A DNA stretch of 64,000 bases from Oscillatoria sp. CS-180 (lineage in GTDB: Bacteria > Cyanobacteriota > Cyanobacteriia > Phormidesmidales > Phormidesmidaceae), in NCBI RefSeq assembly GCF_028330965.1, contig NZ_JAQMUB010000088.1, positions 186,001 through 250,000 on the forward strand, in the 5' to 3' direction. Positions within the stretch are counted from its first letter, which is position 1. Each line of letters opens with the position of its first letter. Made by a program: the position numbers and the translations under genes. The notes under the pieces were generated by a model. That model was given only the letters and a program-made list of their open reading frames with translations. It ran no database searches and was not told the origin of the DNA. Of this stretch, positions 1 through 64,000 are shown in pieces.

Positions 1-23
1 GAAAAAACTAGACCCATAGGAGA

Positions 24-1298
24 ATGAACTCTACGAATGTAGAAAGCAAGTCTCCTATGAAATCCCCAGACAATTTTCAACTATCTGAGGTTGCTCTCTC
101 TCAGATCTTTTGGGAGATTGACATCCAAGTCAAGACAAATCTAAGTAGAGTACTTGCAGCTATGCGGGAGCACAAAGTCGGAAGTCATCATTTCGCTAGT
201 GTGTCCGGCTATGGGCATGACGACTCAGGAAGAGACGTGTTGGATCACGTCTTTGCCGATGTCATGCAGGCAGAGGCGGCAGCAGTCCGGGTACAGTTTG
301 TCTCGGGCACTCACGCGATCGCATGTGCGCTGTATGGCGTTTTGCGTCCTCAAGACGAACTGTTAGCCGTAGCAGGCTCACCCTACGACACATTAGAAGA
401 AGTGATTGGACTTCGGGGTGATCGACAAGGATCTTTGAAGGACTTTGGAATTTCCTACAGAGAGCTTCCCCTCACTATAAACGGAAGCGTGGACTGGGAG
501 AGCCTGAAAAGCGCTATTCATAGTCACACTCGCATGGTTTTAATCCAGCGATCGTGCGGTTACAGTTGGCGACGCAGCCTCACGATCGCCGATATCGAAC
601 GCATCGTCCGCATTGTCAAACAGCAGAATCCTGACACGATTTGCTTCGTTGATAACTGCTACGGCGAATTTGTAGAGGAGCGAGAACCCACAGCCGTGGG
701 CGCTGACCTGATGGCAGGGTCCTTGATTAAGAATCCGGGGGGCACAATTGCGACGACAGGAGGTTATCTCGCCGGGCGAGCAGAATGGGTCGAACAGGCG
801 CTGTGTCGTTTAACAGCACCGGGAATCGGCGGCAGTGGCGGTTCTAGCCTCAATCAAAACCGACTTTTCTTTCAAGGGTTATTCCTAGCACCACAAATGG
901 TAGGGGAGGCAATGAAGGGTAATGCTTTGCTGGCCCACACGTTGAGCCAGCTTGGCTATCCTGTCAATCCTCCTGCCGGCGATCGCCAACGCGATGTCAT
1001 CCAAGCCATCAAACTAGGCTCTTCAGAAAAGCTAATTGCCTTCTGTAAAGCGGTTCAACAAAACTCCCCCATTGATTCCTATGTAGAACCGATTCCTGCC
1101 GGAATGCCAGGGTACGAAAGTGAATTAGTGATGGCGGGCGGCACTTTTATTGACGGCAGCACCTCGGAACTATCTGCCGATGGCCCCTTACGCGAACCTT
1201 ATATCGTTTATTGTCAGGGAGGTACTCATTGGACTCATGTGGCGATCGCATTAGACGCTGCCGTCGAAGCAATCAATCTGATTCACGAGAACGTCTAA
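24..1298 (+). CDS. Methionine gamma-lyase family (Alum_res) PLP enzyme
   Basis: This 424-residue protein looks like the fold-type I PLP enzymes of the methionine gamma-lyase / aluminium-resistance family, close to cystathionine lyases. The segment GSLIKNPGG puts the likely Schiff-base lysine near residue 236. An upstream DNCYGEF motif (about 210) supplies the aspartate expected to contact the PLP pyridine nitrogen. A glycine- and serine-rich stretch follows the lysine, as in relatives. The length fits the full family. The ATG at 24 has an AGGAG only 1-2 bases away, so the in-frame ATG at 57 is also possible. The physiological substrate is unknown; a carbon-sulfur lyase role is inferred from the family. 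Confidence 0.85.
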   Translation: MNSTNVESKSPMKSPDNFQLSEVALSQIFWEIDIQVKTNLSRVLAAMREHKVGSHHFASVSGYGHDDSGRDVLDHVFADVMQAEAAAVRVQFVSGTHAIACALYGVLRPQDELLAVAGSPYDTLEEVIGLRGDRQGSLKDFGISYRELPLTINGSVDWESLKSAIHSHTRMVLIQRSCGYSWRRSLTIADIERIVRIVKQQNPDTICFVDNCYGEFVEEREPTAVGADLMAGSLIKNPGGTIATTGGYLAGRAEWVEQALCRLTAPGIGGSGGSSLNQNRLFFQGLFLAPQMVGEAMKGNALLAHTLSQLGYPVNPPAGDRQRDVIQAIKLGSSEKLIAFCKAVQQNSPIDSYVEPIPAGMPGYESELVMAGGTFIDGSTSELSADGPLREPYIVYCQGGTHWTHVAIALDAAVEAINLIHENV

Positions 1299-1308
1299 TG
1301 GCTAGAGC

Positions 1309-1424
1309 TGCTAAGAAATGAGTGAATTTCAAGTCCTCAGTTTTGAGTTTTGGAGGACTAATCTATCAGTGCATCCAAAGTTCAAAAAAGCTCAAAGTGG
1401 ATACCTGAATAAATTCCCGCTCTA
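1309..1424. repeat. Interspersed repeat family 3, copy 1
   Basis: This non-coding segment just after the lyase gene matches a second segment at 10671-10772. Shared blocks include TGCTAAG, CTCAGTTTTGAGTTTTG, ATCCAAAG, GCTCAAAG and a GATAC-type end followed by AATAA. The ends are AT-rich and loosely inverted. This copy also has a hairpin AGTCCTC / GAGGACT. No open reading frame is carried. It and the next repeat fill the 406-base gap before the next gene. Confidence 0.6.
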
Positions 1425-1438
1425 ACCGCTTCTGTCAA

Positions 1439-1552
1439 AAGCTATGGCCGTTGCCAGTTCCGTTGGGACAAAACGGTGAGCCATCTGCTCGGCACTCGGC
1501 ACTTAGCACTCGGGTGCTCTGGAGTGCACAAACCTAGATAACTAAAGCTACC
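1439..1552 (-). repeat. Interspersed repeat family 1, copy A (reverse orientation)
   Basis: Read on the minus strand this carries the family landmarks: a left block like TTATCTAGGTTTGTGCA, a middle block with GAGTGCTAAG, and a right block with GATGGCTCACCGTTTTGTCC, then AACGGAACTGGCAACGGCCATAG. GCCATCT-type and AGATGGC blocks are inverted with respect to each other, so the element can fold. It has no coding capacity. Confidence 0.75.
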
Positions 1553-1704
1553 TCAATTGAGATTTGTAGAAAATTAATAGTTTTCTACCTTCTGTTACTT
1601 AAACAAGTCTGATAATGTAGCAGTGTAAACATTTAAGAAGTTAGCTGCTTTCCATAGAGTGACCCGAGGGTGACTTTTATCTAAAGCGTGATTCTGCTCC
1701 AGGG

Positions 1705-2142
1705 ATGGTTGCAATGTCTTTCGGTATTGGTTCTAAAAACGACATAGTTGAGAGCCCAAACCAACACGATGGATGGGTGGCACTTTGGCATCGCTTAACA
1801 TTGCGCTTAGTTTTGGTGCTAGGCGTTGTCGTTTTTCTAACCGCAGTCGGGATTGACTCTCTTCACCAAGCGGCGGCAGCAGATATGCCCAAAGTCAGTA
1901 TCGAGGGGAACCCAGTACCCTCTGCAAAGACGGTCAATCCTTCTTCAGCAGCCAATATCAAGCAGACATCGCGTGCAAGCTATCTCACATTTGACGCTGA
2001 AACGGCACATAAGCTAGGTCACAGTGACCTAACCAGCGCAAGCTTGACCCGCAGTCGCTTGACGAGTTCTCATCTTTTCACACCTTATGGCCGTCGCCAA
2101 CTCCGTTACGACAAGACGGCGAGCCATCAGGCGATGCGCTAA
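1705..2142 (+). CDS. Small secreted or membrane-anchored hypothetical protein
   Basis: I do not recognise this 145-residue protein. It has a hydrophobic segment at about residues 29-47 (LRLVLVLGVVVFLTAVGI) followed by small residues and an Ala-rich stretch, resembling an uncleaved anchor or a signal peptide. The rest is polar and Ser/Thr-rich. Its last 18-19 residues (from about YGRRQLRYDK) are encoded by copy B of repeat family 1, which starts near 2086 and supplies the stop codon. The native C-terminus has therefore probably been replaced or extended by the repeat. The start is ATG 1705, with ATG 1714 as an alternative. Expression is not certain. Confidence 0.45.
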   Translation: MVAMSFGIGSKNDIVESPNQHDGWVALWHRLTLRLVLVLGVVVFLTAVGIDSLHQAAAADMPKVSIEGNPVPSAKTVNPSSAANIKQTSRASYLTFDAETAHKLGHSDLTSASLTRSRLTSSHLFTPYGRRQLRYDKTASHQAMR

Positions 2143-2189
2143 ACACCTGGATACTGTTTAGGTGCACCAGCCTAGATGGCTAAAACTAT
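2086..2189 (-). repeat. Interspersed repeat family 1, copy B (reverse orientation, overlaps a CDS end)
   Basis: The minus strand shows TAGCCATCTAGGCTGGTGCA, then a GTGTTTAGCGCAT middle block, then GATGGCTCGCCGTCTTGTC and AACGGAGTTGGCGACGGCCATA. The match to copies C, F and H is strong over the whole length. The repeat overlaps the 3' end of the preceding small gene. A short echo of its end (ATGGCTAGAGCTATAG) follows at about 2192. Confidence 0.8.
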
Positions 2190-2223
2190 CAATGGCTAGA
2201 GCTATAGCAGCATGCATTTGAAT

Positions 2224-2332
2224 CAAGCACACCTCATTCTCTGTTCCCCATTCCCTACTCGCCCCGTTCCCTACTCGCTTAAGATACTGCAATGAACTTA
2301 ATCGAGCTGTGCAGGGCAATATGTCTTCCCCA
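2224..2332 (-). repeat. Interspersed repeat family 2, copy 1 (reverse orientation)
   Basis: On the minus strand this reads TTGCCCTGCACAGCTCGATT, then AAGTTCATTGCAGTATCTTAAG, then a purine-rich run with two GAGTAGGGAA units, then GAGGTGTGCTTGATTC. The same order of blocks occurs at 21154-21230 and 44634-44720. The internal GGGAAC/GGGAAT units vary in number between copies. Confidence 0.65.
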
Positions 2333-2349
2333 AGGCCGAATTCGCCTAC

Positions 2350-2380
2350 AAAAAATCCCTAGAGGTAAACGCTAGGGATT
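2350..2380 (-). terminator. Rho-independent terminator for the SDR gene
   Basis: Inverted repeat AATCCCTAG / CTAGGGATT with a 9-base loop. On the minus strand the stem is followed by a run of T. It lies about 180 bases downstream of the stop codon of the short-chain dehydrogenase and fits the end of the arsR-SDR transcript. Confidence 0.65.
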
Positions 2381-2561
2381 GCGAAGTGTGCTGTCTGTTT
2401 AATTAGGAGAAGATGTTTGAGAGAAGAGGAAACGAAGCCTTAACGCTCAAACGATTCAATTCGCAAGGGTTAAGCTTCGCAGTTCTTGTGATGACATTCA
2501 AAGATTGCCCATAAACGGTTAATCACTAACAGGACAGGGTTTGAAGGTTTAATGAAGTGCC

Positions 2562-3326
2562 CTACCAAGGCAGACGACTCCCATCCCACGAGAAGAATGA
2601 GCCATTATCCCTCTCCGTTAGCCGATCAATAATATCCAGCAGTTGAGTCACCGTACGCTCAACAGGAAACAGCTTTTCAGGTGGAACATTGCGCTGAAAC
2701 GGCTTAGATAAGCGGGTATTAGTCGTCCCTGGATGAAGCGCAACAACAGTAGTCTGTGGATTTTTTCGACTATATTCGATCGCAATGTTTTTCAAAAACA
2801 TGTTCAAAGCGGCTTTAGACGCTCGATAGCCATACCATCCCCCTAAACGATTGTCCTCAATGCTGCCGATCTTGGCAGAGATTGTGGCAAATACACTGCG
2901 ATCGCTTTTCTTCAATAGCGGCTGTAGCTGTTTTGCCAGTAAAACCGTTGGAATACTGTTGATCTGAAAATAGTTCAGCAGTCGTTCGGCTTCAATTTGG
3001 CGCAAACTTTTTTCGGGCTGAAGCTCGCCGTGATGCAACACCCCCACACAGTTAACCATGAGGTGTAAGGACTCCCGCTGAGCGGCGATGTCAGCAGCCA
3101 CTTGCGCAATGTCTGCTTCCCGAGTTGCCTCAGCCTGCAAGCATCTGAGTTTAGCATTGTCCTCAAAGGCGAACAGGTCTGTCGCCGACTTTGAATTGCG
3201 ATAGGTTGCAAAAACCTGCTCAATACGATCATCCTTCAGCAGTTGTTTGACAAACTCCAGTCCAATGCCCTGACTGGCCCCAACAACTAGCGCAGTTCCT
3301 TTCTGCAACTGGTCTCCAAACATCAT
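2562..3326 (-). CDS. Short-chain dehydrogenase/reductase (C-factor-like SDR)
   Basis: A 254-residue SDR oxidoreductase. The N-terminal nucleotide-binding motif is GASQGIG (residues 17-23), and the catalytic Tyr-x-x-x-Lys appears in YGYRASKAALN at about residue 170. The mid-protein NCVG corresponds to the NNAG motif. The C-terminal LHPGTTNTRLSKPF is typical of the CsgA/C-factor-like subgroup. The substrate is unknown; NADPH is likely, since an Arg follows the first beta strands. It lies 88 bases downstream of an ArsR-type regulator on the same strand, so co-transcription is likely. Confidence 0.88.
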   Translation of the reverse strand: MMFGDQLQKGTALVVGASQGIGLEFVKQLLKDDRIEQVFATYRNSKSATDLFAFEDNAKLRCLQAEATREADIAQVAADIAAQRESLHLMVNCVGVLHHGELQPEKSLRQIEAERLLNYFQINSIPTVLLAKQLQPLLKKSDRSVFATISAKIGSIEDNRLGGWYGYRASKAALNMFLKNIAIEYSRKNPQTTVVALHPGTTNTRLSKPFQRNVPPEKLFPVERTVTQLLDIIDRLTERDNGSFFSWDGSRLPW

Positions 3327-3414
3327 GTAGCTTGCTCAACAGCTTATCGTCAGCAGCTCTTCCCAAAGCTTCTTACTCAGATACTAAAGCTATTGAGACA
3401 CAAAACCTCACTGT

Positions 3415-3720
3415 CTACCCATCTGCCGCTCTCAAGATGGTCTCTAGTAATCCGGGAAAGCGATCGCTCAAATCCTCCCTGCGCAAAGAATTCATATGTT
3501 GAGTCCCTTGTTTACGACAGTGAATCACTCCACATTCCCTCAAAATTTTGAAGTGGTGGGAGAGAGTGGATCTCGCGATCGAAACATCGATTGCAGCGCA
3601 AGGCAACTCCGACTCAGCTGCCAATCGTTTCACAATTTCTAGCCGAACCGGATCACCCAATGCGTATAACACGCTCTCCAAAGAGATATCCGCTTTGTTT
3701 GGATGATGAATTAATTTCAT
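3415..3720 (-). CDS. ArsR-family winged-helix transcriptional regulator
   Basis: A 101-residue protein with the ArsR/SmtB winged helix. LGDPVRLEIVKRL is the typical first helix, and RSTLSHHFKILRECGVI (about residues 50-66) is the recognition helix-turn-helix. The usual alpha-3 metal motif (ELCVCDL type) is absent. A Cys at about 41 and two near 62-68 (ECGVIHC) could respond to oxidation or metals; this is inference. It is transcribed divergently from thioredoxin and ahead of an SDR enzyme, so a redox or electrophile response is a reasonable guess. A candidate operator is at 3754-3786. Confidence 0.85.
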   Translation of the reverse strand: MKLIHHPNKADISLESVLYALGDPVRLEIVKRLAAESELPCAAIDVSIARSTLSHHFKILRECGVIHCRKQGTQHMNSLRREDLSDRFPGLLETILRAADG

Positions 3721-3753
3721 AGTTGCATTATCGCATATGGCGAGCTATATTTT

Positions 3754-3786
3754 GTTTATTCGATTTTTTCGAACAATTGAATAAAC
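3754..3786. promoter_or_regulatory. Candidate ArsR operator between arsR-like gene and trxA
   Basis: Perfect inverted repeat GTTTATTC / GAATAAAC with a 17-base AT-rich spacer, in the 96-base divergent region. ArsR proteins usually bind AT-rich inverted repeats in such a position. It could control both directions. No experimental support. Confidence 0.45.
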
Positions 3787-3816
3787 ACTCTACTAAATTG
3801 AGCGGAGGTATCCATC

Positions 3817-4143
3817 ATGTCCGCTGTTGCAGAAATTACTCAAACGACTTTCAAAACTGAAGTACTGGAGAGTCCTCTCCCGGTACTGGTTGATTTCTGG
3901 GCACCGTGGTGTGGTCCTTGTCGTTTGGTCTCTGGCGTAGTCGATGAGGTCGCCAAGGATTACGAGGGCCGCGTCAGAGTTGTCAAAGTTAACACTGACG
4001 AACAACCGGGTATTGCTTCTCGGTACGGCATTCGTAGCATCCCTACGCTGATCGTTTTCAAAGCCGGACAAGCGGTTGACCAAGTCGTTGGGGCTGTTCC
4101 TAAAGCGACGTTATCTCAAACGCTGAATCAGCATTTGGGATAG
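3817..4143 (+). CDS. trxA: Thioredoxin
   Basis: A 108-residue classical thioredoxin. It has the WAPWCGPCR active site (Cys-Gly-Pro-Cys at about residues 32-35), the conserved D in LVDFWA, and the cis-proline loop RSIPTLIVF. It reduces protein disulfides with electrons from thioredoxin reductase in the cytoplasm. ATG 3817 has a strong GGAGGT ribosome site 7 bases upstream (3804-3809). It is divergent from the ArsR-like regulator, across a palindromic candidate operator. The gene ends at a hairpin (4206-4232), so it is probably monocistronic. Which thioredoxin class (m, x or y) this is cannot be settled by eye. Confidence 0.95.
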
Positions 4144-4205
4144 AGCTCAATCGCAATCTTGCACCTTCCCACTGAGATAAACGGTTGCCTGGAGGGACAC
4201 AGCTT

Positions 4206-4232
4206 GTTAGGGCGCACACCATGCGCCCTAAC
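4206..4232 (+). terminator. Hairpin downstream of trxA
   Basis: Perfect 10-bp stem GTTAGGGCGC / GCGCCCTAAC with a 7-base loop, about 65 bases after the thioredoxin stop codon. There is no strong T-run, so it may be a transcript-stabilising hairpin and not a classical terminator. Confidence 0.5.
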
Positions 4233-4310
4233 ATCCAATTTCCTGTCTCTTCGAAGTCCCAGCCAATCAAGAATTGCTATCGCTAAAGTCCACAATGGAG
4301 CTTGCACCCT

Positions 4311-5411
4311 ATGACTGAAACCAAAGATCTATTTGCGCCGATTCAATTGGGACGCTACGAACTCCCCAATCGCATTGTGATGGCTCCTCTCACGCGCAAT
4401 CGAGCTGGAGAGGGCAATGTGCCATTGGATATGCACGTTACTCATTACACTCAACGGGCTTCTGCTGGGTTGATCATTACTGAAGCGACCCAAGTGTCGC
4501 CTCATGGGGTTGGTTATCCTGCAACGCCGGGTATTCATTCTGCCGATCAGACAGCGGCCTGGCGTCGTGTGACTGACAGTGTGCACGAGCAGGGCGGACA
4601 TATCTTTCTACAGCTTTGGCATGTCGGTCGTGTTTCCCATCCTTCGTTTCATGGCGGCGCTTTGCCGATCGCCCCCAGCGCGATCGCTCCTGCAGGCGAA
4701 GCGATGACCTATGAAGGAATGCAGCCTTTCGTCACGCCTCGGGCTATCGAACTTGACGAGATTCCTGGCCTAATCGAACAGTATCGTCACGGCGCTGAAA
4801 ATGCGCTTGCCGCTGGATTTGATGGCGTTGAGGTCCACGGCGCTAATGGCTATCTGCTAGATCAGTTCCTACGGGATGGAACCAACCACCGTACCGATGC
4901 CTATGGCGGACCTGTAGAAAATCGAGCTCGTCTCTTACTAGAAGTAACGCAGGCCGTGGTTGATATCTGGGGTGCTGATCGAGTTGGGGTCCGTCTTTCC
5001 CCCAGCAGCACATTCAACGATATGAGTGACTCCGACCCTAGAGCAACTTTTGGATACGTCATCGAAGCGCTGAACGATTTTGATCTGACCTATCTACATT
5101 TACTGGAACCCAGCGAGGCTGACCTCCGCCATGGTGGGACTCCCATTCCGACTAAGGAGTTTCGCCCGCTTTACAACGGTAAATTGATGGTGAACTGGGA
5201 CTATGATCAGGCCAAGGGCAATGCTGCGATCGCTGCTGGTGAGGCCGATTTGGTTTCTTACGGCAAACTCTTTATTGCCAATCCAGATCTACCCAAGCGC
5301 TTCAAGTTGAACGCGCCTCTCAACGAACCAAACGCTGAAACCTTTTATGGTGGTGGCGAAGAAGGCTATACCGACTATCCCTTTCTTCAGGAAACCGAAA
5401 TTGCAGCTTAG
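4311..5411 (+). CDS. Old-yellow-enzyme family alkene reductase
   Basis: A 366-residue FMN-dependent ene-reductase of the OYE/NemA type. The start is MAPLTRNRA, the FMN-phosphate region is typical, and LWHVGRVSHP is present. The active site is VHGANGYLLDQFLRD (His/Asn pair that binds the substrate carbonyl), followed by RTDAYGGPVENR with the proton-donor tyrosine. It reduces activated C=C bonds or nitro compounds with NAD(P)H. ATG 4311 is preferred over the upstream TTG 4302 because ATGGAG lies 10 bases upstream. It follows trxA on the same strand beyond a hairpin, so it probably has its own promoter. The natural substrate is unknown. Confidence 0.92.
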   Translation: MTETKDLFAPIQLGRYELPNRIVMAPLTRNRAGEGNVPLDMHVTHYTQRASAGLIITEATQVSPHGVGYPATPGIHSADQTAAWRRVTDSVHEQGGHIFLQLWHVGRVSHPSFHGGALPIAPSAIAPAGEAMTYEGMQPFVTPRAIELDEIPGLIEQYRHGAENALAAGFDGVEVHGANGYLLDQFLRDGTNHRTDAYGGPVENRARLLLEVTQAVVDIWGADRVGVRLSPSSTFNDMSDSDPRATFGYVIEALNDFDLTYLHLLEPSEADLRHGGTPIPTKEFRPLYNGKLMVNWDYDQAKGNAAIAAGEADLVSYGKLFIANPDLPKRFKLNAPLNEPNAETFYGGGEEGYTDYPFLQETEIAA

Positions 5412-5423
5412 AGATGATGTGAC

Positions 5424-5682
5424 TGTAAAACTGGGCAACTTGTAGGATGAGCACTGCCACCTTGGGGCAAATCTTCAGTTGACTGTGATCGCTAGCGTAA
5501 AGCTTGCTCTAAAATCCCAAATCTTATGAGGTTCAAGAACCTCACATCGATCCGGGATTGCATGATAAAGCCACCACGACGATATGCGATGACGGTAAAG
5601 TGCAGAAGTTTGTGCTGAGGGAAGATCTTTGATGACAACAGAATTTCGGTAATCCAACGAGATTCTAAAGCCCAGTTTTACA
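5424..5682. repeat. 259-bp segment bounded by perfect 13-bp inverted repeats
   Basis: The ends are TGTAAAACTGGGC (5424-5436) and its exact reverse complement (5670-5682). Inside, near the centre, are a perfect GAGGTTC-AA-GAACCTC hairpin and flanking AATCCC / GGGATT arms. The right end stops two bases before the ATG of the next gene. No target duplication is evident. A minus-strand open frame of 72 codons (5475-5693) crosses most of it; I cannot identify its product. The segment may be a foldback (MITE-like) element or a decayed insertion sequence. Confidence 0.45.
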
Positions 5683-5684
5683 TC

Positions 5685-6665
5685 ATGACCCATACCGCCA
5701 AAAAATTCGTTGTCTGCAAAGGAACTTCTGGAATGGGAAATCGCATTCTGGCAGCCTGCACGGCAATTCTATATGGTGAGATAGCAAATCGAGAAGTCGT
5801 TATTGATTGGCGCGATCGCAGCTATTCTGAAGCGGGAGAAAATGCTTTCTCTAAATTCTTTAATTGCCCAACAGCGGCCTCTGTTGATGAACTGCCTGAT
5901 AACCCTTCTATCTATCCTGAACTTTGGCAAGGCAATTTAGATGTTACGCTAGGCAATCTCCAGTCCCAACTCAAACTCAAGGGATTTGCAGATATGTCCT
6001 TTGATCCGTCCAAAGTGGATTATGCAGCAGATATCCTCGTCTTCTGTGCCTATACCCATAAAATCAATAGTCTACGGCCTTTATTTCAAAATGATTTTTC
6101 TGTACTCAAGCAGAAAACAAATCGGGAAATCCTCAGATCAATTCTTGAGACAAAGCTACATTTAGTTGATGCTATTAATCAATCTATTCAAAATTTTAAG
6201 GACAGCCATTTCTCTAATCAAGTCATTGGTGTTCATGTCCGATATACCGATATTAAAATACCTTTAGAAAAAATCTTAGCTAAGGTTCAGAAGGTTGTTG
6301 ATAAGCATTCAGATCCTGTTATTTTTCTGGCTACCGATTCTCAGAAAGTGATGGGTGACTTTCAAGGTCGTTTTCCTAAAGTTGTGACTGCTCACAAATG
6401 GTTTCCGCCTGACGGAGAGCGAATGCATCAAAATTGGGATCGCTGTCCTGACCGTTACCAAAATGGCGTAGAAGCACTCACCGACCTGTTTCTACTTTCT
6501 GAATGCAGCAGCCTGATCTTTTCGTCCCAATCCTCGTTTGGATATGTCGCTTCTTTGCTCAGTAAAGCAAACCCGAAAGAGATATTTGATGTGGAAATTG
6601 AAGACTCTGTATGGAGACGCCTACAGCGTAAATCCAAAACAGTCTTGCAGTCTCTGAAACACTGA
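5685..6665 (+). CDS. NodZ/FUT8-like glycosyltransferase (GT23-type fucosyltransferase fold)
   Basis: A 326-residue protein resembling NodZ-like alpha-1,6-fucosyltransferases. It begins with a Gly-rich nucleotide-sugar motif (GTSGMGNRILAACTA). It has IGVHVRYTD at about residues 181-189, related to the HxRRTD motif of GT23 enzymes, then FLATDS, and a C-terminal region (TDLFLLSECSSLIFSSQSSFGYVA) typical of the donor site. It probably transfers a sugar from a GDP-sugar to a cell-surface glycan. The acceptor and donor are not known. No other glycan genes are adjacent. The base composition looks more AT-rich than its neighbours, which with its isolated position hints at transfer. The start is ATG 5685; no clear ribosome site. 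Confidence 0.65.
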   Translation: MTHTAKKFVVCKGTSGMGNRILAACTAILYGEIANREVVIDWRDRSYSEAGENAFSKFFNCPTAASVDELPDNPSIYPELWQGNLDVTLGNLQSQLKLKGFADMSFDPSKVDYAADILVFCAYTHKINSLRPLFQNDFSVLKQKTNREILRSILETKLHLVDAINQSIQNFKDSHFSNQVIGVHVRYTDIKIPLEKILAKVQKVVDKHSDPVIFLATDSQKVMGDFQGRFPKVVTAHKWFPPDGERMHQNWDRCPDRYQNGVEALTDLFLLSECSSLIFSSQSSFGYVASLLSKANPKEIFDVEIEDSVWRRLQRKSKTVLQSLKH

Positions 6666-6744
6666 TTTGGAGAATCGATCCCGACTCAGTTAGCAGATGG
6701 GCCAAAAATGAGCTTGAGCATTCGCAGGACAATGACGAACATAA

Positions 6745-7383
6745 TCATTCATTGCGAAAATCTTCGAGATCGCGCCCTGGCAGGTTTTCCATGACTGATA
6801 GGACCGCGCGCTGTGCAGCCAGAATATCACGCTCTTCTCCACCCAAATACAAGCGCCCAAAACTCCCGATAGCGTTGATTTGCAAGATGTTGATCAAGGC
6901 TGCTTTTTCGGCTTCATTGGCGGCTAGGGAGGCATATGCCGCCGGCTCAACTTCAAATACATAAAGGGTTTGTCCGGCGACAATCATATTCCCACGACGA
7001 TTCCGGTTGATAAGCTGGACATGATGGGCATCTAAATTGCGAATGACTTGGCTCGAAATCACCCGAGGACGCAGACATTCCCGACGATTAACGCCAATCG
7101 CATCCAACATGGCTTGTCCTGCAGCACGAACTTCTGCCTGACTACCAGAATGAATCTCTAAATTGCCGTACAAACGCTCAACCATCAATACGGCAGGTCG
7201 TACGACTGCGGCCTTGAGAGCAATATCCATGAGGCGATTGATTTCAATGCCTGGAGAGATCTCTAACCATAATGATGTATCGCCAGGCAGCGGCAAGAAA
7301 CCAATAGAAACCGTGCCCATGTAAGCGGCGTGTTGCGGTTGCAAGCTGTCGATATATACGTAGCTACGCAGATCTACGCCCAA
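6745..7383 (-). CDS. ccmP: Carboxysome shell protein CcmP (tandem BMC domains)
   Basis: A 212-residue tandem BMC (BMC-T) protein, the length known for cyanobacterial CcmP. Two bacterial-microcompartment domains are visible. The first contains [15 protein letters not shown] with Glu69 and Arg70, the gating residues of the CcmP pore. The second ends in [17 protein letters not shown], a BMC signature. CcmP trimers form stacked double-layer pseudohexamers with a large gated pore in the beta-carboxysome facet, thought to pass larger metabolites. In many cyanobacteria ccmP lies away from the main ccm operon, as here. It follows tilS on the same strand after about 96 bases. Confidence 0.9.
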
Positions 7384-7479
7384 AATACTCTGTGCTCCTA
7401 TACTCCCAGGCCAGTATACCGGGATGAGGGTGATGACAGGCGCTGCACAACTGAGTACGGCGGTCCTCCTGTTCCCTAT

Positions 7480-8502
7480 TTATTCTATCCCTGTAGAAAC
7501 ATCCTGCAGCAAGATCCAGGGATCCTTGACGATCGCGATTGCGCCCCCAGGAAATGGATCTGACTGACTGCGGTTAGCCGCGTTAAGTAAGACGACTACT
7601 TTTTCAATATGCTCAAACTGTGGGCTAGTTGATAGGTGCTGCCGTAGAAACTGCCGAATCACGCGCCGTTGCAGGGCCACTGGAGCCGTTCGTAGCGATC
7701 GCCGCTGAATAGCATTATTGTCAATACAGCTTTGGGCTAGTCGAGCGGCCTCTGCTTCAAGATAATTGACATCGGCAGCGAGGAGTTCAGCCGTGTGAGC
7801 CAGTGTTGTATCCAATTTGGGATTGAAGTGATTGCGCAAAAGCGGCAGGACATCTAGGCGCAAGCGATTGCGGGCATAGCTGCGATCGTTGTTGGTCGTA
7901 TCTTGCCAAACGGGAATATTAAAGACTTGGCAGAACTGAGCGGTTTCGGCGCGCGTGATGTCTAACAAAGGACGGACTAGAGAAATGTCAGGGGCTGTGT
8001 CGCTCAGCGATCGCCGCCAAGCAAGGGCTTGCAGTCCATCCGCACCGCTTCCTCGCACTAGGTTATAGAGAAGAGTTTCGGCGCGATCGCTCGCCGTATG
8101 TCCAGTGACGATATGGGTGTAGCCCGTTTGGTTGGCAATCTTTTCAAACACCTGATATCGCCATTGCCTGGCTGCTGCTTCACTCTTGGGGGGCTGTTCC
8201 GCTGTTTCAAGCGTGTAGGGAATATGCCAACGCTGTAAGACTTGAGCAACGAAATCTGCATTGTCATTAGCGTCCGTCCGCCAACGGTGATTGCAGTGAA
8301 CCGCCTGCAGCTGCCACCCCCACTTGGATTGCAGATCAATGAGAAGACGCAGCAAACATTGGGAATCTTGTCCCCCAGAAACGGCTACTAAGATTCGGCA
8401 TCCCTTCGGCAGTAGCAGTTGGTGCTTGCCAAAGGCTGAGGGTGAGGTGCGCGATCGCAAGGTTCGATGAACACGAGCATGCCAACCACTCCAAACAGCC
8501 AT
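7480..8502 (-). CDS. tilS: tRNA(Ile)-lysidine synthase
   Basis: A 340-residue TilS. It carries the PP-loop ATP motif AVSGGQDS near the N-terminus, followed by HCNHRWR and the VTGHTASDRAET motif that binds the tRNA and ATP. It attaches lysine to C34 of tRNA-Ile(CAU), making the lysidine needed to read AUA. It lacks a long C-terminal domain, as is usual in cyanobacteria. ATG 8502 is preferred over TTG 8529: AAAGG lies about 11 bases upstream and the resulting N-terminus resembles TilS proteins. It faces minC divergently and precedes ccmP. Confidence 0.93.
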   Translation of the reverse strand: MAVWSGWHARVHRTLRSRTSPSAFGKHQLLLPKGCRILVAVSGGQDSQCLLRLLIDLQSKWGWQLQAVHCNHRWRTDANDNADFVAQVLQRWHIPYTLETAEQPPKSEAAARQWRYQVFEKIANQTGYTHIVTGHTASDRAETLLYNLVRGSGADGLQALAWRRSLSDTAPDISLVRPLLDITRAETAQFCQVFNIPVWQDTTNNDRSYARNRLRLDVLPLLRNHFNPKLDTTLAHTAELLAADVNYLEAEAARLAQSCIDNNAIQRRSLRTAPVALQRRVIRQFLRQHLSTSPQFEHIEKVVVLLNAANRSQSDPFPGGAIAIVKDPWILLQDVSTGIE

Positions 8503-8724
8503 CGGTTTTGCCTTTAGTGTCTTCCTCAAAACCCATACAGGTAGCGCCCATCAACCAGGTGATAAAAGCACCTCGGACGCTAGAGCTACAGCCCAATGCC
8601 ATCATTCCAACTAAGTTCGATTACCCTCTGTGGCCAATCAGAACGATACCGTGAGTCAGCTCAAACTTAACAGAAGAACGGGTGAATTCTGATGGTCAGC
8701 TCAGACATCCTGGTCTAAGATGGC

Positions 8725-9564
8725 ATGACTAGATTGACGCATCCGACGCTGACTTCGGCCATGAGCTTGGATTCCACCTCCCTTAACTCGAACACTGCAC
8801 CCTCTGAGACGGCCACGGAGCTGCCCAATTCAGAAACCGATCCGACCCTTCAGGTCCGCTTCAAAAGTCAAGGCGGCAAACTGCTGCTGATGTTGCCCCC
8901 TGAACCGGCCAATGGCCCTGCTGCAATACCTTGGGGAGAGGTTTGGGAACAGTTGAAACATCGGCTGTCTGCCGGAGAACGATTCTGGCAGCCGCAAACC
9001 GTTGTTTATCTTTTGACCCGCGATCGCCTAGTCGATGCTCGTCAACTGCAGGAAATTGCTGATGCTCTAGCTTTAGCTGATTTGCAGCTTAAGCGCGTCT
9101 ACACCCGACGCCGCCAAACGGCAGTTGCCGCCGCTACAGCCGGCTATTCAGTCGAGCAGCATACGCCAGTAGCCCATCTTAATCAGCCCTCGCCCCGATC
9201 AGGCACTCCCCTGGACGAGCCTCTTTATTTGCAAAGCACAATTCGCTCTGGCGTAGAAATTCGTCATGCTGGGACTGTCGTCATCCTAGGCGATGTTAAT
9301 CCGGGCGGACAAATCGTTGCCGAAGGCGATATTGTCATTTGGGGCCGACTTAAGGGGTTGGCACACGCCGGATCAAAAGGAAATGTCGACTGTCGGATTA
9401 TGGCACTGCATATGCAGCCAACCCAGCTACGCATCGCTGATAAGGTGGCCCGTCCGCCTGAAACGCCCCCTGCTGAGTACCTACCCGAGGTCGCTTACAT
9501 CGGTGGCAGCGGCATTCGCATTGCACCGGCTCAGGACTTTGCGCGTTGGTTAGCTAAGCATTAA
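8725..9564 (+). CDS. minC: Septum site-determining protein MinC
   Basis: A 279-residue MinC, the FtsZ antagonist that keeps division at midcell. The N-terminal domain runs to about residue 125. The C-terminal beta-helix domain is clear in STIRSGVEIRHAGTVVILGDVNPGGQIVAEGDIVIWGRLKGLAHAG, where the GDVN and Gly-rich turns form the MinD-binding surface. The first about 30 residues are Ser/Thr-rich and may be dispensable; ATG 8761 is an alternative start. In many cyanobacteria minC is followed directly by minD and minE. Here neither follows and the next gene is an unrelated small CxxC protein. Confidence 0.92.
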   Translation: MTRLTHPTLTSAMSLDSTSLNSNTAPSETATELPNSETDPTLQVRFKSQGGKLLLMLPPEPANGPAAIPWGEVWEQLKHRLSAGERFWQPQTVVYLLTRDRLVDARQLQEIADALALADLQLKRVYTRRRQTAVAAATAGYSVEQHTPVAHLNQPSPRSGTPLDEPLYLQSTIRSGVEIRHAGTVVILGDVNPGGQIVAEGDIVIWGRLKGLAHAGSKGNVDCRIMALHMQPTQLRIADKVARPPETPPAEYLPEVAYIGGSGIRIAPAQDFARWLAKH

Positions 9565-9628
9565 AGCATGATTTTCCAAGGTCAACAGGTCCAGACCGTT
9601 CCTATGGATTCCTATTAAACCGAATTAA

Positions 9629-9678
9629 GTCAGCGTTAAGGTGTGTATTTTTGCACACAATTCACAGGTACCGCTGAC
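9629..9678 (+). promoter_or_regulatory. Nested inverted repeats upstream of the 65-residue protein gene
   Basis: Outer arms GTCAGCG / CGCTGAC enclose an inner hairpin made of GTGTG and CACAC around TATTTTTG. The structure ends about 60 bases before the start codon. It could be an operator, a structured leader, or a terminator of minC; the inner part is followed by few T residues, so a terminator is less likely. Confidence 0.4.
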
Positions 9679-9737
9679 CTAAGATAGAGGTGCCTCTTCG
9701 ATCCTTTAGGCTCGATTACGTTCGGAGGTCATCTTTT

Positions 9738-9935
9738 ATGTTGGTTGTCATGATGAATGACCAGCTGCTGTCTCACACAGTAGTTTGCAAGAATTGCTTG
9801 ATGGCGGATCAGCAAGGCGAACCTCGTTTTCGAGGAGGGCGTCTCACCTGTGGGCGTTCGTTGACGAAGCTGCAAGAAGGGCAACCCCAGCAATACGAAT
9901 GTCAGATGGGATTTACGATCGCAGACATCAATTGA
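9738..9935 (+). CDS. Conserved small protein with CxxC
   Basis: A 65-residue protein that I do not recognise. It begins MLVVMMNDQ, has a CKNCLMAD segment (CxxC at about residues 16-19) and a later pair of cysteines (LTCGRSL and YECQMG). This could be a compact zinc or redox-active site. ATG 9738 is well supported by GGAGGT at 9724-9729, 8 bases upstream. An in-frame upstream start at 9690 has no such signal. It is preceded by nested inverted repeats that may control it. No function is claimed. Confidence 0.65.
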   Translation: MLVVMMNDQLLSHTVVCKNCLMADQQGEPRFRGGRLTCGRSLTKLQEGQPQQYECQMGFTIADIN

Positions 9936-10155
9936 ATGGCGAACCGTCATCTAGGCTGTCGTGGTGCAGTTGCCAACACTGTGCTGAGATGGTTTTTGGT
10001 TTAGCTTTATTGCCTTGAAAAGGTCTGCAATCCCATGGCAATAGTAGGCCGGGCGACACAAAACACAAGAAAGTCGTAAAGTCTTGACACCCTCATGCTT
10101 TTTCTCAGTTAGCATGGAAATAATCGATAACTGTTTTTAAGACGAGGCGTTCTCA

Positions 10156-10659
10156 ATGACTTGGCGTGGCACCACAACGGCACAGGATAGATTCTTTGCC
10201 TGTTTGCCCTATCTTCTTCCCCTTGTGGAAGTTTCCATCTTGGGAATGTTTTTTGCTCAAAGAGCAGGAATTGGTGTGTTTGCTCAGTTTCCGCCGTTGA
10301 GAATAATTCCTGAGTTTTTGGCTCCTGTTATCAATCTCTACGCTGGCTTTCCCTTTGCAGGACTCATCGTTTTCATTCTTCTCTTAACCCTGGTTGTCCA
10401 AAACACCAATATCAGCCACTTCATTCGTTTCAACACGATGCAAGCCATTCTGTTGGACATCGTGTTGATCTTGGGTCAAATCATCCTCGATATGGTTTTG
10501 GTGCCAGCTTTGGGTACAGGGCTATTTGTCGACACCATTTTGAACGTGGTCTTACTGGGTATTCTGACTGCTGTTGGCTATGCCCTGGTGCAAACAATTC
10601 GCGGTCAGTATGCGGAAATTCCAGCTATTTCTGAAGCGGTTTATATGCGAGTCCGATAG
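10156..10659 (+). CDS. Tic20 family membrane protein
   Basis: A 167-residue integral membrane protein with about four hydrophobic segments. The N-terminal pattern TAQDRFFACLPYLLPLVEV and the ISHFIRFNTMQAILLDIV segment are the signature of the Tic20/Ycf60 family. Plastid Tic20 forms part of the inner-envelope protein import channel. The role of cyanobacterial homologues is not established; some are thought to act in membrane transport or assembly. It is monocistronic by position, and followed by a copy of repeat family 3. The ATG follows an AT-rich leader. Confidence 0.88.
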   Translation: MTWRGTTTAQDRFFACLPYLLPLVEVSILGMFFAQRAGIGVFAQFPPLRIIPEFLAPVINLYAGFPFAGLIVFILLLTLVVQNTNISHFIRFNTMQAILLDIVLILGQIILDMVLVPALGTGLFVDTILNVVLLGILTAVGYALVQTIRGQYAEIPAISEAVYMRVR

Positions 10660-10670
10660 GGACAGTTGGT

Positions 10671-10772
10671 TGCTAAGGAATGAATTTTAAGTTCTCAGTT
10701 TTGAGTTTTGAATGATTGAGTCATCGGCAAATCCAAAGCTCAAAGTTGATACTTAAATAAGTTCCTGTTGCT
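10671..10772. repeat. Interspersed repeat family 3, copy 2
   Basis: Matches copy 1 at 1309-1424 in the same orientation: TGCTAAG, GAATTTTAAGTTCTCAG, TTTTGAGTTTTGA, a variable part, then ATCCAAAGCTCAAAG and an end with TTAAATAAGTTC. Both copies start within about 15 bases of a stop codon on the plus strand. This copy lacks the short AGTCCTC hairpin of copy 1. Confidence 0.6.
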
Positions 10773-10885
10773 AAAGCCAGCTTTAGTTACAGCCGAAAAG
10801 CCTTAGGCATAAGCATGTGGTTAAAGGGCAGTCGATACACCAAAGTCCTTTTTCTAGATTGTCAGTGGTCTTTTGAAGGGGGTTG

Positions 10886-11707
10886 TCACCCTTCTGACTC
10901 CATTGCTTCTGTAGACAGGAGTTGAGTTGGAACAGGCCGGGGCTGTACGTCATTTTCGAGAGAGCCAATCCCTTCGATCTCAATCCGTACGCGATCGCCA
11001 ATTGCTAGAGGGCCAACCCCCTCTGGGGTTCCCGTCAGCACGACATCCCCCGGCAAGAGCGTCATCACCTGGCTGATGTAAGCGACTAAGACTTCTGGCT
11101 GGAACACCATATCGCTGATTTCCCCAACCTGAACCGGATCAGGCTTTTCATTCAGATAGGTCTGAATGCGAGCTTCTGGATTAAGTTCGCGGACGATCCA
11201 AGGTCCCAATGGACAGAACGAATCGAAGCCTTTAGCCCGAATCCATTGGCGATCGCGGGCCTGCAAATCACGAGCAGTGACATCATTGGCAATGGTGTAA
11301 CCCCAAATTTTGTCCCGCGCCATATCAGCATCACAGTCAAGGCAATGTTCTCCAATGATTAATGCCAATTCTCCTTCATAGTCGACACGCTGTGATTGAG
11401 GTGGATACAAGATAGAAGCTGCTGTTGAAACGACGGCTGTAGACGGTTTCATAAAAAGTAACGGTTCTTGAGGAACATCGCCGCCCATCTCAGCCGCATG
11501 CTTAGCGTAGTTTTTGCCTACCGCAATAATTTTGGAGGGAGCACAGGGAGCCAGTAGCTGGTAAGTATCAGCTTCAAGAACAGCGTCTGTTAGTTCGCCT
11601 TGTAGCCAAGGAGGTGCATCTAATACCTGTACGCTACGGTCAGACTGGAGCAGACCATAGTGCAGTTGCCCTGACTGCGATTGAACTCGAACGTAGCGCT
11701 GCGCCAT
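10886..11707 (-). CDS. Fumarylacetoacetate hydrolase family protein
   Basis: A 273-residue FAH-superfamily protein. IIAVGKNYAKHAAEMG is the fold's entry motif, VDYEGELALIIG supplies the metal-binding Glu residues, and AYTIANDVTARDLQ-like (GYTIANDVTARDLQ) and LTGTPEGVGPL follow. Members hydrolyse or decarboxylate 2-oxo acids such as acylpyruvates with Mg2+. The exact substrate cannot be inferred. A short N-terminal extension of about 50 residues precedes the core. ATG 11707 has AAGGA about 5 bases upstream. It is divergent from rpsF, with 118 bases between the starts. Confidence 0.9.
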   Translation of the reverse strand: MAQRYVRVQSQSGQLHYGLLQSDRSVQVLDAPPWLQGELTDAVLEADTYQLLAPCAPSKIIAVGKNYAKHAAEMGGDVPQEPLLFMKPSTAVVSTAASILYPPQSQRVDYEGELALIIGEHCLDCDADMARDKIWGYTIANDVTARDLQARDRQWIRAKGFDSFCPLGPWIVRELNPEARIQTYLNEKPDPVQVGEISDMVFQPEVLVAYISQVMTLLPGDVVLTGTPEGVGPLAIGDRVRIEIEGIGSLENDVQPRPVPTQLLSTEAMESEG

Positions 11708-11825
11708 AGATTCCTTGAAATACTGATATGATTGTAGATCCTTGCCTTTTGGTCAGCCGCCTAAAGTAATAGCGTCTGACGCCAGTTATACCGGGAAAGG
11801 CCATTTGTCCACAAGGAGAATCTTC

Positions 11826-12203
11826 ATGAAAAATTTGATGTACGAAACGATGTACATTCTTCGACCTGATATTACCGAAGAGGTTGTAGATGCTGAGATT
11901 GCGAAATATCAGGAGATTTTGCAAGAACAAGGCTCAACGATTTTGGAAACTCAGCACCGGGGTAAGCGTCGTCTAGCTTACGAAATTCAAAATCACCGGG
12001 AAGGCATCTATATTCAAATGAATTATCAGGGGCCGGGCCACGTTGTCGCCGCTATGGAGCGAGCAATGCGCTTGAGCGAAAGTGTGCTCCGCTACTTAAC
12101 AGTCAAGCAAGCTTTAACAGAAGATTTTTCTGAGGCTAGTGGCGACATGCCTGCTCCTGAACCGGTTGAGGGCAGCTCTGCCCCCCCTCCAGGAGCGGCT
12201 TAA
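11826..12203 (+). CDS. rpsF: 30S ribosomal protein S6
   Basis: A 125-residue S6 protein beginning [15 protein letters not shown]. It carries the beta-alpha-beta core with [20 protein letters not shown] and the [14 protein letters not shown] helix. It ends in an Ala/Pro-rich acidic tail. It binds 16S rRNA with S18 in the platform of the small subunit. ATG 11826 has AAGGAG at 11813-11818; the longer in-frame start at 11742 is not supported. In many bacteria rpsF is followed by ssb and rpsR, but here it stands alone with a hairpin after it, as often seen in cyanobacteria. Confidence 0.96.
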
Positions 12204-12229
12204 CGTTAGCGCTTCTGAATCTGTTTCCA

Positions 12230-12262
12230 CGGTGTCGAATTGGCCATGTCGATTCGACACCG
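12230..12262 (+). terminator. Hairpin downstream of rpsF
   Basis: Perfect 11-bp stem CGGTGTCGAAT / ATTCGACACCG with an 11-base loop, 26 bases after the rpsF stop codon. No T-run follows. A terminator or 3' stabilising structure is likely. Confidence 0.55.
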
Positions 12263-12664
12263 TAACGGTTAATCCATGAGCTGTGAGTAGCTTGAATTCA
12301 GACCCTAGTTTCCTTGCTCTAGGTTTCTAGCCCTCAAGTTCTTGAGAAAATGAGAGTTAAAGCGATCCTGTTTAGATTTTGAATAGAGTTTTCCTTGGAC
12401 AACCCTCTCACCCCCAGAAATCATCTGGGATGGCTATATTTTGTAAAATCAGTGGCATTTATTGAATGAAGTGCTAAAGTATCAGCAAATCAATTTGAAA
12501 CGCTTGCCTTATGGTCTTTTGGGCACCTTCAAGATCTTTTTTCTAAAGTTGAGAGAGTAGTGAGGGCCTTGGTCATAGCATTTTTCGGATTGGCAACAGA
12601 ATCGGTGCACGAGTTACGGGTAGTACGTTGATCAAGACTTTTGGGATTTGGAATTAACGGGGTA
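12263..12664 (+). other. Long AT-rich spacer / leader before the coiled-coil gene
   Basis: About 400 bases without a convincing gene on either strand. It contains CTCAAGTTCTTGAG, a short palindrome, and AT-rich tracts compatible with a promoter and a long leader for the following coiled-coil gene. I see no tRNA, riboswitch signature or copy of the interspersed repeats. Confidence 0.4.
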
Positions 12665-13207
12665 ATGCAAGTGATAAATTCCTCCTACTCCACCAATCAA
12701 GCTGAGGTTGCTCGCCTCCAAGAAGAGCTACAAATGCGAGATGAGTTGGTTCAGCAGCTCTCGCGTGAGCTTTTTCGCCTTGTGAAAGGAAACGCGGGTG
12801 TGGTGCCTGCTACTAATGAATCCTCTGAACAGTATCAGGCTGAGGTTCGAGCACTGCGAGAGCAGCTACAAGGGGTAGAGCAGCAGGTGACGTTCTATCA
12901 AGGCCAACTGGAAGAGCGCAATGGGGAAGTGGTGCAGTTGCGGCAAACTGTGCAAGAACTGACGGATCGCACTCGTATGCTGGAGCAAGTTGTCCAAGAA
13001 CTGCCCAAAGTTTATCGACAGAAATTTGAAGATCGTATGGGCAGCGTACGCGATAGGGTCAAGACGTTGCAAAATGAAAACCGACGCTTGCAGGCTGAAT
13101 TGCAAAGCGTGAGCTATCGTCTTGCTGTACGAGCGCGGCGATCGCAGCAGCTTGACCTACCCAGTTTTGCTGGAGATACGGTTAGCCTTCCTGGATTGAC
13201 GAACTAA
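12665..13207 (+). CDS. Coiled-coil hypothetical protein
   Basis: A protein of about 180 residues, dominated by heptad-like Glu/Gln/Leu-rich sequence from about residue 10 to 150 (for example LQEELQMRDELVQQL and LQNENRRLQAELQS). A short non-helical tail, LPSFAGDTVSLPGL, ends it. There are no membrane segments or signal peptide. It is probably an elongated cytoplasmic dimer, with a scaffolding or partner-binding role inferred only from architecture. ATG 12665 is preferred to TTG 12641, though the ribosome site is weak. The gene ends before a strong hairpin shared with the convergent SLH gene. Confidence 0.7.
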   Translation: MQVINSSYSTNQAEVARLQEELQMRDELVQQLSRELFRLVKGNAGVVPATNESSEQYQAEVRALREQLQGVEQQVTFYQGQLEERNGEVVQLRQTVQELTDRTRMLEQVVQELPKVYRQKFEDRMGSVRDRVKTLQNENRRLQAELQSVSYRLAVRARRSQQLDLPSFAGDTVSLPGLTN

Positions 13208-13236
13208 TTCCTGCCAGCAATCTTGACTATGGTTTT

Positions 13237-13270
13237 CAAGCCCGGATAGGTAGGTACCTATCCGGGCTTG
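13237..13270. terminator. Bidirectional terminator between convergent genes
   Basis: Perfect 16-bp stem CAAGCCCGGATAGGTA with its complement and only two bases between arms, located between the coiled-coil gene and the convergent SLH gene. Only short T-tracts flank it. The position and stability suggest transcription termination from both sides. Confidence 0.7.
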
Positions 13271-13311
13271 TGGTGTATGAGCCTCTGATGAGCGATGAGG
13301 CAATTAATATC

Positions 13312-14346
13312 TCATGGAATAGGCTCAACTTGGCCCATATAAGCCAAAGCGTTGTAAATTAAAACGGCAACTTCTGCCCGAGTCGCAGGCTCTCTAGGAC
13401 GCAAAGCGGTATCGTTTGCTGTTGATGATGGCCTAATAATGTCAACCGCTACCGTAGAAGCTACTTGTTCCCTCGCCCAAGCAGGAATAGCAGCTTGATC
13501 TGAATAGGATTGCAAAAGAGCGCTAGGAGTCGTTGCTTGCGGTAAAGAAAGCCCGGTCGCCAAGGCAGTAAGGACTTCCAATCGAGGAACTGTTTTCTTA
13601 GGCTGAAAAGTATTCTCAGGATATCCTGTCATGAAGCCAGTGGTAACAGCTTCATCAATGGTATCGGCAGCCCAATACCCTTCTGGAACGTCTTTAAACG
13701 TTTTGCTGATTGTTTGAGATTCAATATCAAAAGCGTTGGCTATCTGAGCGGCGAATTCGGCTCGGGTCATAGGGCGCTTAGGAGCATAGGTGCCATTAGG
13801 GAGACCGTTAAGTACGCCACGTGCTGTCAGCGCATCAATGTAGGGTTTAGCCCAATATCCTTCAGGAACGTCCGCAAATGTCAGCGGTGCCCGAATAACA
13901 GGTAAAGCCATGTTGTTTTCACTGTCGGGGATTCTAGGAGTGGGAACCGTTAGTGAACCATTCGAGGAAGGGGGCTGCGACTGGGTAGGCGCGTTAGCAG
14001 GAGCCTTCCCAGCTGACGTTACTGAAGGAACGGCGGCAGACTGAGTTGCGTTCTCGTTAGACGGCATATTGGCGTCAGCCACCCCTGGTGGATCAGGCAT
14101 ATCATTCCTACTAATAGTGTTAGGCTGGTCTAACCCAGGCTGTGAGGGAGAGGTCTCCGTAGTAGCAGAATTAGTGGCCGAAGTCAGCGCGCTATTCAAT
14201 GTTTCACCTCCCCATAAAAAATCTCCTCCCGCTAGGATCCAACCGACAGCACCACCAATGACTCCTAGGGCAACCAGAACGGCAACCCAGTCGTCGTCTT
14301 TTTGAGGTGATCCCGATGGTCGCCGATTGGGGTTGGGAGTAAACAC
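13312..14346 (-). CDS. S-layer homology (SLH) domain protein
   Basis: A 344-residue envelope protein. A cytoplasmic N-terminus is followed by one membrane segment (VAVLVALGVIGGAVGWILAG, about residues 22-41). A long Ser/Thr/Pro/Asn-rich linker follows to about residue 150, then three SLH domains. The first two show FADVPEGYWA / FKDVPEGYWA starts and PMTRAEFA or PRLEVL ends. The third is more divergent and ends with TRAEVAVLIYNAL. SLH domains bind peptidoglycan-linked polymers, so the protein probably ties the inner membrane to the cell wall. The GTG start at 14346 is supported by GAGGAG 6 bases upstream. Confidence 0.88.
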   Translation of the reverse strand: MFTPNPNRRPSGSPQKDDDWVAVLVALGVIGGAVGWILAGGDFLWGGETLNSALTSATNSATTETSPSQPGLDQPNTISRNDMPDPPGVADANMPSNENATQSAAVPSVTSAGKAPANAPTQSQPPSSNGSLTVPTPRIPDSENNMALPVIRAPLTFADVPEGYWAKPYIDALTARGVLNGLPNGTYAPKRPMTRAEFAAQIANAFDIESQTISKTFKDVPEGYWAADTIDEAVTTGFMTGYPENTFQPKKTVPRLEVLTALATGLSLPQATTPSALLQSYSDQAAIPAWAREQVASTVAVDIIRPSSTANDTALRPREPATRAEVAVLIYNALAYMGQVEPIP

Positions 14347-14499
14347 TTCAAGCTCCTCGCTTAGGATTGTAGAGCGTCATATTGACGATATTTTTACAGA
14401 AATTTTTCACTGTGGACTGGTCAAGACTCTCACGATCAGTTAAAAAAGTTTAATGTTCCCTTTTCGTAGATGTAAAACCCGTATTGTGCTGAAACTCCT

Positions 14500-15216
14500 A
14501 TGAAGAGACTTTCTCTAATCGGCTCGGTCACGGTCTTGAGTGCGTTTGTATTGAGTTTGACGGCAGTTCACTATCCATCAGCTCCTGGCCGCACGGCCTC
14601 CGAACCACGAGTTACCTCTCGTGACGAACACGCACAAACGCCTGTTCGCAAGACCTTCAAGTTTCTCAAAATCGCTGCCCAACCTTTGGCGCACTTTTCA
14701 ACAATGAAGCAGGCGATCGCTGCCAGCAATGTCGAGGCGTTTGAACCGGAAGATGTGTTTGCAGAATCTACTGTCAGACTGACCGGCGTTGGCCCCGTTC
14801 AGATTGGCATGACGGTTCAAGAAGCTGCGGACGCGATGAATCTACCTGTAGTCCCTTTGGCCAGAAACGTTACGGGTGAGTGTTCCTACTATCAGCCTAA
14901 AACGCCTTCCCAGTCCTTGGGCTTTATGGTTGTAGACGACCGGATCATCCGAGTTGATGTTTGGTCGGGTAGTTCTTTGGCAACTGTCAGCGGCGTCATC
15001 ATTGGAGATACCGAGGAAACACTCTTCGAACACTATTCTGATCAGCTTGAGGTTACACCTAATTCCTATACCCAGGGTAAGTTTTTAACGTTTGTTCCCA
15101 ACGATCCAGAATTGTCTCTGTATCGTTTGGTATTTGAAACAGACGCTGAAGGTAAGGTCGTACAATATCGTACCGGTCAGTTTCCAGCAGTCACTTGGCC
15201 TGATGGATGTGTCTAA
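14500..15216 (+). CDS. Secreted hypothetical protein with a VQIGMT domain
   Basis: A 238-residue protein with an N-terminal signal segment (LIGSVTVLSAFVLSLTAV, about 5-22), followed by a basic, low-complexity region to about 60. The C-terminal half begins VGPVQIGMTVQEAADAM, a pattern found in periplasmic or lipoprotein domains of the SmpA-like kind in cyanobacteria. A Cys in GECSYYQP and another near the end (PDGCV) could form a disulfide. It has no lipobox. It is divergent from the SLH gene, with about 150 bases between starts. Extracytoplasmic location is likely; the function is unknown. Confidence 0.72.
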   Translation: MKRLSLIGSVTVLSAFVLSLTAVHYPSAPGRTASEPRVTSRDEHAQTPVRKTFKFLKIAAQPLAHFSTMKQAIAASNVEAFEPEDVFAESTVRLTGVGPVQIGMTVQEAADAMNLPVVPLARNVTGECSYYQPKTPSQSLGFMVVDDRIIRVDVWSGSSLATVSGVIIGDTEETLFEHYSDQLEVTPNSYTQGKFLTFVPNDPELSLYRLVFETDAEGKVVQYRTGQFPAVTWPDGCV

Positions 15217-15321
15217 GCGCTAGATTGTGCAAGATGCGCTGAGGTCTTTCATGCCAAATCGCCTTGCTGATCTAAACGCCAATTTTTTCCATAAGAATGG
15301 ATCGTTCGGATGCTGGCGGTA

Positions 15322-15429
15322 GTTATAGCTGTAACCATCTAGGCTTGTGCATTCTCAATAGCATCTGGGTGCTTAGCATAGGTCAGATGGCTCGCCGTCT
15401 TGTCCTAACGGAACTGGCGACAGCTATAC
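15322..15429 (+). repeat. Interspersed repeat family 1, copy C
   Basis: A full copy: ATAGCTGTAACCATCTAGG, then CTTGTGCATTC, then GCATCTGGGTGCTTAGCATAG, then GATGGCTCGCCGTCTTGTCC, then AACGGAACTGGCGACAGCTAT. The termini ATAGCTGT and ACAGCTAT are inverted repeats. The right end joins directly to a decayed DUF255 reading frame. Confidence 0.85.
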
Positions 15430-15645
15430 AATGCCGCCTCAGACCAAAGCGATCGCCTGCTCGTTCTTAAACGGACGTATCAAGACAGCGCTGTCCCTTC
15501 TGCGAATGGTGTTGCAATTGCCAACCTTGTTCGCCTCGCTCTCCTGACGGGAGACCTCAGCTATCTAGACAAGGCAGAGAAAGGGTAGCAGGCGTTTGGC
15601 CTCGTGATGGCACAAGTTCCTCGGGCGTGTTCTACCCTTTTTATA
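15427..15645 (+). pseudogene. Fragment of a DUF255 / YyaL-type thioredoxin-domain protein
   Basis: In one plus-strand frame the sequence reads YNAASDQSDRLLVLKRTYQ, then DSAVPSANGVAIANLVRLAL, then LTGDLSYLDKAEKG, a TAG stop, and QAFGLVMAQVPRACS. This is the order seen near the C-terminus of YyaL/DUF255 proteins (a SPSGNS-like motif, then LTGD, then an AQVPRA-like segment). The stop looks like a TGG to TAG change. All upstream domains, including the thioredoxin fold, are missing, and the break coincides with the right end of repeat copy C. No functional product is expected. Confidence 0.7.
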
Positions 15646-15880
15646 GGAGCCAATTTGGATTCAGGCATTAAGCGGTAAAAATTTAAATACCGTCCACGCC
15701 TATTGGTAGCGACACAGTTATCCCCATCAGCCGTCTCAAAGATCAGCCATAGGCTAACATCTTGTTCTCTTAATCTGCCCCTACTTACCTACATTCACTG
15801 TGTTTCTAGCATAGCGATGCTCGTAGCCCATCTGCCTGTTTTCTGCTCTACCATAAAAGGGATACATCCTGGAGTCTGCA

Positions 15881-16711
15881 ATGACTGAAGCTGAGAATGG
15901 GCCAATTCGGCAAAGTCAACTACATGGTCGGCTAGTCATTGACATTGAAACTACTGAAGAACTCGGCAACCTGACGCAATTCGTAGTTGATGTCCAACAC
16001 CATCAGGTCGAAGGATTTTTGTGCCGCAAAGGGCTATTAAGCCTCAGTAGTACCCCAGTGATGTGGGTTCAAGTCGAGTCCGTCGGACAGGACAGCATTT
16101 TGGTACGGCGCAGTGGCAATGTCATTTCAGAGCGCTTTGATGAAGGTTTAGTGCTCGAAAGTCAGGCCATTTGGTCTGATTCGGGTAACAACGTAGCGAC
16201 CCTAGTCGATTACCGGCTTGACTTGACAACCGGAGCAATTACTCAATATGTATTTGCCTTTCCTGGATGGCAAGGGCTGACAGAAGGTCTCTATACTTTC
16301 CAGCCAGAAGCCGTTGTCAGTGCGGGGAAGAAACGCATTATGGTACGTCAGACGGCACTTGATAATGCACCTCAATTCGTGCCCGGCATTCAGGATCGAG
16401 TTGTCGATGCCCTACACCAGGACGTCAGGCAGACTCGTCAAGACGTCAAGGGAGCAGTTGACGGTGCCAGAGAGGTTGCCGGGCAAGCTCAAGAGCAGGC
16501 TCGAAAACTAGGTGAACAAGCAAAAACGCAGTTTGGGCAGGTTTTTGGGCAGGTGCGGCAGCGTAGCAAACAGTTGCGATCGCAGGTCAATGATCGCTTT
16601 GCCGATGCTGCTTCCAACTTGCAGAACCCGCCAAATTCTCCGCAGCCAAAGGTTCCCGGTACGACTATCGATGTTGATTCTGAAGAAATCTGGCCCGATG
16701 AGGATGCTTGA
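15881..16711 (+). CDS. PRC-barrel domain protein with amphipathic C-terminal region
   Basis: A 276-residue protein. The N-terminal part contains two PRC-barrel-like segments: RQSQLHGRLVIDIETTEELGN at about 9-29, and the second around VDYRLDLTTGAITQYVF at about 108-124. PRC barrels occur in RNA-processing and photosynthetic assembly proteins. From about residue 170 it is a charged, Gln/Ala-rich helical tail (VRQTRQDVKGAVDGAREVA) resembling LEA-like or apolipoprotein-like helices. There is no signal peptide. The start is ATG 15881 with GGAG about 7 bases upstream. The role in cyanobacteria is unknown. Confidence 0.85.
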   Translation: MTEAENGPIRQSQLHGRLVIDIETTEELGNLTQFVVDVQHHQVEGFLCRKGLLSLSSTPVMWVQVESVGQDSILVRRSGNVISERFDEGLVLESQAIWSDSGNNVATLVDYRLDLTTGAITQYVFAFPGWQGLTEGLYTFQPEAVVSAGKKRIMVRQTALDNAPQFVPGIQDRVVDALHQDVRQTRQDVKGAVDGAREVAGQAQEQARKLGEQAKTQFGQVFGQVRQRSKQLRSQVNDRFADAASNLQNPPNSPQPKVPGTTIDVDSEEIWPDEDA

Positions 16712-16769
16712 AGCCTAGACGAGCAGCCTCTCGCCTGGCTTCTGGGGATACACCCCTGAGCAAAATTGT

Positions 16770-18038
16770 TTATTTAGACAGCGGAATAGAGCTGTTGAAG
16801 TTTTGCTCCTTAAGACGGAGCGCCTTTTGATAATCCTGCAAGGCACCTTCGGAATCGTTGACTGCGGCTCTGGCCTGAGCGCGACTGATGTAAGCTTCAG
16901 TGCAATTGGGATCTAACTTGAGAGCCTGACTGAAGTCCTTAAGCGCGGAAGCTGCATCGCCTGCTTGATAATGAGCATTGCCGCGATTGTTATAGGCAGA
17001 TGCAGAGGTTGGATTGCGCTGAATGGCGGCATCAAAGTCCTGAATTGCCAGGTTGAAGGCACCGGATTGAACGTGGAGTAGTCCGCGACTGTTATAGGTT
17101 TTGGCTTTATCTGGATCAATAGAGAGGGCTTGAGTGTAGTCGGAAATCGCACCTGTAGTGTCTCCCAACTCTGCTCGGAGATGACCACGGTGGTTGTAAA
17201 TTTCTGCTAGCTGTGGTGCAGAGGTTGCAGTTTTCTCGTAGGTCTGAGTCATGCCGGAGTCTGCTTGCTTCTCCGCTGACTGAATCGTGGCAGGTGTCGC
17301 ATTCGGAGAACCCGATGTCAGCTCTGCGGTCAGCGTCATCACGGTCTGATAGTCTTCAACAGCTCCGTCAGTATCACCCAGTTTGTGCCGTAATAAACCG
17401 CGATTGCTATAGGCTTCCACAAAATCAGGATTGAGGCTAACAGCTTGGTTCATGTCCGCGATCGCCTGATAAAGATTGCCCTGATGCATATAGGCCAACC
17501 CGCGACTATGGAAGGCGTCAGCCAAAGTTGGCTTGTAGGTCAATGCAGTATCAAAATCAGTAATGGCCTGCGAATAATCTTCTAGCTGTAGGTAGGCACA
17601 GCCCCGCCATAAATAAACTTTGGCAAACTTTGGAGAATACGCAATCGCCTGGTTCAAGTCTCCAATAGCAGCCTTATAAGATGTTTGAGCTAAGTAGGTT
17701 AAGCCTCGGCTGCCGTAAGCTTTGGCTGAGGTTGGTTCTAACTGTAAAGCTGCTTCAAAATCAGCCATCGCAGCAATATAATCACCGAGCTTACGATGCA
17801 AGTTACCTCGATTGAGATAGGCATTGACATACGTAGGGTTCAGCCGGATCGCTTCAGTAAAGTCAGCGATCGCCTCAGACGTGCGCCCAACATCACTGAG
17901 AGCGCAAGCTCGGTTGTAATACGCTTTACTATATCCAGGCTCTAGTCTAATTGCTTGATCAAACAGCGCTATTGCTTCGATCAAGTCTCCTCGTCTTGCC
18001 CGGTCAATAGCTTCATTTAGCAGTGTTTTCCAATGCAT
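16770..18038 (-). CDS. Tetratricopeptide repeat (TPR) protein
   Basis: A 422-residue protein built almost wholly of 34-residue TPR units. About seven consecutive units run from residue 4 to 240. A short non-repeat linker follows (about 245-275, rich in Ser/Thr/Ala), and then about four more units run to the end. Typical units read AYYNRACALSDVGR and AYNNRGNAHYQAGDAASALKDFSQAL. It has no signal peptide or catalytic domain. TPR arrays bind protein partners; the partner is not indicated by the neighbours. The start ATG 18038 gives MHWKTLLNEAI. Confidence 0.93.
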   Translation of the reverse strand: MHWKTLLNEAIDRARRGDLIEAIALFDQAIRLEPGYSKAYYNRACALSDVGRTSEAIADFTEAIRLNPTYVNAYLNRGNLHRKLGDYIAAMADFEAALQLEPTSAKAYGSRGLTYLAQTSYKAAIGDLNQAIAYSPKFAKVYLWRGCAYLQLEDYSQAITDFDTALTYKPTLADAFHSRGLAYMHQGNLYQAIADMNQAVSLNPDFVEAYSNRGLLRHKLGDTDGAVEDYQTVMTLTAELTSGSPNATPATIQSAEKQADSGMTQTYEKTATSAPQLAEIYNHRGHLRAELGDTTGAISDYTQALSIDPDKAKTYNSRGLLHVQSGAFNLAIQDFDAAIQRNPTSASAYNNRGNAHYQAGDAASALKDFSQALKLDPNCTEAYISRAQARAAVNDSEGALQDYQKALRLKEQNFNSSIPLSK

Positions 18039-18396
18039 GGCGGAACCCCAACTTCCCTAGAACCATCCCCATGCTGCTTACAGTTAATCAGATGGACAAA
18101 ACGCAATACTTCTAAAAAGTAAGACATTTATCTATTTACTATGCTGTAAGTATGGCATTACTCTATAAAAACTGTTTCTAAGAGTGAAGCCGTCATATCA
18201 ACTCAATTGGACCGTATACTTAAAGTCTTTATTACAAAAAATACAGGGGATATCCGGACCATTTAGTATATTCCTGCAAGCGTTACTGAGTCCTGATTCA
18301 CCTTTTAGCGTAGTCTGACGAAGAATAATTACCGAAATCTCACCCCGCTAGATTTACGTAATCTTCATTTAAGGTCGCTATTTCTCTATCAAAAAT
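18039..18396. other. AT-rich spacer between TPR and GH10-like genes
   Basis: A gap of about 360 bases. It contains promoter-like AT-rich sequence near 18120-18240, presumably for the TPR gene, and no convincing gene, tRNA or repeat-family copy. A 17-bp tandem duplication follows at its right edge. Confidence 0.4.
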
Positions 18397-18430
18397 TCAC
18401 TCAAATCTCATGATCACTCAAACCTCATGA
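18397..18430. repeat. Two tandem 17-bp units after the GH10-like gene
   Basis: TCACTCAAATCTCATGA is followed at once by TCACTCAAACCTCATGA, directly next to the stop codon of the minus-strand GH10-like gene. One base differs. A third partial unit (TCA) overlaps the stop. Confidence 0.6.
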
Positions 18431-19660
18431 TCAAAGACGAGTACGGACTCTTGGTTCTGTAAAGAGTTGCTGAATAGTGCTAGCGCGATCGCTGTCATTT
18501 TCCCCCGGTGCCACAGTCCACAGCGTGTCGTAAAAGAAAAACGAGACGCCTCCAAAACCCATGTCTCGTGCAGCCTGCACCTGCTGCTGAATCAACGACA
18601 CTGCAACAGGTTGATTCTTCAAACCGCTCAAGATGCCTACTCCTGTGGGAATATGCAGACGTGCTTCCTGTAACTCAGGGCGACTGAGGACAGCTCGAAA
18701 CTGAGTCATGTTGTTACGGTAAGCCTGAATAATGAGTTCTTCGATATAGCCTTCGACGCGCCACCGATGCCAATCTTGCAAAGTGTTGACATAGGCAGTA
18801 TCCGCCGGGTTGGGGGAAACAGATAGGATGGCATCGGGTCGCGTATCTTTTACTAGCCAAAAGATACGACGCATAAACTCAGTGATTTTATTAGCCCGCC
18901 AGCGAGTCCATTCCGCATTGTAAGGATTGGAGGGCGGTGCTTGTCCGTTGTGCTCTCGTCGATACAGCCCAATCGTGTAGGGGTCGTAGCCAAAATCTGC
19001 GGGTAAGCCAAAATGATCGTCCAACTGTAACCCGTCGACCTCGTAGTTCGAGACTAGTTCTGCAATCAGGTCGAGGATAAATTGCTGCACCTCCGGATGA
19101 AAAGGATTGAGCCATTGTCGAGTATGCCTTCCCTGTTGATAAAGACGGGCAGCTGGCAAAGATCCCTGTTTTTGGGTCAACCATTCAGGATGACGTTCCG
19201 CCAATGGTGAATTAGCTGGAGTCATGAAGCCAAACTCAAACCAAGGAATGACGCTCAAGCCTGTGCTGTGGGCCTGCTCAATGACTTCCAAAAGCATGTC
19301 GCGATCGCCCTGCGCATTTTCCAAAGCTTCGTTGCGTCCTTCATCTTCTAGGTCGGGGTAAAGTCCCTGCTGATAGCCTGTGACTCGTTTTGCCACAGTG
19401 CTGGGAAAAAGGGTATAGCCCCAACTCCACACCGCTGGATAGACGGTGTTGAAATGGTAGTCAGCCAGTTGCTGCAATGTTGCTGCAACGGCGTCGCTTG
19501 AAAACAGAACCTGACTGTCAACGTTGGTTAGCCAAACACCTCGGATTTCAGTAGGCGTGATCGCCTGAGCTGTTCGGTTCACTGTCCCCAAGTAGCCCTG
19601 ACTCATCCAGATCAGGAAAGCAGTCAAAACTGTGAGACTTAGATAATACAAGCGTTGCAT
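18431..19660 (-). CDS. GH10-like glycoside hydrolase (GHL10 / DUF187 family)
   Basis: A 409-residue secreted hydrolase. An N-terminal signal segment (LSLTVLTAFLIWMSQGYL, about 7-24) precedes the TIM-barrel start EIRGVWLTNVDSQVLFS. The family features are clear: FNTVYPAVWSWGYTLFPS, VIPWFEFGFM, a WLNPFHPEV segment, and DGLQLDDHFGLP, where an acidic residue follows a beta strand as in the GHL10 active site. IIQAYRNN and a final FFFYDTLW complete the barrel. It probably cleaves a cell-wall or extracellular polysaccharide or its lipid-linked form. The start is ATG 19660. Confidence 0.88.
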   Translation of the reverse strand: MQRLYYLSLTVLTAFLIWMSQGYLGTVNRTAQAITPTEIRGVWLTNVDSQVLFSSDAVAATLQQLADYHFNTVYPAVWSWGYTLFPSTVAKRVTGYQQGLYPDLEDEGRNEALENAQGDRDMLLEVIEQAHSTGLSVIPWFEFGFMTPANSPLAERHPEWLTQKQGSLPAARLYQQGRHTRQWLNPFHPEVQQFILDLIAELVSNYEVDGLQLDDHFGLPADFGYDPYTIGLYRREHNGQAPPSNPYNAEWTRWRANKITEFMRRIFWLVKDTRPDAILSVSPNPADTAYVNTLQDWHRWRVEGYIEELIIQAYRNNMTQFRAVLSRPELQEARLHIPTGVGILSGLKNQPVAVSLIQQQVQAARDMGFGGVSFFFYDTLWTVAPGENDSDRASTIQQLFTEPRVRTRL

Positions 19661-19723
19661 TGCGATCGCGTATCCTCAGACTGACAACGGTGCTTGGGGG
19701 AACTTGAGGGTATTCATGGATAG

Positions 19724-21088
19724 CTAGTAGTCCTTGACCAAGGTCAAAGCAGCTCGATTATGGGCCTCTAGCAATTTAGGGAGATCTAGGGTTGTGAGCC
19801 TGCCCTGATCAACGACTCGCCGTCCGTTAATAAAGCTGTAGTCAACTTTGTCTACATGACAGAACAGCAACGCTGCAACGGGATCATGTAAGGCCCCAGC
19901 GAACGAAAGACGGTCTAAATTAATGGCGATGAAGTCGGCTGCCATACCGGGAGCTAATACCCCAATGTCATCTCGGCCCAGCACTTTAGCGCCCCCTCGC
20001 GTTGCGATCAATAGCGCATCTCTGGCCGTTAACGCTCCGGGATCTTCATCACGCACCCGTGCCGCTAACATCGCTAATCTCGCTTCCTCCATGAGATGAC
20101 TGCCATCATTTGAGGCCGAGCCATCAACCCCCAGTCCCACGGGAACATTGTGATTCAGCATTTGACGAATGGGAGCAATGCCGCTAGCAAGACGCATATT
20201 GCTACAGGGACAATGGGCGACCCCTGTGCCTGTGGAGCCAAATCTGTCGATGAAGCGATCGCTGAGCTTGACGCAGTGGGCGTGCCAAACATCATCACCT
20301 AGCCATCCGAGAGACTCGGCATACTCGCCTGGAATTTGCCCAAACTTTTCTAAGCTGTATTCAATATCGCTGACGTTTTCTGCCAAATGAGTGTGCAGCC
20401 GGATGCCTGGGTAGGAGCGAGCTAGAGCCGCTGATTCACGCATCAAGTCTTGAGAAACGGCAAAGGGCGAACAAGGGGCAACCACAACGCGCAGCATTGC
20501 GTAGCGATCATTGTCGTGGTACTGCTCGATGAGTCGCTGAGAATCCTTAAGGATGAACGCCTCTGATTCGACAAACTCATCCGGCGGCAACCCCCCATTA
20601 CTTTCGCCAATGCTCATACTGCCCCGACTGGCATGAAACCGAAGCCCTGTTTCCTGCACTGCTTGGATTTCATCATCTAAGGTGCAGTCATTGGGGTAAA
20701 TGTAGTGGTGATCGCTAGCTGTAGTACAGCCAGAGAGAATGAGTTCGGCAGCGGCAATTTGCGCTGCGATCTGCAAGCTATCCGCTGTTAGGTTCGACCA
20801 GATGGGATACAGCCGCTGGAGCCAACGAAATAGCTCTTGGTTCTGAGCTAAAGGCACAGCTCGGGTGAGCGTCTGGAAAAAATGATGATGGGTATTGACT
20901 AAACCGGGTAAGACAAGGTGGCGATCGTCCAAATCAAGGATTTCATCAGCGGTGTTTGGCAGTTCATCCGTCGTACCAACCCGCTCTATCACGTTGTCAC
21001 GCACGAATAAAGCACCCTGACGAATTTCACGCTGTTCGTCGTCAAACGTCGCCAAGGTATGGATATTGTTTACTAACAGGGTCGCCAC
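19724..21088 (-). CDS. 8-oxoguanine deaminase-like amidohydrolase
   Basis: A protein of about 454 residues of the amidohydrolase superfamily. VLPGLVNTHHHFFQTLTRA carries the metal HxH. HTHLAEN and HAHCVKLSD supply further metal His residues, and GVDGSASNDG the catalytic Asp. The insert SDHHYIYPN and the RGSMSIGESNGGLPPD loop are typical of 8-oxoguanine deaminases, as opposed to cytosine deaminases or chlorohydrolases; this assignment is by recognition. The product would convert oxidised guanine to uric acid. The GTG at 21088 is preferred over GTG 21103, because AGGAGA lies 6 bases upstream of it. Confidence 0.85.
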   Translation of the reverse strand: MATLLVNNIHTLATFDDEQREIRQGALFVRDNVIERVGTTDELPNTADEILDLDDRHLVLPGLVNTHHHFFQTLTRAVPLAQNQELFRWLQRLYPIWSNLTADSLQIAAQIAAAELILSGCTTASDHHYIYPNDCTLDDEIQAVQETGLRFHASRGSMSIGESNGGLPPDEFVESEAFILKDSQRLIEQYHDNDRYAMLRVVVAPCSPFAVSQDLMRESAALARSYPGIRLHTHLAENVSDIEYSLEKFGQIPGEYAESLGWLGDDVWHAHCVKLSDRFIDRFGSTGTGVAHCPCSNMRLASGIAPIRQMLNHNVPVGLGVDGSASNDGSHLMEEARLAMLAARVRDEDPGALTARDALLIATRGGAKVLGRDDIGVLAPGMAADFIAINLDRLSFAGALHDPVAALLFCHVDKVDYSFINGRRVVDQGRLTTLDLPKLLEAHNRAALTLVKDY

Positions 21089-21153
21089 GCAATTTCTCCT
21101 CACTCACCAGTCGTACACCGCATTTCGCACCCATCCGGAGCGCGATCGCAGGA

Positions 21154-21230
21154 ATTATAGCCCTGTGCAGCTTGGTCAAGTACATCTCAGTGTCTTAGGG
21201 AAACAGGGAATGGAGTGTGCTCGATGCAAG
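21154..21230 (+). repeat. Interspersed repeat family 2, copy 2
   Basis: TATAGCCCTGTGCAGCTTGG, then TCAAGTACATCTCAGTGTCTTAG, then AACAGGGAATGGAGTGTGCTCGATG. It matches copy 3 at 44634 nearly base for base over the first 50 positions. It lies next to a partial family 1 copy. Confidence 0.7.
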
Positions 21231-21234
21231 CATG

Positions 21235-21293
21235 CCGCTATATAGCGGTCGCCAATTCCATTGGGGCAAGACAGGCGATGACTACAGTTATAG
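21235..21293 (-). repeat. Interspersed repeat family 1, copy D (partial)
   Basis: On the minus strand the right half of the family is present: CATCGCCTGTCTTGCCCC, then AATGGAATTGGCGACCGCTATA. The left half (TAGCCATCTAGG block) is missing, so this is a truncated or rearranged copy. Confidence 0.55.
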
Positions 21294-21297
21294 GCCC

Positions 21298-21330
21298 AAA
21301 AAAACAGCCTTCCCCATTTCGGAAAGGCTG
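21298..21330 (-). terminator. Rho-independent terminator of the hetZ-patU transcript
   Basis: On the minus strand CAGCCTT, a 12-base loop, AAGGCTG and then seven T residues. It lies about 43 bases after the patU stop codon. This is a classical intrinsic terminator. Confidence 0.85.
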
Positions 21331-21372
21331 CCTAGGACTACAGCCAAACGCCACAGGAGAGAAAGAAAATGA

Positions 21373-22407
21373 CTACTCTTTATCAATCCAGCGGATTGCA
21401 AAAGTCAGAGGCATTGCATCCGCTTCAGCCAAGTGAACTTCCAGAGGATAGATAACGTTAGGAGCAGGAGCTGGCAACGTTAGCGTGAGTTCGCCTGGGC
21501 GATTTTGAGCTACTGTTTGGCCCACACTGGGCAAGCTAAGTTGACCAGCTTGTGGCATCTCAGCTGAGATACGAATCTCGCCCGGTGTACCCGATTGATA
21601 CTGAGCTGATAGCTTCATGTTCCCTTCTGTTGTTTGCCATTCGCGCTCTATAGAAGGGGCATTTCGCGATAGCGTCAGCATCAGAGCATCTAAGATGTCT
21701 TTCGCCGCTAGCATCGTCAACGTGACTTGCTGTTGGGGATTCGCGCCCTCATAGCCATCAGGAAAAGCAGCCTTCAAACCCTCCATATCGCGAGTTGCTG
21801 TTCCCCGAACGGTTGCATTAGCGAGAACCAACCCGGCAATTTGCTCCATGGCTTGAGGTTGATCTGGAAACAGCGTTTCTACTGCCTTGACTAACTGAAT
21901 ACCGGGCTGCAAGGTTTCTGCTACGAGTTCCTGGCAGCGATTGAGTAATCCAGTCAGAATATCTTCAGGCAAGGAAGTGGGTAGAGGGAGCGATCGCAAT
22001 TGGCTCATCCAAGGCAAAGGACCATCTGCAGAAAGCTCAGCAGGATAGTCTGTTAAATTGGACTCCCAAGGAAAAAGTGGCGGGTTTTGGCTGATTTCAA
22101 TCTGGAGACGACGCTTCAATACAGTTTGAAAATGGTCTTGCACGGCAGGTAACTCTCCAAGTTGAGAAATTGAGGGCATTTCAATCGACACACTATTGAT
22201 GAAGGTTGACAATGCCTCGTCTTCCGAAAGATTGGGGGAACCTTCCGAGGTAAAAAGAGAGGAATTCACTGTCTGGGGAGATTGTTCTACTTTTGAGGGT
22301 ATTCCGTCTGAATCGTCAACCTTCCCTGATGGTGAGGAATCTGTCCGGCTAAAGTGCTCAAGGAGCGCAAGTAGAAAACTCCGAATCGTATCTGCGTCAC
22401 TTTTCAT
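21373..22407 (-). CDS. patU: PatU-like protein
   Basis: A protein of about 344 residues following a HetZ-family gene with a 31-base gap. In filamentous cyanobacteria this place is held by patU (patU5 and patU3 in Anabaena). The N-terminus (DADTIRSFLLALLEHFSR) is helical, and a Ser/Asp-rich low-complexity segment follows to about 75. The body is helical, with a C-terminal beta-rich part (LTLPAPAPNVIYPLEVHLAEADAMPLTFAIRWIDKE). No catalytic motif is seen. Anabaena PatU proteins affect heterocyst pattern. ATG 22407 is preferred over TTG 22437, with GGAGG upstream. The assignment relies mainly on gene order and resemblance. Confidence 0.65.
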   Translation of the reverse strand: MKSDADTIRSFLLALLEHFSRTDSSPSGKVDDSDGIPSKVEQSPQTVNSSLFTSEGSPNLSEDEALSTFINSVSIEMPSISQLGELPAVQDHFQTVLKRRLQIEISQNPPLFPWESNLTDYPAELSADGPLPWMSQLRSLPLPTSLPEDILTGLLNRCQELVAETLQPGIQLVKAVETLFPDQPQAMEQIAGLVLANATVRGTATRDMEGLKAAFPDGYEGANPQQQVTLTMLAAKDILDALMLTLSRNAPSIEREWQTTEGNMKLSAQYQSGTPGEIRISAEMPQAGQLSLPSVGQTVAQNRPGELTLTLPAPAPNVIYPLEVHLAEADAMPLTFAIRWIDKE

Positions 22408-22438
22408 TAGTCCCGTGCCCCCCTCCGGACGATTCAAA

Positions 22439-23563
22439 TCAAAGATTGCGAATTTCCCAAGCCTGCTCCAGTAGTTTAGTCCACTGCTTCTGTAATTGAG
22501 TGGGTGTTAGACCCAGCGTTTTGGCAATTTCAGCATCTTCCATGCCGTCTTGCTTCAGCTGCAAGAGCTTAGCTTGCACCTCACTCACTGACTGATGCAA
22601 AGCATCCCACTGCTGAGGCGCAAGTCCTAAATTACGTTCTAAGTCAGCCTCTAACCATTCGTGCACCAGGTCCCAATGGTGAGAGAGCGCAAAGCGAACC
22701 AGATGATATTTAAAGCGTTGCTGCAAATAATCTCGCTGACGCGGCGTCAACTTCAGAAGCGCCTCAATTTCCGTGGTAGGCAAGTCCAACAAGCGCAAAG
22801 TAAAGTACTCGGCACAATCTTCTTGATTACGTTCTTTGAGGTAGGACAAGAGTGCTTCAATGACACGGTTACGCAAAACTTCCTCAGGAAGGTCATCCTG
22901 TTGAGCTACCAGTTCCTCTCGCAAACGGCGGGTCGGCAATGAATCTCTAGCTTCATCAGAATCGGCACCACTTCCTTCAGCGGCCTGTTCGATATCAACA
23001 GTTGCTTCAGGCGGCTGCTGCTTTGCAAAGGTCTGAGCCCGCAAAATAATGAGCTGCTGACTACGACGACCTGGAAGTGGAATACGCCGCTTGCCGTATC
23101 GCTCAGTAAACGCCATGTACTCTGCTAGCTCAAGCAACGTTCGCGGCTGAAAACTGGGAGGAGTATCGTTTTCACGTCGGAACGCATTGAGGGATTCAAG
23201 ATAGAAGTTTTGCAGAAAGTCTTCGATCAGATTGAGACGAGCTTGATAGCTCGCTTGAGTATGAGGCAGCGTGATGTAGCGGTACACGATCGCGCTCAAC
23301 GTGCTGTGCAGCTCTACCCGTCCTTTCAACGATCCCAGACGGTAATATTTCAAACATTGATTCAAACGGTGCATACCTAGGTTGTTTGCCCAGGTTTCAA
23401 TCTCGCCAGAATCTTGAATGCGCTGACTCTGGGTACAGATTCGCTGCACCTCTTCACTCAAACGCTGAGCGGTTGCTAGACAGCCCTGATCAGAAGCTCG
23501 GGTAGCCTGCTTAAGCTCTTTGTAAAGTTTATCTGATAATGCTTCCACGCTTCGGAAGAACAA
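22439..23563 (-). CDS. hetZ: HetZ-family regulator
   Basis: A protein of about 374 residues. It matches the HetZ family as I recall it: LSAIVYRYITLPH, FLQNFYLESLNAFRRENDTPPSF, LLELAEYMAFTERYGKRRIPLPGRRSQQLIILRAQTF, then a variable acidic linker, then LLKLTPRQRDYLQQRFKYHLVRFAL and a C-terminal helix-turn-helix-like part (DAEIAKTLGLTPTQLQKQW). In Anabaena hetZ is needed early in heterocyst development; it is also kept in non-heterocystous filaments. The TTG 23563 or GTG 23548 could be the start, neither with a clear ribosome site. It is co-transcribed with patU. Confidence 0.78.
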   Translation of the reverse strand: MFFRSVEALSDKLYKELKQATRASDQGCLATAQRLSEEVQRICTQSQRIQDSGEIETWANNLGMHRLNQCLKYYRLGSLKGRVELHSTLSAIVYRYITLPHTQASYQARLNLIEDFLQNFYLESLNAFRRENDTPPSFQPRTLLELAEYMAFTERYGKRRIPLPGRRSQQLIILRAQTFAKQQPPEATVDIEQAAEGSGADSDEARDSLPTRRLREELVAQQDDLPEEVLRNRVIEALLSYLKERNQEDCAEYFTLRLLDLPTTEIEALLKLTPRQRDYLQQRFKYHLVRFALSHHWDLVHEWLEADLERNLGLAPQQWDALHQSVSEVQAKLLQLKQDGMEDAEIAKTLGLTPTQLQKQWTKLLEQAWEIRNL

Positions 23564-23914
23564 CCCCGATGGAGATGATCCTTAAAACACTAACACAAGA
23601 AACTTTTTGCTGACGCATTTTTTGCTGACTCAGCGGATTGAAAGTCATCTATACATTTAGAGATTTCGTCAGATTTTTTTGTCAACATCCTGCGACAGCG
23701 GGCTTGAAGCGATTATGCGATCACTCTATGCATCGGTAGTAAACTTTGCAACACCCCAATCTTTGTCACGGAACGTTAAATCTGGCTATTAGCTTAGTGA
23801 TCTTAAAAGCACTATCAGGTCAGAGATCTTACGCAAGTCACGAGCTGGTAGAGTACTCTCCACTTCAGGTGAATTTCGGAGAGGCTTGCAGATTGCTCAC
23901 TCAATTGATAACCC
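23564..23914 (-). other. Upstream region of hetZ
   Basis: About 350 bases between hetZ and the convergent end of an L,D-transpeptidase gene. It contains AT-rich tracts (around 23640-23690) suited to a promoter for hetZ. I see no convincing gene, repeat or RNA signature; a plus-strand frame from 23746 is unsupported. Confidence 0.4.
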
Positions 23915-24544
23915 TTAGGGAAGGACTACCACCTGAGTCCCGAGTCCAACACGTTCGTAGAGTTCGATGACGTCGGCATTGCGAAGGCGAACACAGCCAT
24001 GGGAAACTGCTTCTCCAATCAAATGTTCGTGAGGGGTGCCATGAAACCCAATGGCATTAGTGCCGTCGGTCCAAAACCCGATCCATCGTGAGCCTAATGG
24101 ATTGTCAGGACCGGGAGGCACGATTTCCCCTGTCATCGGATGTTCCCAAGCCGGATGCTGCTGAAGCTGGAAAACGGTAAACTCTCCCACCGGGGTTTCC
24201 CAATCATCTCGGCCAACCGCAACCGGATAGGTTGCGATTTCGCGATCGCCTTGGTAAGCGTATAGTCGTCGTTCAGACAGCCGCAGAACTAAGCGCGATA
24301 TCTGTTGAGACGGCTCTGGCAGATAGAGAGAGGGAACGCTAATTGCGTCCGAGGCTGCTGCAGAATTACCGACGAAATCGAGCGGCTTGTCTAGATTCGA
24401 TAGTTCAACCGGTTCGGTAGGGGACGAAGCCTGAACAGAATTAGCCGAGATAAATCCACTGATGGTTAGCAAGGCGATGGTTGCTATCACTCTCACACCA
24501 CCAGAAGTGGCCAGATCCTTGAGGCTACAATTCAACATAGTCAT
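23915..24544 (-). CDS. L,D-transpeptidase (YkuD), copy 1
   Basis: A 209-residue secreted enzyme. An N-terminal signal segment (IATIALLTISGFISANSVQA, about 20-39) is followed by a linker and the YkuD domain, beginning RLVLRLSERRLYAYQGD. The catalytic cluster is GFHGTP followed by AVSHGCVRL, with the nucleophilic cysteine in SHGC. It forms 3-3 crosslinks in peptidoglycan or attaches proteins to it. Its ATG overlaps the stop of the next upstream copy (ATGA), so the two are translationally coupled. The two proteins are paralogues, with the domains clearly alike and the N-termini different. Confidence 0.92.
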   Translation of the reverse strand: MTMLNCSLKDLATSGGVRVIATIALLTISGFISANSVQASSPTEPVELSNLDKPLDFVGNSAAASDAISVPSLYLPEPSQQISRLVLRLSERRLYAYQGDREIATYPVAVGRDDWETPVGEFTVFQLQQHPAWEHPMTGEIVPPGPDNPLGSRWIGFWTDGTNAIGFHGTPHEHLIGEAVSHGCVRLRNADVIELYERVGLGTQVVVLP

Positions 24545-25143
24545 GGCTCAACAACAACTGTCATTCCAACCTCAACGTAAGCATAGAGTGCTAATACGTC
24601 TTCGTTAGTGAGACGAACGCAGCCATTGGAAACTGCCCTACCGATGGAAGAAACGGTGGGCGTGCCGTGAAATCCAATAACGCCATTGGGAAGTTCGGTG
24701 AAGCCAATCCATCGTAGTCCCAAGGCACTGTTAGCTCCGGGTGCAAAGACCTCTCCTGTCCAAGGGCTCTGCCACGCAGGGTCAACAATCATCTGGGAAA
24801 TCTCAAATTCTCCCACAGGCGTTGGAGTCTCGGGTGCACCAATAGCAACCGGAAAACTGTCCAAAACCCGTTCGTCATCATAAACGTAGACGCGCCGATC
24901 ACTTAGGCGTAGGACAATTCGATCCGCTTTCGGCACAGCCTCAGGCAGATAGTCGGACTGTTGACCAAGAACGTAGGCATTATTGTCAACAGCGACAGTC
25001 CGCTCAGGCGTATATTCCACACCGACCTTGACGGGATTAGCCGTTAACGGAGGCGTTTGGACTTGCGAGATCGCAGGTAAGGGCACCCCAACTAGCAGTA
25101 AACTTACTCCTATCCACCGATGATGCCAAGCCTTTAAAGCCAC
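24541..25143 (-). CDS. L,D-transpeptidase (YkuD), copy 2
   Basis: A protein of about 200 residues. A signal segment (WIGVSLLLVGVPLPAISQ) precedes the YkuD domain, starting RIVLRLSDRRVYVYDDE. The active site reads GFHGTP followed by AVSNGCVRL: the residue before Gly-Cys is Asn, where its neighbour has His. The catalytic Cys is kept. GTG 25143 is preferred, because AGGAGGT lies just upstream; GTG 25158 is possible. It is the first gene of a two-gene unit with the paralogue that follows. A tandem duplication with later divergence is likely. Confidence 0.9.
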   Translation of the reverse strand: MALKAWHHRWIGVSLLLVGVPLPAISQVQTPPLTANPVKVGVEYTPERTVAVDNNAYVLGQQSDYLPEAVPKADRIVLRLSDRRVYVYDDERVLDSFPVAIGAPETPTPVGEFEISQMIVDPAWQSPWTGEVFAPGANSALGLRWIGFTELPNGVIGFHGTPTVSSIGRAVSNGCVRLTNEDVLALYAYVEVGMTVVVEP

Positions 25144-25330
25144 GTCACCTCCTACCACTTAGAAATACGTCATACTCAAGCAAAATTGACGCCAATATTC
25201 TATCAAAGTTAATAATTAGCTCTATTCGCATCAATAGCCATCGTTGTTGTCGATTACTACCAGACAGTTCCAAACCCCTATACACGTTGGCTAACCCCTC
25301 TAGAAAACCGTCATTGCATGACGTCCAAGA

Positions 25331-25792
25331 TCATCGATGCACCGACCGCACGATCAGGTAACTGACAGCAAGGGCAAAGATCGCGATCGCTAGACCAATC
25401 AGACTAACACCGGGCACTTTCTCCAGGTCCAGAATAATCAATTTTCGACCCACGGCGGTTAGAGCGGTGGCAATCACTAACTCGACCTGCACGACATGCT
25501 TGCGGATGTAGGCGGTGATGTTCTCCAAAATCTCCAATGCAATGAGCACACTGAGAAAGAGGCCAAAGATTTCTGTCAAAATCGTTTTGAAGAAGCCATT
25601 TGTATCTACGACGAAGAGGGCGCGATACAGCACAATTCCCAGATCAACAACGGTAACCAGAATGACGAAAACCATCGCGATCGAAAGAACTTTTGAGACA
25701 ATACTCTCTACTTGTCCGAGTCGCTTGAGAAAGATCTCATCCTTCAAGTTGTAAGTCAGTCGCCTGAGCCAAGAATTGTGTTGACGGGCCAT
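25331..25792 (-). CDS. PsiE-family membrane protein
   Basis: A 153-residue protein with about four membrane segments (around 35-55, 72-92, 102-122 and 130-148). The pattern VLIALEILENITAYIRKHVVQVELVIATALTAVGRKLIILD is the signature of the phosphate-starvation-inducible PsiE family. Its molecular function is not established in any organism. No Pho box was identified with confidence in the upstream region. The ATG at 25792 gives MARQHNSW. It is monocistronic. Confidence 0.88.
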   Translation of the reverse strand: MARQHNSWLRRLTYNLKDEIFLKRLGQVESIVSKVLSIAMVFVILVTVVDLGIVLYRALFVVDTNGFFKTILTEIFGLFLSVLIALEILENITAYIRKHVVQVELVIATALTAVGRKLIILDLEKVPGVSLIGLAIAIFALAVSYLIVRSVHR

Positions 25793-26173
25793 GCTACCTC
25801 ATCCAAAAGTATGTCTGTGAGCATAGAAGATGACCTGCCGTTGGTAAAGTCTCTGTCTGTCAGCCCTAGCGAAGTGCATTCCTCTGCATCAACACTATCA
25901 ATGCTGTTTCTCAAGCTGCTGATATAGCTGGATATAGCCGTTACCCATTCCGTTAAAACGACCTTGCAAATGAGGCGAGGACAGTTTTAGGATTAGCCGT
26001 TTCAGGGCATCTTGCAGGTTCAAAGGCTGTATAATTTAACTAAACAGTTTAGTAGATAGACACTTGCAGAAAATAGCATTCGGGTTGGCGAATTTGTCCC
26101 TTCTTTAGAGCCTTAGGGCGACATATCTTTGCGATATGAGGTGCAGTTCGCTGAAGCCCTAAAGGACAAAACT
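25793..26173. other. Spacer between psiE-like gene and a small ORF
   Basis: About 380 bases. A short plus-strand frame crosses 25712-25927 but overlaps the psiE-like gene and shows no protein-like features. AT-rich sequence near 26030-26080 could hold a promoter for the small gene that follows. No repeat or RNA feature was recognised. Confidence 0.35.
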
Positions 26174-26365
26174 ATGCAAATTCTAAAAGAAGTCAAAATC
26201 GGTCGTTTAGTACTGGCGTTGGTTGTAACGCTTCTCTTAGCTGACACAATGCCCCACCCTAGTCTGTCAGCAGGGCTGCTCGAAAGCTCTTTTGGCTGGG
26301 CGCAGTCCAGTTTATCTGTAGAGAAACAGCCTGAAACTGCGATCGCAGACTCTATCAATAAATAG
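26174..26365 (+). CDS. Small secreted hypothetical protein
   Basis: A 63-residue product with a hydrophobic segment at about residues 9-23 (IGRLVLALVVTLLLADT) resembling a signal peptide, followed by a short Ser-rich polar tail. ATG 26174 is supported by AAGGA about 9 bases upstream. The stop codon TAG appears to be the first codon-sized unit of a partial family 1 repeat (TAGCTGT), so the native end may be altered. I do not recognise the protein. The reading frame is short and coding status is uncertain. Confidence 0.35.
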   Translation: MQILKEVKIGRLVLALVVTLLLADTMPHPSLSAGLLESSFGWAQSSLSVEKQPETAIADSINK

Positions 26366-26431
26366 CTGTCGGAGAACCTCATATTCGATAATGGCTCGCC
26401 GTCTTGTCCCAACGAAGCTGCAACGGCTAAA
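26363..26431 (+). repeat. Interspersed repeat family 1, copy E (partial)
   Basis: TAGCTGT, then a degenerate stretch, then ATGGCTCGCCGTCTTGTCCC, then AACGAAGCTGCAACGGCTA. The right half matches the family core exactly; the middle with the GCATCC and GTGCTTAGC blocks is missing. An internally deleted copy. Confidence 0.6.
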
Positions 26432-26728
26432 CGTCTTGGCGACACTCTTGATTAAACAGATTTGAATGTCAGTTCACAGCCCAGAATTCAAAACGGCTTG
26501 TAGCGTGAGCAACATCATTAGTACCGCTGCGCGGAATTCAAAATGAAAAACACTTTACTCTTCGAGAACACTAAAGGCGAACGAGAAAAGCAAAGCTCTA
26601 CAAAATTCAAAACCAAGGCGGATAAGCTTTCCCAGTGTTTTGAATAACGAGGATATTGCTGTCGTAGTGTATGGGTTACCTAAATTCCTTGACGCGCCTT
26701 AGTCCCGTAATGCTCACTCTCCAGCGAC
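26432..26728. other. Spacer with repeated AATTCAAAA words downstream of dnaB
   Basis: About 300 bases with no gene. The word AATTCAAAA occurs three times (near 26485, 26528 and 26602) and an inverted TTTTGAAT near 26637. This may be a decayed repeat element. No intrinsic terminator for the minus-strand dnaB gene was found here. Confidence 0.35.
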
Positions 26729-29566
26729 TTATCCCGGTGGCTGAGCCAAGTTTCGAAAGCGTGTGTACTGTGGTTCAAACAGCAGCTTGACCGTTCCCGT
26801 GGGACCGTTCCGGTGTTTGGTGATGATGATTTCTGCAATGCCGCGATCAGGCGTATCAGGATCGTAGTACTCCTCGCGATACAGCATCATAATGACATCT
26901 GCATCCTGTTCAATGCTGCCGGATTCCCTCAAATCCGACATCATAGGGCGTTTGTTGGTGCGGGATTCGACGCCTCGGCTGAGCTGCGAGAGTGAAATAA
27001 TAGGAACGTTGAGCTCGCGGGCAAGTCCTTTGAGCGATCGCGTAATCTTTGACAATTCCTGGACTCGGTTGTCGCTGCTGCCCTCCATCAATTGCAAATA
27101 ATCAATCAGGATTAAGCCCAAAGCACCGCCCTGTTCAGCTTGCAAGCGCCGAGTTTTTGAGCGCATCTCATTAACTGAAATATTGGGCGTATCATCGATG
27201 AAAACCGGCATTTCTGAGAGCTGATTAATCCCTTCACCCAAAATGGTCCATTCATTAGGATTAAGGCGACCCGTGCGGAGGCGACTGGTTTCTAGCGCTA
27301 ACTCGCTAGACAGGAGACGATAGACCAACTGCTGCTTCGACATCTCCAAGCTGAAAATAGCAACCGGTAATTTCTGCGTATTGGCGATATTCCGCGCGAT
27401 ATTCAGAACGAATGCTGTGTTGTGGACACAAATATCATTAGCCACAAAGTTGTGAGTCTCAGGAATAGTTAGGTCATAGACTTGTCGATTACCTAAGGCT
27501 GTAATTTCAAGAATTTCATCCCAGTAGATGTCACTAGTGGCGATCGCTTGAAGTTCAGGATCATCCAGGGCCGTTGCCAGAGCAAAGAGACGATTGCGAC
27601 TAAGAGCCCGTTTCCCAACATGAATATTGCTCGTGTTCAACAAGCCTGCCCTAGTCGCTAGGGACTTCCAGGTTTCGGTCCCTTTTGCTGATTGAATTCG
27701 CCGCCAAATCTCAACAGGCACTAGATCACGATTGGTCTGATAGCGACGCTCAGCAAGTGCATCCGCAGCTTTTTGAAGTGCCAACTCTTTACCAAAAATA
27801 CCGATCTCACAGATGAAAAACTTAATAGACTGTGCGTCTGTGATATCTAATTGCCATGCTGATCGACGGCTATTTTGATACTTGATTGAGCGATGTTTGA
27901 GACGAGCAATGATGCCAAATCGCAGGAGGAGATGCTGTACTTGTCTGATCAACACCTCGCTGACGGAGGCAAATCCGACCTGCACTTGACCACTTGCCAA
28001 CACCGTAGCCCATCCGTCTGTCGCAAAAAGACGATTGAGGAAAAGAGCAATCTGCGATTTTTGCAACTTAAACAGTTGTGCAGGGACCTCCTTTTGATGC
28101 GCCGACTTACCCCAGAGATCCATATGCTGCAACCAAAGAGTCATTGTGTTTTGACTCATCCAGCGAATTGTCGCAAGCCCTCCAGGGGCAAGCACTTTGG
28201 ATTCTATGTTCAACAACTGACAGAGCGTGTTGAAAACCGATGGATTGGGGGCACACTCACCTTGCTGCCACAGCGTCACCAAGCTGGGACTAACTTGCAA
28301 TTGCTGTGCAAGCCATCGTGCGGAATAGCCAGAATTCTGGATAGATCGATGCAGGATTTTGCCGAACTGGCGGCGCTGGATCTGTACACTGCTATTGCTG
28401 GCAGTAACGTGAAGGGTTAGGGTTCTTTTACCACCTGAATCCTCCTGCCGGATTTTCACACCTGGAAACAAGCTTGCTGCTTCGCAGAAATCTGCCTGAA
28501 TTAAAGGGTTTGCATTCGTGAATTGAGGTGCGGTTTGGGTGAGACACCCATCACCTATCAGATAAGCTAACAGCTTAATCTGATGGTTTGGTAGTGTCTC
28601 CGTTCCGAAAATAGGTAGGCAGCGAGGCACTGCAATTTTTTGTCCAACCTGAAGTTGACTGAGCGATCGCCAGCCCTCAATGGTTAGATAAGGATGACTC
28701 AGCGTTGTTTCAATCACTCGCCCTGTGCCAGTTCTAACCCGATAGACGGGCTTGAGGCCATCATCAATGTACGCACTAGGTCGAGTTCTAACAAACCGCC
28801 AATTTGCTTGTAGCGTTAACAGGTCTGCTGTTTGAGCTTGATAAATTTCCTCAATAGTCTTGAGGCTGCCGTCCGCCAGCAGGATTTTAGTATCCGCACT
28901 CAAGCATTTGCCCATTGATGGTCTACCGGCTGCAATGATCAGATCAGAGCGTTGGAAACCTTGGGTCATGGCGTCCAAATCATAGAAACCACAGGGGATA
29001 CCAGGTAAAACGATTCCCTCTGCTCGTTCCTCGATCTCAGCAAACGTTTCGATCAAGATGTCTGCTGTAGAGGTAAGGGCCTGCTGGGGACGGTCTTGGG
29101 TGATGGCAAAGAGCTTCTGTTCAGCCTCATCCAGAGAAACTTCCAGCGGTTGGTCAGCTTCGAAGCCCAATTGAGAAATTTCACCCCCAATTTGGATTAG
29201 CCGCCGCCGCATGAATTTTTCCATCACTAAGGCAGCATAGCGATCAATATTGGCAGCGCTGACGGTGCGGTCGACCAGTTGAGCAATTCGGCTTTGCCCA
29301 CCCACTTTGTCTAATAGCTCTCGGTCCTTCAGCCAAATAGTGACCGTCATTAGGTCAGTCGGCAGGCCCTTAGTATGCAGATCGATCGCGGCCCGATAAA
29401 TGGTTTTATGTGCACTGATGTAGAAGGCATCAGGATTTAGAATCTCCATCACCCGTCCCATGGCTTCTGGGTCAAGCAAAATGCCGCCTAAAATGGCTTC
29501 TTCAGCTTCTACATTTTGGGGAGGTAGGCGATCGCTATAGCCCTGGAAATCGAGATTCTGGACCAT
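26729..29566 (-). CDS. dnaB: Replicative DNA helicase DnaB, intein-containing precursor
   Basis: A 945-residue precursor. The host protein is DnaB: the N-terminal domain begins [23 protein letters not shown], and the C-terminal RecA-like domain carries GRPSMGK-TAF (Walker A), [12 protein letters not shown] (Walker B) and [20 protein letters not shown]. It unwinds DNA at the replication fork as a hexamer. A 496-residue intein (precursor residues about 221-716) interrupts the Walker A motif between Lys and Thr; the mature helicase is about 449 residues. The [13 protein letters not shown] site used by another known cyanobacterial DnaB intein is uninterrupted. ATG 29566 ([18 protein letters not shown]) is preferred over TTG 29620 because it matches other cyanobacterial DnaB starts. 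Confidence 0.96.
27419..28906 (-). mobile_element. DnaB intein with LAGLIDADG homing endonuclease
   Basis: Starts with Cys ([14 protein letters not shown]) and ends VHN before an extein Thr. The block B motif is TTLSHPYLT with the T-x-x-H residues. Two endonuclease motifs are visible: [11 protein letters not shown] and [11 protein letters not shown], the paired LAGLIDADG-type segments with their acidic residues. Between them lies an XRE-like helix-turn-helix ([20 protein letters not shown]). The C-terminal splicing blocks are [15 protein letters not shown] and HN. The endonuclease and splicing motifs all look intact, so it could be an active homing element. Confidence 0.92.
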
Positions 29567-29980
29567 CAGCCTCTTGGCAATAAAGAACGGTTTTACTACC
29601 GTAGCTGATTGCCCGATCAAATGGGATGCCTTTTTCCCTCATATGACCTAGTAGTCCCCAGAGAACTCATTTCACTAAAATTTCAGATCTTTCTCATCCT
29701 AGATTAAGGAAGATGAAAATCGAGTGTGGTATCTAGGTCAAAGCCCTTTAGCTTAAAGGAAAGGAACTTTAACCAATCTATAACCTATGGATGAAAGATG
29801 TCCCTTCCTTAGGGTTAATTGATGATCGCTGACTTTCTTTTAGTCTGATGAACGTCAGCTAAATTGAGCACTCCATGACAGTGCTTAAGGCTCTTGTGAG
29901 ATGCAAAGAGTCCTCAGAAACATTATTGGAGCAACGCCAGTCTGTGGATGAGTTTGCTGTTTGTTCTTTATGGAGTTTTT
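29567..29980. other. Long spacer between dnaB and the repeat-protein gene
   Basis: About 410 bases between two divergent genes. It holds a short hairpin (AGCACT / AGTGCT near 29868-29886) and AT-rich promoter-like sequence. The last part has TGGAG at 29971-29975, the ribosome site of the next gene. No open frame, tRNA or repeat-family copy was seen. A leader RNA or small RNA is possible but not supported. Confidence 0.4.
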
Positions 29981-30721
29981 ATGAAACGCTTTATCGTTTG
30001 TTCTTTGTCAGCAACGCTAGCGCTCACTGTGGGAACTGTCGCTCGTGCTGAAATGCATCAAGAGCCTACCGAAGGCGTCATTTCCCCAGATAGCCAGTCT
30101 CCTAACAACCGGGAGGTCCCTGGAGAGGGCGTATCTGATTCTGATAGCGAGATGATGGATGAGCCAGAGGGAACTGACGGCATCATCTCCCCTGATAGTC
30201 AGTCTCCCAATAACCGAGAGATTCCTGATGAGGGAGCACTTGAATCCGATAGTGAAATGATGATGGAAGAGGATTCTTCTCTGACTGACGGCATCATCTC
30301 CCCAGATAGCCAGTCTCCCAATAACCGAGCAGTTCCCGGTAGCGGAACAGCTCAGCGTCGTCCTATGACCTACGAAGAGGCGTTCGAAATTTTCAGAGAA
30401 ACGGGTGAAATCAATCCTTACGAAGGCTCAACTGAGAATTCTAGCCCCACTGACGGCATTATCTCACCGGATAGTCAGTCTCCTAATAATCGGGACATTC
30501 CCGATCAGCCTGCTGCTGATCCCATGATGGACGACATGGAGTCTCCCGATATGACTGATGGTGTAATTTCACCGGATAGTCAGTCTCCTAACAATCGGGC
30601 TGAACCCGACGATAGTACTACTGATGGCATGGTGGATGAGTCTGAGGATATGGATGAGACGGATGGCGTAATCTCGCCAGATTCTCAGTCTCCCAACAAC
30701 CGAGAAACGCCACAGCGCTAG
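29981..30721 (+). CDS. Secreted repeat protein with six ISPDSQSPNNR motifs
   Basis: A 246-residue protein of unknown family. A signal peptide (MKRFIVCSLSATLALTVGTV, cleavage after ARA at about 23) is followed by six exact copies of ISPDSQSPNNR, at residues 34-44, 69-79, 106-116, 161-171, 196-206 and 231-241. All except the first are preceded by TDGI or TDGV (the first by EGV). Repeats are spaced 35, 37, 55, 35 and 35 residues apart, and the linkers are acidic and Met-rich (SEMMDEPEG-like). The DNA of the units differs at third codon positions, so the protein motif is under selection. ATG 29981 has TGGAG 5 bases upstream. A cell-surface or periplasmic binding role is a guess. Confidence 0.85.
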   Translation: MKRFIVCSLSATLALTVGTVARAEMHQEPTEGVISPDSQSPNNREVPGEGVSDSDSEMMDEPEGTDGIISPDSQSPNNREIPDEGALESDSEMMMEEDSSLTDGIISPDSQSPNNRAVPGSGTAQRRPMTYEEAFEIFRETGEINPYEGSTENSSPTDGIISPDSQSPNNRDIPDQPAADPMMDDMESPDMTDGVISPDSQSPNNRAEPDDSTTDGMVDESEDMDETDGVISPDSQSPNNRETPQR

Positions 30722-30744
30722 TATGCCAACCCCTTTTTGCGTAC

Positions 30745-30847
30745 ATAGCTTAGCCATCTAGGCTTGTGCACTTAATCGCATCCGAGCGCTTAGCCCATAG
30801 CCAGATGGCTCGCCGTCTTGTCCTGACGGAACTGACGACAGCCATAA
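30745..30847 (+). repeat. Interspersed repeat family 1, copy F
   Basis: ATAGCTTAGCCATCTAGG, then CTTGTGCACTTAATCGCATCC, then GCGCTTAGCCCATAGCC, then GATGGCTCGCCGTCTTGTCC, then GACGGAACTGACGACAGCCATA. It is a full copy, sitting between the stop codon of the repeat protein and its terminator. It is therefore probably transcribed in the 3' untranslated region. Confidence 0.85.
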
Positions 30848-30866
30848 CGGCTAGCGTCGCTGTCAA

Positions 30867-30899
30867 GGCAAGGAACGCGATCGCGTTCCTTGCCTTTTT
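30867..30899 (+). terminator. Intrinsic terminator centred on a HIP1 octamer
   Basis: A perfect 28-base palindrome with arms GGCAAGGAACGCGA, followed by TTTTT. The centre is GCGATCGC (HIP1). It ends the repeat-protein transcript about 145 bases after the stop codon. Confidence 0.85.
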
Positions 30900-30911
30900 G
30901 CAGGTGTCCCT

Positions 30912-32234
30912 TCAAAGACGATTCCGAGCTTTGATTCGCAAGTAGTCTTCGACTAACGGTTCAGTAATTTGATCGGCAGGGGCATCTAGCACCAGCACGC
31001 CTCCCTGCTTGAGTTCAGCAAAAGCAACCTGCCGTTGTTCCAACAAATCCAAAGCAACCGCGCGATTATAGGCATCGGCAACATCGTCAGTGAACTGGTG
31101 GGCTTGCTGGTCTACCTGAGGGTCGCGCAAAGTTACACAAAATGGCAAATGACGAGCTTTCAACCGAGTGAGAGCCGTTAATAGTTCCGCAGATGCAGTT
31201 TTGTCTACGATATCGGTAATGACAACAACTAAGGCACGACGGAGCTGCTGCGTTGCCACTTGAGTAACGGCCCCTAGATAATCGGACTCCAATAGCGCAG
31301 GTTGAATGGGCGTCAGCTTCTCTATCAGGCGCTGCAAATGCTGTTTTCCACCGGTGGGACTCATCCAGGTATGCATTTCTCGATCAAAGACGCCTACCCC
31401 TACACGATCGCCTCGATGTAGCCCAGCGAGCGCCAGAGACAGTGTTGCGTTCAGTCCCCAGTCGAAGCGAGACAGCCCCCTGACATTGGCAGTCATCAGC
31501 CGCCCCCGGTCGAGCAGCACAATTAGCGATTGTTCCCGTTCGGGTTCTAAAACCCGAATTAGGGGAGCACTACGACGTGCAGTTGCTTTCCAATCGATGA
31601 AGCGCGGATCATCTCCAATCGCATATTCTCGCAGTTCAGCAAACTCAGTACCAATGCCAATGCGCTTTCGCTGACGAACATTGCCCGTAGATTGAATGGC
31701 GAGCTGAATAGAGAGCGATCGCAGTCCTACCAAATCAGGATAGACCGCTACGGTTTGAGCAGCAGGAACAGTCCAACTGCGCCACACTAAGCCCCACGGT
31801 CCCCGTTGCCGAATCTGTAAGTCACCCCACGGATATTCTCCGCGATGAGTGGGAAAAACCTGATAAGTAATCGCCTGAGACGTTTTGGCAGGTAACCGCA
31901 CTGTCAAGGGCATGGGTACTTCATCGAAATCATTGGGATAGCGATCAAAGATCTGTAGCGTTGCTGCTTTCATGGTCGAGACATGAATCGTGACGGGATT
32001 GTCGCGACCAATGGAAAGCCGGGGCAACTTCTCTCGCCGGACCTTGGCACGCTGTTGATCACTCACCTGAGCCCAATCGATCAGCGCCACTAGAAGCACG
32101 AATCCGTCAAACAGCAACATCGCCTCTAATGGGAAGGATAGAAATGTTTCCGATGGACCGCTCAGTGCATTCATGGCAGTGGCGATCGCTCCACCAGCTG
32201 CCAGTAGTCCATATAGCTTCAACGTTGGACTCAT
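30912..32234 (-). CDS. DUF58 domain protein
   Basis: A 440-residue protein. Two hydrophobic segments lie at the N-terminus (about 6-24 and 34-54). The DUF58 signature GIGTEFAELREYAIGDDPRFIDWKATARRSAPLIR occurs at about 193-227. A von Willebrand A-like fold follows, with LIVLLDRGRLM and VVVITDIVD as strand/MIDAS-like segments. In many bacteria it is encoded beside a MoxR ATPase and is thought to act with it in complex assembly or stress responses. It is the last gene of a four-gene minus-strand operon. Confidence 0.9.
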   Translation of the reverse strand: MSPTLKLYGLLAAGGAIATAMNALSGPSETFLSFPLEAMLLFDGFVLLVALIDWAQVSDQQRAKVRREKLPRLSIGRDNPVTIHVSTMKAATLQIFDRYPNDFDEVPMPLTVRLPAKTSQAITYQVFPTHRGEYPWGDLQIRQRGPWGLVWRSWTVPAAQTVAVYPDLVGLRSLSIQLAIQSTGNVRQRKRIGIGTEFAELREYAIGDDPRFIDWKATARRSAPLIRVLEPEREQSLIVLLDRGRLMTANVRGLSRFDWGLNATLSLALAGLHRGDRVGVGVFDREMHTWMSPTGGKQHLQRLIEKLTPIQPALLESDYLGAVTQVATQQLRRALVVVITDIVDKTASAELLTALTRLKARHLPFCVTLRDPQVDQQAHQFTDDVADAYNRAVALDLLEQRQVAFAELKQGGVLVLDAPADQITEPLVEDYLRIKARNRL

Positions 32235-32263
32235 TGTTTAGATTAAGGTGCAAAGTATGAGCA

Positions 32264-33214
32264 TTAGCGGGGCACAGCGACTTGCTTCAGCAGAGAGACA
32301 ATAACTTTGTCCGTAGTTAGGCCATCAAGCTGAGCTTCAGGCCCCAAAATGAGACGATGACGCAAGAGCGGAGCGGCAACGGCCTTAACATTATCTGGCG
32401 TCACATAGGTCTGTCCTTGCAACCAGGCATGGGCCTTACTGGCCTGCAACCAACTGACCGTAGATCGTGGAGAAGCTCCCAAAGATAAGTCGGGGGACTG
32501 GCGCGTCTTTTGGGTCAGCGCTAGGAGGTAATCTAAGATTGCATCATCAGCTTTGATTTGGCGGGCTGCTTGCCTTGCTGCCAAAACGGCCTTCTCTCCC
32601 ATAACCGGCTTAAAGTTTCGAATATTGACACGCCTCGCTTCAAATCCGGCCTGAGTATTTTTCAATATTTGCTTTTCTGATTGAGGATCAGGATAGTTAA
32701 TCACAAGCTTGAACAGGAAGCGGTCAAGTTGTGCTTCAGGCAGAGGATAGGTGCCTTCAAATTCTAGGGAGTTTTGGGTCGCAATGACCCAAAAGAGGTC
32801 CGGCAATGGATGCAGGGTGCCATCTAGCGTCACCTGTTGCTCTTCCATGGCCTCTAGCAGAGCCGCTTGAGTTTTTGGTGGCGTCCGGTTAACCTCATCG
32901 GCTAACAAAACCTGCGTAAAAACAGGCCCTTTTTTGAGCGTAAAGTCACGGGTATTCAGATCAAAGACATTGGTTCCTAGAATGTCAGATGGCAGAATGT
33001 CGGGCGTCAGTTGAATGCGACAAAAATCTGCCTGGATCAGCTGAGCCAACACTTTAACCGTCAGTGTCTTCCCCGTGCCTGGGACCCCTTCTAAAATGAC
33101 ATGGCCGTTTGCCAAGAGTGCGACCAGCAACTGGTCAATGACATCTGCTTGGCCCACAACTACTTTTCCGAGAGTTTGCCCAATTTGTTTGATCTGCTCT
33201 TGCAACTCATTCAT
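32264..33214 (-). CDS. MoxR-family AAA+ ATPase
   Basis: A 316-residue AAA+ ATPase of the MoxR group. GVPGTGKT (Walker A, about 41-48), LLADEVNRTPPKTQAALLEAMEE (Walker B and MoxR motif) and WVIATQNSLEFEGTYPLPEAQLDRF (sensor 1 region) are all present. MoxR proteins act as chaperones in assembly of other complexes, often with DUF58 partners. It sits 29 bases upstream of the DUF58 gene and downstream of the DUF4350 gene, all on the minus strand. The substrate is unknown. Confidence 0.95.
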   Translation of the reverse strand: MNELQEQIKQIGQTLGKVVVGQADVIDQLLVALLANGHVILEGVPGTGKTLTVKVLAQLIQADFCRIQLTPDILPSDILGTNVFDLNTRDFTLKKGPVFTQVLLADEVNRTPPKTQAALLEAMEEQQVTLDGTLHPLPDLFWVIATQNSLEFEGTYPLPEAQLDRFLFKLVINYPDPQSEKQILKNTQAGFEARRVNIRNFKPVMGEKAVLAARQAARQIKADDAILDYLLALTQKTRQSPDLSLGASPRSTVSWLQASKAHAWLQGQTYVTPDNVKAVAAPLLRHRLILGPEAQLDGLTTDKVIVSLLKQVAVPR

Positions 33215-33255
33215 AATGTCGGCCTTGATAAGATAGCGGAAAGTACACGTTGGTC

Positions 33256-34386
33256 TTATTGGATTGGCGTCTGTCGGATTTGTCGGAGTGTTTCTAACCA
33301 GGTATTGAGAGCGGATTCAGTGAGTTGAGGCTGCTGGGTTGATTTGAGTAGTGGCGCGATCGCTTCAGCAGGTTGTCCAGTTTGCTGTGTCCACGCTGCT
33401 TGCAGTGCGGCATCTTCAACCCCCGTCTTATTAAAGCCCAAAGCTTGGAGTAACCGCGATCGCTCCGCCTTTGTAATCATATCGACTAAGAACGAGGTGC
33501 TCTCGGCTTTGTGCAACACCGCAGCAAGCGCATCAATGTAAGCCTGACTGTTATCAACCTTAGGTTCTCTGACGGGGGTCAAATTTCCTAAGCGCCGATT
33601 TTGTGCCAGTAGAAAGATACTCAGCAAAATCGCTATTTGAATTAGCGCAATTTTGATTGGCGTTTCGGCTAGATAAGCTCCCCAGCTATTAACAACCTCT
33701 TCAACAACAACGTCAGCATCTTTGTAACCATGTATGTATTCGTCAACCCAGATGGTGCCACCGGCTTGGGTCACCAGGTCTGCTAGAAAATCATAGTTTC
33801 CAGGCGCATAGCGATAGGCGTTGGCGGCGAGGTGAGGCGTGGCGGCTACATAGAGTTGAGCAGCATTGCCATTGCGTTCTTCCTGCCAAACGATCGCTCC
33901 AAATTCATCTCCCAGCAGATTGCGATCGCTGTTAATGGGGAGCCGTTCTCGCCGACGAGTTTTGACAATAACGTCTCCAAATGGACTCACTTGGCTAGTC
34001 GTAAAAGGCACATCTTCAATCCACGTATTGATCCCCAAGGCCACAAAACGGTTGCCTGCAGCTAGCCAATCACTCAGCCATTCACCGTCCCAGGCTCGAT
34101 AGGTGCTGACCATTCCCGAATAAACTTGCAGCAATGTTTGTGGCTCCTCTGAAGCAGGTTGTTCTAGCAGGTCTGTCAGGGGGCGCCGCCAGCGCTTGAT
34201 GGGTTTTCCTTCAGCTTCCATGTAGGCATACCAGCCCAAATATCCCTGAGGAGCACGATTGTACGTAGAACCGCTCGTTTTTTGCCCTGTGGCAGGTGCC
34301 AGCACCAAGATTGCCAAGAACAACAGCACCACAGCAACTAAACCAAAGCGAATATAGCGGTTGGAGAAAGATAAAGAGCCGTTCAT
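33256..34386 (-). CDS. DUF4350 domain membrane protein
   Basis: A 376-residue protein with an N-terminal membrane segment (FGLVAVVLLFLAILVLAPA, about 14-32) and another near 242-262 (IKIALIQIAILLSIFLLA). The DUF4350 core is NRAPQGYLGWYAYMEAEGKPIKRWRRPL near the N-terminus. A long extracytoplasmic domain lies between the two membrane segments, and a helical cytoplasmic tail follows. Its start codon overlaps the stop of the upstream DUF4129 gene (ATGA). The conserved neighbourhood suggests a membrane-linked complex driven by MoxR. The function is unknown. Confidence 0.85.
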   Translation of the reverse strand: MNGSLSFSNRYIRFGLVAVVLLFLAILVLAPATGQKTSGSTYNRAPQGYLGWYAYMEAEGKPIKRWRRPLTDLLEQPASEEPQTLLQVYSGMVSTYRAWDGEWLSDWLAAGNRFVALGINTWIEDVPFTTSQVSPFGDVIVKTRRRERLPINSDRNLLGDEFGAIVWQEERNGNAAQLYVAATPHLAANAYRYAPGNYDFLADLVTQAGGTIWVDEYIHGYKDADVVVEEVVNSWGAYLAETPIKIALIQIAILLSIFLLAQNRRLGNLTPVREPKVDNSQAYIDALAAVLHKAESTSFLVDMITKAERSRLLQALGFNKTGVEDAALQAAWTQQTGQPAEAIAPLLKSTQQPQLTESALNTWLETLRQIRQTPIQ

Positions 34387-34982
34387 CGCTTTTCAATTTC
34401 CTCATAGGCGGTACGGCATCGCTTCAGGTTCTCAGCAGTTAGGGTATCGCCTCCAAACAGCGATCGCTCATGAGTGTTGACCAGAAGTTGAACCGGTCTC
34501 GGTTGTTTTAGAGTCTGAATTTCCCGCAAATATTCGCCGTCCGTTCGACTGACTTGATGAGAAATCCAGTCGCGATCGTGCAAAATCTGTAGCGCTGCCA
34601 TATAGAGTGCGCGACACGCCTCCCGCCAGTTCCGCTCTTGCTCAAACTGTCGTGCCTGTTTCAACCATTCCTTGACACTTTGATTGGCCAACTCAGGCGT
34701 GAGCTGTACCACCGGTTGAGACGGTCTATTCCCTTGGCGGTTTTCAAGATATCGCTCAATTGCTTGCACAATCAGCCAAGATACCCAGATGATCGCGCCA
34801 ATGGCAAATAGCCCAATCAGCGCCTCGCTGATCCAAACGGGTAGTTCAAAGTCAGGTGGGGTTGATGATGTCTCTTGTTCGCCTGATGATAGCTGCAGCT
34901 GAATCCACTCCGACAGATTTTTACCCGCCTGTCGAACTTGCCAAGGCAGGCTATTGGTTTGGATGGAGGATTCGACAGTCAT
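34383..34982 (-). CDS. DUF4129 domain membrane protein
   Basis: A 199-residue protein. One membrane segment (WISEALIGLFAIGAIIWVSWLIV, about 50-70) is followed by a cytoplasmic helical DUF4129 domain. The C-terminal part is typical: ALYMAALQILHD, then HQVSRTDGEYLREI, then LVNTHERSLFGGDTLTAENLKRCRTAYEEI. It is the first gene of the operon DUF4129-DUF4350-MoxR-DUF58 and is coupled to the next by a 4-base overlap. In transglutaminase-type operons of other bacteria DUF4129 is fused to a transglutaminase; no such domain is here. Confidence 0.85.
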   Translation of the reverse strand: MTVESSIQTNSLPWQVRQAGKNLSEWIQLQLSSGEQETSSTPPDFELPVWISEALIGLFAIGAIIWVSWLIVQAIERYLENRQGNRPSQPVVQLTPELANQSVKEWLKQARQFEQERNWREACRALYMAALQILHDRDWISHQVSRTDGEYLREIQTLKQPRPVQLLVNTHERSLFGGDTLTAENLKRCRTAYEEIEKR

Positions 34983-35306
34983 AGCTGGGTTGTAAAGGCC
35001 GGTTTTGTCCTAATTTACTCCATTGTCTCTTGATGCAGTTGCGGCAATCGCCGGTCCGAATGATGGCAAGACTACAGCACGCCCTTTGTACCAAACTGAA
35101 ACCCTATAGACTCAGGAAAAATATCCAACGCTATGTTTCATCACAGAGGCGTTCGGACATCACCCCGGACAGAAGACAAATCTGTAGATTAGGCTAGAGT
35201 CACTATTACAGAGCGATTGATTACAACGTTGAACAACATTGAGGAACTTCGCCTCTAGAGATGGGATTGTCTGCAAAAGACAAAGACGTGGCATGAGGGC
35301 AGGATT
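34983..35306. other. Divergent spacer before the zinc-ribbon protein gene
   Basis: About 320 bases between two divergent starts, so it must hold both promoters. AT-rich stretches occur near 35110-35230. No hairpin terminator, repeat copy or RNA signature was found. Confidence 0.4.
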
Positions 35307-35738
35307 GTGTATTCACAAGGGTCAAACAATTATCGAATTAACTTTTCAGGGTTGGGCTGCTGGTTCACGCTGATTGCGATCGCGCTCCTCTTGGGCAGCA
35401 TTGGCCTAGGTTGGCTGGTTAAATCCATTGCTATCATCTTCGTGCTGATCTCGGTCGCACCCTTTGTGCTGTTTTTCGGTGTTCGCTGGTGGCTGAGCCG
35501 AAATTTGATAGAGGGCAACTGCCCAGTTTGTGATACGCCCTTAACGGGGTTAAATAAAGCTCAAACCGTTTGCCCTAACTGTCGTACTCAATTGCAAGTC
35601 ACCCGTAGCGGTTTTGAGCGTTTCACACCGGAAGGGACGGTTGAGGTCAATGCTGTAGACGTGACCAGCAGCGATCGCTCTGACGAAGCCGTTAACGTCT
35701 CTGTCGAAGTCTTGCCCCCTGTTGACGAAGAGGGCTAA
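35307..35738 (+). CDS. Membrane protein with a cytoplasmic zinc ribbon
   Basis: A 143-residue hypothetical protein. Two closely spaced hydrophobic segments (about 15-33 and 38-60) are followed by CPVCDTPLTGLNKAQTVCPNC, a four-cysteine zinc ribbon at about residues 72-92. An acidic tail follows. This arrangement suggests an inner-membrane protein with a small metal-stabilised domain. The start is GTG at 35307, with GAGG about 8 bases upstream. The neighbours on both sides are minus-strand genes, so it is monocistronic. No family name is claimed. Confidence 0.7.
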   Translation: MYSQGSNNYRINFSGLGCWFTLIAIALLLGSIGLGWLVKSIAIIFVLISVAPFVLFFGVRWWLSRNLIEGNCPVCDTPLTGLNKAQTVCPNCRTQLQVTRSGFERFTPEGTVEVNAVDVTSSDRSDEAVNVSVEVLPPVDEEG

Positions 35739-35744
35739 CGAACG

Positions 35745-38006
35745 CTATCTCACAACCTCATCCATGTAGTTACCCCATAGCTCAGCGGCTTGACCACTAC
35801 TGCCGTCAGTGGGGGTGTTGTCATCATTGCCTAGCCAAACCCCCGTGACCAAATCTTGACTTGGGACAAAGCCAACAAACCAGAGATCGCGGTTGTCGTT
35901 GGTCGTTCCAGTCTTGCCAGCTTCTCCTAAACCGAGATAAGCATTGCCTCCGGTACCGCCCTGGACAACGCCCTGCATGAGGTTAGTCAATGTTTGAGCA
36001 ACGTCAGGGGAAATAACTTGTTGATTCGTGTTGCCCGTTTGTCCAAATTCATAGATGATACGGCAACTGTTGGCATCATTGGGATCAGTACAATCGCTGC
36101 TGTCCAAAACACGACGAATGCCATGGGGTGGATTCCAAATTCCTTCGTTGGCGATCGCTCCAAAAGCTCCCGTGAGCTCTAGCGGCGTTACCTCACTCTC
36201 GCCTAGGACCAAGCCCGGAGCGGGATTTAAATCACTTTCAATGCCCATTCTCTGAGCCTGCCGCACCACAGAATCAAGTCCGACTTCTTGAGCGATACGG
36301 AGTGCCACAACGTTTTCCGAGAGAGCTAACCCACTGTACATATCCAGAGGACTGCCCCCTGAACGACAGCCCTCAAAAAACTGCCCGCGCCAGTTCAAAC
36401 CATCACAGCCAAAGCTTTGACCCGGTGAAATATCGTCTTCCAAAGCAGCAGCGTAGGCAAACACCTTAAAGGTAGACCCAGGCTGTCGTAACGCTTGGGA
36501 AACGCGATCAAACTGGCTGGTCTGATAGTCAACACCGCCGACATAAGCCCGAATTTCTGACGACTGACTATCTAACGTGACGACGGCTCCTTGACTGTAG
36601 TTGAGACCAGCACCATTGCTCAGCACATCCGAGGTCAGCGCGTTTTCAGCATCAGCCTGCATATCAAGGTCAAGGGTCGCTTCGACGATGAAGTTACCTT
36701 CCCGAGCCAACCCTTCTCCTAAAACCGCTTCTAGCTCTTGGAAAATGTAGGTGTAAAAATAGGGAGCACGGATACTTTGCAATTCTTCCCGCGCTGAGGG
36801 ACTAATCTCGATACGAGATCGCCGGGCCCGCCGAGCGTCTTCTGCGCTAACCATGCCTAACGCAGTCATGCGATCTAGAACGCGATCGCGGTAGTCCACA
36901 GCTGCCTCGTAGTTTTGCACAGGATTGAACGCATTGGGAGCTGGCAGAATGCCCACCAAAGTAGCTGCCTCAGAGAGCGTCAAATCACTGGCAGATTTGC
37001 CGAAATAGAACTGGGCAGCATCTTCAAACCCGTAGAGATTGCCCCCCAGATAGACCCGATTGAGATACAGCAATAACAAATCGTCTTTGCTGTAAAAGCT
37101 TTCTAGCTTGAGCGCCACGATCGCTTCTCGGATTTTGCGACCAGCGGAGTCATCGGTACCGACATATTCGCGATAGACACTACGGGCAAGCTGTTGAGTA
37201 ATGGTGCTGCCCCCTTCTCGAATCTCGCCCCCCCGAATGTTAGTCACCAGGGCACGGGTAATACCGATAGGATCAACACCAAGATGCCAGTAATAGCGGG
37301 TGTCTTCTGAGGCAACGACCGCTTTCGGTAAAAAGGCAGAATAATCAGCAATGCGCTTTTTTTCCTGGTGAGCTTGGGTCGGCTCGGGTCGTAGCGGGAT
37401 CACATCACCGCCCTCTTCGGCATAAATAATCACCGGCCCCTGCACGGAGTCAGGAATTGGACGCATGGGAATTTTGGGCCATTCTAGGCCGACAATCCAA
37501 GCCCCCAAAATCGCTGTAATTCCTGTAAAGCCATAAAGACCATATTTCAGTCCCTGTAAATACCAAGGCGGAGGTTCTGCATACCGTAGGGTGACTCCGT
37601 CAGCTAAGTCAGCAGGCCCTAACGTTAATACATCACCGTGCTGGAAAACCCAATAGTTCAGCCTTTTTTTGCCGCGATAAATGCCGTTGGTTGATTTCTT
37701 GTCTTTAATAACGAAAGGACGACCTGGACGGTTCGGGTCACGAGTGAGGGAAGCATGAACCTGGCTAACAATTGGACTGCCGACAACAATGTCGCTACTT
37801 TGGGAACTGCGGCCTAGCAGGTAGCGATCGCCCAGCAGCGGGAATTGCTCAACTTTGCCCTGGTAATTCACTTCCAAAAGGGCAGGCTTAGCCCCAGTCT
37901 TAAGAGCAATCTTCGAGAAATCAATGTTCTGCTGAGCAGATTTAAACGCCTGGGTAACGTTACCTAGAAAGGTGCGTGGCGGTGTCGGCGGTTTAGACGA
38001 ACTCAT
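35745..38006 (-). CDS. Class A penicillin-binding protein with N-terminal FHA domain
   Basis: A 753-residue bifunctional peptidoglycan synthase. An FHA domain occupies about residues 55-142 (GRSSQSSDIVV and VSQVHASL are the phosphothreonine-binding segments). A membrane anchor lies at about 155-175. The GT51 glycosyltransferase domain has its catalytic Glu234 in SEDTRYYWH and the GGSTITQQLARS motif. The transpeptidase has SxxK at 511-514 (PGSTFK), SEN at 563-565 and KTGT at 698-701. The FHA lies on the cytoplasmic side, so a Ser/Thr kinase could regulate the enzyme. It forms its own minus-strand unit. Confidence 0.94.
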   Translation of the reverse strand: MSSSKPPTPPRTFLGNVTQAFKSAQQNIDFSKIALKTGAKPALLEVNYQGKVEQFPLLGDRYLLGRSSQSSDIVVGSPIVSQVHASLTRDPNRPGRPFVIKDKKSTNGIYRGKKRLNYWVFQHGDVLTLGPADLADGVTLRYAEPPPWYLQGLKYGLYGFTGITAILGAWIVGLEWPKIPMRPIPDSVQGPVIIYAEEGGDVIPLRPEPTQAHQEKKRIADYSAFLPKAVVASEDTRYYWHLGVDPIGITRALVTNIRGGEIREGGSTITQQLARSVYREYVGTDDSAGRKIREAIVALKLESFYSKDDLLLLYLNRVYLGGNLYGFEDAAQFYFGKSASDLTLSEAATLVGILPAPNAFNPVQNYEAAVDYRDRVLDRMTALGMVSAEDARRARRSRIEISPSAREELQSIRAPYFYTYIFQELEAVLGEGLAREGNFIVEATLDLDMQADAENALTSDVLSNGAGLNYSQGAVVTLDSQSSEIRAYVGGVDYQTSQFDRVSQALRQPGSTFKVFAYAAALEDDISPGQSFGCDGLNWRGQFFEGCRSGGSPLDMYSGLALSENVVALRIAQEVGLDSVVRQAQRMGIESDLNPAPGLVLGESEVTPLELTGAFGAIANEGIWNPPHGIRRVLDSSDCTDPNDANSCRIIYEFGQTGNTNQQVISPDVAQTLTNLMQGVVQGGTGGNAYLGLGEAGKTGTTNDNRDLWFVGFVPSQDLVTGVWLGNDDNTPTDGSSGQAAELWGNYMDEVVR

Positions 38007-38133
38007 ACGCGCACGATAAAGGAACTTGGCTTTGTTGTAGCAAACAACTCGGCCCTATTCTACTAATCCTAACGAGTTGGTTACGGAAAGGAGAGTGACA
38101 GAGATATTTGCGGTCTAACGATTTTTGTAAAAG

Positions 38134-38655
38134 CTATCTGTCGCGACGCACTACCTTTTTGCCATTGCCGTTGCCATTGCCGCTATCGTCAGCAGCCCGG
38201 AAGGCTGCAATGATCAGGCAGGCAATCCCAATGTTGATACAAACATCGGCAATATTAAAGATAGGAAAACGGATCAAACGAAAATCAAGAAAATCGACGA
38301 CCTCGCCGTTGAAAAAGCGATCGATGCCGTTACCCAACGCACCACTCAGGATCAGCCCATAACCGACTTGTTCCCAACGGTTTGCCAAAAGGACCCATAG
38401 CCCCAACGCGATCAAAGCTAAGCTAACGATTAGCGACAGCCAACGTAGCCATTCGCCGTTATCACTAAATAAGCTGAAAGCTGCCCCTGTATTGGTGACA
38501 TAAGTAAAGTGGAAAACGCTAGGCCAGAGCGGAATGGTTTCTGGGGGAAACGTAAGCTCAAAGTTGTTGACAACCCAAAGCTTGGTGAGCTGATCTAGCA
38601 CTAGCCCAATGATTGCAGCAATCCAGAAAAGCGGGTTTTTGAACCTCATAAGCAT
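38134..38655 (-). CDS. lspA: Lipoprotein signal peptidase (signal peptidase II)
   Basis: A 173-residue, four-segment membrane aspartic protease. The conserved regions are LVLDQLTKLWV, VTNTGAAFSLF, GNGIDRFFNGEVVDFLDF and FPIFNIADVCINIG. The catalytic pair is the Asp in NGIDR and the Asp in NIAD. It removes signal peptides from diacylglyceryl-modified prolipoproteins. The start ATG 38655 overlaps the stop of bioY (TAATG); ATG 38649 is equally plausible. A Gly/Asn-rich tail precedes a basic end. Confidence 0.95.
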   Translation of the reverse strand: MLMRFKNPLFWIAAIIGLVLDQLTKLWVVNNFELTFPPETIPLWPSVFHFTYVTNTGAAFSLFSDNGEWLRWLSLIVSLALIALGLWVLLANRWEQVGYGLILSGALGNGIDRFFNGEVVDFLDFRLIRFPIFNIADVCINIGIACLIIAAFRAADDSGNGNGNGKKVVRRDR

Positions 38656-39299
38656 TAATAAAACAAGATTTGGCGCAGCAAATACGCCAGTACAGAGACA
38701 GCACACACCATGATTAATTGCCCTGGCAAAGGCGCTAGCGAATAAGCAAAAATGGCATCCCAAGCGGGAAAGGCAACTTGTTCCAGCCAGCTCCCGAGGG
38801 ACGCGATCGCTAAATACAACAGTCCGAAACCGTGGACAATCCCTAGACCACAAACACCACTAAAGGCCAAGGTCTCTAGTTTAGGTCTTTCTTGAAAGGC
38901 AAGATAGCCACAAACCCAAGCTGCTGGAATAAAACCGACCAAATAGCCAAAACTCGGCTCACGCACGTAACCAAGTCCGCCTCCCTGCGTAAAGATAGGC
39001 AACCCAAAAACCTGAAAGAACAATAATCCTAGAGTCAAATAGGCAATTTGGGCAAGAGCTGCTGCATTTTTGCCACCGACACAGGCCGTTAGTAGAACGG
39101 CTCCGACTTGAAAACTGACGCCCAGCGAATAGATTTGAATTCCGGTTGCATTCCAGTCCCAAGGGGCATTGGTGATGAAGGCTTCCAACCAAGTTGCCGT
39201 GATGGTGAGCACCAAGCCAATTAAGGCCCATATTAAATCGAGTGGAGATAATGCCCGCTGTTGCTTATCCATCGCTTGTTGCACCAGTGCAAAAGGCAT
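38655..39299 (-). CDS. bioY: Biotin transporter BioY
   Basis: A 214-residue membrane protein with about six hydrophobic segments. The features ALTAITA-like WALIGLVLTITATW, VSFQVGAVLLTACVGGKNAAALAQIAYLTLGLLFFQVFGLPIF and GFIPAAWVCGYLAF are typical of BioY, the S-component of biotin ECF transporters. No energising EcfA or EcfT gene is next to it, so it may act alone or with shared modules encoded elsewhere. Its stop overlaps the lspA start, giving a two-gene operon. Confidence 0.92.
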   Translation of the reverse strand: MPFALVQQAMDKQQRALSPLDLIWALIGLVLTITATWLEAFITNAPWDWNATGIQIYSLGVSFQVGAVLLTACVGGKNAAALAQIAYLTLGLLFFQVFGLPIFTQGGGLGYVREPSFGYLVGFIPAAWVCGYLAFQERPKLETLAFSGVCGLGIVHGFGLLYLAIASLGSWLEQVAFPAWDAIFAYSLAPLPGQLIMVCAVSVLAYLLRQILFY

Positions 39300-39343
39300 A
39301 TTCTATCGCCCTATGTAGGAGAGGTTGAGAAAATGCAGAGATT

Positions 39344-40273
39344 TTAATCAGCGTCGTGGGGAGAGGATCTTGGTGAATTGGTCGGCTTGCTCCAAGCCGA
39401 TTCTGGAAGATCAACCGTTGGTCTAGGCGCAAACGGCATCGAGGTCGATGTAATCGTGTCCTGGCGATCGCTCTTAGACATTTGAGGCGCTGCATCGAAA
39501 GCAGGCAGTGATTCCCCACATCGCTTACAAAAGCGAGCATCCGGATCGTGTACCGACCAGCCACAGTTCGAGCAGGGGATCTGAAGCGACTGAGAGACTT
39601 TGAGGATCTGCCGAATCAGGTTGCCAAGCTGAGTGGGGATCAGAGCAATACCCGTCAGAATCATCAGAATCGTACACAACCGACCTGCGTCTGACACAGG
39701 CGTAATATCGCCATACCCCACCGTCGTCATGGTAACGACCGCGAAATAAGCAGCGTCTAAAAAGGACGTGAAGGTGTCGGGATTGTAGCGCTGCTCGACC
39801 TGAAAAATAATCCCTGCATAAATAAAAATGATGGCAAACAAGGTAGAGACAATGCGGACAACGGCCAGCGTATCCGCCGCAGTGAATCGTCCTAGGATGG
39901 CGCGATCGCCCAAAAATCTCGCTAACCTCAAGACTCGGAGCCAGCGCAGCAACCGCACGAAGCGCATGTCCAAGAATCCCAGGACAAATGGGCAGATTGC
40001 AATCAGATCAACTAATCCGTAAGGACTAAAGACATAAGCCCACCAGCGCTCTGCTATCCATATGCGGAGCAGATACTCCACCGCAAAAATGCTCAGAATT
40101 GTCCAGTCTAAACCGTTAAGAATTAAGCGCAGCTGATCAGGAACTTCATACGTTTCTACAACAAAAATGACAGCCGATAGAAAAATAAGAACTGCGATCG
40201 TGCCTGTAACCCATTCTCCCTTGGCTCGATTGGTGTCATCAAGATAGGCTGAGATCGTTTGCTTCAAGGGCAT
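39344..40273 (-). CDS. Voltage-gated-type potassium channel with C-terminal zinc ribbon
   Basis: A protein of about 309 residues of the ion-transporter (6-TM) family. Segments S1-S3 lie within about 25-110 and an Arg-rich S4 is seen in RFVRLLRWLRVLRLARFLGD. The pore has the potassium filter TTVGYGD in VTMTTVGYGDITP. The cytoplasmic tail contains CSNCGWSVHDPDARFCKRCG, a four-Cys zinc ribbon. The start ATG 40273 is preferred over TTG 40381, though its ribosome site is weak. The zinc ribbon is a small regulatory or structural addition. It is monocistronic. Confidence 0.9.
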   Translation of the reverse strand: MPLKQTISAYLDDTNRAKGEWVTGTIAVLIFLSAVIFVVETYEVPDQLRLILNGLDWTILSIFAVEYLLRIWIAERWWAYVFSPYGLVDLIAICPFVLGFLDMRFVRLLRWLRVLRLARFLGDRAILGRFTAADTLAVVRIVSTLFAIIFIYAGIIFQVEQRYNPDTFTSFLDAAYFAVVTMTTVGYGDITPVSDAGRLCTILMILTGIALIPTQLGNLIRQILKVSQSLQIPCSNCGWSVHDPDARFCKRCGESLPAFDAAPQMSKSDRQDTITSTSMPFAPRPTVDLPESAWSKPTNSPRSSPHDAD

Positions 40274-40412
40274 TGGTGAATTGACGTTGCTGTGCAACAG
40301 GCATCGCAATGTCGCTATGTTACCTAGGAACGATCCTAGATGAACATTCGCTCGGTTTACAACAGTTGTGGTTTTGGACAAAGCGAAATGACGGTTGAGC
40401 GTCTTTCATCCC

Positions 40413-40449
40413 AAAAGGGTCAAGTTGCTTAAGACAACTTGACCCTTTT
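40413..40449. terminator. Bidirectional intrinsic terminator
   Basis: Perfect 15-bp stem AAAAGGGTCAAGTTG with its complement and a 7-base loop CTTAAGA. The A-tract and T-tract are part of the stem, so it works in both directions. It follows the PEP-CTERM gene on the minus strand. Confidence 0.85.
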
Positions 40450-40522
40450 AGAGACTTTACGATAGCGGATCCTTGAATTGACGTTTAGACCTCTACTAGT
40501 CAGCCTCCGTGAGGCAGCTTGT

Positions 40523-41281
40523 TTAAGCTAGTGTGCTGGAGCGCTTACGGCGAATCATCACTCCGACGGCTCCTAAACCCAGCATTGCGGTAGTACTAGC
40601 AGGTTCAGGGACCTCCACCAGATCATCGGCGCTATCAGAGACGCCTCTGACAACTAAGACAACATCGTTGAAGTCGCGATCGCCACCATTTGGCAAGTCT
40701 TCGAATCCCATGAAGGTATAGCGCTCACCTGTTTTTTCATCAACATGACTGAACGCTGTGATGTGGTTAATGCCGTCACTATTTTTGCTAGCATCAGCTC
40801 CGTATAGGTTATTCCGAGCATTTGGATTGCGATAACCATCAGAGGCAATAAAAAGATCGAACTGAGCAATTTCTGGCAGCCCGTCAAAGTCATTGATTAC
40901 TAAGCCCTCTCCATAGCTCATAGAACCACCGCTGCCTCTTTTAGAAGCATTCTCAAACAGAATTTCAGGCTCAGCACCGTCAGCAGAAAATAGAATCTGA
41001 TTTTTGTATCCGGCTCCCTCATGAATGAAATAGACTTCTACCCCCTTCGCTGTGTTGAAAAGCAAATCATTCGCATCTAAAGGTGTTAGCTGATTCTCTG
41101 CAAGGTGATTTCTTTCCTGGTTAACGGAATTCCGAAAAAAGCGAAATAGCTCTTGATTTTGCTCTTTCAAGTTCTGAGCTTCCGTTACGTTAAATGTAAA
41201 TGCTTGAGCTTCTGTCGCCATCAGGCTTGTTGATAGAAGTGCTGCGCCTAGAAAAAAGTGCTTAAGAAATTTGACTTTCAT
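40523..41281 (-). CDS. PEP-CTERM protein with DUF4114 domain
   Basis: A 252-residue exported protein. The signal peptide (FFLGAALLSTSLMATEAQA, about 9-27) precedes a DUF4114 domain at about 150-215, marked by HITAFSHVDEKTGERYTFMGFEDLPNGGDRDFNDVVLVV with Asp residues likely to bind calcium. The C-terminus is a PEP-CTERM sorting signal: VPEPASTTAMLGLGAVGVMIRRKR. Such proteins are processed by an exosortase and exposed at the surface or in matrix. No exosortase is nearby. The ATG 41281 is reached by a long AT-rich leader. Confidence 0.93.
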   Translation of the reverse strand: MKVKFLKHFFLGAALLSTSLMATEAQAFTFNVTEAQNLKEQNQELFRFFRNSVNQERNHLAENQLTPLDANDLLFNTAKGVEVYFIHEGAGYKNQILFSADGAEPEILFENASKRGSGGSMSYGEGLVINDFDGLPEIAQFDLFIASDGYRNPNARNNLYGADASKNSDGINHITAFSHVDEKTGERYTFMGFEDLPNGGDRDFNDVVLVVRGVSDSADDLVEVPEPASTTAMLGLGAVGVMIRRKRSSTLA

Positions 41282-41697
41282 GGGGATACTCTCACTGAAC
41301 TATGTCTAAAAAGTAACTTATTGATGTAATAGACCGAAGCGATTTGATTCAACTTATTCAAAAAATCAGAAATGGTTCTATTTTCACAAGAATAGTCCTT
41401 AAAAGACTTATCCAGGTTGTCCTAAAAGTATTTTATTAAGGTACTTCTACTGTTTTCAAATAGAGTTTAAAACGTTCTTAAAATGTGTTGTAGATATAAT
41501 CACATAACATCGCTTATCTTCGACATCAACGCTGGAGCTAAGAACGTAAAAATACCTTTACTTGTTCTCAGCAAAAGGGGTAATTAGTCTAAACGTTAGT
41601 TATAATTACTGAAATGCGTCCATTATCAAATATGCTGAAATATGTTGACTTTTGATCAGTAGTCAATCTGAATGACTCTTTCTTGATCACAGCTGAT
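41282..41697 (-). other. AT-rich upstream region of the PEP-CTERM gene
   Basis: About 415 bases of AT-rich sequence with a TATAAT-like word near 41495 and no convincing gene. It separates two divergent units and must hold the promoter of the PEP-CTERM gene. No operator palindrome or repeat copy was recognised. Confidence 0.35.
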
Positions 41698-41824
41698 GGG
41701 GAGCCTGTTAGGTTTCAAGTGGCCTGCATGGCCAACCTCACGAGAAGGTCAAGTTCTACATTCCCCCTTTTTATTACAGGGAAGAGGCATGCAGGGTAAA
41801 GGCTTTGAAGGTGACATGCTCCCC
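41698..41824. repeat. 127-bp imperfect foldback element
   Basis: Ends GGGGAGC and GCTCCCC are exact inverted repeats. The arms continue imperfectly: TGTTAGGTTTCAAGTGG on the left and CTTTGAAGGTGACATG on the right. A second pair, CCTGCATG / CATGCAGG, lies further in. A loop of about 60 bases includes a pyrimidine-rich TTCCCCCTTTTTATTAC run. The overall shape is a long hairpin typical of MITEs, although a structured RNA cannot be excluded. Confidence 0.5.
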
Positions 41825-41892
41825 AACTAACGTCTAATAACTTATCCGTACTGATACAAAGACCAGGCTAAGATAGCAGAGCAAAATTGATG

Positions 41893-42035
41893 CCGTTATC
41901 TGTGGGGAAAGTTCGGTGCGCAGGAGTTACCTGCTAGTCCGACGCTGTGCCGCAACTGTGATAGCCAAAGCTGAAACTTGCCCATTTAGAGTTTCAACTC
42001 TGCTTAAGTCAGAATGCCGACTCGTAACGTTGTGT
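41893..42035 (+). ncRNA. Cobalamin riboswitch
   Basis: The core has the cobalamin (AdoCbl-type) riboswitch landmarks: a GGGGAAAGTTCGGTGC-type start of the core, a TAGTCCGACGC segment, the B12 box TGCCGCAACTGTGATA (about 41948-41963) and a GTCAGAATGCCGACTC end. It lies directly before cbiX, with a further 40 bases to the start codon. Binding of cobalamin would repress expression of the downstream chelatase and possibly the transporter after it. Exact ends are approximate. Confidence 0.88.
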
Positions 42036-42074
42036 CTTCACCACCTGCGATGCACAGGACTGGAGAAAATTTGA

Positions 42075-43091
42075 ATGACTGCTTTAATTCTGAAAGACCC
42101 TAGCACCCTTGATACGGGTTATCGTTTAACCTTACCGCCGCTGCCGGAACAGAGATCGCTCCTACTCATTGGTCACGGCAGCCGTGATGCCCAAGGTCGC
42201 CAAAACGTGTTAGATTTTGCGGCGGCTTATCAGGCATTGGATACCGCTCGCCCCGTTATCCCGTGTTTTCTAGAGCTGACAGAACCGACGATTCAAGACG
42301 GCGTTGAGCGTTGTGTCGCTGAAGGGTACACCGATATCTCTGTATTGCCTATCCTGCTGTTTGCCGCTCGTCACAATAAATTTGACGTCACCAACGAGCT
42401 GGATCGCGCCAGATCACGCCATCCTCATGTGCGGTTTCACTATGGTCGTCATTTTGGACTCGCGCCGGAGATCCTCGATTTGTGGCGAGATCGCCTGGCT
42501 CAGCTTGATCATCCTGACCACAATTCACGCCGTATCAAACGTCAGGATACCGTTTTACTCTTCGTTGGACGAGGGGCCAGTGATCCTGATGCAAATGGAG
42601 ATGTCTACAAGCTGGCCCGTCTTCTATGGGAAGGCAGTGGCTACAACACTGTTGAAACGTGCTTTATTGGCATCACGCATCCTCGGTTGGAAGAGGGATT
42701 TCGGCGATCGCGTCTTTATCAGCCCAAACGTATCATTGTGCTGCCTTACTTCCTATTTACAGGAGTCCTGATGAAGAAAATTCAGGCGATCGCTGCCCAA
42801 CAGCAGTTGCTTTTTCCTGAGACTGAGATTGTTTGTTTACCAGAAATGGGAATCCATCCTCAGTTGATGGCCGTGATGCGGCGTCGTGAAATCGAAACTC
42901 AGCTGGGCACAGTTGCGATGAACTGTGAACTGTGCAAGTTTCGCCTGTCGGCCAATAAGTCTGGCGAGTCTGGGCATCATCACGATCATCATCATCACGC
43001 CGATCATCATCACCATGCTCATCCTCATTTATCGGAGGATCCTTACGCCGAACCCGACAAATATCATGACCGCGCTTGGCAGGTACCCTAA
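42075..43091 (+). CDS. cbiX: Sirohydrochlorin cobaltochelatase CbiX (long form)
   Basis: A 338-residue class II chelatase that inserts cobalt (or another metal) into sirohydrochlorin. Each half carries the CbiX core: [16 protein letters not shown], the partner motif [16 protein letters not shown], and the second-half [17 protein letters not shown] with [11 protein letters not shown]. Near the C-terminus a CELCKF motif is followed by a His-rich stretch of about 25 residues ([18 protein letters not shown]). This is the layout of CbiX long forms, where these residues bind an iron-sulfur cluster and cobalt. It is preceded by a cobalamin riboswitch. ATG 42075 has GGAG 9 bases upstream. Confidence 0.95.
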
Positions 43092-43177
43092 TCTGTAGAA
43101 CAGCTTTCTCTCCAGAGGCGGGAATGTGAGTTTGACGCTATCCACTTCAACGATCGCTTCAGCAGGACTAACCCTTT

Positions 43178-44611
43178 TTGCGTAATTCCATTGTTTTTCG
43201 ATTGCCCAAGCTGATAGCGATCGCCCTGCATCGCCTCAATCAGAGCCGCGTTTTGCAGCCCAATTTCCCCTTTCAACCGGCTCAGTTTCCCATCTTCTAC
43301 GGCTGGGTGATTCTCATCGCTACCACCGTAGGAATTCTCATGAGCATTCCCGGGCAAACCGCCGGCGTGAGCGTGTTCACAGACCCACTCCTGAGAGCAA
43401 CTGGGCTTTCTCGGTTAGCACTTAGCAATGCCTACCTCATCGGCACTCTCACAAGCGGACTGTTTTTGCCATTGGGAGGTGTTTTTATTGATCGGTTTGG
43501 GGCACGAATAGTTGTTATCGTCTCTTCGATTGGGTTAGGACTAACGCTGGTCTACTTGAGTGTGAGCGATCGCCTCGCCCAAGAAATTAGCGCAATCTTC
43601 TCTCTCAATTCATCCCTGCCCGTTGCCTTTGTTCTGCTGTGCATTGGCTTCGTTAGTCTGCGGTTTAGCGGCCAGGGCATGTTGACTTTAGTGAGCCGCA
43701 CTACCGTTGGTAAATGGTTTGATCGCCGTCGGGGCATAGCTTCCGGTACTGCGGGCGTGTTTCTCTCCTTCGGATTTTCAGCGGCTCCCTTATTGCTCAG
43801 CTTTTTTATTGACGGTTTGGGATGGCGGGGCGCATGGTTGAGTTTAGCCGCCTTAGTCAGCATAGGAATGGGCAGCTTGGGCTGGCTACTTTATCGAGAC
43901 AATCCAGAAGAATGTGGGCTACTCATGGATGGTCGGTTAGCATCTTTGGCAGAGGTTCCTGCATCTTCTACCGTTGAACCGACAGAACATTCTCAAGACA
44001 TTCCAGCCCAACCACGCTCCTTTTCAACAGCCCACGATTTCACTCGCAGCGAAGCTTTAAAGACATTAGCATTCTGGTCCGTTACGTTGGCGCTAGCATC
44101 CCAAGCGTTGACCATTACAGGAATTACCTTTCACATTGTTGATATTGGGGCTGCTGCTGGGTTGCCGGAAAAACAAACTGTAGCCATTTTTCTCCCTATC
44201 GGTGTAATAGCGACCGTAACGGGCTACCTCATTGGGATTGCGTCAGATCGCATCCGCCTGAAGGTGTTGTTCATGGCCATGATGCTGTTCGAAGCAATGG
44301 GCGTAGCGAGTATGGCCCATTTGGATAATCCACTGTTGCGATTGCTCACCATTCTCGGCCTCGGTTTCACAGGCGGCTGCTTCGGTACCCTCTCGACAGT
44401 GACCATGCCCCGCTACTTTGGGCGACGACACCTAGGGGCGATCGCAGGCGTCGAGATGATGACGCTAGTCATTGCTAGCGCGATCGGGCCGTCTCTCCTA
44501 GCCATGTTCAACGAATTTTTTGGCAACTATCGTATGGGGTTATATGTCTGTGCAGGCATTCCACTCACCGTTCTGCTGTTGCTCATCCCCAGCAGCAATC
44601 CCCAGCGCTGA
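43178..44611 (+). CDS. MFS transporter
   Basis: A protein of up to 477 residues with about 12 hydrophobic segments in two halves. FYGWVILIATTVGILMSIPGQT is the first helix; GGVFIDRFGAR carries the MFS motif after helix 2; KWFDRRRGIASGTAGV and ITFHIVDIGAAAGL are further family segments. It resembles monocarboxylate or oxalate/formate-type MFS carriers, so a small organic anion or a metal complex is possible. It starts 86 bases after cbiX, so it may share the cobalamin riboswitch transcript. The start is uncertain; TTG 43178 is the longest option. Confidence 0.88.
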   Translation: MRNSIVFRLPKLIAIALHRLNQSRVLQPNFPFQPAQFPIFYGWVILIATTVGILMSIPGQTAGVSVFTDPLLRATGLSRLALSNAYLIGTLTSGLFLPLGGVFIDRFGARIVVIVSSIGLGLTLVYLSVSDRLAQEISAIFSLNSSLPVAFVLLCIGFVSLRFSGQGMLTLVSRTTVGKWFDRRRGIASGTAGVFLSFGFSAAPLLLSFFIDGLGWRGAWLSLAALVSIGMGSLGWLLYRDNPEECGLLMDGRLASLAEVPASSTVEPTEHSQDIPAQPRSFSTAHDFTRSEALKTLAFWSVTLALASQALTITGITFHIVDIGAAAGLPEKQTVAIFLPIGVIATVTGYLIGIASDRIRLKVLFMAMMLFEAMGVASMAHLDNPLLRLLTILGLGFTGGCFGTLSTVTMPRYFGRRHLGAIAGVEMMTLVIASAIGPSLLAMFNEFFGNYRMGLYVCAGIPLTVLLLLIPSSNPQR

Positions 44612-44633
44612 AACCAAATCTTGAAAGCAGGAT

Positions 44634-44720
44634 ATATAGCCCTGTGCAGCTTGGTTGAGTATGTCTCAGTGTCTTAAGGGAGCAGGAATCGGGAACAGGA
44701 AATGGAGTGCGTTTGTTGTG
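44634..44720 (+). repeat. Interspersed repeat family 2, copy 3
   Basis: TATAGCCCTGTGCAGCTTGG, then TTGAGTATGTCTCAGTGTCTTA, then GGAGCAGGAATCGGGAACAGG, then AAATGGAGTGCG. It is the best preserved partner of copy 2, but with an extra GGAATCGGGAACAGG unit. It lies just after the MFS gene in the same orientation. Confidence 0.7.
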
Positions 44721-44799
44721 GAGGCTGGCTGTGTTGTTTTATTAATGAAGAAAACAGTTGGCTTGGGTTCCGTCTCTGCGGGGTTGAACTCCGTCTCTG

Positions 44800-45501
44800 T
44801 CATGCAGCGATGGGCAATTCACACCGAATGGCTTCTTCCACTTTGAAGCGATCGCAACGGTAATCTTCAGCCAAATCATCTATCGAGTCCCCAGCCCGAT
44901 ATCGCTCCGCCAAAATACTGGTCGGAATCCCTGTTCCCTCAACCACCAAACGACCAAATGAAATTCGTGGGTCAATCACCACAATGCGCGGATTATCTTC
45001 TTCATGGGTGCGAGTAAAGGGATACAGTTTAATCGCCAAACCCGAATCATCCGGTTCAATCCGTTCCAAATGAGCATTCAGTGCGATTTTTAATTGGCTT
45101 TGCCCATCATCCGAAGCGTTAATCAGTTCTCCATACCGCTCAATAAACAGGTCTACCCCATCAGTCCGAAACTCAGTATGGGCTAATGGGTGAGCTACAG
45201 GTAAGTTCTCTTCCATATAGTCGAGTGCCTTACGCACCTTACCCAAATCAATGTTGTGATGCTGACGGATTGCCCGCAGCACATGCACCTCAACCATGTT
45301 GGTGAAAGAGAGCAGCTTCGGCCTCCGATTTGGAATGGGGATCAAAGGCGCGAAGAATCCCTCCCCCTCAGCCTTTGGATACTTGCGACCTACCGTCCAA
45401 GAGCGAATTGTTGCTGCAGGAATACGTAAATACCGGGCAGCATCTCCAATTGAGTATGTTGGTATGCTCCTCGGGTCTAACTTGCCGTAGAGCTTGTTCA
45501 T
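44800..45501 (-). CDS. DUF433 protein with MerR-like N-terminus
   Basis: A 233-residue protein. The N-terminal helix-turn-helix region reads TYSIGDAARYLRIPAATIRSW (about residues 15-35), followed by an all-helical middle part. The C-terminal DUF433 domain is IDPRISFGRLVVEGTGIPTSILAERYRAGDSIDDLAEDYRCDRFKVEEAIR, which resembles an antitoxin-type DNA-binding fold. DUF433 proteins are often paired with a PIN-like or DUF5615 toxin; no such gene adjoins it here. It is monocistronic with long spacers on both sides. It could be an orphan antitoxin or a regulator. Confidence 0.82.
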   Translation of the reverse strand: MNKLYGKLDPRSIPTYSIGDAARYLRIPAATIRSWTVGRKYPKAEGEGFFAPLIPIPNRRPKLLSFTNMVEVHVLRAIRQHHNIDLGKVRKALDYMEENLPVAHPLAHTEFRTDGVDLFIERYGELINASDDGQSQLKIALNAHLERIEPDDSGLAIKLYPFTRTHEEDNPRIVVIDPRISFGRLVVEGTGIPTSILAERYRAGDSIDDLAEDYRCDRFKVEEAIRCELPIAA

Positions 45502-45847
45502 GCAACCACTCTCCTGAATTAAATAATAGATACTAGCCTGGTAACTTCGCCCTCAAACCTATCCTCGAAAACAAAGCATCTATTAAACTTGCAGACCACC
45601 TAGAATTTAGATTGGGAATTTTATGTTCCCACTTTTGTTGTCTTGTCTATATAAAGCTTTAAGTGAATCCGTTTTCATCAATCTCGGCACTGCCTGTATC
45701 GATGATGTCAATTTACAGTATGTGTGCTGTAAGCAGAGTCTCAGACTTTGTCGCAAATCAGAATCGCAGAACTAGAAGACAAGCTTTATGCAAGCCATAT
45801 AAACTCTCTGAAATGAACGGCTTCAAAGAAGTTTTAGAAGTGTAATA
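45502..45847. other. Spacer upstream of the DUF433 gene
   Basis: About 345 bases between the DUF433 start and tRNA-Gly. It is AT-rich with TATATAAA near 45649. Both the DUF433 and any tRNA processing signals must lie here. No further gene or repeat copy is visible. Confidence 0.35.
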
Positions 45848-45918
45848 AGCGGGTGGGGGGAATCGAACCCCCATCATTAGCTTGGAAGGCTAGGGTTTTA
45901 CCACTAAACTACACCCGC
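45848..45918 (-). tRNA. tRNA-Gly (anticodon TCC)
   Basis: On the minus strand the full cloverleaf can be drawn. The acceptor stem is GCGGGTG / CACCCGC with T as discriminator. The D-loop segment is GTTTAGTGGTAAAAC. The anticodon loop CTTCCAA reads TCC, and the T-arm GGGGTTCGATTCCCC is intact. The 3' CCA is not encoded. It reads GGA and GGG codons and lies about 130 bases from egtC, on the opposite strand. Confidence 0.97.
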
Positions 45919-46047
45919 ATGGTGGACTATCAGATTAACACATGCCGCGATCGCCAACAGCCTGCTTCAAGAAACGGAATACCCTATGAGACCATGAAAC
46001 AAGCCCGGACCAATGTTTGCAACACACTCCTCACTCTTCGCTAGCTT

Positions 46048-46863
46048 ATGTGTCGTCTTTTAGGGTATTTAGGCCCACCGATTCAATTGGATTCGCTCCT
46101 GCTAGAACCGCCTCATTCTTTGATGGTGCAGTCCTATGCGCCGAAGGAACTGGAGGTTGCCAAACTGAATGCCGATGGTTTCGGCCTGGGCTGGTATCGC
46201 GCCACAGGCACAACCGAACCCTTTACCTATCGCAACATACTGCCGATTTGGAATGATCCGAATCTGGAACCGTTATGTCGCTACGTCACAACCGGTTGTG
46301 CGGTGGCTTACGTACGGAGCGCCACGCCGGGTCAGGGAGTGGATATCAGCAATTGCCAGCCGTTTCAATCCAATCCACTACTTTTCACGCACAATGGCTA
46401 CATTCAGCGCTTTCGCAAGACGCTCTATCAACCTATGCGGCAAATGATGAGCGATCGCATTTATGCCGCCATCAATGGCAGCACCGATTCAGAACATATT
46501 TGGGGAGTGTTATTGACCGCTTTGGCCACTCAGCCAACGCTTTCCCTGAGAGAAGCGTTACAAATCGCAATAGAGAAATTAGCAAGGCTGGCAGCTGATT
46601 ACGACGTTTCCGTAGCGGCTAACGTCTTAGTTAGCGATGGAGAACAATTGGTTGGCTCACGATTTGCGTCTCATAATCGTGCTCCTTCTTTATACTGGCT
46701 AAGAGACGATCCCCATTTCCCAGATGCCGTATTAGTGGCATCCGAACCCTTTTTCGATGGAAACTGGGCGTCCTTCGACGAATTTTCGCTGTTTACTATC
46801 ACTTCAGATTGTGACATCCAGTTCCATCCCCTTGATCGCTTCAGCGGACTTAACGCCCACTGA
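46048..46863 (+). CDS. egtC: Ergothioneine biosynthesis protein EgtC
   Basis: A 271-residue class II glutamine amidotransferase. The nucleophilic Cys is residue 2 in MCRLLGYLGPP, exposed after removal of Met. LNADGFGLGWY and VAYVRSATPGQGVDISNCQPFQ followed by THNGYIQRFR are the family pattern. EgtC removes the gamma-glutamyl group from hercynyl-gamma-glutamyl-cysteine sulfoxide. It is the first gene of egtC-egtB-egtD. No EgtA or EgtE gene is visible nearby, so the natural substrate is uncertain. Confidence 0.94.
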   Translation: MCRLLGYLGPPIQLDSLLLEPPHSLMVQSYAPKELEVAKLNADGFGLGWYRATGTTEPFTYRNILPIWNDPNLEPLCRYVTTGCAVAYVRSATPGQGVDISNCQPFQSNPLLFTHNGYIQRFRKTLYQPMRQMMSDRIYAAINGSTDSEHIWGVLLTALATQPTLSLREALQIAIEKLARLAADYDVSVAANVLVSDGEQLVGSRFASHNRAPSLYWLRDDPHFPDAVLVASEPFFDGNWASFDEFSLFTITSDCDIQFHPLDRFSGLNAH

Positions 46864-48097
46864 ACTACGACAAATTTTGAGGGCAAACTTGACTGCCTGC
46901 CGCCAAAGCACCTTAGGTTTAATTAACGTCCTAACTGACGCTGAATTTTCTCAGCAGGCGCATCCTGACTTCAGTCCTGTTGGTTGGCACTTAGGACATA
47001 TTGCATTCACAGAATCTTTATGGCTGCTGGAGTATCTAAAGCGAGACAAGTGTGCCTATCCGCAGTATCAGAGACTGTTTGCCGCAGATGGATTACCAAA
47101 GACTGAACGCCAAGTTTTACCTAGTCTGGCAGAAATCTTGACGTTCATGGAGACGATTCGCGATCGCACTCTTACCTATTTAGAAACAGCTCCACTCCAT
47201 CAACAGCTACGTCTTTGGCAGTGGATATTGCAGCATGAAAGTCAACATGCGGAAATCGCGACCTACATCCTTGCTCTGCATCGCCAAGAGCAGCCAATCT
47301 CTACAGCTCCCTGCACTGCTGAGGAAATTGCCATTCCCCTATCCGCCTCAAAAGATAATATGGTTTTTGTCGCTAGCGGGGAGTTTCCGCTGGGGCATGA
47401 ATCTGTTGAGGCTTTAGATAATGAACAGCCTCAACGTGCTGTACAACTCACCGACTACTGGATTGACCGCACGCCCGTAACTGTGGCTGAATACAGTGAA
47501 TTTGTTGCGGCAGGAGGCTATCAAAATAGCCAATGGTGGCATCCTCAAGGATGGCATTGGGTAGCAGCCAACGAAATCATGCAGCCCCTCTACTGGCGTC
47601 CTGAAGCAGAATGGGCTAACACTCCAGTCTGCGGTGTGAGCTGGTATGAGGCGGATGCTTATGCTTGTTTTGTGGGCAAGCGTCTGCCGACAGAAGCTGA
47701 GTGGGAGCGGGCTGCTCAGTGGCAACCTGCTACCGGTACTGTACAACCGATGCCTTGGGGAGATGCACCTGCTACAGTTCATCGAGGTAATTTCGATGGG
47801 GAGCGGGGAGGCGTGACCCCGGTCGGAGAATTTCCAGCAGGACGTAGCGCGGTGGGGTGCGACGACATGCTGGGCAACGTTTGGGAATGGACGAGCAGTT
47901 GGTTTGATGGCTATCCGGGCTTTACACCTTATCCCTACGCAGACTATTCACAAGCCTATTTTGACAAGCGTCATCGGGTCTTGAGGGGAGGCAGCTGGGC
48001 AACACGTCGCTGGGTATTGCGTCCTACCTTTCGAAATTGGTACCAACCAGAGGTGCGGCAACTCTTTGCTGGGTTTAGATGTGTGCTGTCTGCATAG
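46832..48097 (+). CDS. egtB: Ergothioneine biosynthesis sulfoxide synthase EgtB
   Basis: A protein of about 420 residues. An N-terminal DinB-like domain carries the iron-binding histidines in GWHLGHIAFTE and QHESQHAE. A C-terminal formylglycine-generating-enzyme domain is marked by GEFPLGHE, VCGVSWYEADAYACFVGKRLPTEAEWERAA, LGNVWEWTSSWF and RGGSWATRRW. The enzyme joins a thiol to trimethylhistidine with oxygen. The start is unclear: TTG 46832, GTG 46811 and ATG 46757 are all in frame and overlap egtC by 32, 53 and 107 bases. I chose TTG 46832 because its N-terminus resembles others; no ribosome site supports it. Confidence 0.9.
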   Translation: MIASADLTPTELRQILRANLTACRQSTLGLINVLTDAEFSQQAHPDFSPVGWHLGHIAFTESLWLLEYLKRDKCAYPQYQRLFAADGLPKTERQVLPSLAEILTFMETIRDRTLTYLETAPLHQQLRLWQWILQHESQHAEIATYILALHRQEQPISTAPCTAEEIAIPLSASKDNMVFVASGEFPLGHESVEALDNEQPQRAVQLTDYWIDRTPVTVAEYSEFVAAGGYQNSQWWHPQGWHWVAANEIMQPLYWRPEAEWANTPVCGVSWYEADAYACFVGKRLPTEAEWERAAQWQPATGTVQPMPWGDAPATVHRGNFDGERGGVTPVGEFPAGRSAVGCDDMLGNVWEWTSSWFDGYPGFTPYPYADYSQAYFDKRHRVLRGGSWATRRWVLRPTFRNWYQPEVRQLFAGFRCVLSA

Positions 48098-48163
48098 TTG
48101 TTTTGTATAACAAGTGTCAAAATACTCGGGGGTTCGTCGCCCCTAGATGAATTACGTGACACT

Positions 48164-49219
48164 ATGCCAGCTTCTTCTCATCCAACGTCTTTCTCCAGTG
48201 AAAAGCCGTCTAGGTTGCATAAGCCACCTGTCCTGTCTCGCGATCGCCTCATTATCGAACACCGTCTGACTGCTGAGAGCCATGACGCTGCTGTAGTGGG
48301 TCGAGACGTGATTGCAGGACTCTCGCAAACCCCCAAGTCACTACCGCCCAAATATTTCTACGACGATCAGGGATCCCAGCTCTTTGAAGCCATCACGGAA
48401 TTGCCTGAATACTACTTAACACGCACTGAACGACGCATTTTGGAAACGTTTGCTGGGGCGATCGCCGATCAGGTCGGGGCCTGCGACTTAGTCGAGTTGG
48501 GCAGCGGTAGCTCTAGCAAAACTCGGATCCTGTTTGACGCCTATCAGCGAAGCACTACCCCGCTCCGATATATTCCTGTTGATGTCAGCAGTGGCATCTT
48601 GAAAGAAAGCACCCATGCCTTGCTAAATGAATATCCCAAGTTGACCATTCACGGTTTGATCAGTACCTACGAAGCGGCTCTAGCCGAATTGCCACCGGCA
48701 AAGCTACCTCGTCGCATGATTGCTTTTATTGGCAGTACTCTAGGCAACTTATCCCCCTTTCAAGCCCAGCAATTTTTTCAAAGTGTTAGTCAGGCTTCAG
48801 AAAGCAACGATTATTTTCTGTTGGGAGTTGACTTGCACAAAGACAGTGACGTACTCAACGCTGCTTACAATGACTCAGCAGGCGTGACTGCGGCATTCAA
48901 CCTCAATATGTTGAGTCACTTAAACTGGCGTTTTCAAGGCAATTTTGATCTGTCGCAGTTTCGGCATGTTGCCCGGTATAACGAGCGCGATCGCCAGATC
49001 GAAATGTATATCGAAAGCCTACGATCGCAAACTGTGACCCTCAAGTCTCTCGATCTAGATGCCTCTTTCCGCGCAGGAGAGCGACTATTGAGCGAAATTT
49101 CTCGCAAATTCAATCTAGATGAGTTGTCTCAAGAATTGTTTAACCACGGGTTGACAGTGGTCGACACGTTTACTGACGAACAACAATGGTTCGCACTTAT
49201 CCTCTGCAAAAAGCTCTAA
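48164..49219 (+). CDS. egtD: L-histidine N-alpha-methyltransferase EgtD
   Basis: A 351-residue SAM-dependent methyltransferase of the EgtD family. DLVELGSGSSSKTRILFDAY is the SAM-binding motif I. KSLPPKYFYDDQGSQLFEAITELPEYYLTRTERRIL is the conserved N-terminal part, and YIPVDVSSGILKES is the following strand. It trimethylates histidine to hercynine, the first step of ergothioneine synthesis. It starts 66 bases after egtB. The first about 40 residues are Ser/Pro-rich and variable. No convincing ribosome site precedes ATG 48164. Confidence 0.94.
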   Translation: MPASSHPTSFSSEKPSRLHKPPVLSRDRLIIEHRLTAESHDAAVVGRDVIAGLSQTPKSLPPKYFYDDQGSQLFEAITELPEYYLTRTERRILETFAGAIADQVGACDLVELGSGSSSKTRILFDAYQRSTTPLRYIPVDVSSGILKESTHALLNEYPKLTIHGLISTYEAALAELPPAKLPRRMIAFIGSTLGNLSPFQAQQFFQSVSQASESNDYFLLGVDLHKDSDVLNAAYNDSAGVTAAFNLNMLSHLNWRFQGNFDLSQFRHVARYNERDRQIEMYIESLRSQTVTLKSLDLDASFRAGERLLSEISRKFNLDELSQELFNHGLTVVDTFTDEQQWFALILCKKL

Positions 49220-49223
49220 GGGA

Positions 49224-49290
49224 AAGAATCCCGGTTTCTGCGGAGAACGACCTACGTCGGTCATATTGCGAGTGAGAAACCGGGATTCTT
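49224..49290. repeat. Long inverted repeat with CCCGGTTTC-type arms
   Basis: Perfect 16-bp arms AAGAATCCCGGTTTCT and AGAAACCGGGATTCTT, with a loop of 35 bases. This motif resembles CCGGTTTC/GAAACCGG repeats common in cyanobacterial spacers. It lies between the convergent egtD and cyclophilin genes and may act as terminator in both directions. Confidence 0.7.
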
Positions 49291-49303
49291 GGAAGCGGAG
49301 AGC

Positions 49304-49723
49304 CTACTGCTCAATCTTGACAGAGTTGATTTTGTCGCCTTGCTTGATGGAATTGACTACATCCATGTCTTCAGTCTTGCCAAAAACAGTGTGGACTCCA
49401 TCTAGGTGAGGTTGAGGCTCATGGCAGATGAAAAACTGGCTACCACCCGTATCTGGACCTCGATGGGCCATTGAAAGGCTACCTGCAACATGCTTATTGT
49501 CGTTAATTTCGCACTTGATAGTGTAACCTGGGCCCCCGGTCCCCGTGCCCTTGGGGCATCCTCCCTGAATCATAAAATTAGGAATGACGCGGTGAAACTT
49601 TAAGCCGTCGTAAAAGCCAGCTTGAGACAAGTCCACAAAATTTTTGACCGTATTGGGAGCATCCGCATCAAACAGCTCCAGGTTGATGGTGCCCTTGTCG
49701 GTTTCCATAATTGCTCGGGTCAT
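49304..49723 (-). CDS. Cyclophilin-type peptidyl-prolyl cis-trans isomerase
   Basis: A 139-residue cytoplasmic cyclophilin, at the small end of the family. [31 protein letters not shown] contains the active-site Arg and Phe, and [34 protein letters not shown] holds the rest of the catalytic groove. A signal peptide is absent. It accelerates cis-trans isomerisation of prolyl bonds in protein folding. The ATG has AGGAGAG just upstream. It is convergent with egtD. Confidence 0.96.
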
Positions 49724-49976
49724 ATTCTCTCCTAAATGGATAAATTGGGCTTAGCCCTCGCAGAGTCTACGCTGCGGAACGCTGCTTAGCAATCCCTACG
49801 AATCAATTTTCGGCAAGAGCGCTACCAACCTCAAACCGTCACCCAGTTTTCTTAAGCTTTACGGGCGATCGCGGTAATCCGCTCGCCTTTCTCAATGGCC
49901 TGCGGTCTATCAGCTGACCTGAACGTCAAACACGCCTTCACAGAGTGAGGCTTCTAGAGCCAATATCCGACAGCCT

Positions 49977-50798
49977 TTACAGGAAAGAGGAGAGTGATCG
50001 CCGTTGTCGGACGTCTGCCGTATTAACCAAACTGTCCTCAGGCCAATCCAGACGATGGTGCGCATCCTCTGAGACGACGGCAACCGGTGTAGGAGGCGTC
50101 GTATTGTTGTTTGCCCGTGATGAAACGGTAGAGCTTGGTGTCTTCTGAGGAGGAACTTCGCGCTCCTGCTGAGGCACCATCAATGGCTGCGTTGGATCGT
50201 AAGGCGGGAGAGGCTTGGGAGAGGAAGAGGAAGCAGTCGTTTGTGATCGCCGAGAAGGAGTCGCTGAAGGTTGATTAGGTGATATCAAAACCCTCTTCTT
50301 AGCTGGCTTTTGAGCAGATTTCTTCGCCTTGTAGCGAGACCGAGAAGCGGACGACTTCACTTGAGCCGACACGAGCCAACAGCCCACGGCACAGGTTCCC
50401 ACCAAAGCGACCAGAGTCCATCCAGAGAATCCGGTTTCGGCAGGAGGTGGAGTGGCGGTAGCATTCTCTGGCTCGGTTGGAGCCTCCTCAGAGGGCGGAT
50501 CAGCCTCTTCGGACTCGCTAGGTTGAGAATTCTCACCTTCGTTTAGCCGTTCATGGGGATAGACATTGAGATCAGCCGTAGAGACATCCGCCTCTTTCGC
50601 GTCATTGACGGTGTGTAGGAGCTGACCGTAAGCAAAGAGAGCGATCGCCAACAGGACGACCCAAATACCCGCAAGGACAGCCAGTGGCCGATAGGCCGCC
50701 AACTTCACCCACAACTGTTGGCGTCGAAAGAGTGCAGAGGATACGTCGGTGGGTTGACCTGAAGACAACGGCGATTTTCGTGGAAAGCGACCTGACAT
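49977..50798 (-). CDS. Hypothetical membrane protein with disordered regions
   Basis: A 273-residue protein that I do not recognise. It has two hydrophobic segments: LAVLAGIWVVLLAIALFAYGQ at about residues 39-59, and GWTLVALVGTCAVGCWLV at about 125-143. Between them is an acidic Glu/Pro-rich stretch, and after the second a basic Lys/Arg-rich stretch, then a Pro/Ser/Thr-rich tail. The layout suggests two membrane segments with unstructured flanks, and possibly a role in binding cell-wall or DNA-proximal partners. The ATG 50798 is preferred over TTG 50816. Confidence 0.65.
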   Translation of the reverse strand: MSGRFPRKSPLSSGQPTDVSSALFRRQQLWVKLAAYRPLAVLAGIWVVLLAIALFAYGQLLHTVNDAKEADVSTADLNVYPHERLNEGENSQPSESEEADPPSEEAPTEPENATATPPPAETGFSGWTLVALVGTCAVGCWLVSAQVKSSASRSRYKAKKSAQKPAKKRVLISPNQPSATPSRRSQTTASSSSPKPLPPYDPTQPLMVPQQEREVPPQKTPSSTVSSRANNNTTPPTPVAVVSEDAHHRLDWPEDSLVNTADVRQRRSLSSFL

Positions 50799-50955
50799 TA
50801 CTAATAAGGCACGCAATTCATTTACGAGCCATTTTAGGAGGTCAGTCCCTCATTTGCCACTGAGAATCGAGAATTGGGTAAGAAAAGCCATGCAATAGCC
50901 AATGCAGGTTCGACTTTTTGACCTCACATTATTCAAATTCCGGCATTGTCAAGCT

Positions 50956-51981
50956 CTAGTAGCGAATGCGGGGATCAACGTAGGCGTTGAGAATGTCGAT
51001 CGCAATGCTGATAACGGCAACAATCATGGCAAAGAAGACCATCAGTCCTTGTACGACTGGATAGTCTCGTTGGGAGATGGCCTCATACAGACGGTTGGCA
51101 AGACCCGGCCAGGAAAAGGTAACTTCTGTCAGAACAGCTCCCCCTAAAAGGGACGCAAAGGTTAGACCCAAGACGGTAACAACAGGAATCAGAGCATTTT
51201 TGAGAGCATGGGCCAGAACAATCCGAACTTCGGGAATACCTCTCGCTCTAGCCGCTTCGACATAGTCAGCCCGCAGGGTTTGCTTCAAGTTAACGCGCAC
51301 GATCCGTTCAAACACGCCGCTGATGAGGATGCCCAAGGTTAAGCTTGGCAATGCTAAATAGTGAACCGTTGTGAAAAAGAGACCGGGTTGCCCTGTTAGT
51401 AGGCTGTCGAGGAGGTAGAGTCCAGTTGGACCTTGGGGAGGCGTTGCACCCAGGGGAAACCGAGTACCGATGGGAAACCAGCGCAGCTGTACCGCAAAGA
51501 AGAGCTGGAGAAGCATCCCAAACCAATACATCGGGACTGCATAGGTGACGATCCCAAACAATCGCCCTCCAGCATCTAGGGGGGAATTGGGTTTAGACGC
51601 CGCGATCGCGCCAACCGTCAGCCCTACGCCAGCAGCTACCAGCATTCCACATAGCGTGAGTTCAACCGTCGCGGGAAAATGATCGCCAATAATTTCCCAG
51701 ACCGTTTGGCCCTGGCTAGCGACCGAAGTGCCTAAATCAAAAGAGAGTAAATTCCTCAAATATCGCAGGTATTGAATCATCAGGGGGGCATCGAGTCCTA
51801 ACTGTGCCCGTAAGGTGTCTTTGGCCGATTCAGGAGCGCGGGGACCTAGCAGAGCATCGACAGGATCACCAGGAGTAGCCCTCAACAGCAGGAAGACTAC
51901 CGTGGTGATGGTCCAAATCATCAGCGGCGCTAACAACAACCGGGTCAGAATGTAATACCGCAGTGCATTAGAACGGGCCAT
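50956..51981 (-). CDS. ABC transporter permease (DppB/GsiC type)
   Basis: A protein of about 341 residues with six membrane segments. ALRYYILTRLLLAPLMIWTITTVVFLLLRATPGDPV is the typical N-terminal helix of dipeptide/oligopeptide permeases, and the EAA loop is seen in YVEAARARGIPEVRIVLAHALKNALIPVVTVLG. It is one subunit of a peptide, nickel or glutathione-type importer. No substrate-binding protein, second permease or ATPase is adjacent. ATG 51981 is chosen because the earlier in-frame TTG/GTG codons lack support. Confidence 0.92.
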   Translation of the reverse strand: MARSNALRYYILTRLLLAPLMIWTITTVVFLLLRATPGDPVDALLGPRAPESAKDTLRAQLGLDAPLMIQYLRYLRNLLSFDLGTSVASQGQTVWEIIGDHFPATVELTLCGMLVAAGVGLTVGAIAASKPNSPLDAGGRLFGIVTYAVPMYWFGMLLQLFFAVQLRWFPIGTRFPLGATPPQGPTGLYLLDSLLTGQPGLFFTTVHYLALPSLTLGILISGVFERIVRVNLKQTLRADYVEAARARGIPEVRIVLAHALKNALIPVVTVLGLTFASLLGGAVLTEVTFSWPGLANRLYEAISQRDYPVVQGLMVFFAMIVAVISIAIDILNAYVDPRIRY

Positions 51982-52296
51982 AGGAACCAGAAAGACAATA
52001 GGCAAGTATGACAAACACCATACAGCGAAACAGGCAATTCCTTTGGGCAAGTGACTGGGTTGCCCAGTAGGGTGAGGCACTGCTCATCTCGTATTCACTG
52101 AGGAGTTCCATAACTCGTTTGCAGAAACCCAAAACAAGAGACAAAACAGTCTGCGTCAGTCTCTAGAGAGGGGCAGGCAATGAGTGGACGTCTGAAAGCT
52201 GGCGAGCAGGAAAACGCGAGGTTGTGACCTCTGCCGTGGTGTCTTCATAGTTGTTCTGTATATTGGGAGGTGACCTATGCGGCGACATTCTGCTTT
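51982..52296. other. Divergent spacer upstream of the ABC permease
   Basis: About 315 bases between two divergent starts. GGGAGG lies at about 52265-52270 but is not at a good distance from the chosen start of the next gene. No repeat-family copy, hairpin or RNA signature was found. Confidence 0.35.
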
Positions 52297-52647
52297 ATGG
52301 CTGATGACAATCAACGGTATTTGATCATGGTTTGTCAGCATCGTTCTTGTTCCCGTAATGGGGCTGAGCAAGTCTTGAGTGAGTTTCAGAAGCATCAGTC
52401 TGACACCGTGATGGTCAGTCAGTGTGAATGCCAGGGTCAGTGTGGGTCTGGACCAACCGTGCGGATTATGCCTGAGAATGTTTGGTACTGCCAGGTTCGG
52501 CCTGAAGATGTGGAGACTATTGTGAATGAACACCTGGCTTCAGACGGTGCTCCCATTCAACGAATGCTGAACCCGAGAATGCATCAGGCTGAGTCGGCCT
52601 ATGCCCATCTAGCGTCTCAATATCAAGCTTTTCTTCAGAAAGAGTGA
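52297..52647 (+). CDS. Thioredoxin-like [2Fe-2S] ferredoxin-domain protein
   Basis: A 116-residue small protein. VCQHRSCSRNGAEQVL supplies two cysteines and SQCECQGQCGSGPTVRI two or three more, the pattern of thioredoxin-like [2Fe-2S] domains as in the NuoE/HoxE-type fold. VWYCQVRPEDVETIVNEHL forms the C-terminal part. It could be an electron carrier; a partner is not indicated by the neighbours. ATG 52297 is used; an in-frame GTG at 52270 overlaps a ribosome-site-like GGGAGG. The C-terminal 30 residues are polar. Confidence 0.85.
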   Translation: MADDNQRYLIMVCQHRSCSRNGAEQVLSEFQKHQSDTVMVSQCECQGQCGSGPTVRIMPENVWYCQVRPEDVETIVNEHLASDGAPIQRMLNPRMHQAESAYAHLASQYQAFLQKE

Positions 52648-52757
52648 TAGCAGGGGATTAGCTTTACGGCTCTGTCCCAGGGGTGCAGGATTAGGGCGAA
52701 GCCGATATAGTGGGGAAACTTTTTTAGATCATTCGCACTAGCGATCGCTCCCCTTCC

Positions 52758-54056
52758 ATGACCTCCTCTGTAACGCGGACAAATCCTGAAGACCTGAGCA
52801 ACAACAAACTACAGCCAAGCGATCGCGCTTTTCACGACTGGTATCGCTTTGTTCTGTCTTATCCGCCTCACTTGGTTCGACACTACATCAACAAGTTTGA
52901 CCTTGATGCCAATGCAACTCTCCTCGATCCGTTTTGTGGGACTGGAACCACCATCGTTGAAGCGAAGAAAAACGGCATCACCTCAGTGGGGATCGAAGCA
53001 GTACCCATGTCTCATTTTGCCTGTAGTACCAAAGTGCAATGGCAAGTGGATTTAGGTGAACTTCACCATTGGCAGCAGGTGGTTAGGCAACAGGCCCATG
53101 AGCGAGTTCAAAGCCTGCCTCATCTCAGTTTGAAGCCGGAACAAACGGCCATTCTGCTGAAAAATTCCATTAGTCCAGTTCCGTTGCATAAGTGTTTGGC
53201 CTTACAGGAAGCGATCGCAACCAGCGTTCCTCAACCGGTTAAAGGCGTTCTATCGCTGGCGTTGGCCTATGTCGCTGTCTACGATGCCAGCAATCTCAAG
53301 TTTGGCCCAGAAGTTGGCTTGCGTCGCCAAAAGCGGGCAGATGCCCCCGTCCTGGAACAGTGGTACGCCAAAGTCGATCAGATGGCGGCAGATTTGGAGC
53401 GTCACCAAGCACTCGCTCAGATATCGTCCGAATGTCGTCATGGAGATGCGCGCGTGGTGCGATCGCTGTTGCCACCCAACTCGATTGACGCTGTAATCAC
53501 CTCACCCCCTTATCCCAACGAGAAAGATTACACGCGCACAACTCGTTTAGAGTCAGTCCTGTTGGGCTTTTTGAACAATAAGCAGGACCTGCGATCGTTT
53601 AAGCAAACGCTGATCCGCTCCAACACACGCAATGTGTACAAGGTAGATGACGACGATCAGTTCTTGGCGACTCAAAGCCGGGCTACAGCCTTGGCACAGG
53701 AGATTGAAGAGCGTCGTCTCTTGCTTCAGAAAACGTCAGGGTTTGAGCGGCTATATCACCGTGTCGTCTCACTGTACTTCGGCGGCATGAAGCATCATCT
53801 TCAAGAACTACAACCTGTCCTCAAACCAGGTGCTCAACTAGCCTATGTCGTGGGTGACCAAGCGTCTTTTTTTCAAATCATGGTTCGCACTGGAGAGCTG
53901 CTAGAGGAGATTGCTGCGGAAGTGGGCTATGTCGTGAAGGGGCGCGACTTGTTCCGTACCCGACTGGCAACTGCAACGGGTGCTCAGCTAAAGGAAGAGG
54001 TGGTCCTTTTGGCGTGGCCTGGTCCTGCACAAAAGCGGCAGTACTTTACGGGTTGA
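52758..54056 (+). CDS. Solitary DNA methyltransferase (amino-type)
   Basis: A 432-residue SAM-dependent methyltransferase. FHDWYRFVLSYPPHLVRHYI precedes motif I, LDPFCGTGTT (about 56-65). Motif IV is ITSPPYPNEKDYTR (about 247-260), the SPPY form usual for N4-cytosine or N6-adenine enzymes. The long region between the two is helical and may contain the target-recognition part. No restriction endonuclease gene adjoins it. By recollection it resembles the conserved cyanobacterial enzyme Sll0729 (GGCC, N4-cytosine). The ATG at 52758 follows a HIP1-containing spacer. Confidence 0.8.
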   Translation: MTSSVTRTNPEDLSNNKLQPSDRAFHDWYRFVLSYPPHLVRHYINKFDLDANATLLDPFCGTGTTIVEAKKNGITSVGIEAVPMSHFACSTKVQWQVDLGELHHWQQVVRQQAHERVQSLPHLSLKPEQTAILLKNSISPVPLHKCLALQEAIATSVPQPVKGVLSLALAYVAVYDASNLKFGPEVGLRRQKRADAPVLEQWYAKVDQMAADLERHQALAQISSECRHGDARVVRSLLPPNSIDAVITSPPYPNEKDYTRTTRLESVLLGFLNNKQDLRSFKQTLIRSNTRNVYKVDDDDQFLATQSRATALAQEIEERRLLLQKTSGFERLYHRVVSLYFGGMKHHLQELQPVLKPGAQLAYVVGDQASFFQIMVRTGELLEEIAAEVGYVVKGRDLFRTRLATATGAQLKEEVVLLAWPGPAQKRQYFTG

Positions 54057-54132
54057 CCCATTAGCTTAAGAGCAACACTGCCCCGCAAGTAGCTCCGCTA
54101 TGATAAAGGCCAACCTTTCTTTAAAGACTGTG

Positions 54133-54936
54133 ATGGTTCGTACCGATCTGTATACTAACTTGCCGACCAGCGACGAACTTCCCTGTTCAGACGATACGCC
54201 TGTGGATAACGAAGATCAGAATTTACTGCCAAACTATCTGCTATTTCTGCTGTACCTGATCTGGGGAGATCGCCATGATTGGTATTTTGGAGCAGACATG
54301 GCGATTTACCATACGACAGGAGTCAGCCCGAAAGTCCCTGTCGTACCCGATGGCTTTTTGAGTGTTGGCGTTCCTCGCCGCAAACCCGGTAACAAGTCTC
54401 GAAAAAGCTATGTGGTGTGGGAAGAAGACGGAACAGTTCCGAAGTTCGTGTTGGAGATGGCCTCTTGGACACCCGGCAATGAATACGACGATAAGATCAC
54501 GCTCTATGAAAACCTGGGTGTCTTGTACTACGTCATTTACAACCCTGACTATTGGCAACGCGATCGCCATCAGCCTTTTGAGGTCTACAAGCTCGTTGAT
54601 GGTCGCTATCAGCTTCAGATTGGCGAACCCTATTGGATGCCAGAAATTGGACTGGGCATAGGTCGCAGTCAAGGCAGCCTGGGTGGAATTCCACGAGAGA
54701 TCTTGTCCTGGTTTGATGCCCAGGGCAACCGTTATCTCTCGGCTGACGAGCAAGCCCAACAGGCTCAGCAACAGGCACAACAAGCACAACTCCAGGTTCA
54801 ACAAGAAAGGCAAGCTCGTTTAACCGCGATCGCCCAGCTGCATGAAATGGGATTAGCACCAGAGCAAATTGCTCAAGCGTTAAATATGACTTTGGAAGAC
54901 GTCAACCAACAGTTGCAAGACTCTGGACAGGATTAA
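54133..54936 (+). CDS. Uma2 family endonuclease-like protein (DUF820)
   Basis: A protein of about 267 residues. LPTSDELPCSDDTPVDNEDQNLLPNYL is the characteristic N-terminus of cyanobacterial Uma2 proteins. PDGFLSVGVPRR and FVLEMASWTPGNEYDDKITLYENLGVLYYVIYNPDY carry the restriction-endonuclease-fold acidic residues (PD, then ExA). The C-terminal part is a Gln-rich coiled region and a short HTH-like helix pair (MGLAPEQIAQALNMTLEDV). These genes are numerous in cyanobacteria and many are inactive or of unknown role. ATG 54100 is an alternative start. Confidence 0.9.
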   Translation: MVRTDLYTNLPTSDELPCSDDTPVDNEDQNLLPNYLLFLLYLIWGDRHDWYFGADMAIYHTTGVSPKVPVVPDGFLSVGVPRRKPGNKSRKSYVVWEEDGTVPKFVLEMASWTPGNEYDDKITLYENLGVLYYVIYNPDYWQRDRHQPFEVYKLVDGRYQLQIGEPYWMPEIGLGIGRSQGSLGGIPREILSWFDAQGNRYLSADEQAQQAQQQAQQAQLQVQQERQARLTAIAQLHEMGLAPEQIAQALNMTLEDVNQQLQDSGQD

Positions 54937-54951
54937 CGAACCGTCAAAGCC

Positions 54952-55551
54952 CTAATCGACTTTTTCACCACTCAAAATGAAAATAGGGTTGATCGCTTTG
55001 AAGACTTGTTGATGCCCACGGGTTTCGAGACGATTGATTACAGGTTGAGCGATCTCGACGTTACGGACACAGAGTTCTGCAAAGGCTTCCGAAACACTGT
55101 AAAGGGTTTCTAGAGTGCCTGTGGTGACGACAAGTCTGCCGCCACTCGCTAAATAGTTCCAAGCGACTTTGACAATATCTTTAATTGATTTTCCGCCTTC
55201 CACCAAGATGCAGTCTGGATTGGACGGTAGTTCTGCTAAGCAATCCGGGGCAACTCCTTCAACAACGTCCACGTTGGCTAGTTCGAAGCGATCGCAGTTG
55301 TGCCGTATCAGATTAGCAACCTCTGTATCTCGCTCTACCGCAATCATTCGGCCTTGGGGACATAACAAGGCTGCTTCCACCACGAGCGTGCCTGTCCCAG
55401 CTCCAATATCCCAAAGCTGCGCGTTGGGCTGCAATCGCAACGCACCCACAATCAGCAGCCTCACTTCGCGTTTGCTAATAGGGATTCCCGGTAGCTGCTC
55501 AAAAAAGTGATCAGGAATTCCAGGAGTTGCATAAGGCCAAAGAGGTGCCAT
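54952..55551 (-). CDS. cbiT: Precorrin-6B C15-methyltransferase (decarboxylating), CbiT type
   Basis: A 199-residue methyltransferase. WDIGAGTGTLVVEAALLCPQGRMIAVERD is the SAM motif typical of CbiT. It begins PGIPDHFFEQLPGIPISKREVRLL, the signature of the CbiT/CobL C-terminal domain. DCILVEGGKSIKDIVKVAWNYLASGGRLVVT follows. It methylates C15 and removes the acetate side chain from the corrin ring in cobalamin synthesis. No other cob/cbi gene adjoins it. The ATG has AAAGG upstream. Confidence 0.92.
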   Translation of the reverse strand: MAPLWPYATPGIPDHFFEQLPGIPISKREVRLLIVGALRLQPNAQLWDIGAGTGTLVVEAALLCPQGRMIAVERDTEVANLIRHNCDRFELANVDVVEGVAPDCLAELPSNPDCILVEGGKSIKDIVKVAWNYLASGGRLVVTTGTLETLYSVSEAFAELCVRNVEIAQPVINRLETRGHQQVFKAINPIFILSGEKVD

Positions 55552-55589
55552 CGGAAAAGCCTTTGAGAAGTCGAGTCGAACTGCCCAGC

Positions 55590-55698
55590 TGCCATAGCCG
55601 TCGTCAGCTCCGTTAGGATAAAATGGCGAGCCATTGGGCTATGCGCTCAACAGCTGGATGCGGCTGGGTGCACTAGCCTAGATGGCTAAAGCTATCTA
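55590..55698 (-). repeat. Interspersed repeat family 1, copy G (reverse orientation)
   Basis: On the minus strand: ATAGCTTTAGCCATCTAGG, then CTAGTGCACCC, then GCATCCAGCTGTTGAGCGCATAG, then AATGGCTCGCCATTTTATCC, then AACGGAGCTGACGACGGCTATG. Full length. It fills the spacer between the cbiT start and the end of the channel gene. Confidence 0.8.
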
Positions 55699-55713
55699 TC
55701 AGCGTATCAAGCC

Positions 55714-57804
55714 TTACAAATTTCTTCCGACACGATCTTCGAGGGGCAGAATTTTGGCAGCCACTCGCAAACGACCCAAACGTCTGACCAAACGGATGGC
55801 CTGGTGAAGATATAACTTGTGAGGAAAAATCGCAGGGAGTTGATTCATTAAGTCGTGAGCTTCACCAATGGCGCAGCCCGTCACTCGGGCAATCTCAGTG
55901 CCGCCTTCAAAAATAGCGTCAGCCGCGTTTGCCTGCAATAATTCAACCTGCCACTGTTTAGGAGCAGTGTCACCCTGCTCAATACGACGCAGACCGCGAA
56001 TTGTGGACAGCACAACCAAGCGATCGCCCTCGTGCAGTTGAATATCGTCGGATGGCATGACCCGCGATCGTTGTCCCTTTTGCTGATGCCAAATCGGCAC
56101 AACACCATAGCCGTAGGCAACCTCAGCTAGCAGCAATCCCTGCAAGGTATCGTCCGCTTTAATGGCATACTGAGTCACCAAAACAGTCTGATGGTAGAGT
56201 CGAAATAAGCCCATGACGTTTTCACCAAAAGCTGCGCCTGCAAACGCTTCGGCAGATAGAGCTGAGGCACAGAGCACCTGAGCATAAGGAAACAAATGAG
56301 CGACTTTATCGGTGAAAATCTGATCGTAGGTGCGGATGATCAGGCGGCTTTTTGGATTAGAGCGATAGGCCATGAGTCCTAGCTCTAGGTTCTGAATTTC
56401 ATCATCACTGACCGCCACGATACTTTTAGCTGTTGCTAGGTTGGTCTTGTCCAAAATGTCACGTATAGGGCCCGTAACCAGCGGCATATGAGGCAGAATA
56501 TCAGGCTCAATCGATTGACTAGTGATGCCAACAACAGGTTGTTTCAGATCCTGTAATATTTCAACCACTTGACGACCGACCCGACCTAGCCAGATCACAA
56601 CCACATGTCCTGCTTCAGGCACCGGAGGGCGTTTGGTTAAAAACTCAAACCGCGAGGTCAGCAGCTTTTCCGTCAGTAAAGCATAGAGGACACCAATGAA
56701 TGCTGTTCCGGCCAATGTGAGGGTGAGACTGAACAAGCGTAGCCACCAAACCACAGGTTCGGTCAGCTCAACACCACCAAAGACATCACCATATCCCCCC
56801 AACAGCAGGACAACCGTGGCGTAAAAAGCATCTGGGAAGGAGGGCGCTGTTCCCGTCATCACCATCAATACGCTGCCAATTAGGCAAAGACTAACTACGG
56901 TAATGCCACAGAGCAGGGCAACTCGCCGGATCTGATTGTTGTAGCTATAGCGCCAGAATGTCCTCAAGGCTTCACGAGGACGCCAATCTCGCCAGTTGCG
57001 CAGTCCTTGTCTCACCCGCTGTAGCATCCCCCTGCGAGTATTCCGGGCGTAGTCAATGACAGAACCGTCATCTGCAGACTCTGCCTCGACAGAAACCACT
57101 ACGTCTCCAGCGCGAATAATGGAATCGGGAAGCCAGGTGTAAAACTGAGCCGATGCACTGGCAGGATGATCGGACCGTAGCGCCATCTCTTCGGGTTTTA
57201 GTCTGGCCGTCTCAGCTTTGAGATATCTCAGCACACGGCGATCGCGATTAATCACCTCATAAACTTTGCGCGTGTCACACCAGGAATCCTGAGGCTGAAT
57301 CGTCCGCGTCACCACTCGAAAAGACTGATTGTCTACCTTGAAAAAACCAGTCATCGCTTCATCAAGGGCCTCTAGTGCGAAGGCGGGTGCCGCCAGCTGA
57401 GTGGGTTCAAACGCAATGAAATTCGTCAACTGTTGCTCTAGCAGGTTGTTCAGATTTTGTTTTTCTGATCGCACCACCAGCCGGATATCGGGATTCAACA
57501 CTCTAGCGCTGAGCGCCGCTTCCAAGTTGACTCGTTCGTTTTCAGTTACTAGCAGAGCAGCCCGACACCGACGGACTCCTGCCTGCTCCAAAATATCTGA
57601 CTGGCGGCAATCACCAATGACGAGATTATTAATCGCTTTGGGGAGGTGAGCGATTTCCCATCGATCAGGGTGAGTTAGATCAATCGCGTTGACCCGTACA
57701 CCAAAGGTTTGCAGATTGGCAACACAATGCTGTCCCAAACTGCCTAGCCCACAGACTAAGATCTGATCACGATTAGATAGGGCTATTGTCTGCTTTGGTC
57801 GCAT
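55714..57804 (-). CDS. Potassium-channel-like protein with two RCK (TrkA-N) domains
   Basis: A protein of about 696 residues. The N-terminal NAD-binding domain starts DQILVCGLGSLGQHCVANLQ. A pore region follows: TM1 at about 293-317, selectivity segment LLGGYGD at 334-340, and TM2 at about 352-376. A second Rossmann domain begins GHVVVIWLGRVGRQVVEILQ. The C-terminus contains a TrkA-C-like part (LHEGDRLVVLSTIRGLRRIEQG). The filter lacks the usual TVGYGD threonine-valine and has LGGYGD. Such two-RCK proteins are gated by nucleotide or calcium. ATG 57804 is preferred over TTG 57831. Confidence 0.82.
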   Translation of the reverse strand: MRPKQTIALSNRDQILVCGLGSLGQHCVANLQTFGVRVNAIDLTHPDRWEIAHLPKAINNLVIGDCRQSDILEQAGVRRCRAALLVTENERVNLEAALSARVLNPDIRLVVRSEKQNLNNLLEQQLTNFIAFEPTQLAAPAFALEALDEAMTGFFKVDNQSFRVVTRTIQPQDSWCDTRKVYEVINRDRRVLRYLKAETARLKPEEMALRSDHPASASAQFYTWLPDSIIRAGDVVVSVEAESADDGSVIDYARNTRRGMLQRVRQGLRNWRDWRPREALRTFWRYSYNNQIRRVALLCGITVVSLCLIGSVLMVMTGTAPSFPDAFYATVVLLLGGYGDVFGGVELTEPVVWWLRLFSLTLTLAGTAFIGVLYALLTEKLLTSRFEFLTKRPPVPEAGHVVVIWLGRVGRQVVEILQDLKQPVVGITSQSIEPDILPHMPLVTGPIRDILDKTNLATAKSIVAVSDDEIQNLELGLMAYRSNPKSRLIIRTYDQIFTDKVAHLFPYAQVLCASALSAEAFAGAAFGENVMGLFRLYHQTVLVTQYAIKADDTLQGLLLAEVAYGYGVVPIWHQQKGQRSRVMPSDDIQLHEGDRLVVLSTIRGLRRIEQGDTAPKQWQVELLQANAADAIFEGGTEIARVTGCAIGEAHDLMNQLPAIFPHKLYLHQAIRLVRRLGRLRVAAKILPLEDRVGRNL

Positions 57805-57901
57805 ACCGAATAGGGGTGGAGCGAGGGACAAAGACGGATTTTGTTCAATCTAACGTAACCTGACAAAATGCTTGTAGGCCTTGGGCGTTGTCTGATGATG
57901 C

Positions 57902-58477
57902 TTACGAACTAACCGGAGCGGCGATCGCCTGCTGAATTTGAGCAACTCGCTCTTCGTAGTCTGCCTCAGATAAAACAGGTTCACTCTCCGGTAAAGAATC
58001 CAGGTCGTCCCAAACGATCCATGAACGGCACCCACCATACCGCTTCTGATAAGCCATGCCAAACGGGTGTGTAAATCGATGAACGCGCAGCAGTAGCCCA
58101 TAGGCAGGGCGTTCAGGTTTCCAGGCCAACCGTTCCGTCAACCACGCATCAGTCCAAATGTGAAACGGATGCAAGGACTGAACAATCCCATCTCCCTGAA
58201 GGGGAACCTGATGGGTCATTTCTGCCCAACCCTGGAGCGGAATCTCTTCGCCAGTTGCGGGCACAGAGCGTGCCGTAAACCCCGCTTGGAAGGGTGGACG
58301 AATAGCCGCGATCGCTTGGTGCTCGTAGGTGGGGAACAGCAAAGCACGATCGCTAGGGACTTCAAAAACCGGGCGGGATTCTCGGATACCGCCCTTGCGA
58401 ATCAGGAGGATTAGATCCCCTGACAGCAAGGCATCAATTGCGATCGCCCACTCTTTCAGCGCCCACTGCCTGCTCAT
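57902..58477 (-). CDS. DUF1802 family protein
   Basis: A 191-residue protein of the DUF1802 family. ALKEWAIAIDALLSGDLILLIRKGGIRES is the conserved N-terminus, and FEVPSDRALLFPTYEHQ and LLLRVHRFTHPF are further landmarks. It has no known function. It begins 3 bases after the metK stop codon on the same strand, so it is co-transcribed with metK. This pairing could hint at a SAM-related or translation-linked task, but nothing in the sequence decides it. The ATG is 58477. Confidence 0.88.
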   Translation of the reverse strand: MSRQWALKEWAIAIDALLSGDLILLIRKGGIRESRPVFEVPSDRALLFPTYEHQAIAAIRPPFQAGFTARSVPATGEEIPLQGWAEMTHQVPLQGDGIVQSLHPFHIWTDAWLTERLAWKPERPAYGLLLRVHRFTHPFGMAYQKRYGGCRSWIVWDDLDSLPESEPVLSEADYEERVAQIQQAIAAPVSS

Positions 58478-58480
58478 GCG

Positions 58481-59746
58481 TCAAGCCCCAATGCCAGCCA
58501 GCGATTGAGAAGCTGCGTCTTTCAGCAAGTCAGCTTTGTCCGTTTTTTCCCAAGGCAATTCCAAATCAGGGCGGCCGAAGTGTCCGTAAGCCGCAACATT
58601 CTGATAAAAACAGCCGTCTTGTAAAGCGGGTAGGCGTTGCAAATCAAACGTATGGATAATGCCCGCAGGTCTTAGCTCAAAGTGTTTTTGCACTAATTCC
58701 AGTAAAACAGTTTCATCAACCCGACCCGTCCCGAAGGTGTCTACAAAGATGCTGACAGGACGAGCAACCCCAATCGCGTAGCTCAACTGCACTTCGCATT
58801 TCTCAGCCAACCCTGCGGCCACAATATTCTTAGCAGCATAACGGCAAGCATAAGCCGCACTTCGGTCTACTTTCGTCGGGTCTTTGCCGGAAAAAGCCCC
58901 TCCTCCATGCCGAGAATAGCCACCGTAAGTATCCACGATAATTTTGCGGCCAGTGAGACCCGAGTCACCCTGCGGTCCGCCAATGACAAATTTTCCAGTC
59001 GGGTTAACTAAGAAGCGGGTTTTGTCGTCCGGCTGAACCGACAAATCTGCGAAGACAGGCATTACGACCTTCGCCCATAAATCTTCTTTAATGCGATCTT
59101 GTACAGCAGCAGGATCAGTAATGGTGTCGATGGTTTCCGTGTGCTGCGTCGAGATCAAAATGGTATCAATCCCAACAGGACGGCCATCTTCGTAAGCAAC
59201 CGTCACTTGAGTTTTGCCATCGGGTCCAAGATAAGGTAAGACCTGGTTTTTGCGAACTACGGAAAGCTGGCGAGAAATGCGGTGCGCGACGCTGATGGGA
59301 AGCGGCATGTATTCTGGCGTTTCGTTACACGCAAACCCGAACATAATGCCTTGGTCACCCGCGCCAATCGTATCCCAACTTTCTTGACTGTCAGCCTCGC
59401 GCGTCTCAAAGGCCTGGTCAACTCCCTGCGCGATGTCTGCTGATTGTTCATCCAGGGCAATTAATACCGAGCAGCTATCTGCAGAAAAGCCATTATTGGT
59501 GGGGTCGGTGTAGCCAATTTCGGCAATCTTTTTGCGGATCAGCGACACATAGTTCACGGTGGCATTAGACGAGATTTCCCCGGTCACCAAAACCAGACCA
59601 GTGTTGACAACCACTTCTGCGGCCACTCGGCTGTTCGAATCCTGGGTCAGCAGAGCATCCAGTATTGTGTCCGATAGCTGATCACAAATTTTGTCGGGAT
59701 GCCCCTCAGTGACTGACTCCGAGGTAAATAGATAACGACGAGACAC
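58481..59746 (-). CDS. metK: S-adenosylmethionine synthase
   Basis: A 421-residue SAM synthetase with [16 protein letters not shown] at the N-terminus, [10 protein letters not shown] as the hexapeptide-like motif, and [19 protein letters not shown] as the P-loop-like signature. It makes SAM from methionine and ATP. GTG 59746 ([15 protein letters not shown]) is preferred over TTG 59764 because AAAGAGGA lies 7 bases upstream and the N-terminus matches other MetK proteins. The DUF1802 gene follows by 3 bases. The gene is essential in most bacteria. Confidence 0.97.
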
Positions 59747-59901
59747 GGGCAAATCCTCTTTCAACCAACTTCATATAGTAACAAGATGTTTTCCTGAGAG
59801 TCGATAAGTACTGGGCGTCACCTAATTCTTAACGTCTCAGAGACGGGCAATAACCATTACAGTTTTTTCAAGGCAATCTTCAGACTACCGCAAAGCGTTC
59901 T

Positions 59902-60651
59902 CTACTTGAGAACCCCATGATTTAGATAGACTGTCAACTGTTCGGGATGATCTAAGACAGCATCTGCGCCTGCGATCGCCGGACTTCCGCCCCAAGTAAC
60001 ACTGATAAAGCCACCCGCGCCACTTGCCTCAGCCAATTGGCCGTCCAGCTTTGAATCCCCAACGACCAGACTGTTTTCCGGAGAAATACCTAAATTTTCA
60101 CAGGCTGTCCAAACCATTTGCGGATTGGGTTTAACCGGAGGGGCTTCACTGCCAGCGCACCAAGTCACGTAATTTACCAAATCGTATCGCAGCAGAAAAT
60201 CCTGGATATTGGCAGTTGTATCTCCCGATAACACAGCTAGCTTCAGGCCACTGTCCCACAGGTTGCTCAGGAGTTCCACAATGCCTGAAAACGGAGGGGT
60301 GAAATCAGCTTTGCGCGTGAAGCTGCGATCGCTTTCTGCAAATCCTTGCTGTGCTAAATCCAGCGCCTCCGCCCAGGGTTTTCCCGTCGCCGCAATATAG
60401 GCAGCCGCAGCAATCTCATTATCGTAACGAGTCCCTACAGCCATTAATCCAGTTGGATCATATGCTTCCGCACAGCCGAACGCCCGCATCAACGCCTGCT
60501 CAATTCCAGGACTGTGCTGGTTGAGATAGCGCGATCGAGCTTTTGCCAATTCCTGCAAAAACCCGTGAGAGTCCGCCAACGTACCATCTTTGTCCCACAG
60601 AATCGCTGCAATGTCTTCAAAAATGCTGTCTTTGGCTTTGATCGTAATCAT
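59902..60651 (-). CDS. HAD-superfamily hydrolase
   Basis: A 249-residue HAD phosphatase of the phosphoglycolate phosphatase-like group. ILWDKDGTLADS gives the DxD nucleophile pair, LAVLSGDTTANIQDFL is motif II, KPNPQMVW is motif III with the Lys, and LVVGDSKLDG is motif IV. A cap domain lies in between (about 30-110). The substrate is unknown; the WDKDGTL variant is common in cyanobacterial members. ATG 60651 is used. Confidence 0.88.
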   Translation of the reverse strand: MITIKAKDSIFEDIAAILWDKDGTLADSHGFLQELAKARSRYLNQHSPGIEQALMRAFGCAEAYDPTGLMAVGTRYDNEIAAAAYIAATGKPWAEALDLAQQGFAESDRSFTRKADFTPPFSGIVELLSNLWDSGLKLAVLSGDTTANIQDFLLRYDLVNYVTWCAGSEAPPVKPNPQMVWTACENLGISPENSLVVGDSKLDGQLAEASGAGGFISVTWGGSPAIAGADAVLDHPEQLTVYLNHGVLK

Positions 60652-60702
60652 AAGTATGCCAGTGCTGATGGAGTATCGAAGGACGTCATTCTTCAGCTTT
60701 TT

Positions 60703-60800
60703 ACAGCTGTAGCCATCTAGGTTTGTGCATTCCCAATAGCATCCGGGTGCTTAGCATAGGCTAGATGGCTCGCCGTTTTGTCCTAGCGGAACTGGCGATG
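60703..60800 (+). repeat. Interspersed repeat family 1, copy H
   Basis: ACAGCTGTAGCCATCTAGG, then TTTGTGCATTC, then AGCATCCGGGTGCTTAGCATAG, then GATGGCTCGCCGTTTTGTCC, then AGCGGAACTGGCGATG. The left and middle parts match copy C almost exactly. The right end lacks the final ACAGCTAT. It lies between the HAD gene start and the 95-residue protein gene. Confidence 0.85.
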
Positions 60801-60812
60801 TTCAAGTCCACA

Positions 60813-61100
60813 TTAAGCCTGCTTGTTTCGATATCGCAGACTGGTTTGGTTCGCCTCAACACAAGCTTGAGGATCGACAAGAAAGGTTTTTCCCAACGCG
60901 ATCGCTTGCTGAAGCTGCTCCTCAGTCATGTTTTTGTAAGCAGGCTTCTCAATCACCTGATACCACTCACAACCACAAATATTATCCAGAATAATTCTGG
61001 CGAAGCAGTGATTGAAGCGCACAGGATAACCACCCTTTTGGGCAGCTGCAGGCAGTTGTCGATTGACAAGATTGAGATACTGCTCCGTTAGTATTGACAT
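60813..61100 (-). CDS. Conserved cyanobacterial hypothetical protein
   Basis: A 95-residue protein with the pattern LNLVNRQLPAAAQKGGYPVRFNHCFARIILDNICGCEWYQVI, then EEQLQQAIALGKTFL. This looks like a small conserved family of cyanobacteria that I have no name for. It is probably a helical cytoplasmic protein. Similar proteins are sometimes loosely labelled acetyltransferase-like, but no GNAT motif is visible. The ATG at 61100 is used, and the C-terminal part is short and basic. Function unknown. Confidence 0.75.
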   Translation of the reverse strand: MSILTEQYLNLVNRQLPAAAQKGGYPVRFNHCFARIILDNICGCEWYQVIEKPAYKNMTEEQLQQAIALGKTFLVDPQACVEANQTSLRYRNKQA

Positions 61101-61216
61101 TTCGCTTGCCTATTTGGATTTCGACAGATGAACGCCGTCTTTCAGCCTGCTGCTCTGTCAGACTATGACCAAGTGGCTATGATCAAATACCTTTGACCGC
61201 TCCAATCACTGACCGA

Positions 61217-62161
61217 TCAAATCACAGATAGTTCGGTCTCTAAGCAAGCCGAAATCGTTTCGACGACTGACTGAGCCAGAGCATCATAGTCATAGCCGCC
61301 TTCTAATCCAAAGAGAATATTAGGCTGAATTTCTCGACAATATCGCGTGAAGACGGCGTAGTCAGCCGGCTGTAGCGAAACGCCCGCCAGCGGATCCGCC
61401 AGATTGGCATCATATCCAGCACTGATGATGAGAAAATCGGGCTTGAAATCTCTGAGGAAGGGCATCACAGCGTCTTCAAACTGAGCCTGATAGTCCGGTA
61501 GGGTGCTGCCGCGAGACATGGGAATATTCAGGACATTGTTGTGCAGTCCTCGTTCGGTTGCACGTCCCGTACCAGGATAAGCAGGAAACTGATGCAGCGA
61601 ACAGTAAGCAATGTTGGCGTTGTCTTCCACCAATGCCTGAGTACCGTTGCCGTGATGTACATCCCAATCCAAAATGGCAATTCGGTTGATGTTGGGCTGT
61701 TGCAGGGCATAGTGAGCCGCGATCGCCGCATTGCCAAACAAGCAAAATCCCATGCCGCGATCGCTCACAGCATGGTGTCCTGGAGGACGAGAGAGCACAA
61801 ACGTTGATTGTGACGCCTGCAAAACCCGATCCACACCATCCAGCCAAGCATTCACCGCTAGCAACGCCACCTCAAAGCTGGCTGACGAAATAGGCGTATC
61901 CGGATCGAGCAAACCCCCGCCCGTTTTCGCCAACTGTTCCAGACTGTCAACATATTGCGAATGATGCTGTGCACGCACCCAGGGAAGCGGATCTCGGTCG
62001 GCGATCGCCGTCGGCACCTGCCAGCGCAATTGAGATGACCACGGAGCTGCCCGTAGAGCTTTCGCGATCGCGGCGAGGCGACCCGAATTCTCTGGATGCA
62101 TGTACCCAGTGTCATGGTTGAGAAAGGCATCGGAATAGATGACAGTTAGCTGAGAAGTCAT
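61217..62161 (-). CDS. Histone deacetylase-like amidohydrolase
   Basis: A 314-residue protein of the arginase/deacetylase fold (histone deacetylase family). HPENSGRLAAI is near the N-terminus, and VLSRPPGHHAVSDRGMGFCLFGNAAIAA has the catalytic His pair. AILDWDVHHGNGTQALV carries the zinc-binding Asp and His, and FLIISAGYDANLADPLAG the other zinc Asp. A final LEGGYDYDAL motif is present. Bacterial homologues deacetylate acetylpolyamines or acetyl-lysine. The substrate is unknown. ATG 62161 is used; it is divergent from gyrA. Confidence 0.95.
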   Translation of the reverse strand: MTSQLTVIYSDAFLNHDTGYMHPENSGRLAAIAKALRAAPWSSQLRWQVPTAIADRDPLPWVRAQHHSQYVDSLEQLAKTGGGLLDPDTPISSASFEVALLAVNAWLDGVDRVLQASQSTFVLSRPPGHHAVSDRGMGFCLFGNAAIAAHYALQQPNINRIAILDWDVHHGNGTQALVEDNANIAYCSLHQFPAYPGTGRATERGLHNNVLNIPMSRGSTLPDYQAQFEDAVMPFLRDFKPDFLIISAGYDANLADPLAGVSLQPADYAVFTRYCREIQPNILFGLEGGYDYDALAQSVVETISACLETELSVI

Positions 62162-62230
62162 GCGTTGAAAAACTACGCTGAAGCGGTTTTGAACGTCTGT
62201 TCTCCCAGCATACCGCTATCTCAAGGAAGG

Positions 62231-62273
62231 CGAAAAAGCGTGTTAAAATAGGCATACTGTCACACGTTTTTCG
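62231..62273 (+). promoter_or_regulatory. gyrA upstream inverted repeat around a TAAAAT -10 element
   Basis: Imperfect inverted repeat with arms CGAAAAAGCGTGT (62231-62243) and CACACGTTTTTCG (62261-62273). TAAAAT (62244-62249) lies next to the left arm. It could be a promoter under the control of a dimeric regulator. No -35 element is clear. Confidence 0.4.
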
Positions 62274-62355
62274 ACGAATTTAGCCGCTTTAACCACATGC
62301 GATTCAAACCCTTGGTTTTTGGCTAAATTTTTGCGATTTTGGAGCTTTTTAACTC

Positions 62356-64000
62356 ATGACAATTATCCCCACAGACTTGCGGAACGAAATGTCCCGTTCT
62401 TATCTGGAATACGCCATGAGCGTAATCGTGGGGCGAGCACTGCCAGACGCAAGAGATGGCCTGAAGCCAGTGCACCGGCGCATCCTCTATGCCATGCATG
62501 AGTTAGGGTTGACCTTTGATCGTCCCTTTAGAAAGTGTGCCCGTGTCGTCGGGGAAGTGCTGGGTAAATATCACCCCCATGGCGATACCGCTGTTTACGA
62601 TGCGCTAGTACGGATGGCGCAAGATTTCTCCATGCGTGCGCCCCTGATCAACGGCCACGGCAACTTCGGCTCCATCGACAACGATCCACCAGCCGCTATG
62701 CGATACACGGAGTGTCGCCTACAAGCGCTCACCAGTGAATCGCTCCTGCAAGACATTGAAGCCGACACTGTTGACTTTGCTGATAACTTTGACGGTTCAC
62801 AGCAAGAACCGATTGTTCTGCCATCTCGGGTGCCGCAGCTGCTGCTGAACGGATCCTCTGGAATTGCGGTAGGAATGGCGACCAACATTCCGCCTCACAA
62901 CCTGACCGAACTTCTCAACGGCGTCATCCAGCTGATTCGCAATCCGGAGATTACGACTGCCGAGCTAATGCAAATCATCCCTGGGCCTGACTTTCCAACG
63001 GGCGCCCAGATTTTAGGGACAAGTGGCATCCGGGACGCTTATACCACTGGACGCGGCTCAGTCACCATGCGGGGAGTCGCCAATATTGAAACGATTGAGC
63101 AGCGAGGCCGTCCTGATCGCGATGCCATCATTATTACAGAATTGCCGTATCAGACGAACAAAGCAGCGCTGATTGAAAAGATTGCAGAGATGGTCAACGA
63201 TCGCCGTTTGGACGGCATCTCTGACATTCGTGATGAGAGTGATCGCGATGGTATGCGGATCGTCATTGAGCTGAAGCGAGACGCTTATCCCCGTGTCGTG
63301 CTCAATAACCTCTATAAGCAAACGCCTCTGCAAAATAATTTTGGCGTCAACATGCTGGCTTTAGTGGATGGGGAACCCCAGCTGCTGGGGATCAAGCAAT
63401 TTTTGGAGGTTTTCGTTGACTTCCGCGTTGAAACCATCACTCGCCGCACTCAATATCAGCTTCGCAAAGCCGAACAGCGGGATCACATCCTGCAAGGCTA
63501 TTTGATTGCGCTAGATAATATGGACGCCATCATTGCCCTGATCCGTCAGGCGGCAGATACGCCCACGGCAAAGCAAGAGCTGATCGAGAACTACGGACTG
63601 ACTGAACTGCAATCGGACGCCATTCTGCAAATGCAGCTCCGACGTCTGACCGCTTTAGAAACCGACAAAATTCAGCAAGAGCACGAAGACTTGCAGGCGA
63701 CAATTGCGGACCTGCGCGATATCTTGGCCCAACGAGAGCGGATTTTAGACATCATCGTTTCGGAGTTGGAGGACCTGCGCGATCGCTTTGGTGATGAGCG
63801 GCGCACGATGATTGAAAGGGACGCTGGCGATCTGACTGATATCTCACTGATCGCCAATGAGCAAGTCGTTATCCTCGTGACAGAATATGGCTACATCAAA
63901 CGGATGCCAGTCGATACCTTTGAAGCGCAAAGTCGTGCAACCCGAGGCAAAGCCGGAGCTAGAATCAAAGACGATGATGGCATTCAGCACTTTATGACCT
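62356..64000 (+). CDS. gyrA: DNA gyrase subunit A (5' part; runs off the window)
   Basis: The first about 548 residues of GyrA are in the window. [36 protein letters not shown] and the catalytic tyrosine in [10 protein letters not shown] are present, as is [20 protein letters not shown]. The quinolone-resistance region lies in this part. The C-terminal DNA-wrapping domain begins around [18 protein letters not shown], and the gene continues past base 64000. GyrA with GyrB introduces negative supercoils. ATG 62356 has GGAG at 62341-62344. It is divergent from the deacetylase-like gene. Confidence 0.97.

Follow-up and report, generated by a model that had tools for sequence, protein, structure and literature searches.

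A probably exported repeat protein with six identical motif copies in Oscillatoria sp. CS-180 and its relatives in other cyanobacteria

What keeps six copies of an 11-residue motif identical within one protein, and what might a protein built from such copies do? The question is raised by a gene in the window, by which we mean the whole 64,000-nucleotide stretch of the Oscillatoria sp. CS-180 genome that was analysed.

Six motif copies behind a signal peptide

The gene at 29981–30721 (+, stop codon within the range) encodes a probably exported repeat protein of 246 residues with homologues in 10 other genomes; the open reading frame and its coordinates had been given correctly in an earlier note made from the letters of the window. 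An in-frame ATG is also present at 29948, and certain relatives have in-frame ATGs still farther upstream. An alignment of relatives becomes conserved from the position corresponding to 29981, and seven Nodosilinea-type genomes have AAGGAG directly ahead of the corresponding ATG. Inspection agreed with the note that there is a signal peptide, which we read as MKRFIVCSLSATLALTVGTVARA (29981–30049, +). It is of Sec/SPI type by inspection, with a putative cleavage site after an ARA read by eye, and a signal peptide of the type MK[RN][FI][IL][LV]xSLSA[TA] was found in all ten aligned members. Localisation by signal sequence is treated in PMC12341915. Within 350 bases 5′ of the gene, the seven Nodosilinea-type genomes (L020–L022, L024–L026 and L049) share a conserved block of about AATCTACAACTATCAGTCGATT ... 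TTAAGGAAATGCAGCAAA, a possible regulatory site; no upstream block common to these genomes and the window's genus was seen.

The six copies of ISPDSQSPNNR that the note had described are exact. They lie at 30080–30112, 30185–30217, 30296–30328, 30461–30493, 30566–30598 and 30671–30703 (all +), with spacings of 35, 37, 55, 35 and 35 residues. Their DNA differs synonymously, again as described: pairs of copies differ at 2–8 of 33 bases, and 8 of the 11 codon positions vary. When synonymous and nonsynonymous change was compared between the units, as the note had suggested, the mean pS was 0.63 and the mean pN 0.03 (uncorrected), the latter departing from zero despite identical residues because of serine switches between AGC/AGT and TCT. 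A repeat search recovered six copies of 47 nucleotides, five of them 74–94% identical to the reference copy, and Tandem Repeats Finder reported no array in the gene, even at score 30. Given the synonymous divergence and the lack of a tandem array, the motif copies are not a very recent duplication, and the earlier proposal that their identity is held at the protein level is right for this gene.

A family with conserved modules and diverging linkers

Of the 63 genomes in the GTDB family, 10 (counting the one the window comes from) gave a member in protein and profile searches, always a single gene; a search at the level of the order took in the same 63 genomes and found the same 10. A scan of GTDB species genomes gave eight named loci, in Halomicronema sp. 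CCY15110, Nodosilinea nodulosa PCC 7104, Nodosilinea sp. LEGE 06152 and LEGE 07298, the filamentous cyanobacteria CCP5, CCP3 and CCT1, and Shackletoniella antarctica. Seven of these loci belong to the ten, and LEGE 06152 adds an eleventh genome with the family. With the family present in 11 genomes there is the wider conservation that the earlier note had looked for, and its contrary scenario, a recent duplication without such conservation, is rejected for the window gene.

Beyond these genomes we found little. In 388 genomes drawn evenly from the class, a 19-residue unit profile (A4; the best 23 candidates at most scored per genome) matched units at E ≤ 1.7e-7 in the ten family genomes only, and within that scope it gave no strong unit match in any other gene. 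Outside the family the best match had E 0.016, and one degenerate unit in the congener G002 had E 0.035. Loosening the threshold to E ≤ 0.5 gave matches in 99 of the 388 genomes, those beyond the ten being taken for short chance matches. The full profile (best 7 candidates at most per genome) matched in 11 of the 388. The match in the eleventh, G119 (E 6.7e-4), covered 35 positions only, with two stops inside, and was discarded. The motif was not found in other proteins of the window's own genome, plasmids and phages gave no tblastn match at E ≤ 0.1, and none of eight stretches in viral contigs that fitted the peptide pattern was confirmed. Presence is also patchy among genomes: three of the window's genus (G003, G005 and G006, 90–99% complete) had no family match, so that any role of the protein must be dispensable. 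In G001 the gene is short, with 132 residues and three units, and its match extends beyond a stop. What emerges for the cyanobacteria is a clean family, open to experimental test, of disordered repeat proteins that are probably exported; among the sampled genomes its hosts form a sharply delimited group.

The family is built on a module of 16 residues, G[VI][IVL][SA]P[DN]xx[SG]PNNRAxP, of the GVISPDSQSPNNRAVP type, present in 3–6 copies per protein and lying mostly within G[VI]xxPxxxxPxNRxxP; the protein L021, for example, has six PxxxxPxNR modules. We gathered 50 units from ten proteins with a pattern requiring PxxxxPxNR, which makes those four positions invariant by construction. At the free positions, G was found in 47 of the 50, [VI] in 50, [IVL] in 46, [SA] in 48, [DN] in 49, [SG] in 48, the first N in 45, A in 36 and the final P in 47. 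In the whole-protein alignment, made with no selection of rows, the residues G, S, P, P, N, N, R and P of the first unit were invariant in all ten proteins. Nodosilinea-type proteins have a distinctive first unit, SRFE[YL]RxNSL...LSPxxxGPNNRA, and their later units and linkers resemble each other inside one protein, which points to a more recent expansion or to homogenisation. The linkers have diverged in the window's genus. Modules are spaced 34–38 residues apart, with one long spacer of 53–56, in three genomes of that genus, 37 and 40 residues apart in G001, and 39–50 residues apart in the seven Nodosilinea-type proteins.

Modules and linkers have changed at different rates. Between the window and Halomicronema CCY15110, the signal peptide had a pN of 0.13 at a pS of 0.68, the 16-residue modules 0.09 at 0.71, and the linkers, meaning all sequence besides these two, 0.44 at 0.77. 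Linker pN/pS (0.20–0.73) was above module pN/pS (0.11–0.30) in all seven pairs compared, the ratios being rough because pS is near saturation in the wider pairs. Module ratios were highest in pairs with G002 (0.27–0.30), as expected from the degenerate units of that genome. The signal peptide ranged from 0.05 to 0.33 and was not always below the linkers (0.26 versus 0.20 for G024–G023). The neighbouring DUF58 protein is 83–84% identical between the window and CCY15110 (G004) or G002, compared with 59% and 51%, respectively, for the repeat protein, which therefore evolves fast outside its modules.

Composition, disorder and readings of function

The ten mature proteins, 2108 residues in all, contain no Cys and a single Lys, and L021 has neither in 250 residues. 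This disfavours crosslinking through Lys or Cys, a role raised in the earlier note. Pro (12.0%), Asn (11.5%) and Ser (10.7%) are abundant, Met makes up 3.6% and His 0.2%; in five neighbour proteins in the window, Lys accounts for 2.9–5.7% and Met for 0.9–2.0%. The linkers had been described as acidic and Met-rich, and the two halves of that description fared differently. Acidity is limited to three genomes, with a mature net charge of −31 to −46 in the window, CCY15110 and G002 and of 0 to −10 in the other seven members, so charge is not the conserved property. Met enrichment is the wider feature, and some linkers have no Met at all. Met-rich linkers might handle metal in the periplasm, as a Cu/Ag sponge like SilE or PcoE, and the Met content relative to the five neighbours and the MM and MDM clusters in many linkers would fit this. 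However, several linkers lack Met, His is scarce and Cys absent, and the conserved positions of the module hold no Met, so that we consider metal handling highly unlikely.

By the charge–hydropathy rule, all ten mature proteins fall on the disordered side, L003 narrowly. AlphaFold, run with a nine-row alignment, gave no confident fold model of the window protein (mean pLDDT 43, pTM 0.14), a low confidence that is weak evidence of disorder. It predicted a lone low-confidence helix at residues 131–141 in the long linker (30371–30403, +; block pLDDT about 66), a stretch found in only two of six genomes of the genus, the window's (G000) and CCY15110 (G004). Hydrophilins are recognised by Gly above 6% and high hydrophilicity, and the ten mature proteins range from 5.3 to 16.5% Gly, with GRAVY of −0.60 to −1.33; the mature part of the window protein has 6.7% Gly and a GRAVY of −1.23, and two of the ten members fall below 6% Gly. 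These values, the strong negative charge in three genomes, and names such as Halomicronema and Shackletoniella antarctica, which hint at salty or cold habitats, would suit a protective or matrix filler of the hydrophilin-like sort, with which the sheath or periplasm would retain water, salt or ions; its motif would be a structural repeat with no specific partner. Such a filler would explain the composition but not 16-residue modules under more constraint than the linkers, and the charge is not conserved across the family; we think this explanation rather unlikely.

Searches of Pfam, NCBIfam, PHROGs and PDB sequences returned nothing convincing for the window protein, in keeping with the initial view that no named family has this motif; weak matches such as KPWE (0.084) and VARLMGL (0.039) were taken for chance. 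One relative appeared to point to a known family. The Nodosilinea nodulosa protein (L020) scored 34.9 bits against Spo12 (PF05032; cut-off 20.5), over three stretches of which the best spans 11 residues; the likeness is a short T-D-x-x-x-S-P-x-S kind of stretch, whose letters we take to be those of the Spo12 profile. The window protein reached 11 bits (E = 4), a score exceeded at six other places in the same genome, and 10 of 11 family proteins scanned had no Spo12 match over the cut-off. Spo12 proteins are, moreover, eukaryotic and nuclear. We judged membership to be chance, with the score of L020 summing short repeat stretches and the window protein under the cut-off, although the cut-off passed by L020 could mislead automatic annotation. 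The GVx7PN spacing of the module recalls, on our assumption, the thrombospondin type 3 (TSP3) calcium repeat. That repeat uses Cys and Asp ligands; the Cys and most of the Asp are missing from the family module, no mature protein has any Cys, and TSP3 was absent from the Pfam matches of nine members at E ≤ 10. That the proteins belong to either known family is extremely improbable.

The reading we favour, tentatively and at a little under an even chance, sees in this lineage-specific protein, exported and disordered, a multivalent array: a series of short docking motifs presented outside the cytoplasm, all addressed to one envelope partner. Of the roles proposed in the earlier note, binding is thus the one we retain. 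The protein would be located in the periplasm or on the cell surface, where each module would dock the same candidate partner and disordered linkers of roughly constant length would serve as spacers. A single molecule could thereby gather several partner molecules, by avidity or clustering, and would need no fold itself. We favour such an array because the modules are more conserved than the linkers in every pair compared, because the six copies are identical despite their synonymous divergence, and because of the regular spacing, the predicted disorder and the lack of a strong unit match elsewhere in the 388 genomes. Against it, the constant spacing could also follow from duplication with few indels, the linkers are themselves under some constraint, and the modules of G002 are degenerate. 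There is also no conserved neighbour gene, and G003, G005 and G006 gave no family match. The module is small enough for peptide synthesis, and should it indeed bind something in the envelope, a peptide of 16 residues would pick out the partner.

The same architecture could instead be that of a multi-copy peptide precursor, exported and cut in its linkers by a protease that frees identical motif peptides as an extracellular signal; we hold this to be unlikely, and equally that such a signal would pass between the cells of a filament or between filaments. A signal peptide followed by several near-identical short peptides in faster-changing spacers, with no confident fold, is what such a precursor would look like. 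In plants and yeasts, CEP and alpha-factor precursors combine a signal peptide with near-identical repeated peptides in variable spacers. The likeness is by architecture only: the kingdom is different, and no conserved processing sites were seen in the window family. By eye the linkers hold no conserved cleavage signal, there is no basic pair in the module and hardly any Lys at all, and among the 388 genomes (best 23 candidates at most per genome) no other gene had a strong motif match. We know of no receptor for a PNNR module peptide and of no link between this family and HetR. Freed modules, if they exist, would be signalling peptides of a new sort, not belonging with PatS, PatX and HetN.

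The closest precedent for a precursor is PatX, a Sec-exported protein of filamentous, heterocyst-forming cyanobacteria with a conserved short motif, which PMC12756182 describes as exported and then cut by PatP; PatX is also treated in PMC7761841. However, PatX has one short RG(S/T)GR-type motif and no spaced array, whereas the window family has 3–6 spaced copies of an unrelated module, and RG(S/T)GR is absent from the window protein sequence. The host's PatX-like protein was the top non-family match of the family N-terminal profile in its own genome (E 0.0016), a point in favour of the precursor. Other unrelated signal peptides match that profile equally (E 9e-4 in G036 and 0.002 in G056), and what a loose search returned from outside the family, from E 9e-4 upwards, was unrelated proteins whose starts are signal-like. 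When the query was the CCY15110 signal peptide, the PatX-like protein came first outside the family and none of 1,000 shuffles reached its score. With that of the window, it scored 49 and another signal-like start 50, which speaks against the precursor and leaves a derivation of the signal peptide from PatX unsupported.

The loose search also passed by two nearby small proteins in G056 (L042; 109 and 110 residues) with MKRFILS signal peptides and a common FNLQTLRLSEFDSRNKS stretch. The PatX-like protein of the host (L061; G000:C49:74518–74697(−), 60 residues) ends GGTGRREILS, not RGTGR. GGTGR also occurs in two congeners (L062 and L063) and another genus (L064), and CCY15110 (L065) has RGTGRRQILS. 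For proteins labelled PatX by motif (L061–L065), GGTGR is, as read from the sequences, a natural change in the HetR-inhibiting pentapeptide.

Neighbours, a shared slot and the 3′ region

That the gene stands alone, as had been noted, is borne out by its surroundings (neighbour names were assigned by eye): it is convergent with a DUF58 gene and divergent from dnaB. The dnaB gene is kept beside it in G002 and DUF58 in CCY15110; at the seven Nodosilinea-type loci the gene is convergent with an ABC-F-like gene. No neighbour is conserved across the family, there being dnaB and/or DUF58 in the window's genus and the ABC-F-like gene in the Nodosilinea type. The DnaB helicase frame of the window (26729–29620(−), 963 residues) has a long insert after GRPSMGKC, ending HN, which we read by eye as an intein; at the same place dnaB encodes 449 residues in G003, and so has no such insert, and 945 in G006.

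The slot between DUF58 and dnaB differs among congeners. In G003 it is empty, the two genes adjoining directly about 165 bases apart, and a gene of a second repeat family, which we call FDELR, lies on the far side of dnaB (L092:3894–4514(+)). In G006 the slot is filled, in the same orientation, by a different signal-peptide repeat gene with many FDELRRENLDKDAV repeats (L091:4397–5236, −). This FDELRRENLDKDAV (FDELR) family is multi-copy, with matches at E ≤ 1e-5 in 30 of 63 genomes and up to 13 places per genome, where places may be gene pieces and several have internal stops; the window's genome has nine, none at the window gene. The FDELR family passes NCBIfam TIGR02953, pentapeptide MXKDX repeat proteins (50.3 bits, cut-off 41), and no Pfam cut-off, and its FDELRRENLDKDAV motif strings were not found in PMC literature text. 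MXKDX proteins consist, like the window protein, of a signal peptide and then short repeats with nothing else, but the repeat is a different one, and the window protein matched no NCBIfam family at E ≤ 10, TIGR02953 included. Short tests of the signal peptide and the helix gave no sign of kinship between the window protein and the FDELR family. The helix as a relic of that family found no support either, shuffles reaching its score 956 and 460 times per 1,000.

The unrelated repeat gene at this site in one congener is a hint of rapid turnover among such genes, which may substitute for one another. One could combine this with the precursor, supposing that the protein releases as many as six identical PNNR peptides as a signal, either along the filament or into the mat, and that two unrelated repeat families with signal peptides are interchangeable at the dnaB/DUF58 site of congeneric species, a composite that we find unlikely. 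To our knowledge, no spaced multi-copy peptide precursor of a filamentous cyanobacterium was known before. Whatever probability the readings weighed here leave over belongs to some explanation outside them. In PMC literature text the longer motif strings were absent, and the five letters spnnr occurred only in papers on other subjects, judged by title; in the literature on multi-copy precursors, on exoproteomes of these genera and on MXKDX, we recognised nothing on the window family. The family, the module and the shared slot thus appear new to the searches made, and a signal peptide with short repeats is a known kind of arrangement.

Downstream of the gene, the HIP1-centred terminator and the repeat that the earlier note had placed in the 3′ untranslated region both proved real as sequence features. 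A perfect palindrome centred on HIP1 (GCGATCGC) occupies 30865–30896, with two 16-nucleotide arms, no gap and five T following (feature 30865–30899, +, with the T5). Its 32 nucleotides fold at −25.8 kcal/mol (z −6.2), and it is a probable intrinsic terminator; a scan for consensus terminators did not list it. Rfam gave a single match around the gene, far under its gathering score.

The repeat, at 30744–30846 (+), is one copy of a dispersed element of about 103 bp that is found in at least 41 places in the genome, this one included, when the best 40 of 275 candidates were scored; the same search also returned a short reverse-strand self-match of the HIP1 palindrome. A consensus of 21 copies has the ends TATAGC...GCTATA, their alignment shows sharp borders, and the element has an internal inverted repeat. 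No Rfam match was found in four copies, and the element looks like a non-autonomous mobile or REP-like repeat. A second copy lies within the window at about 15325–15428.
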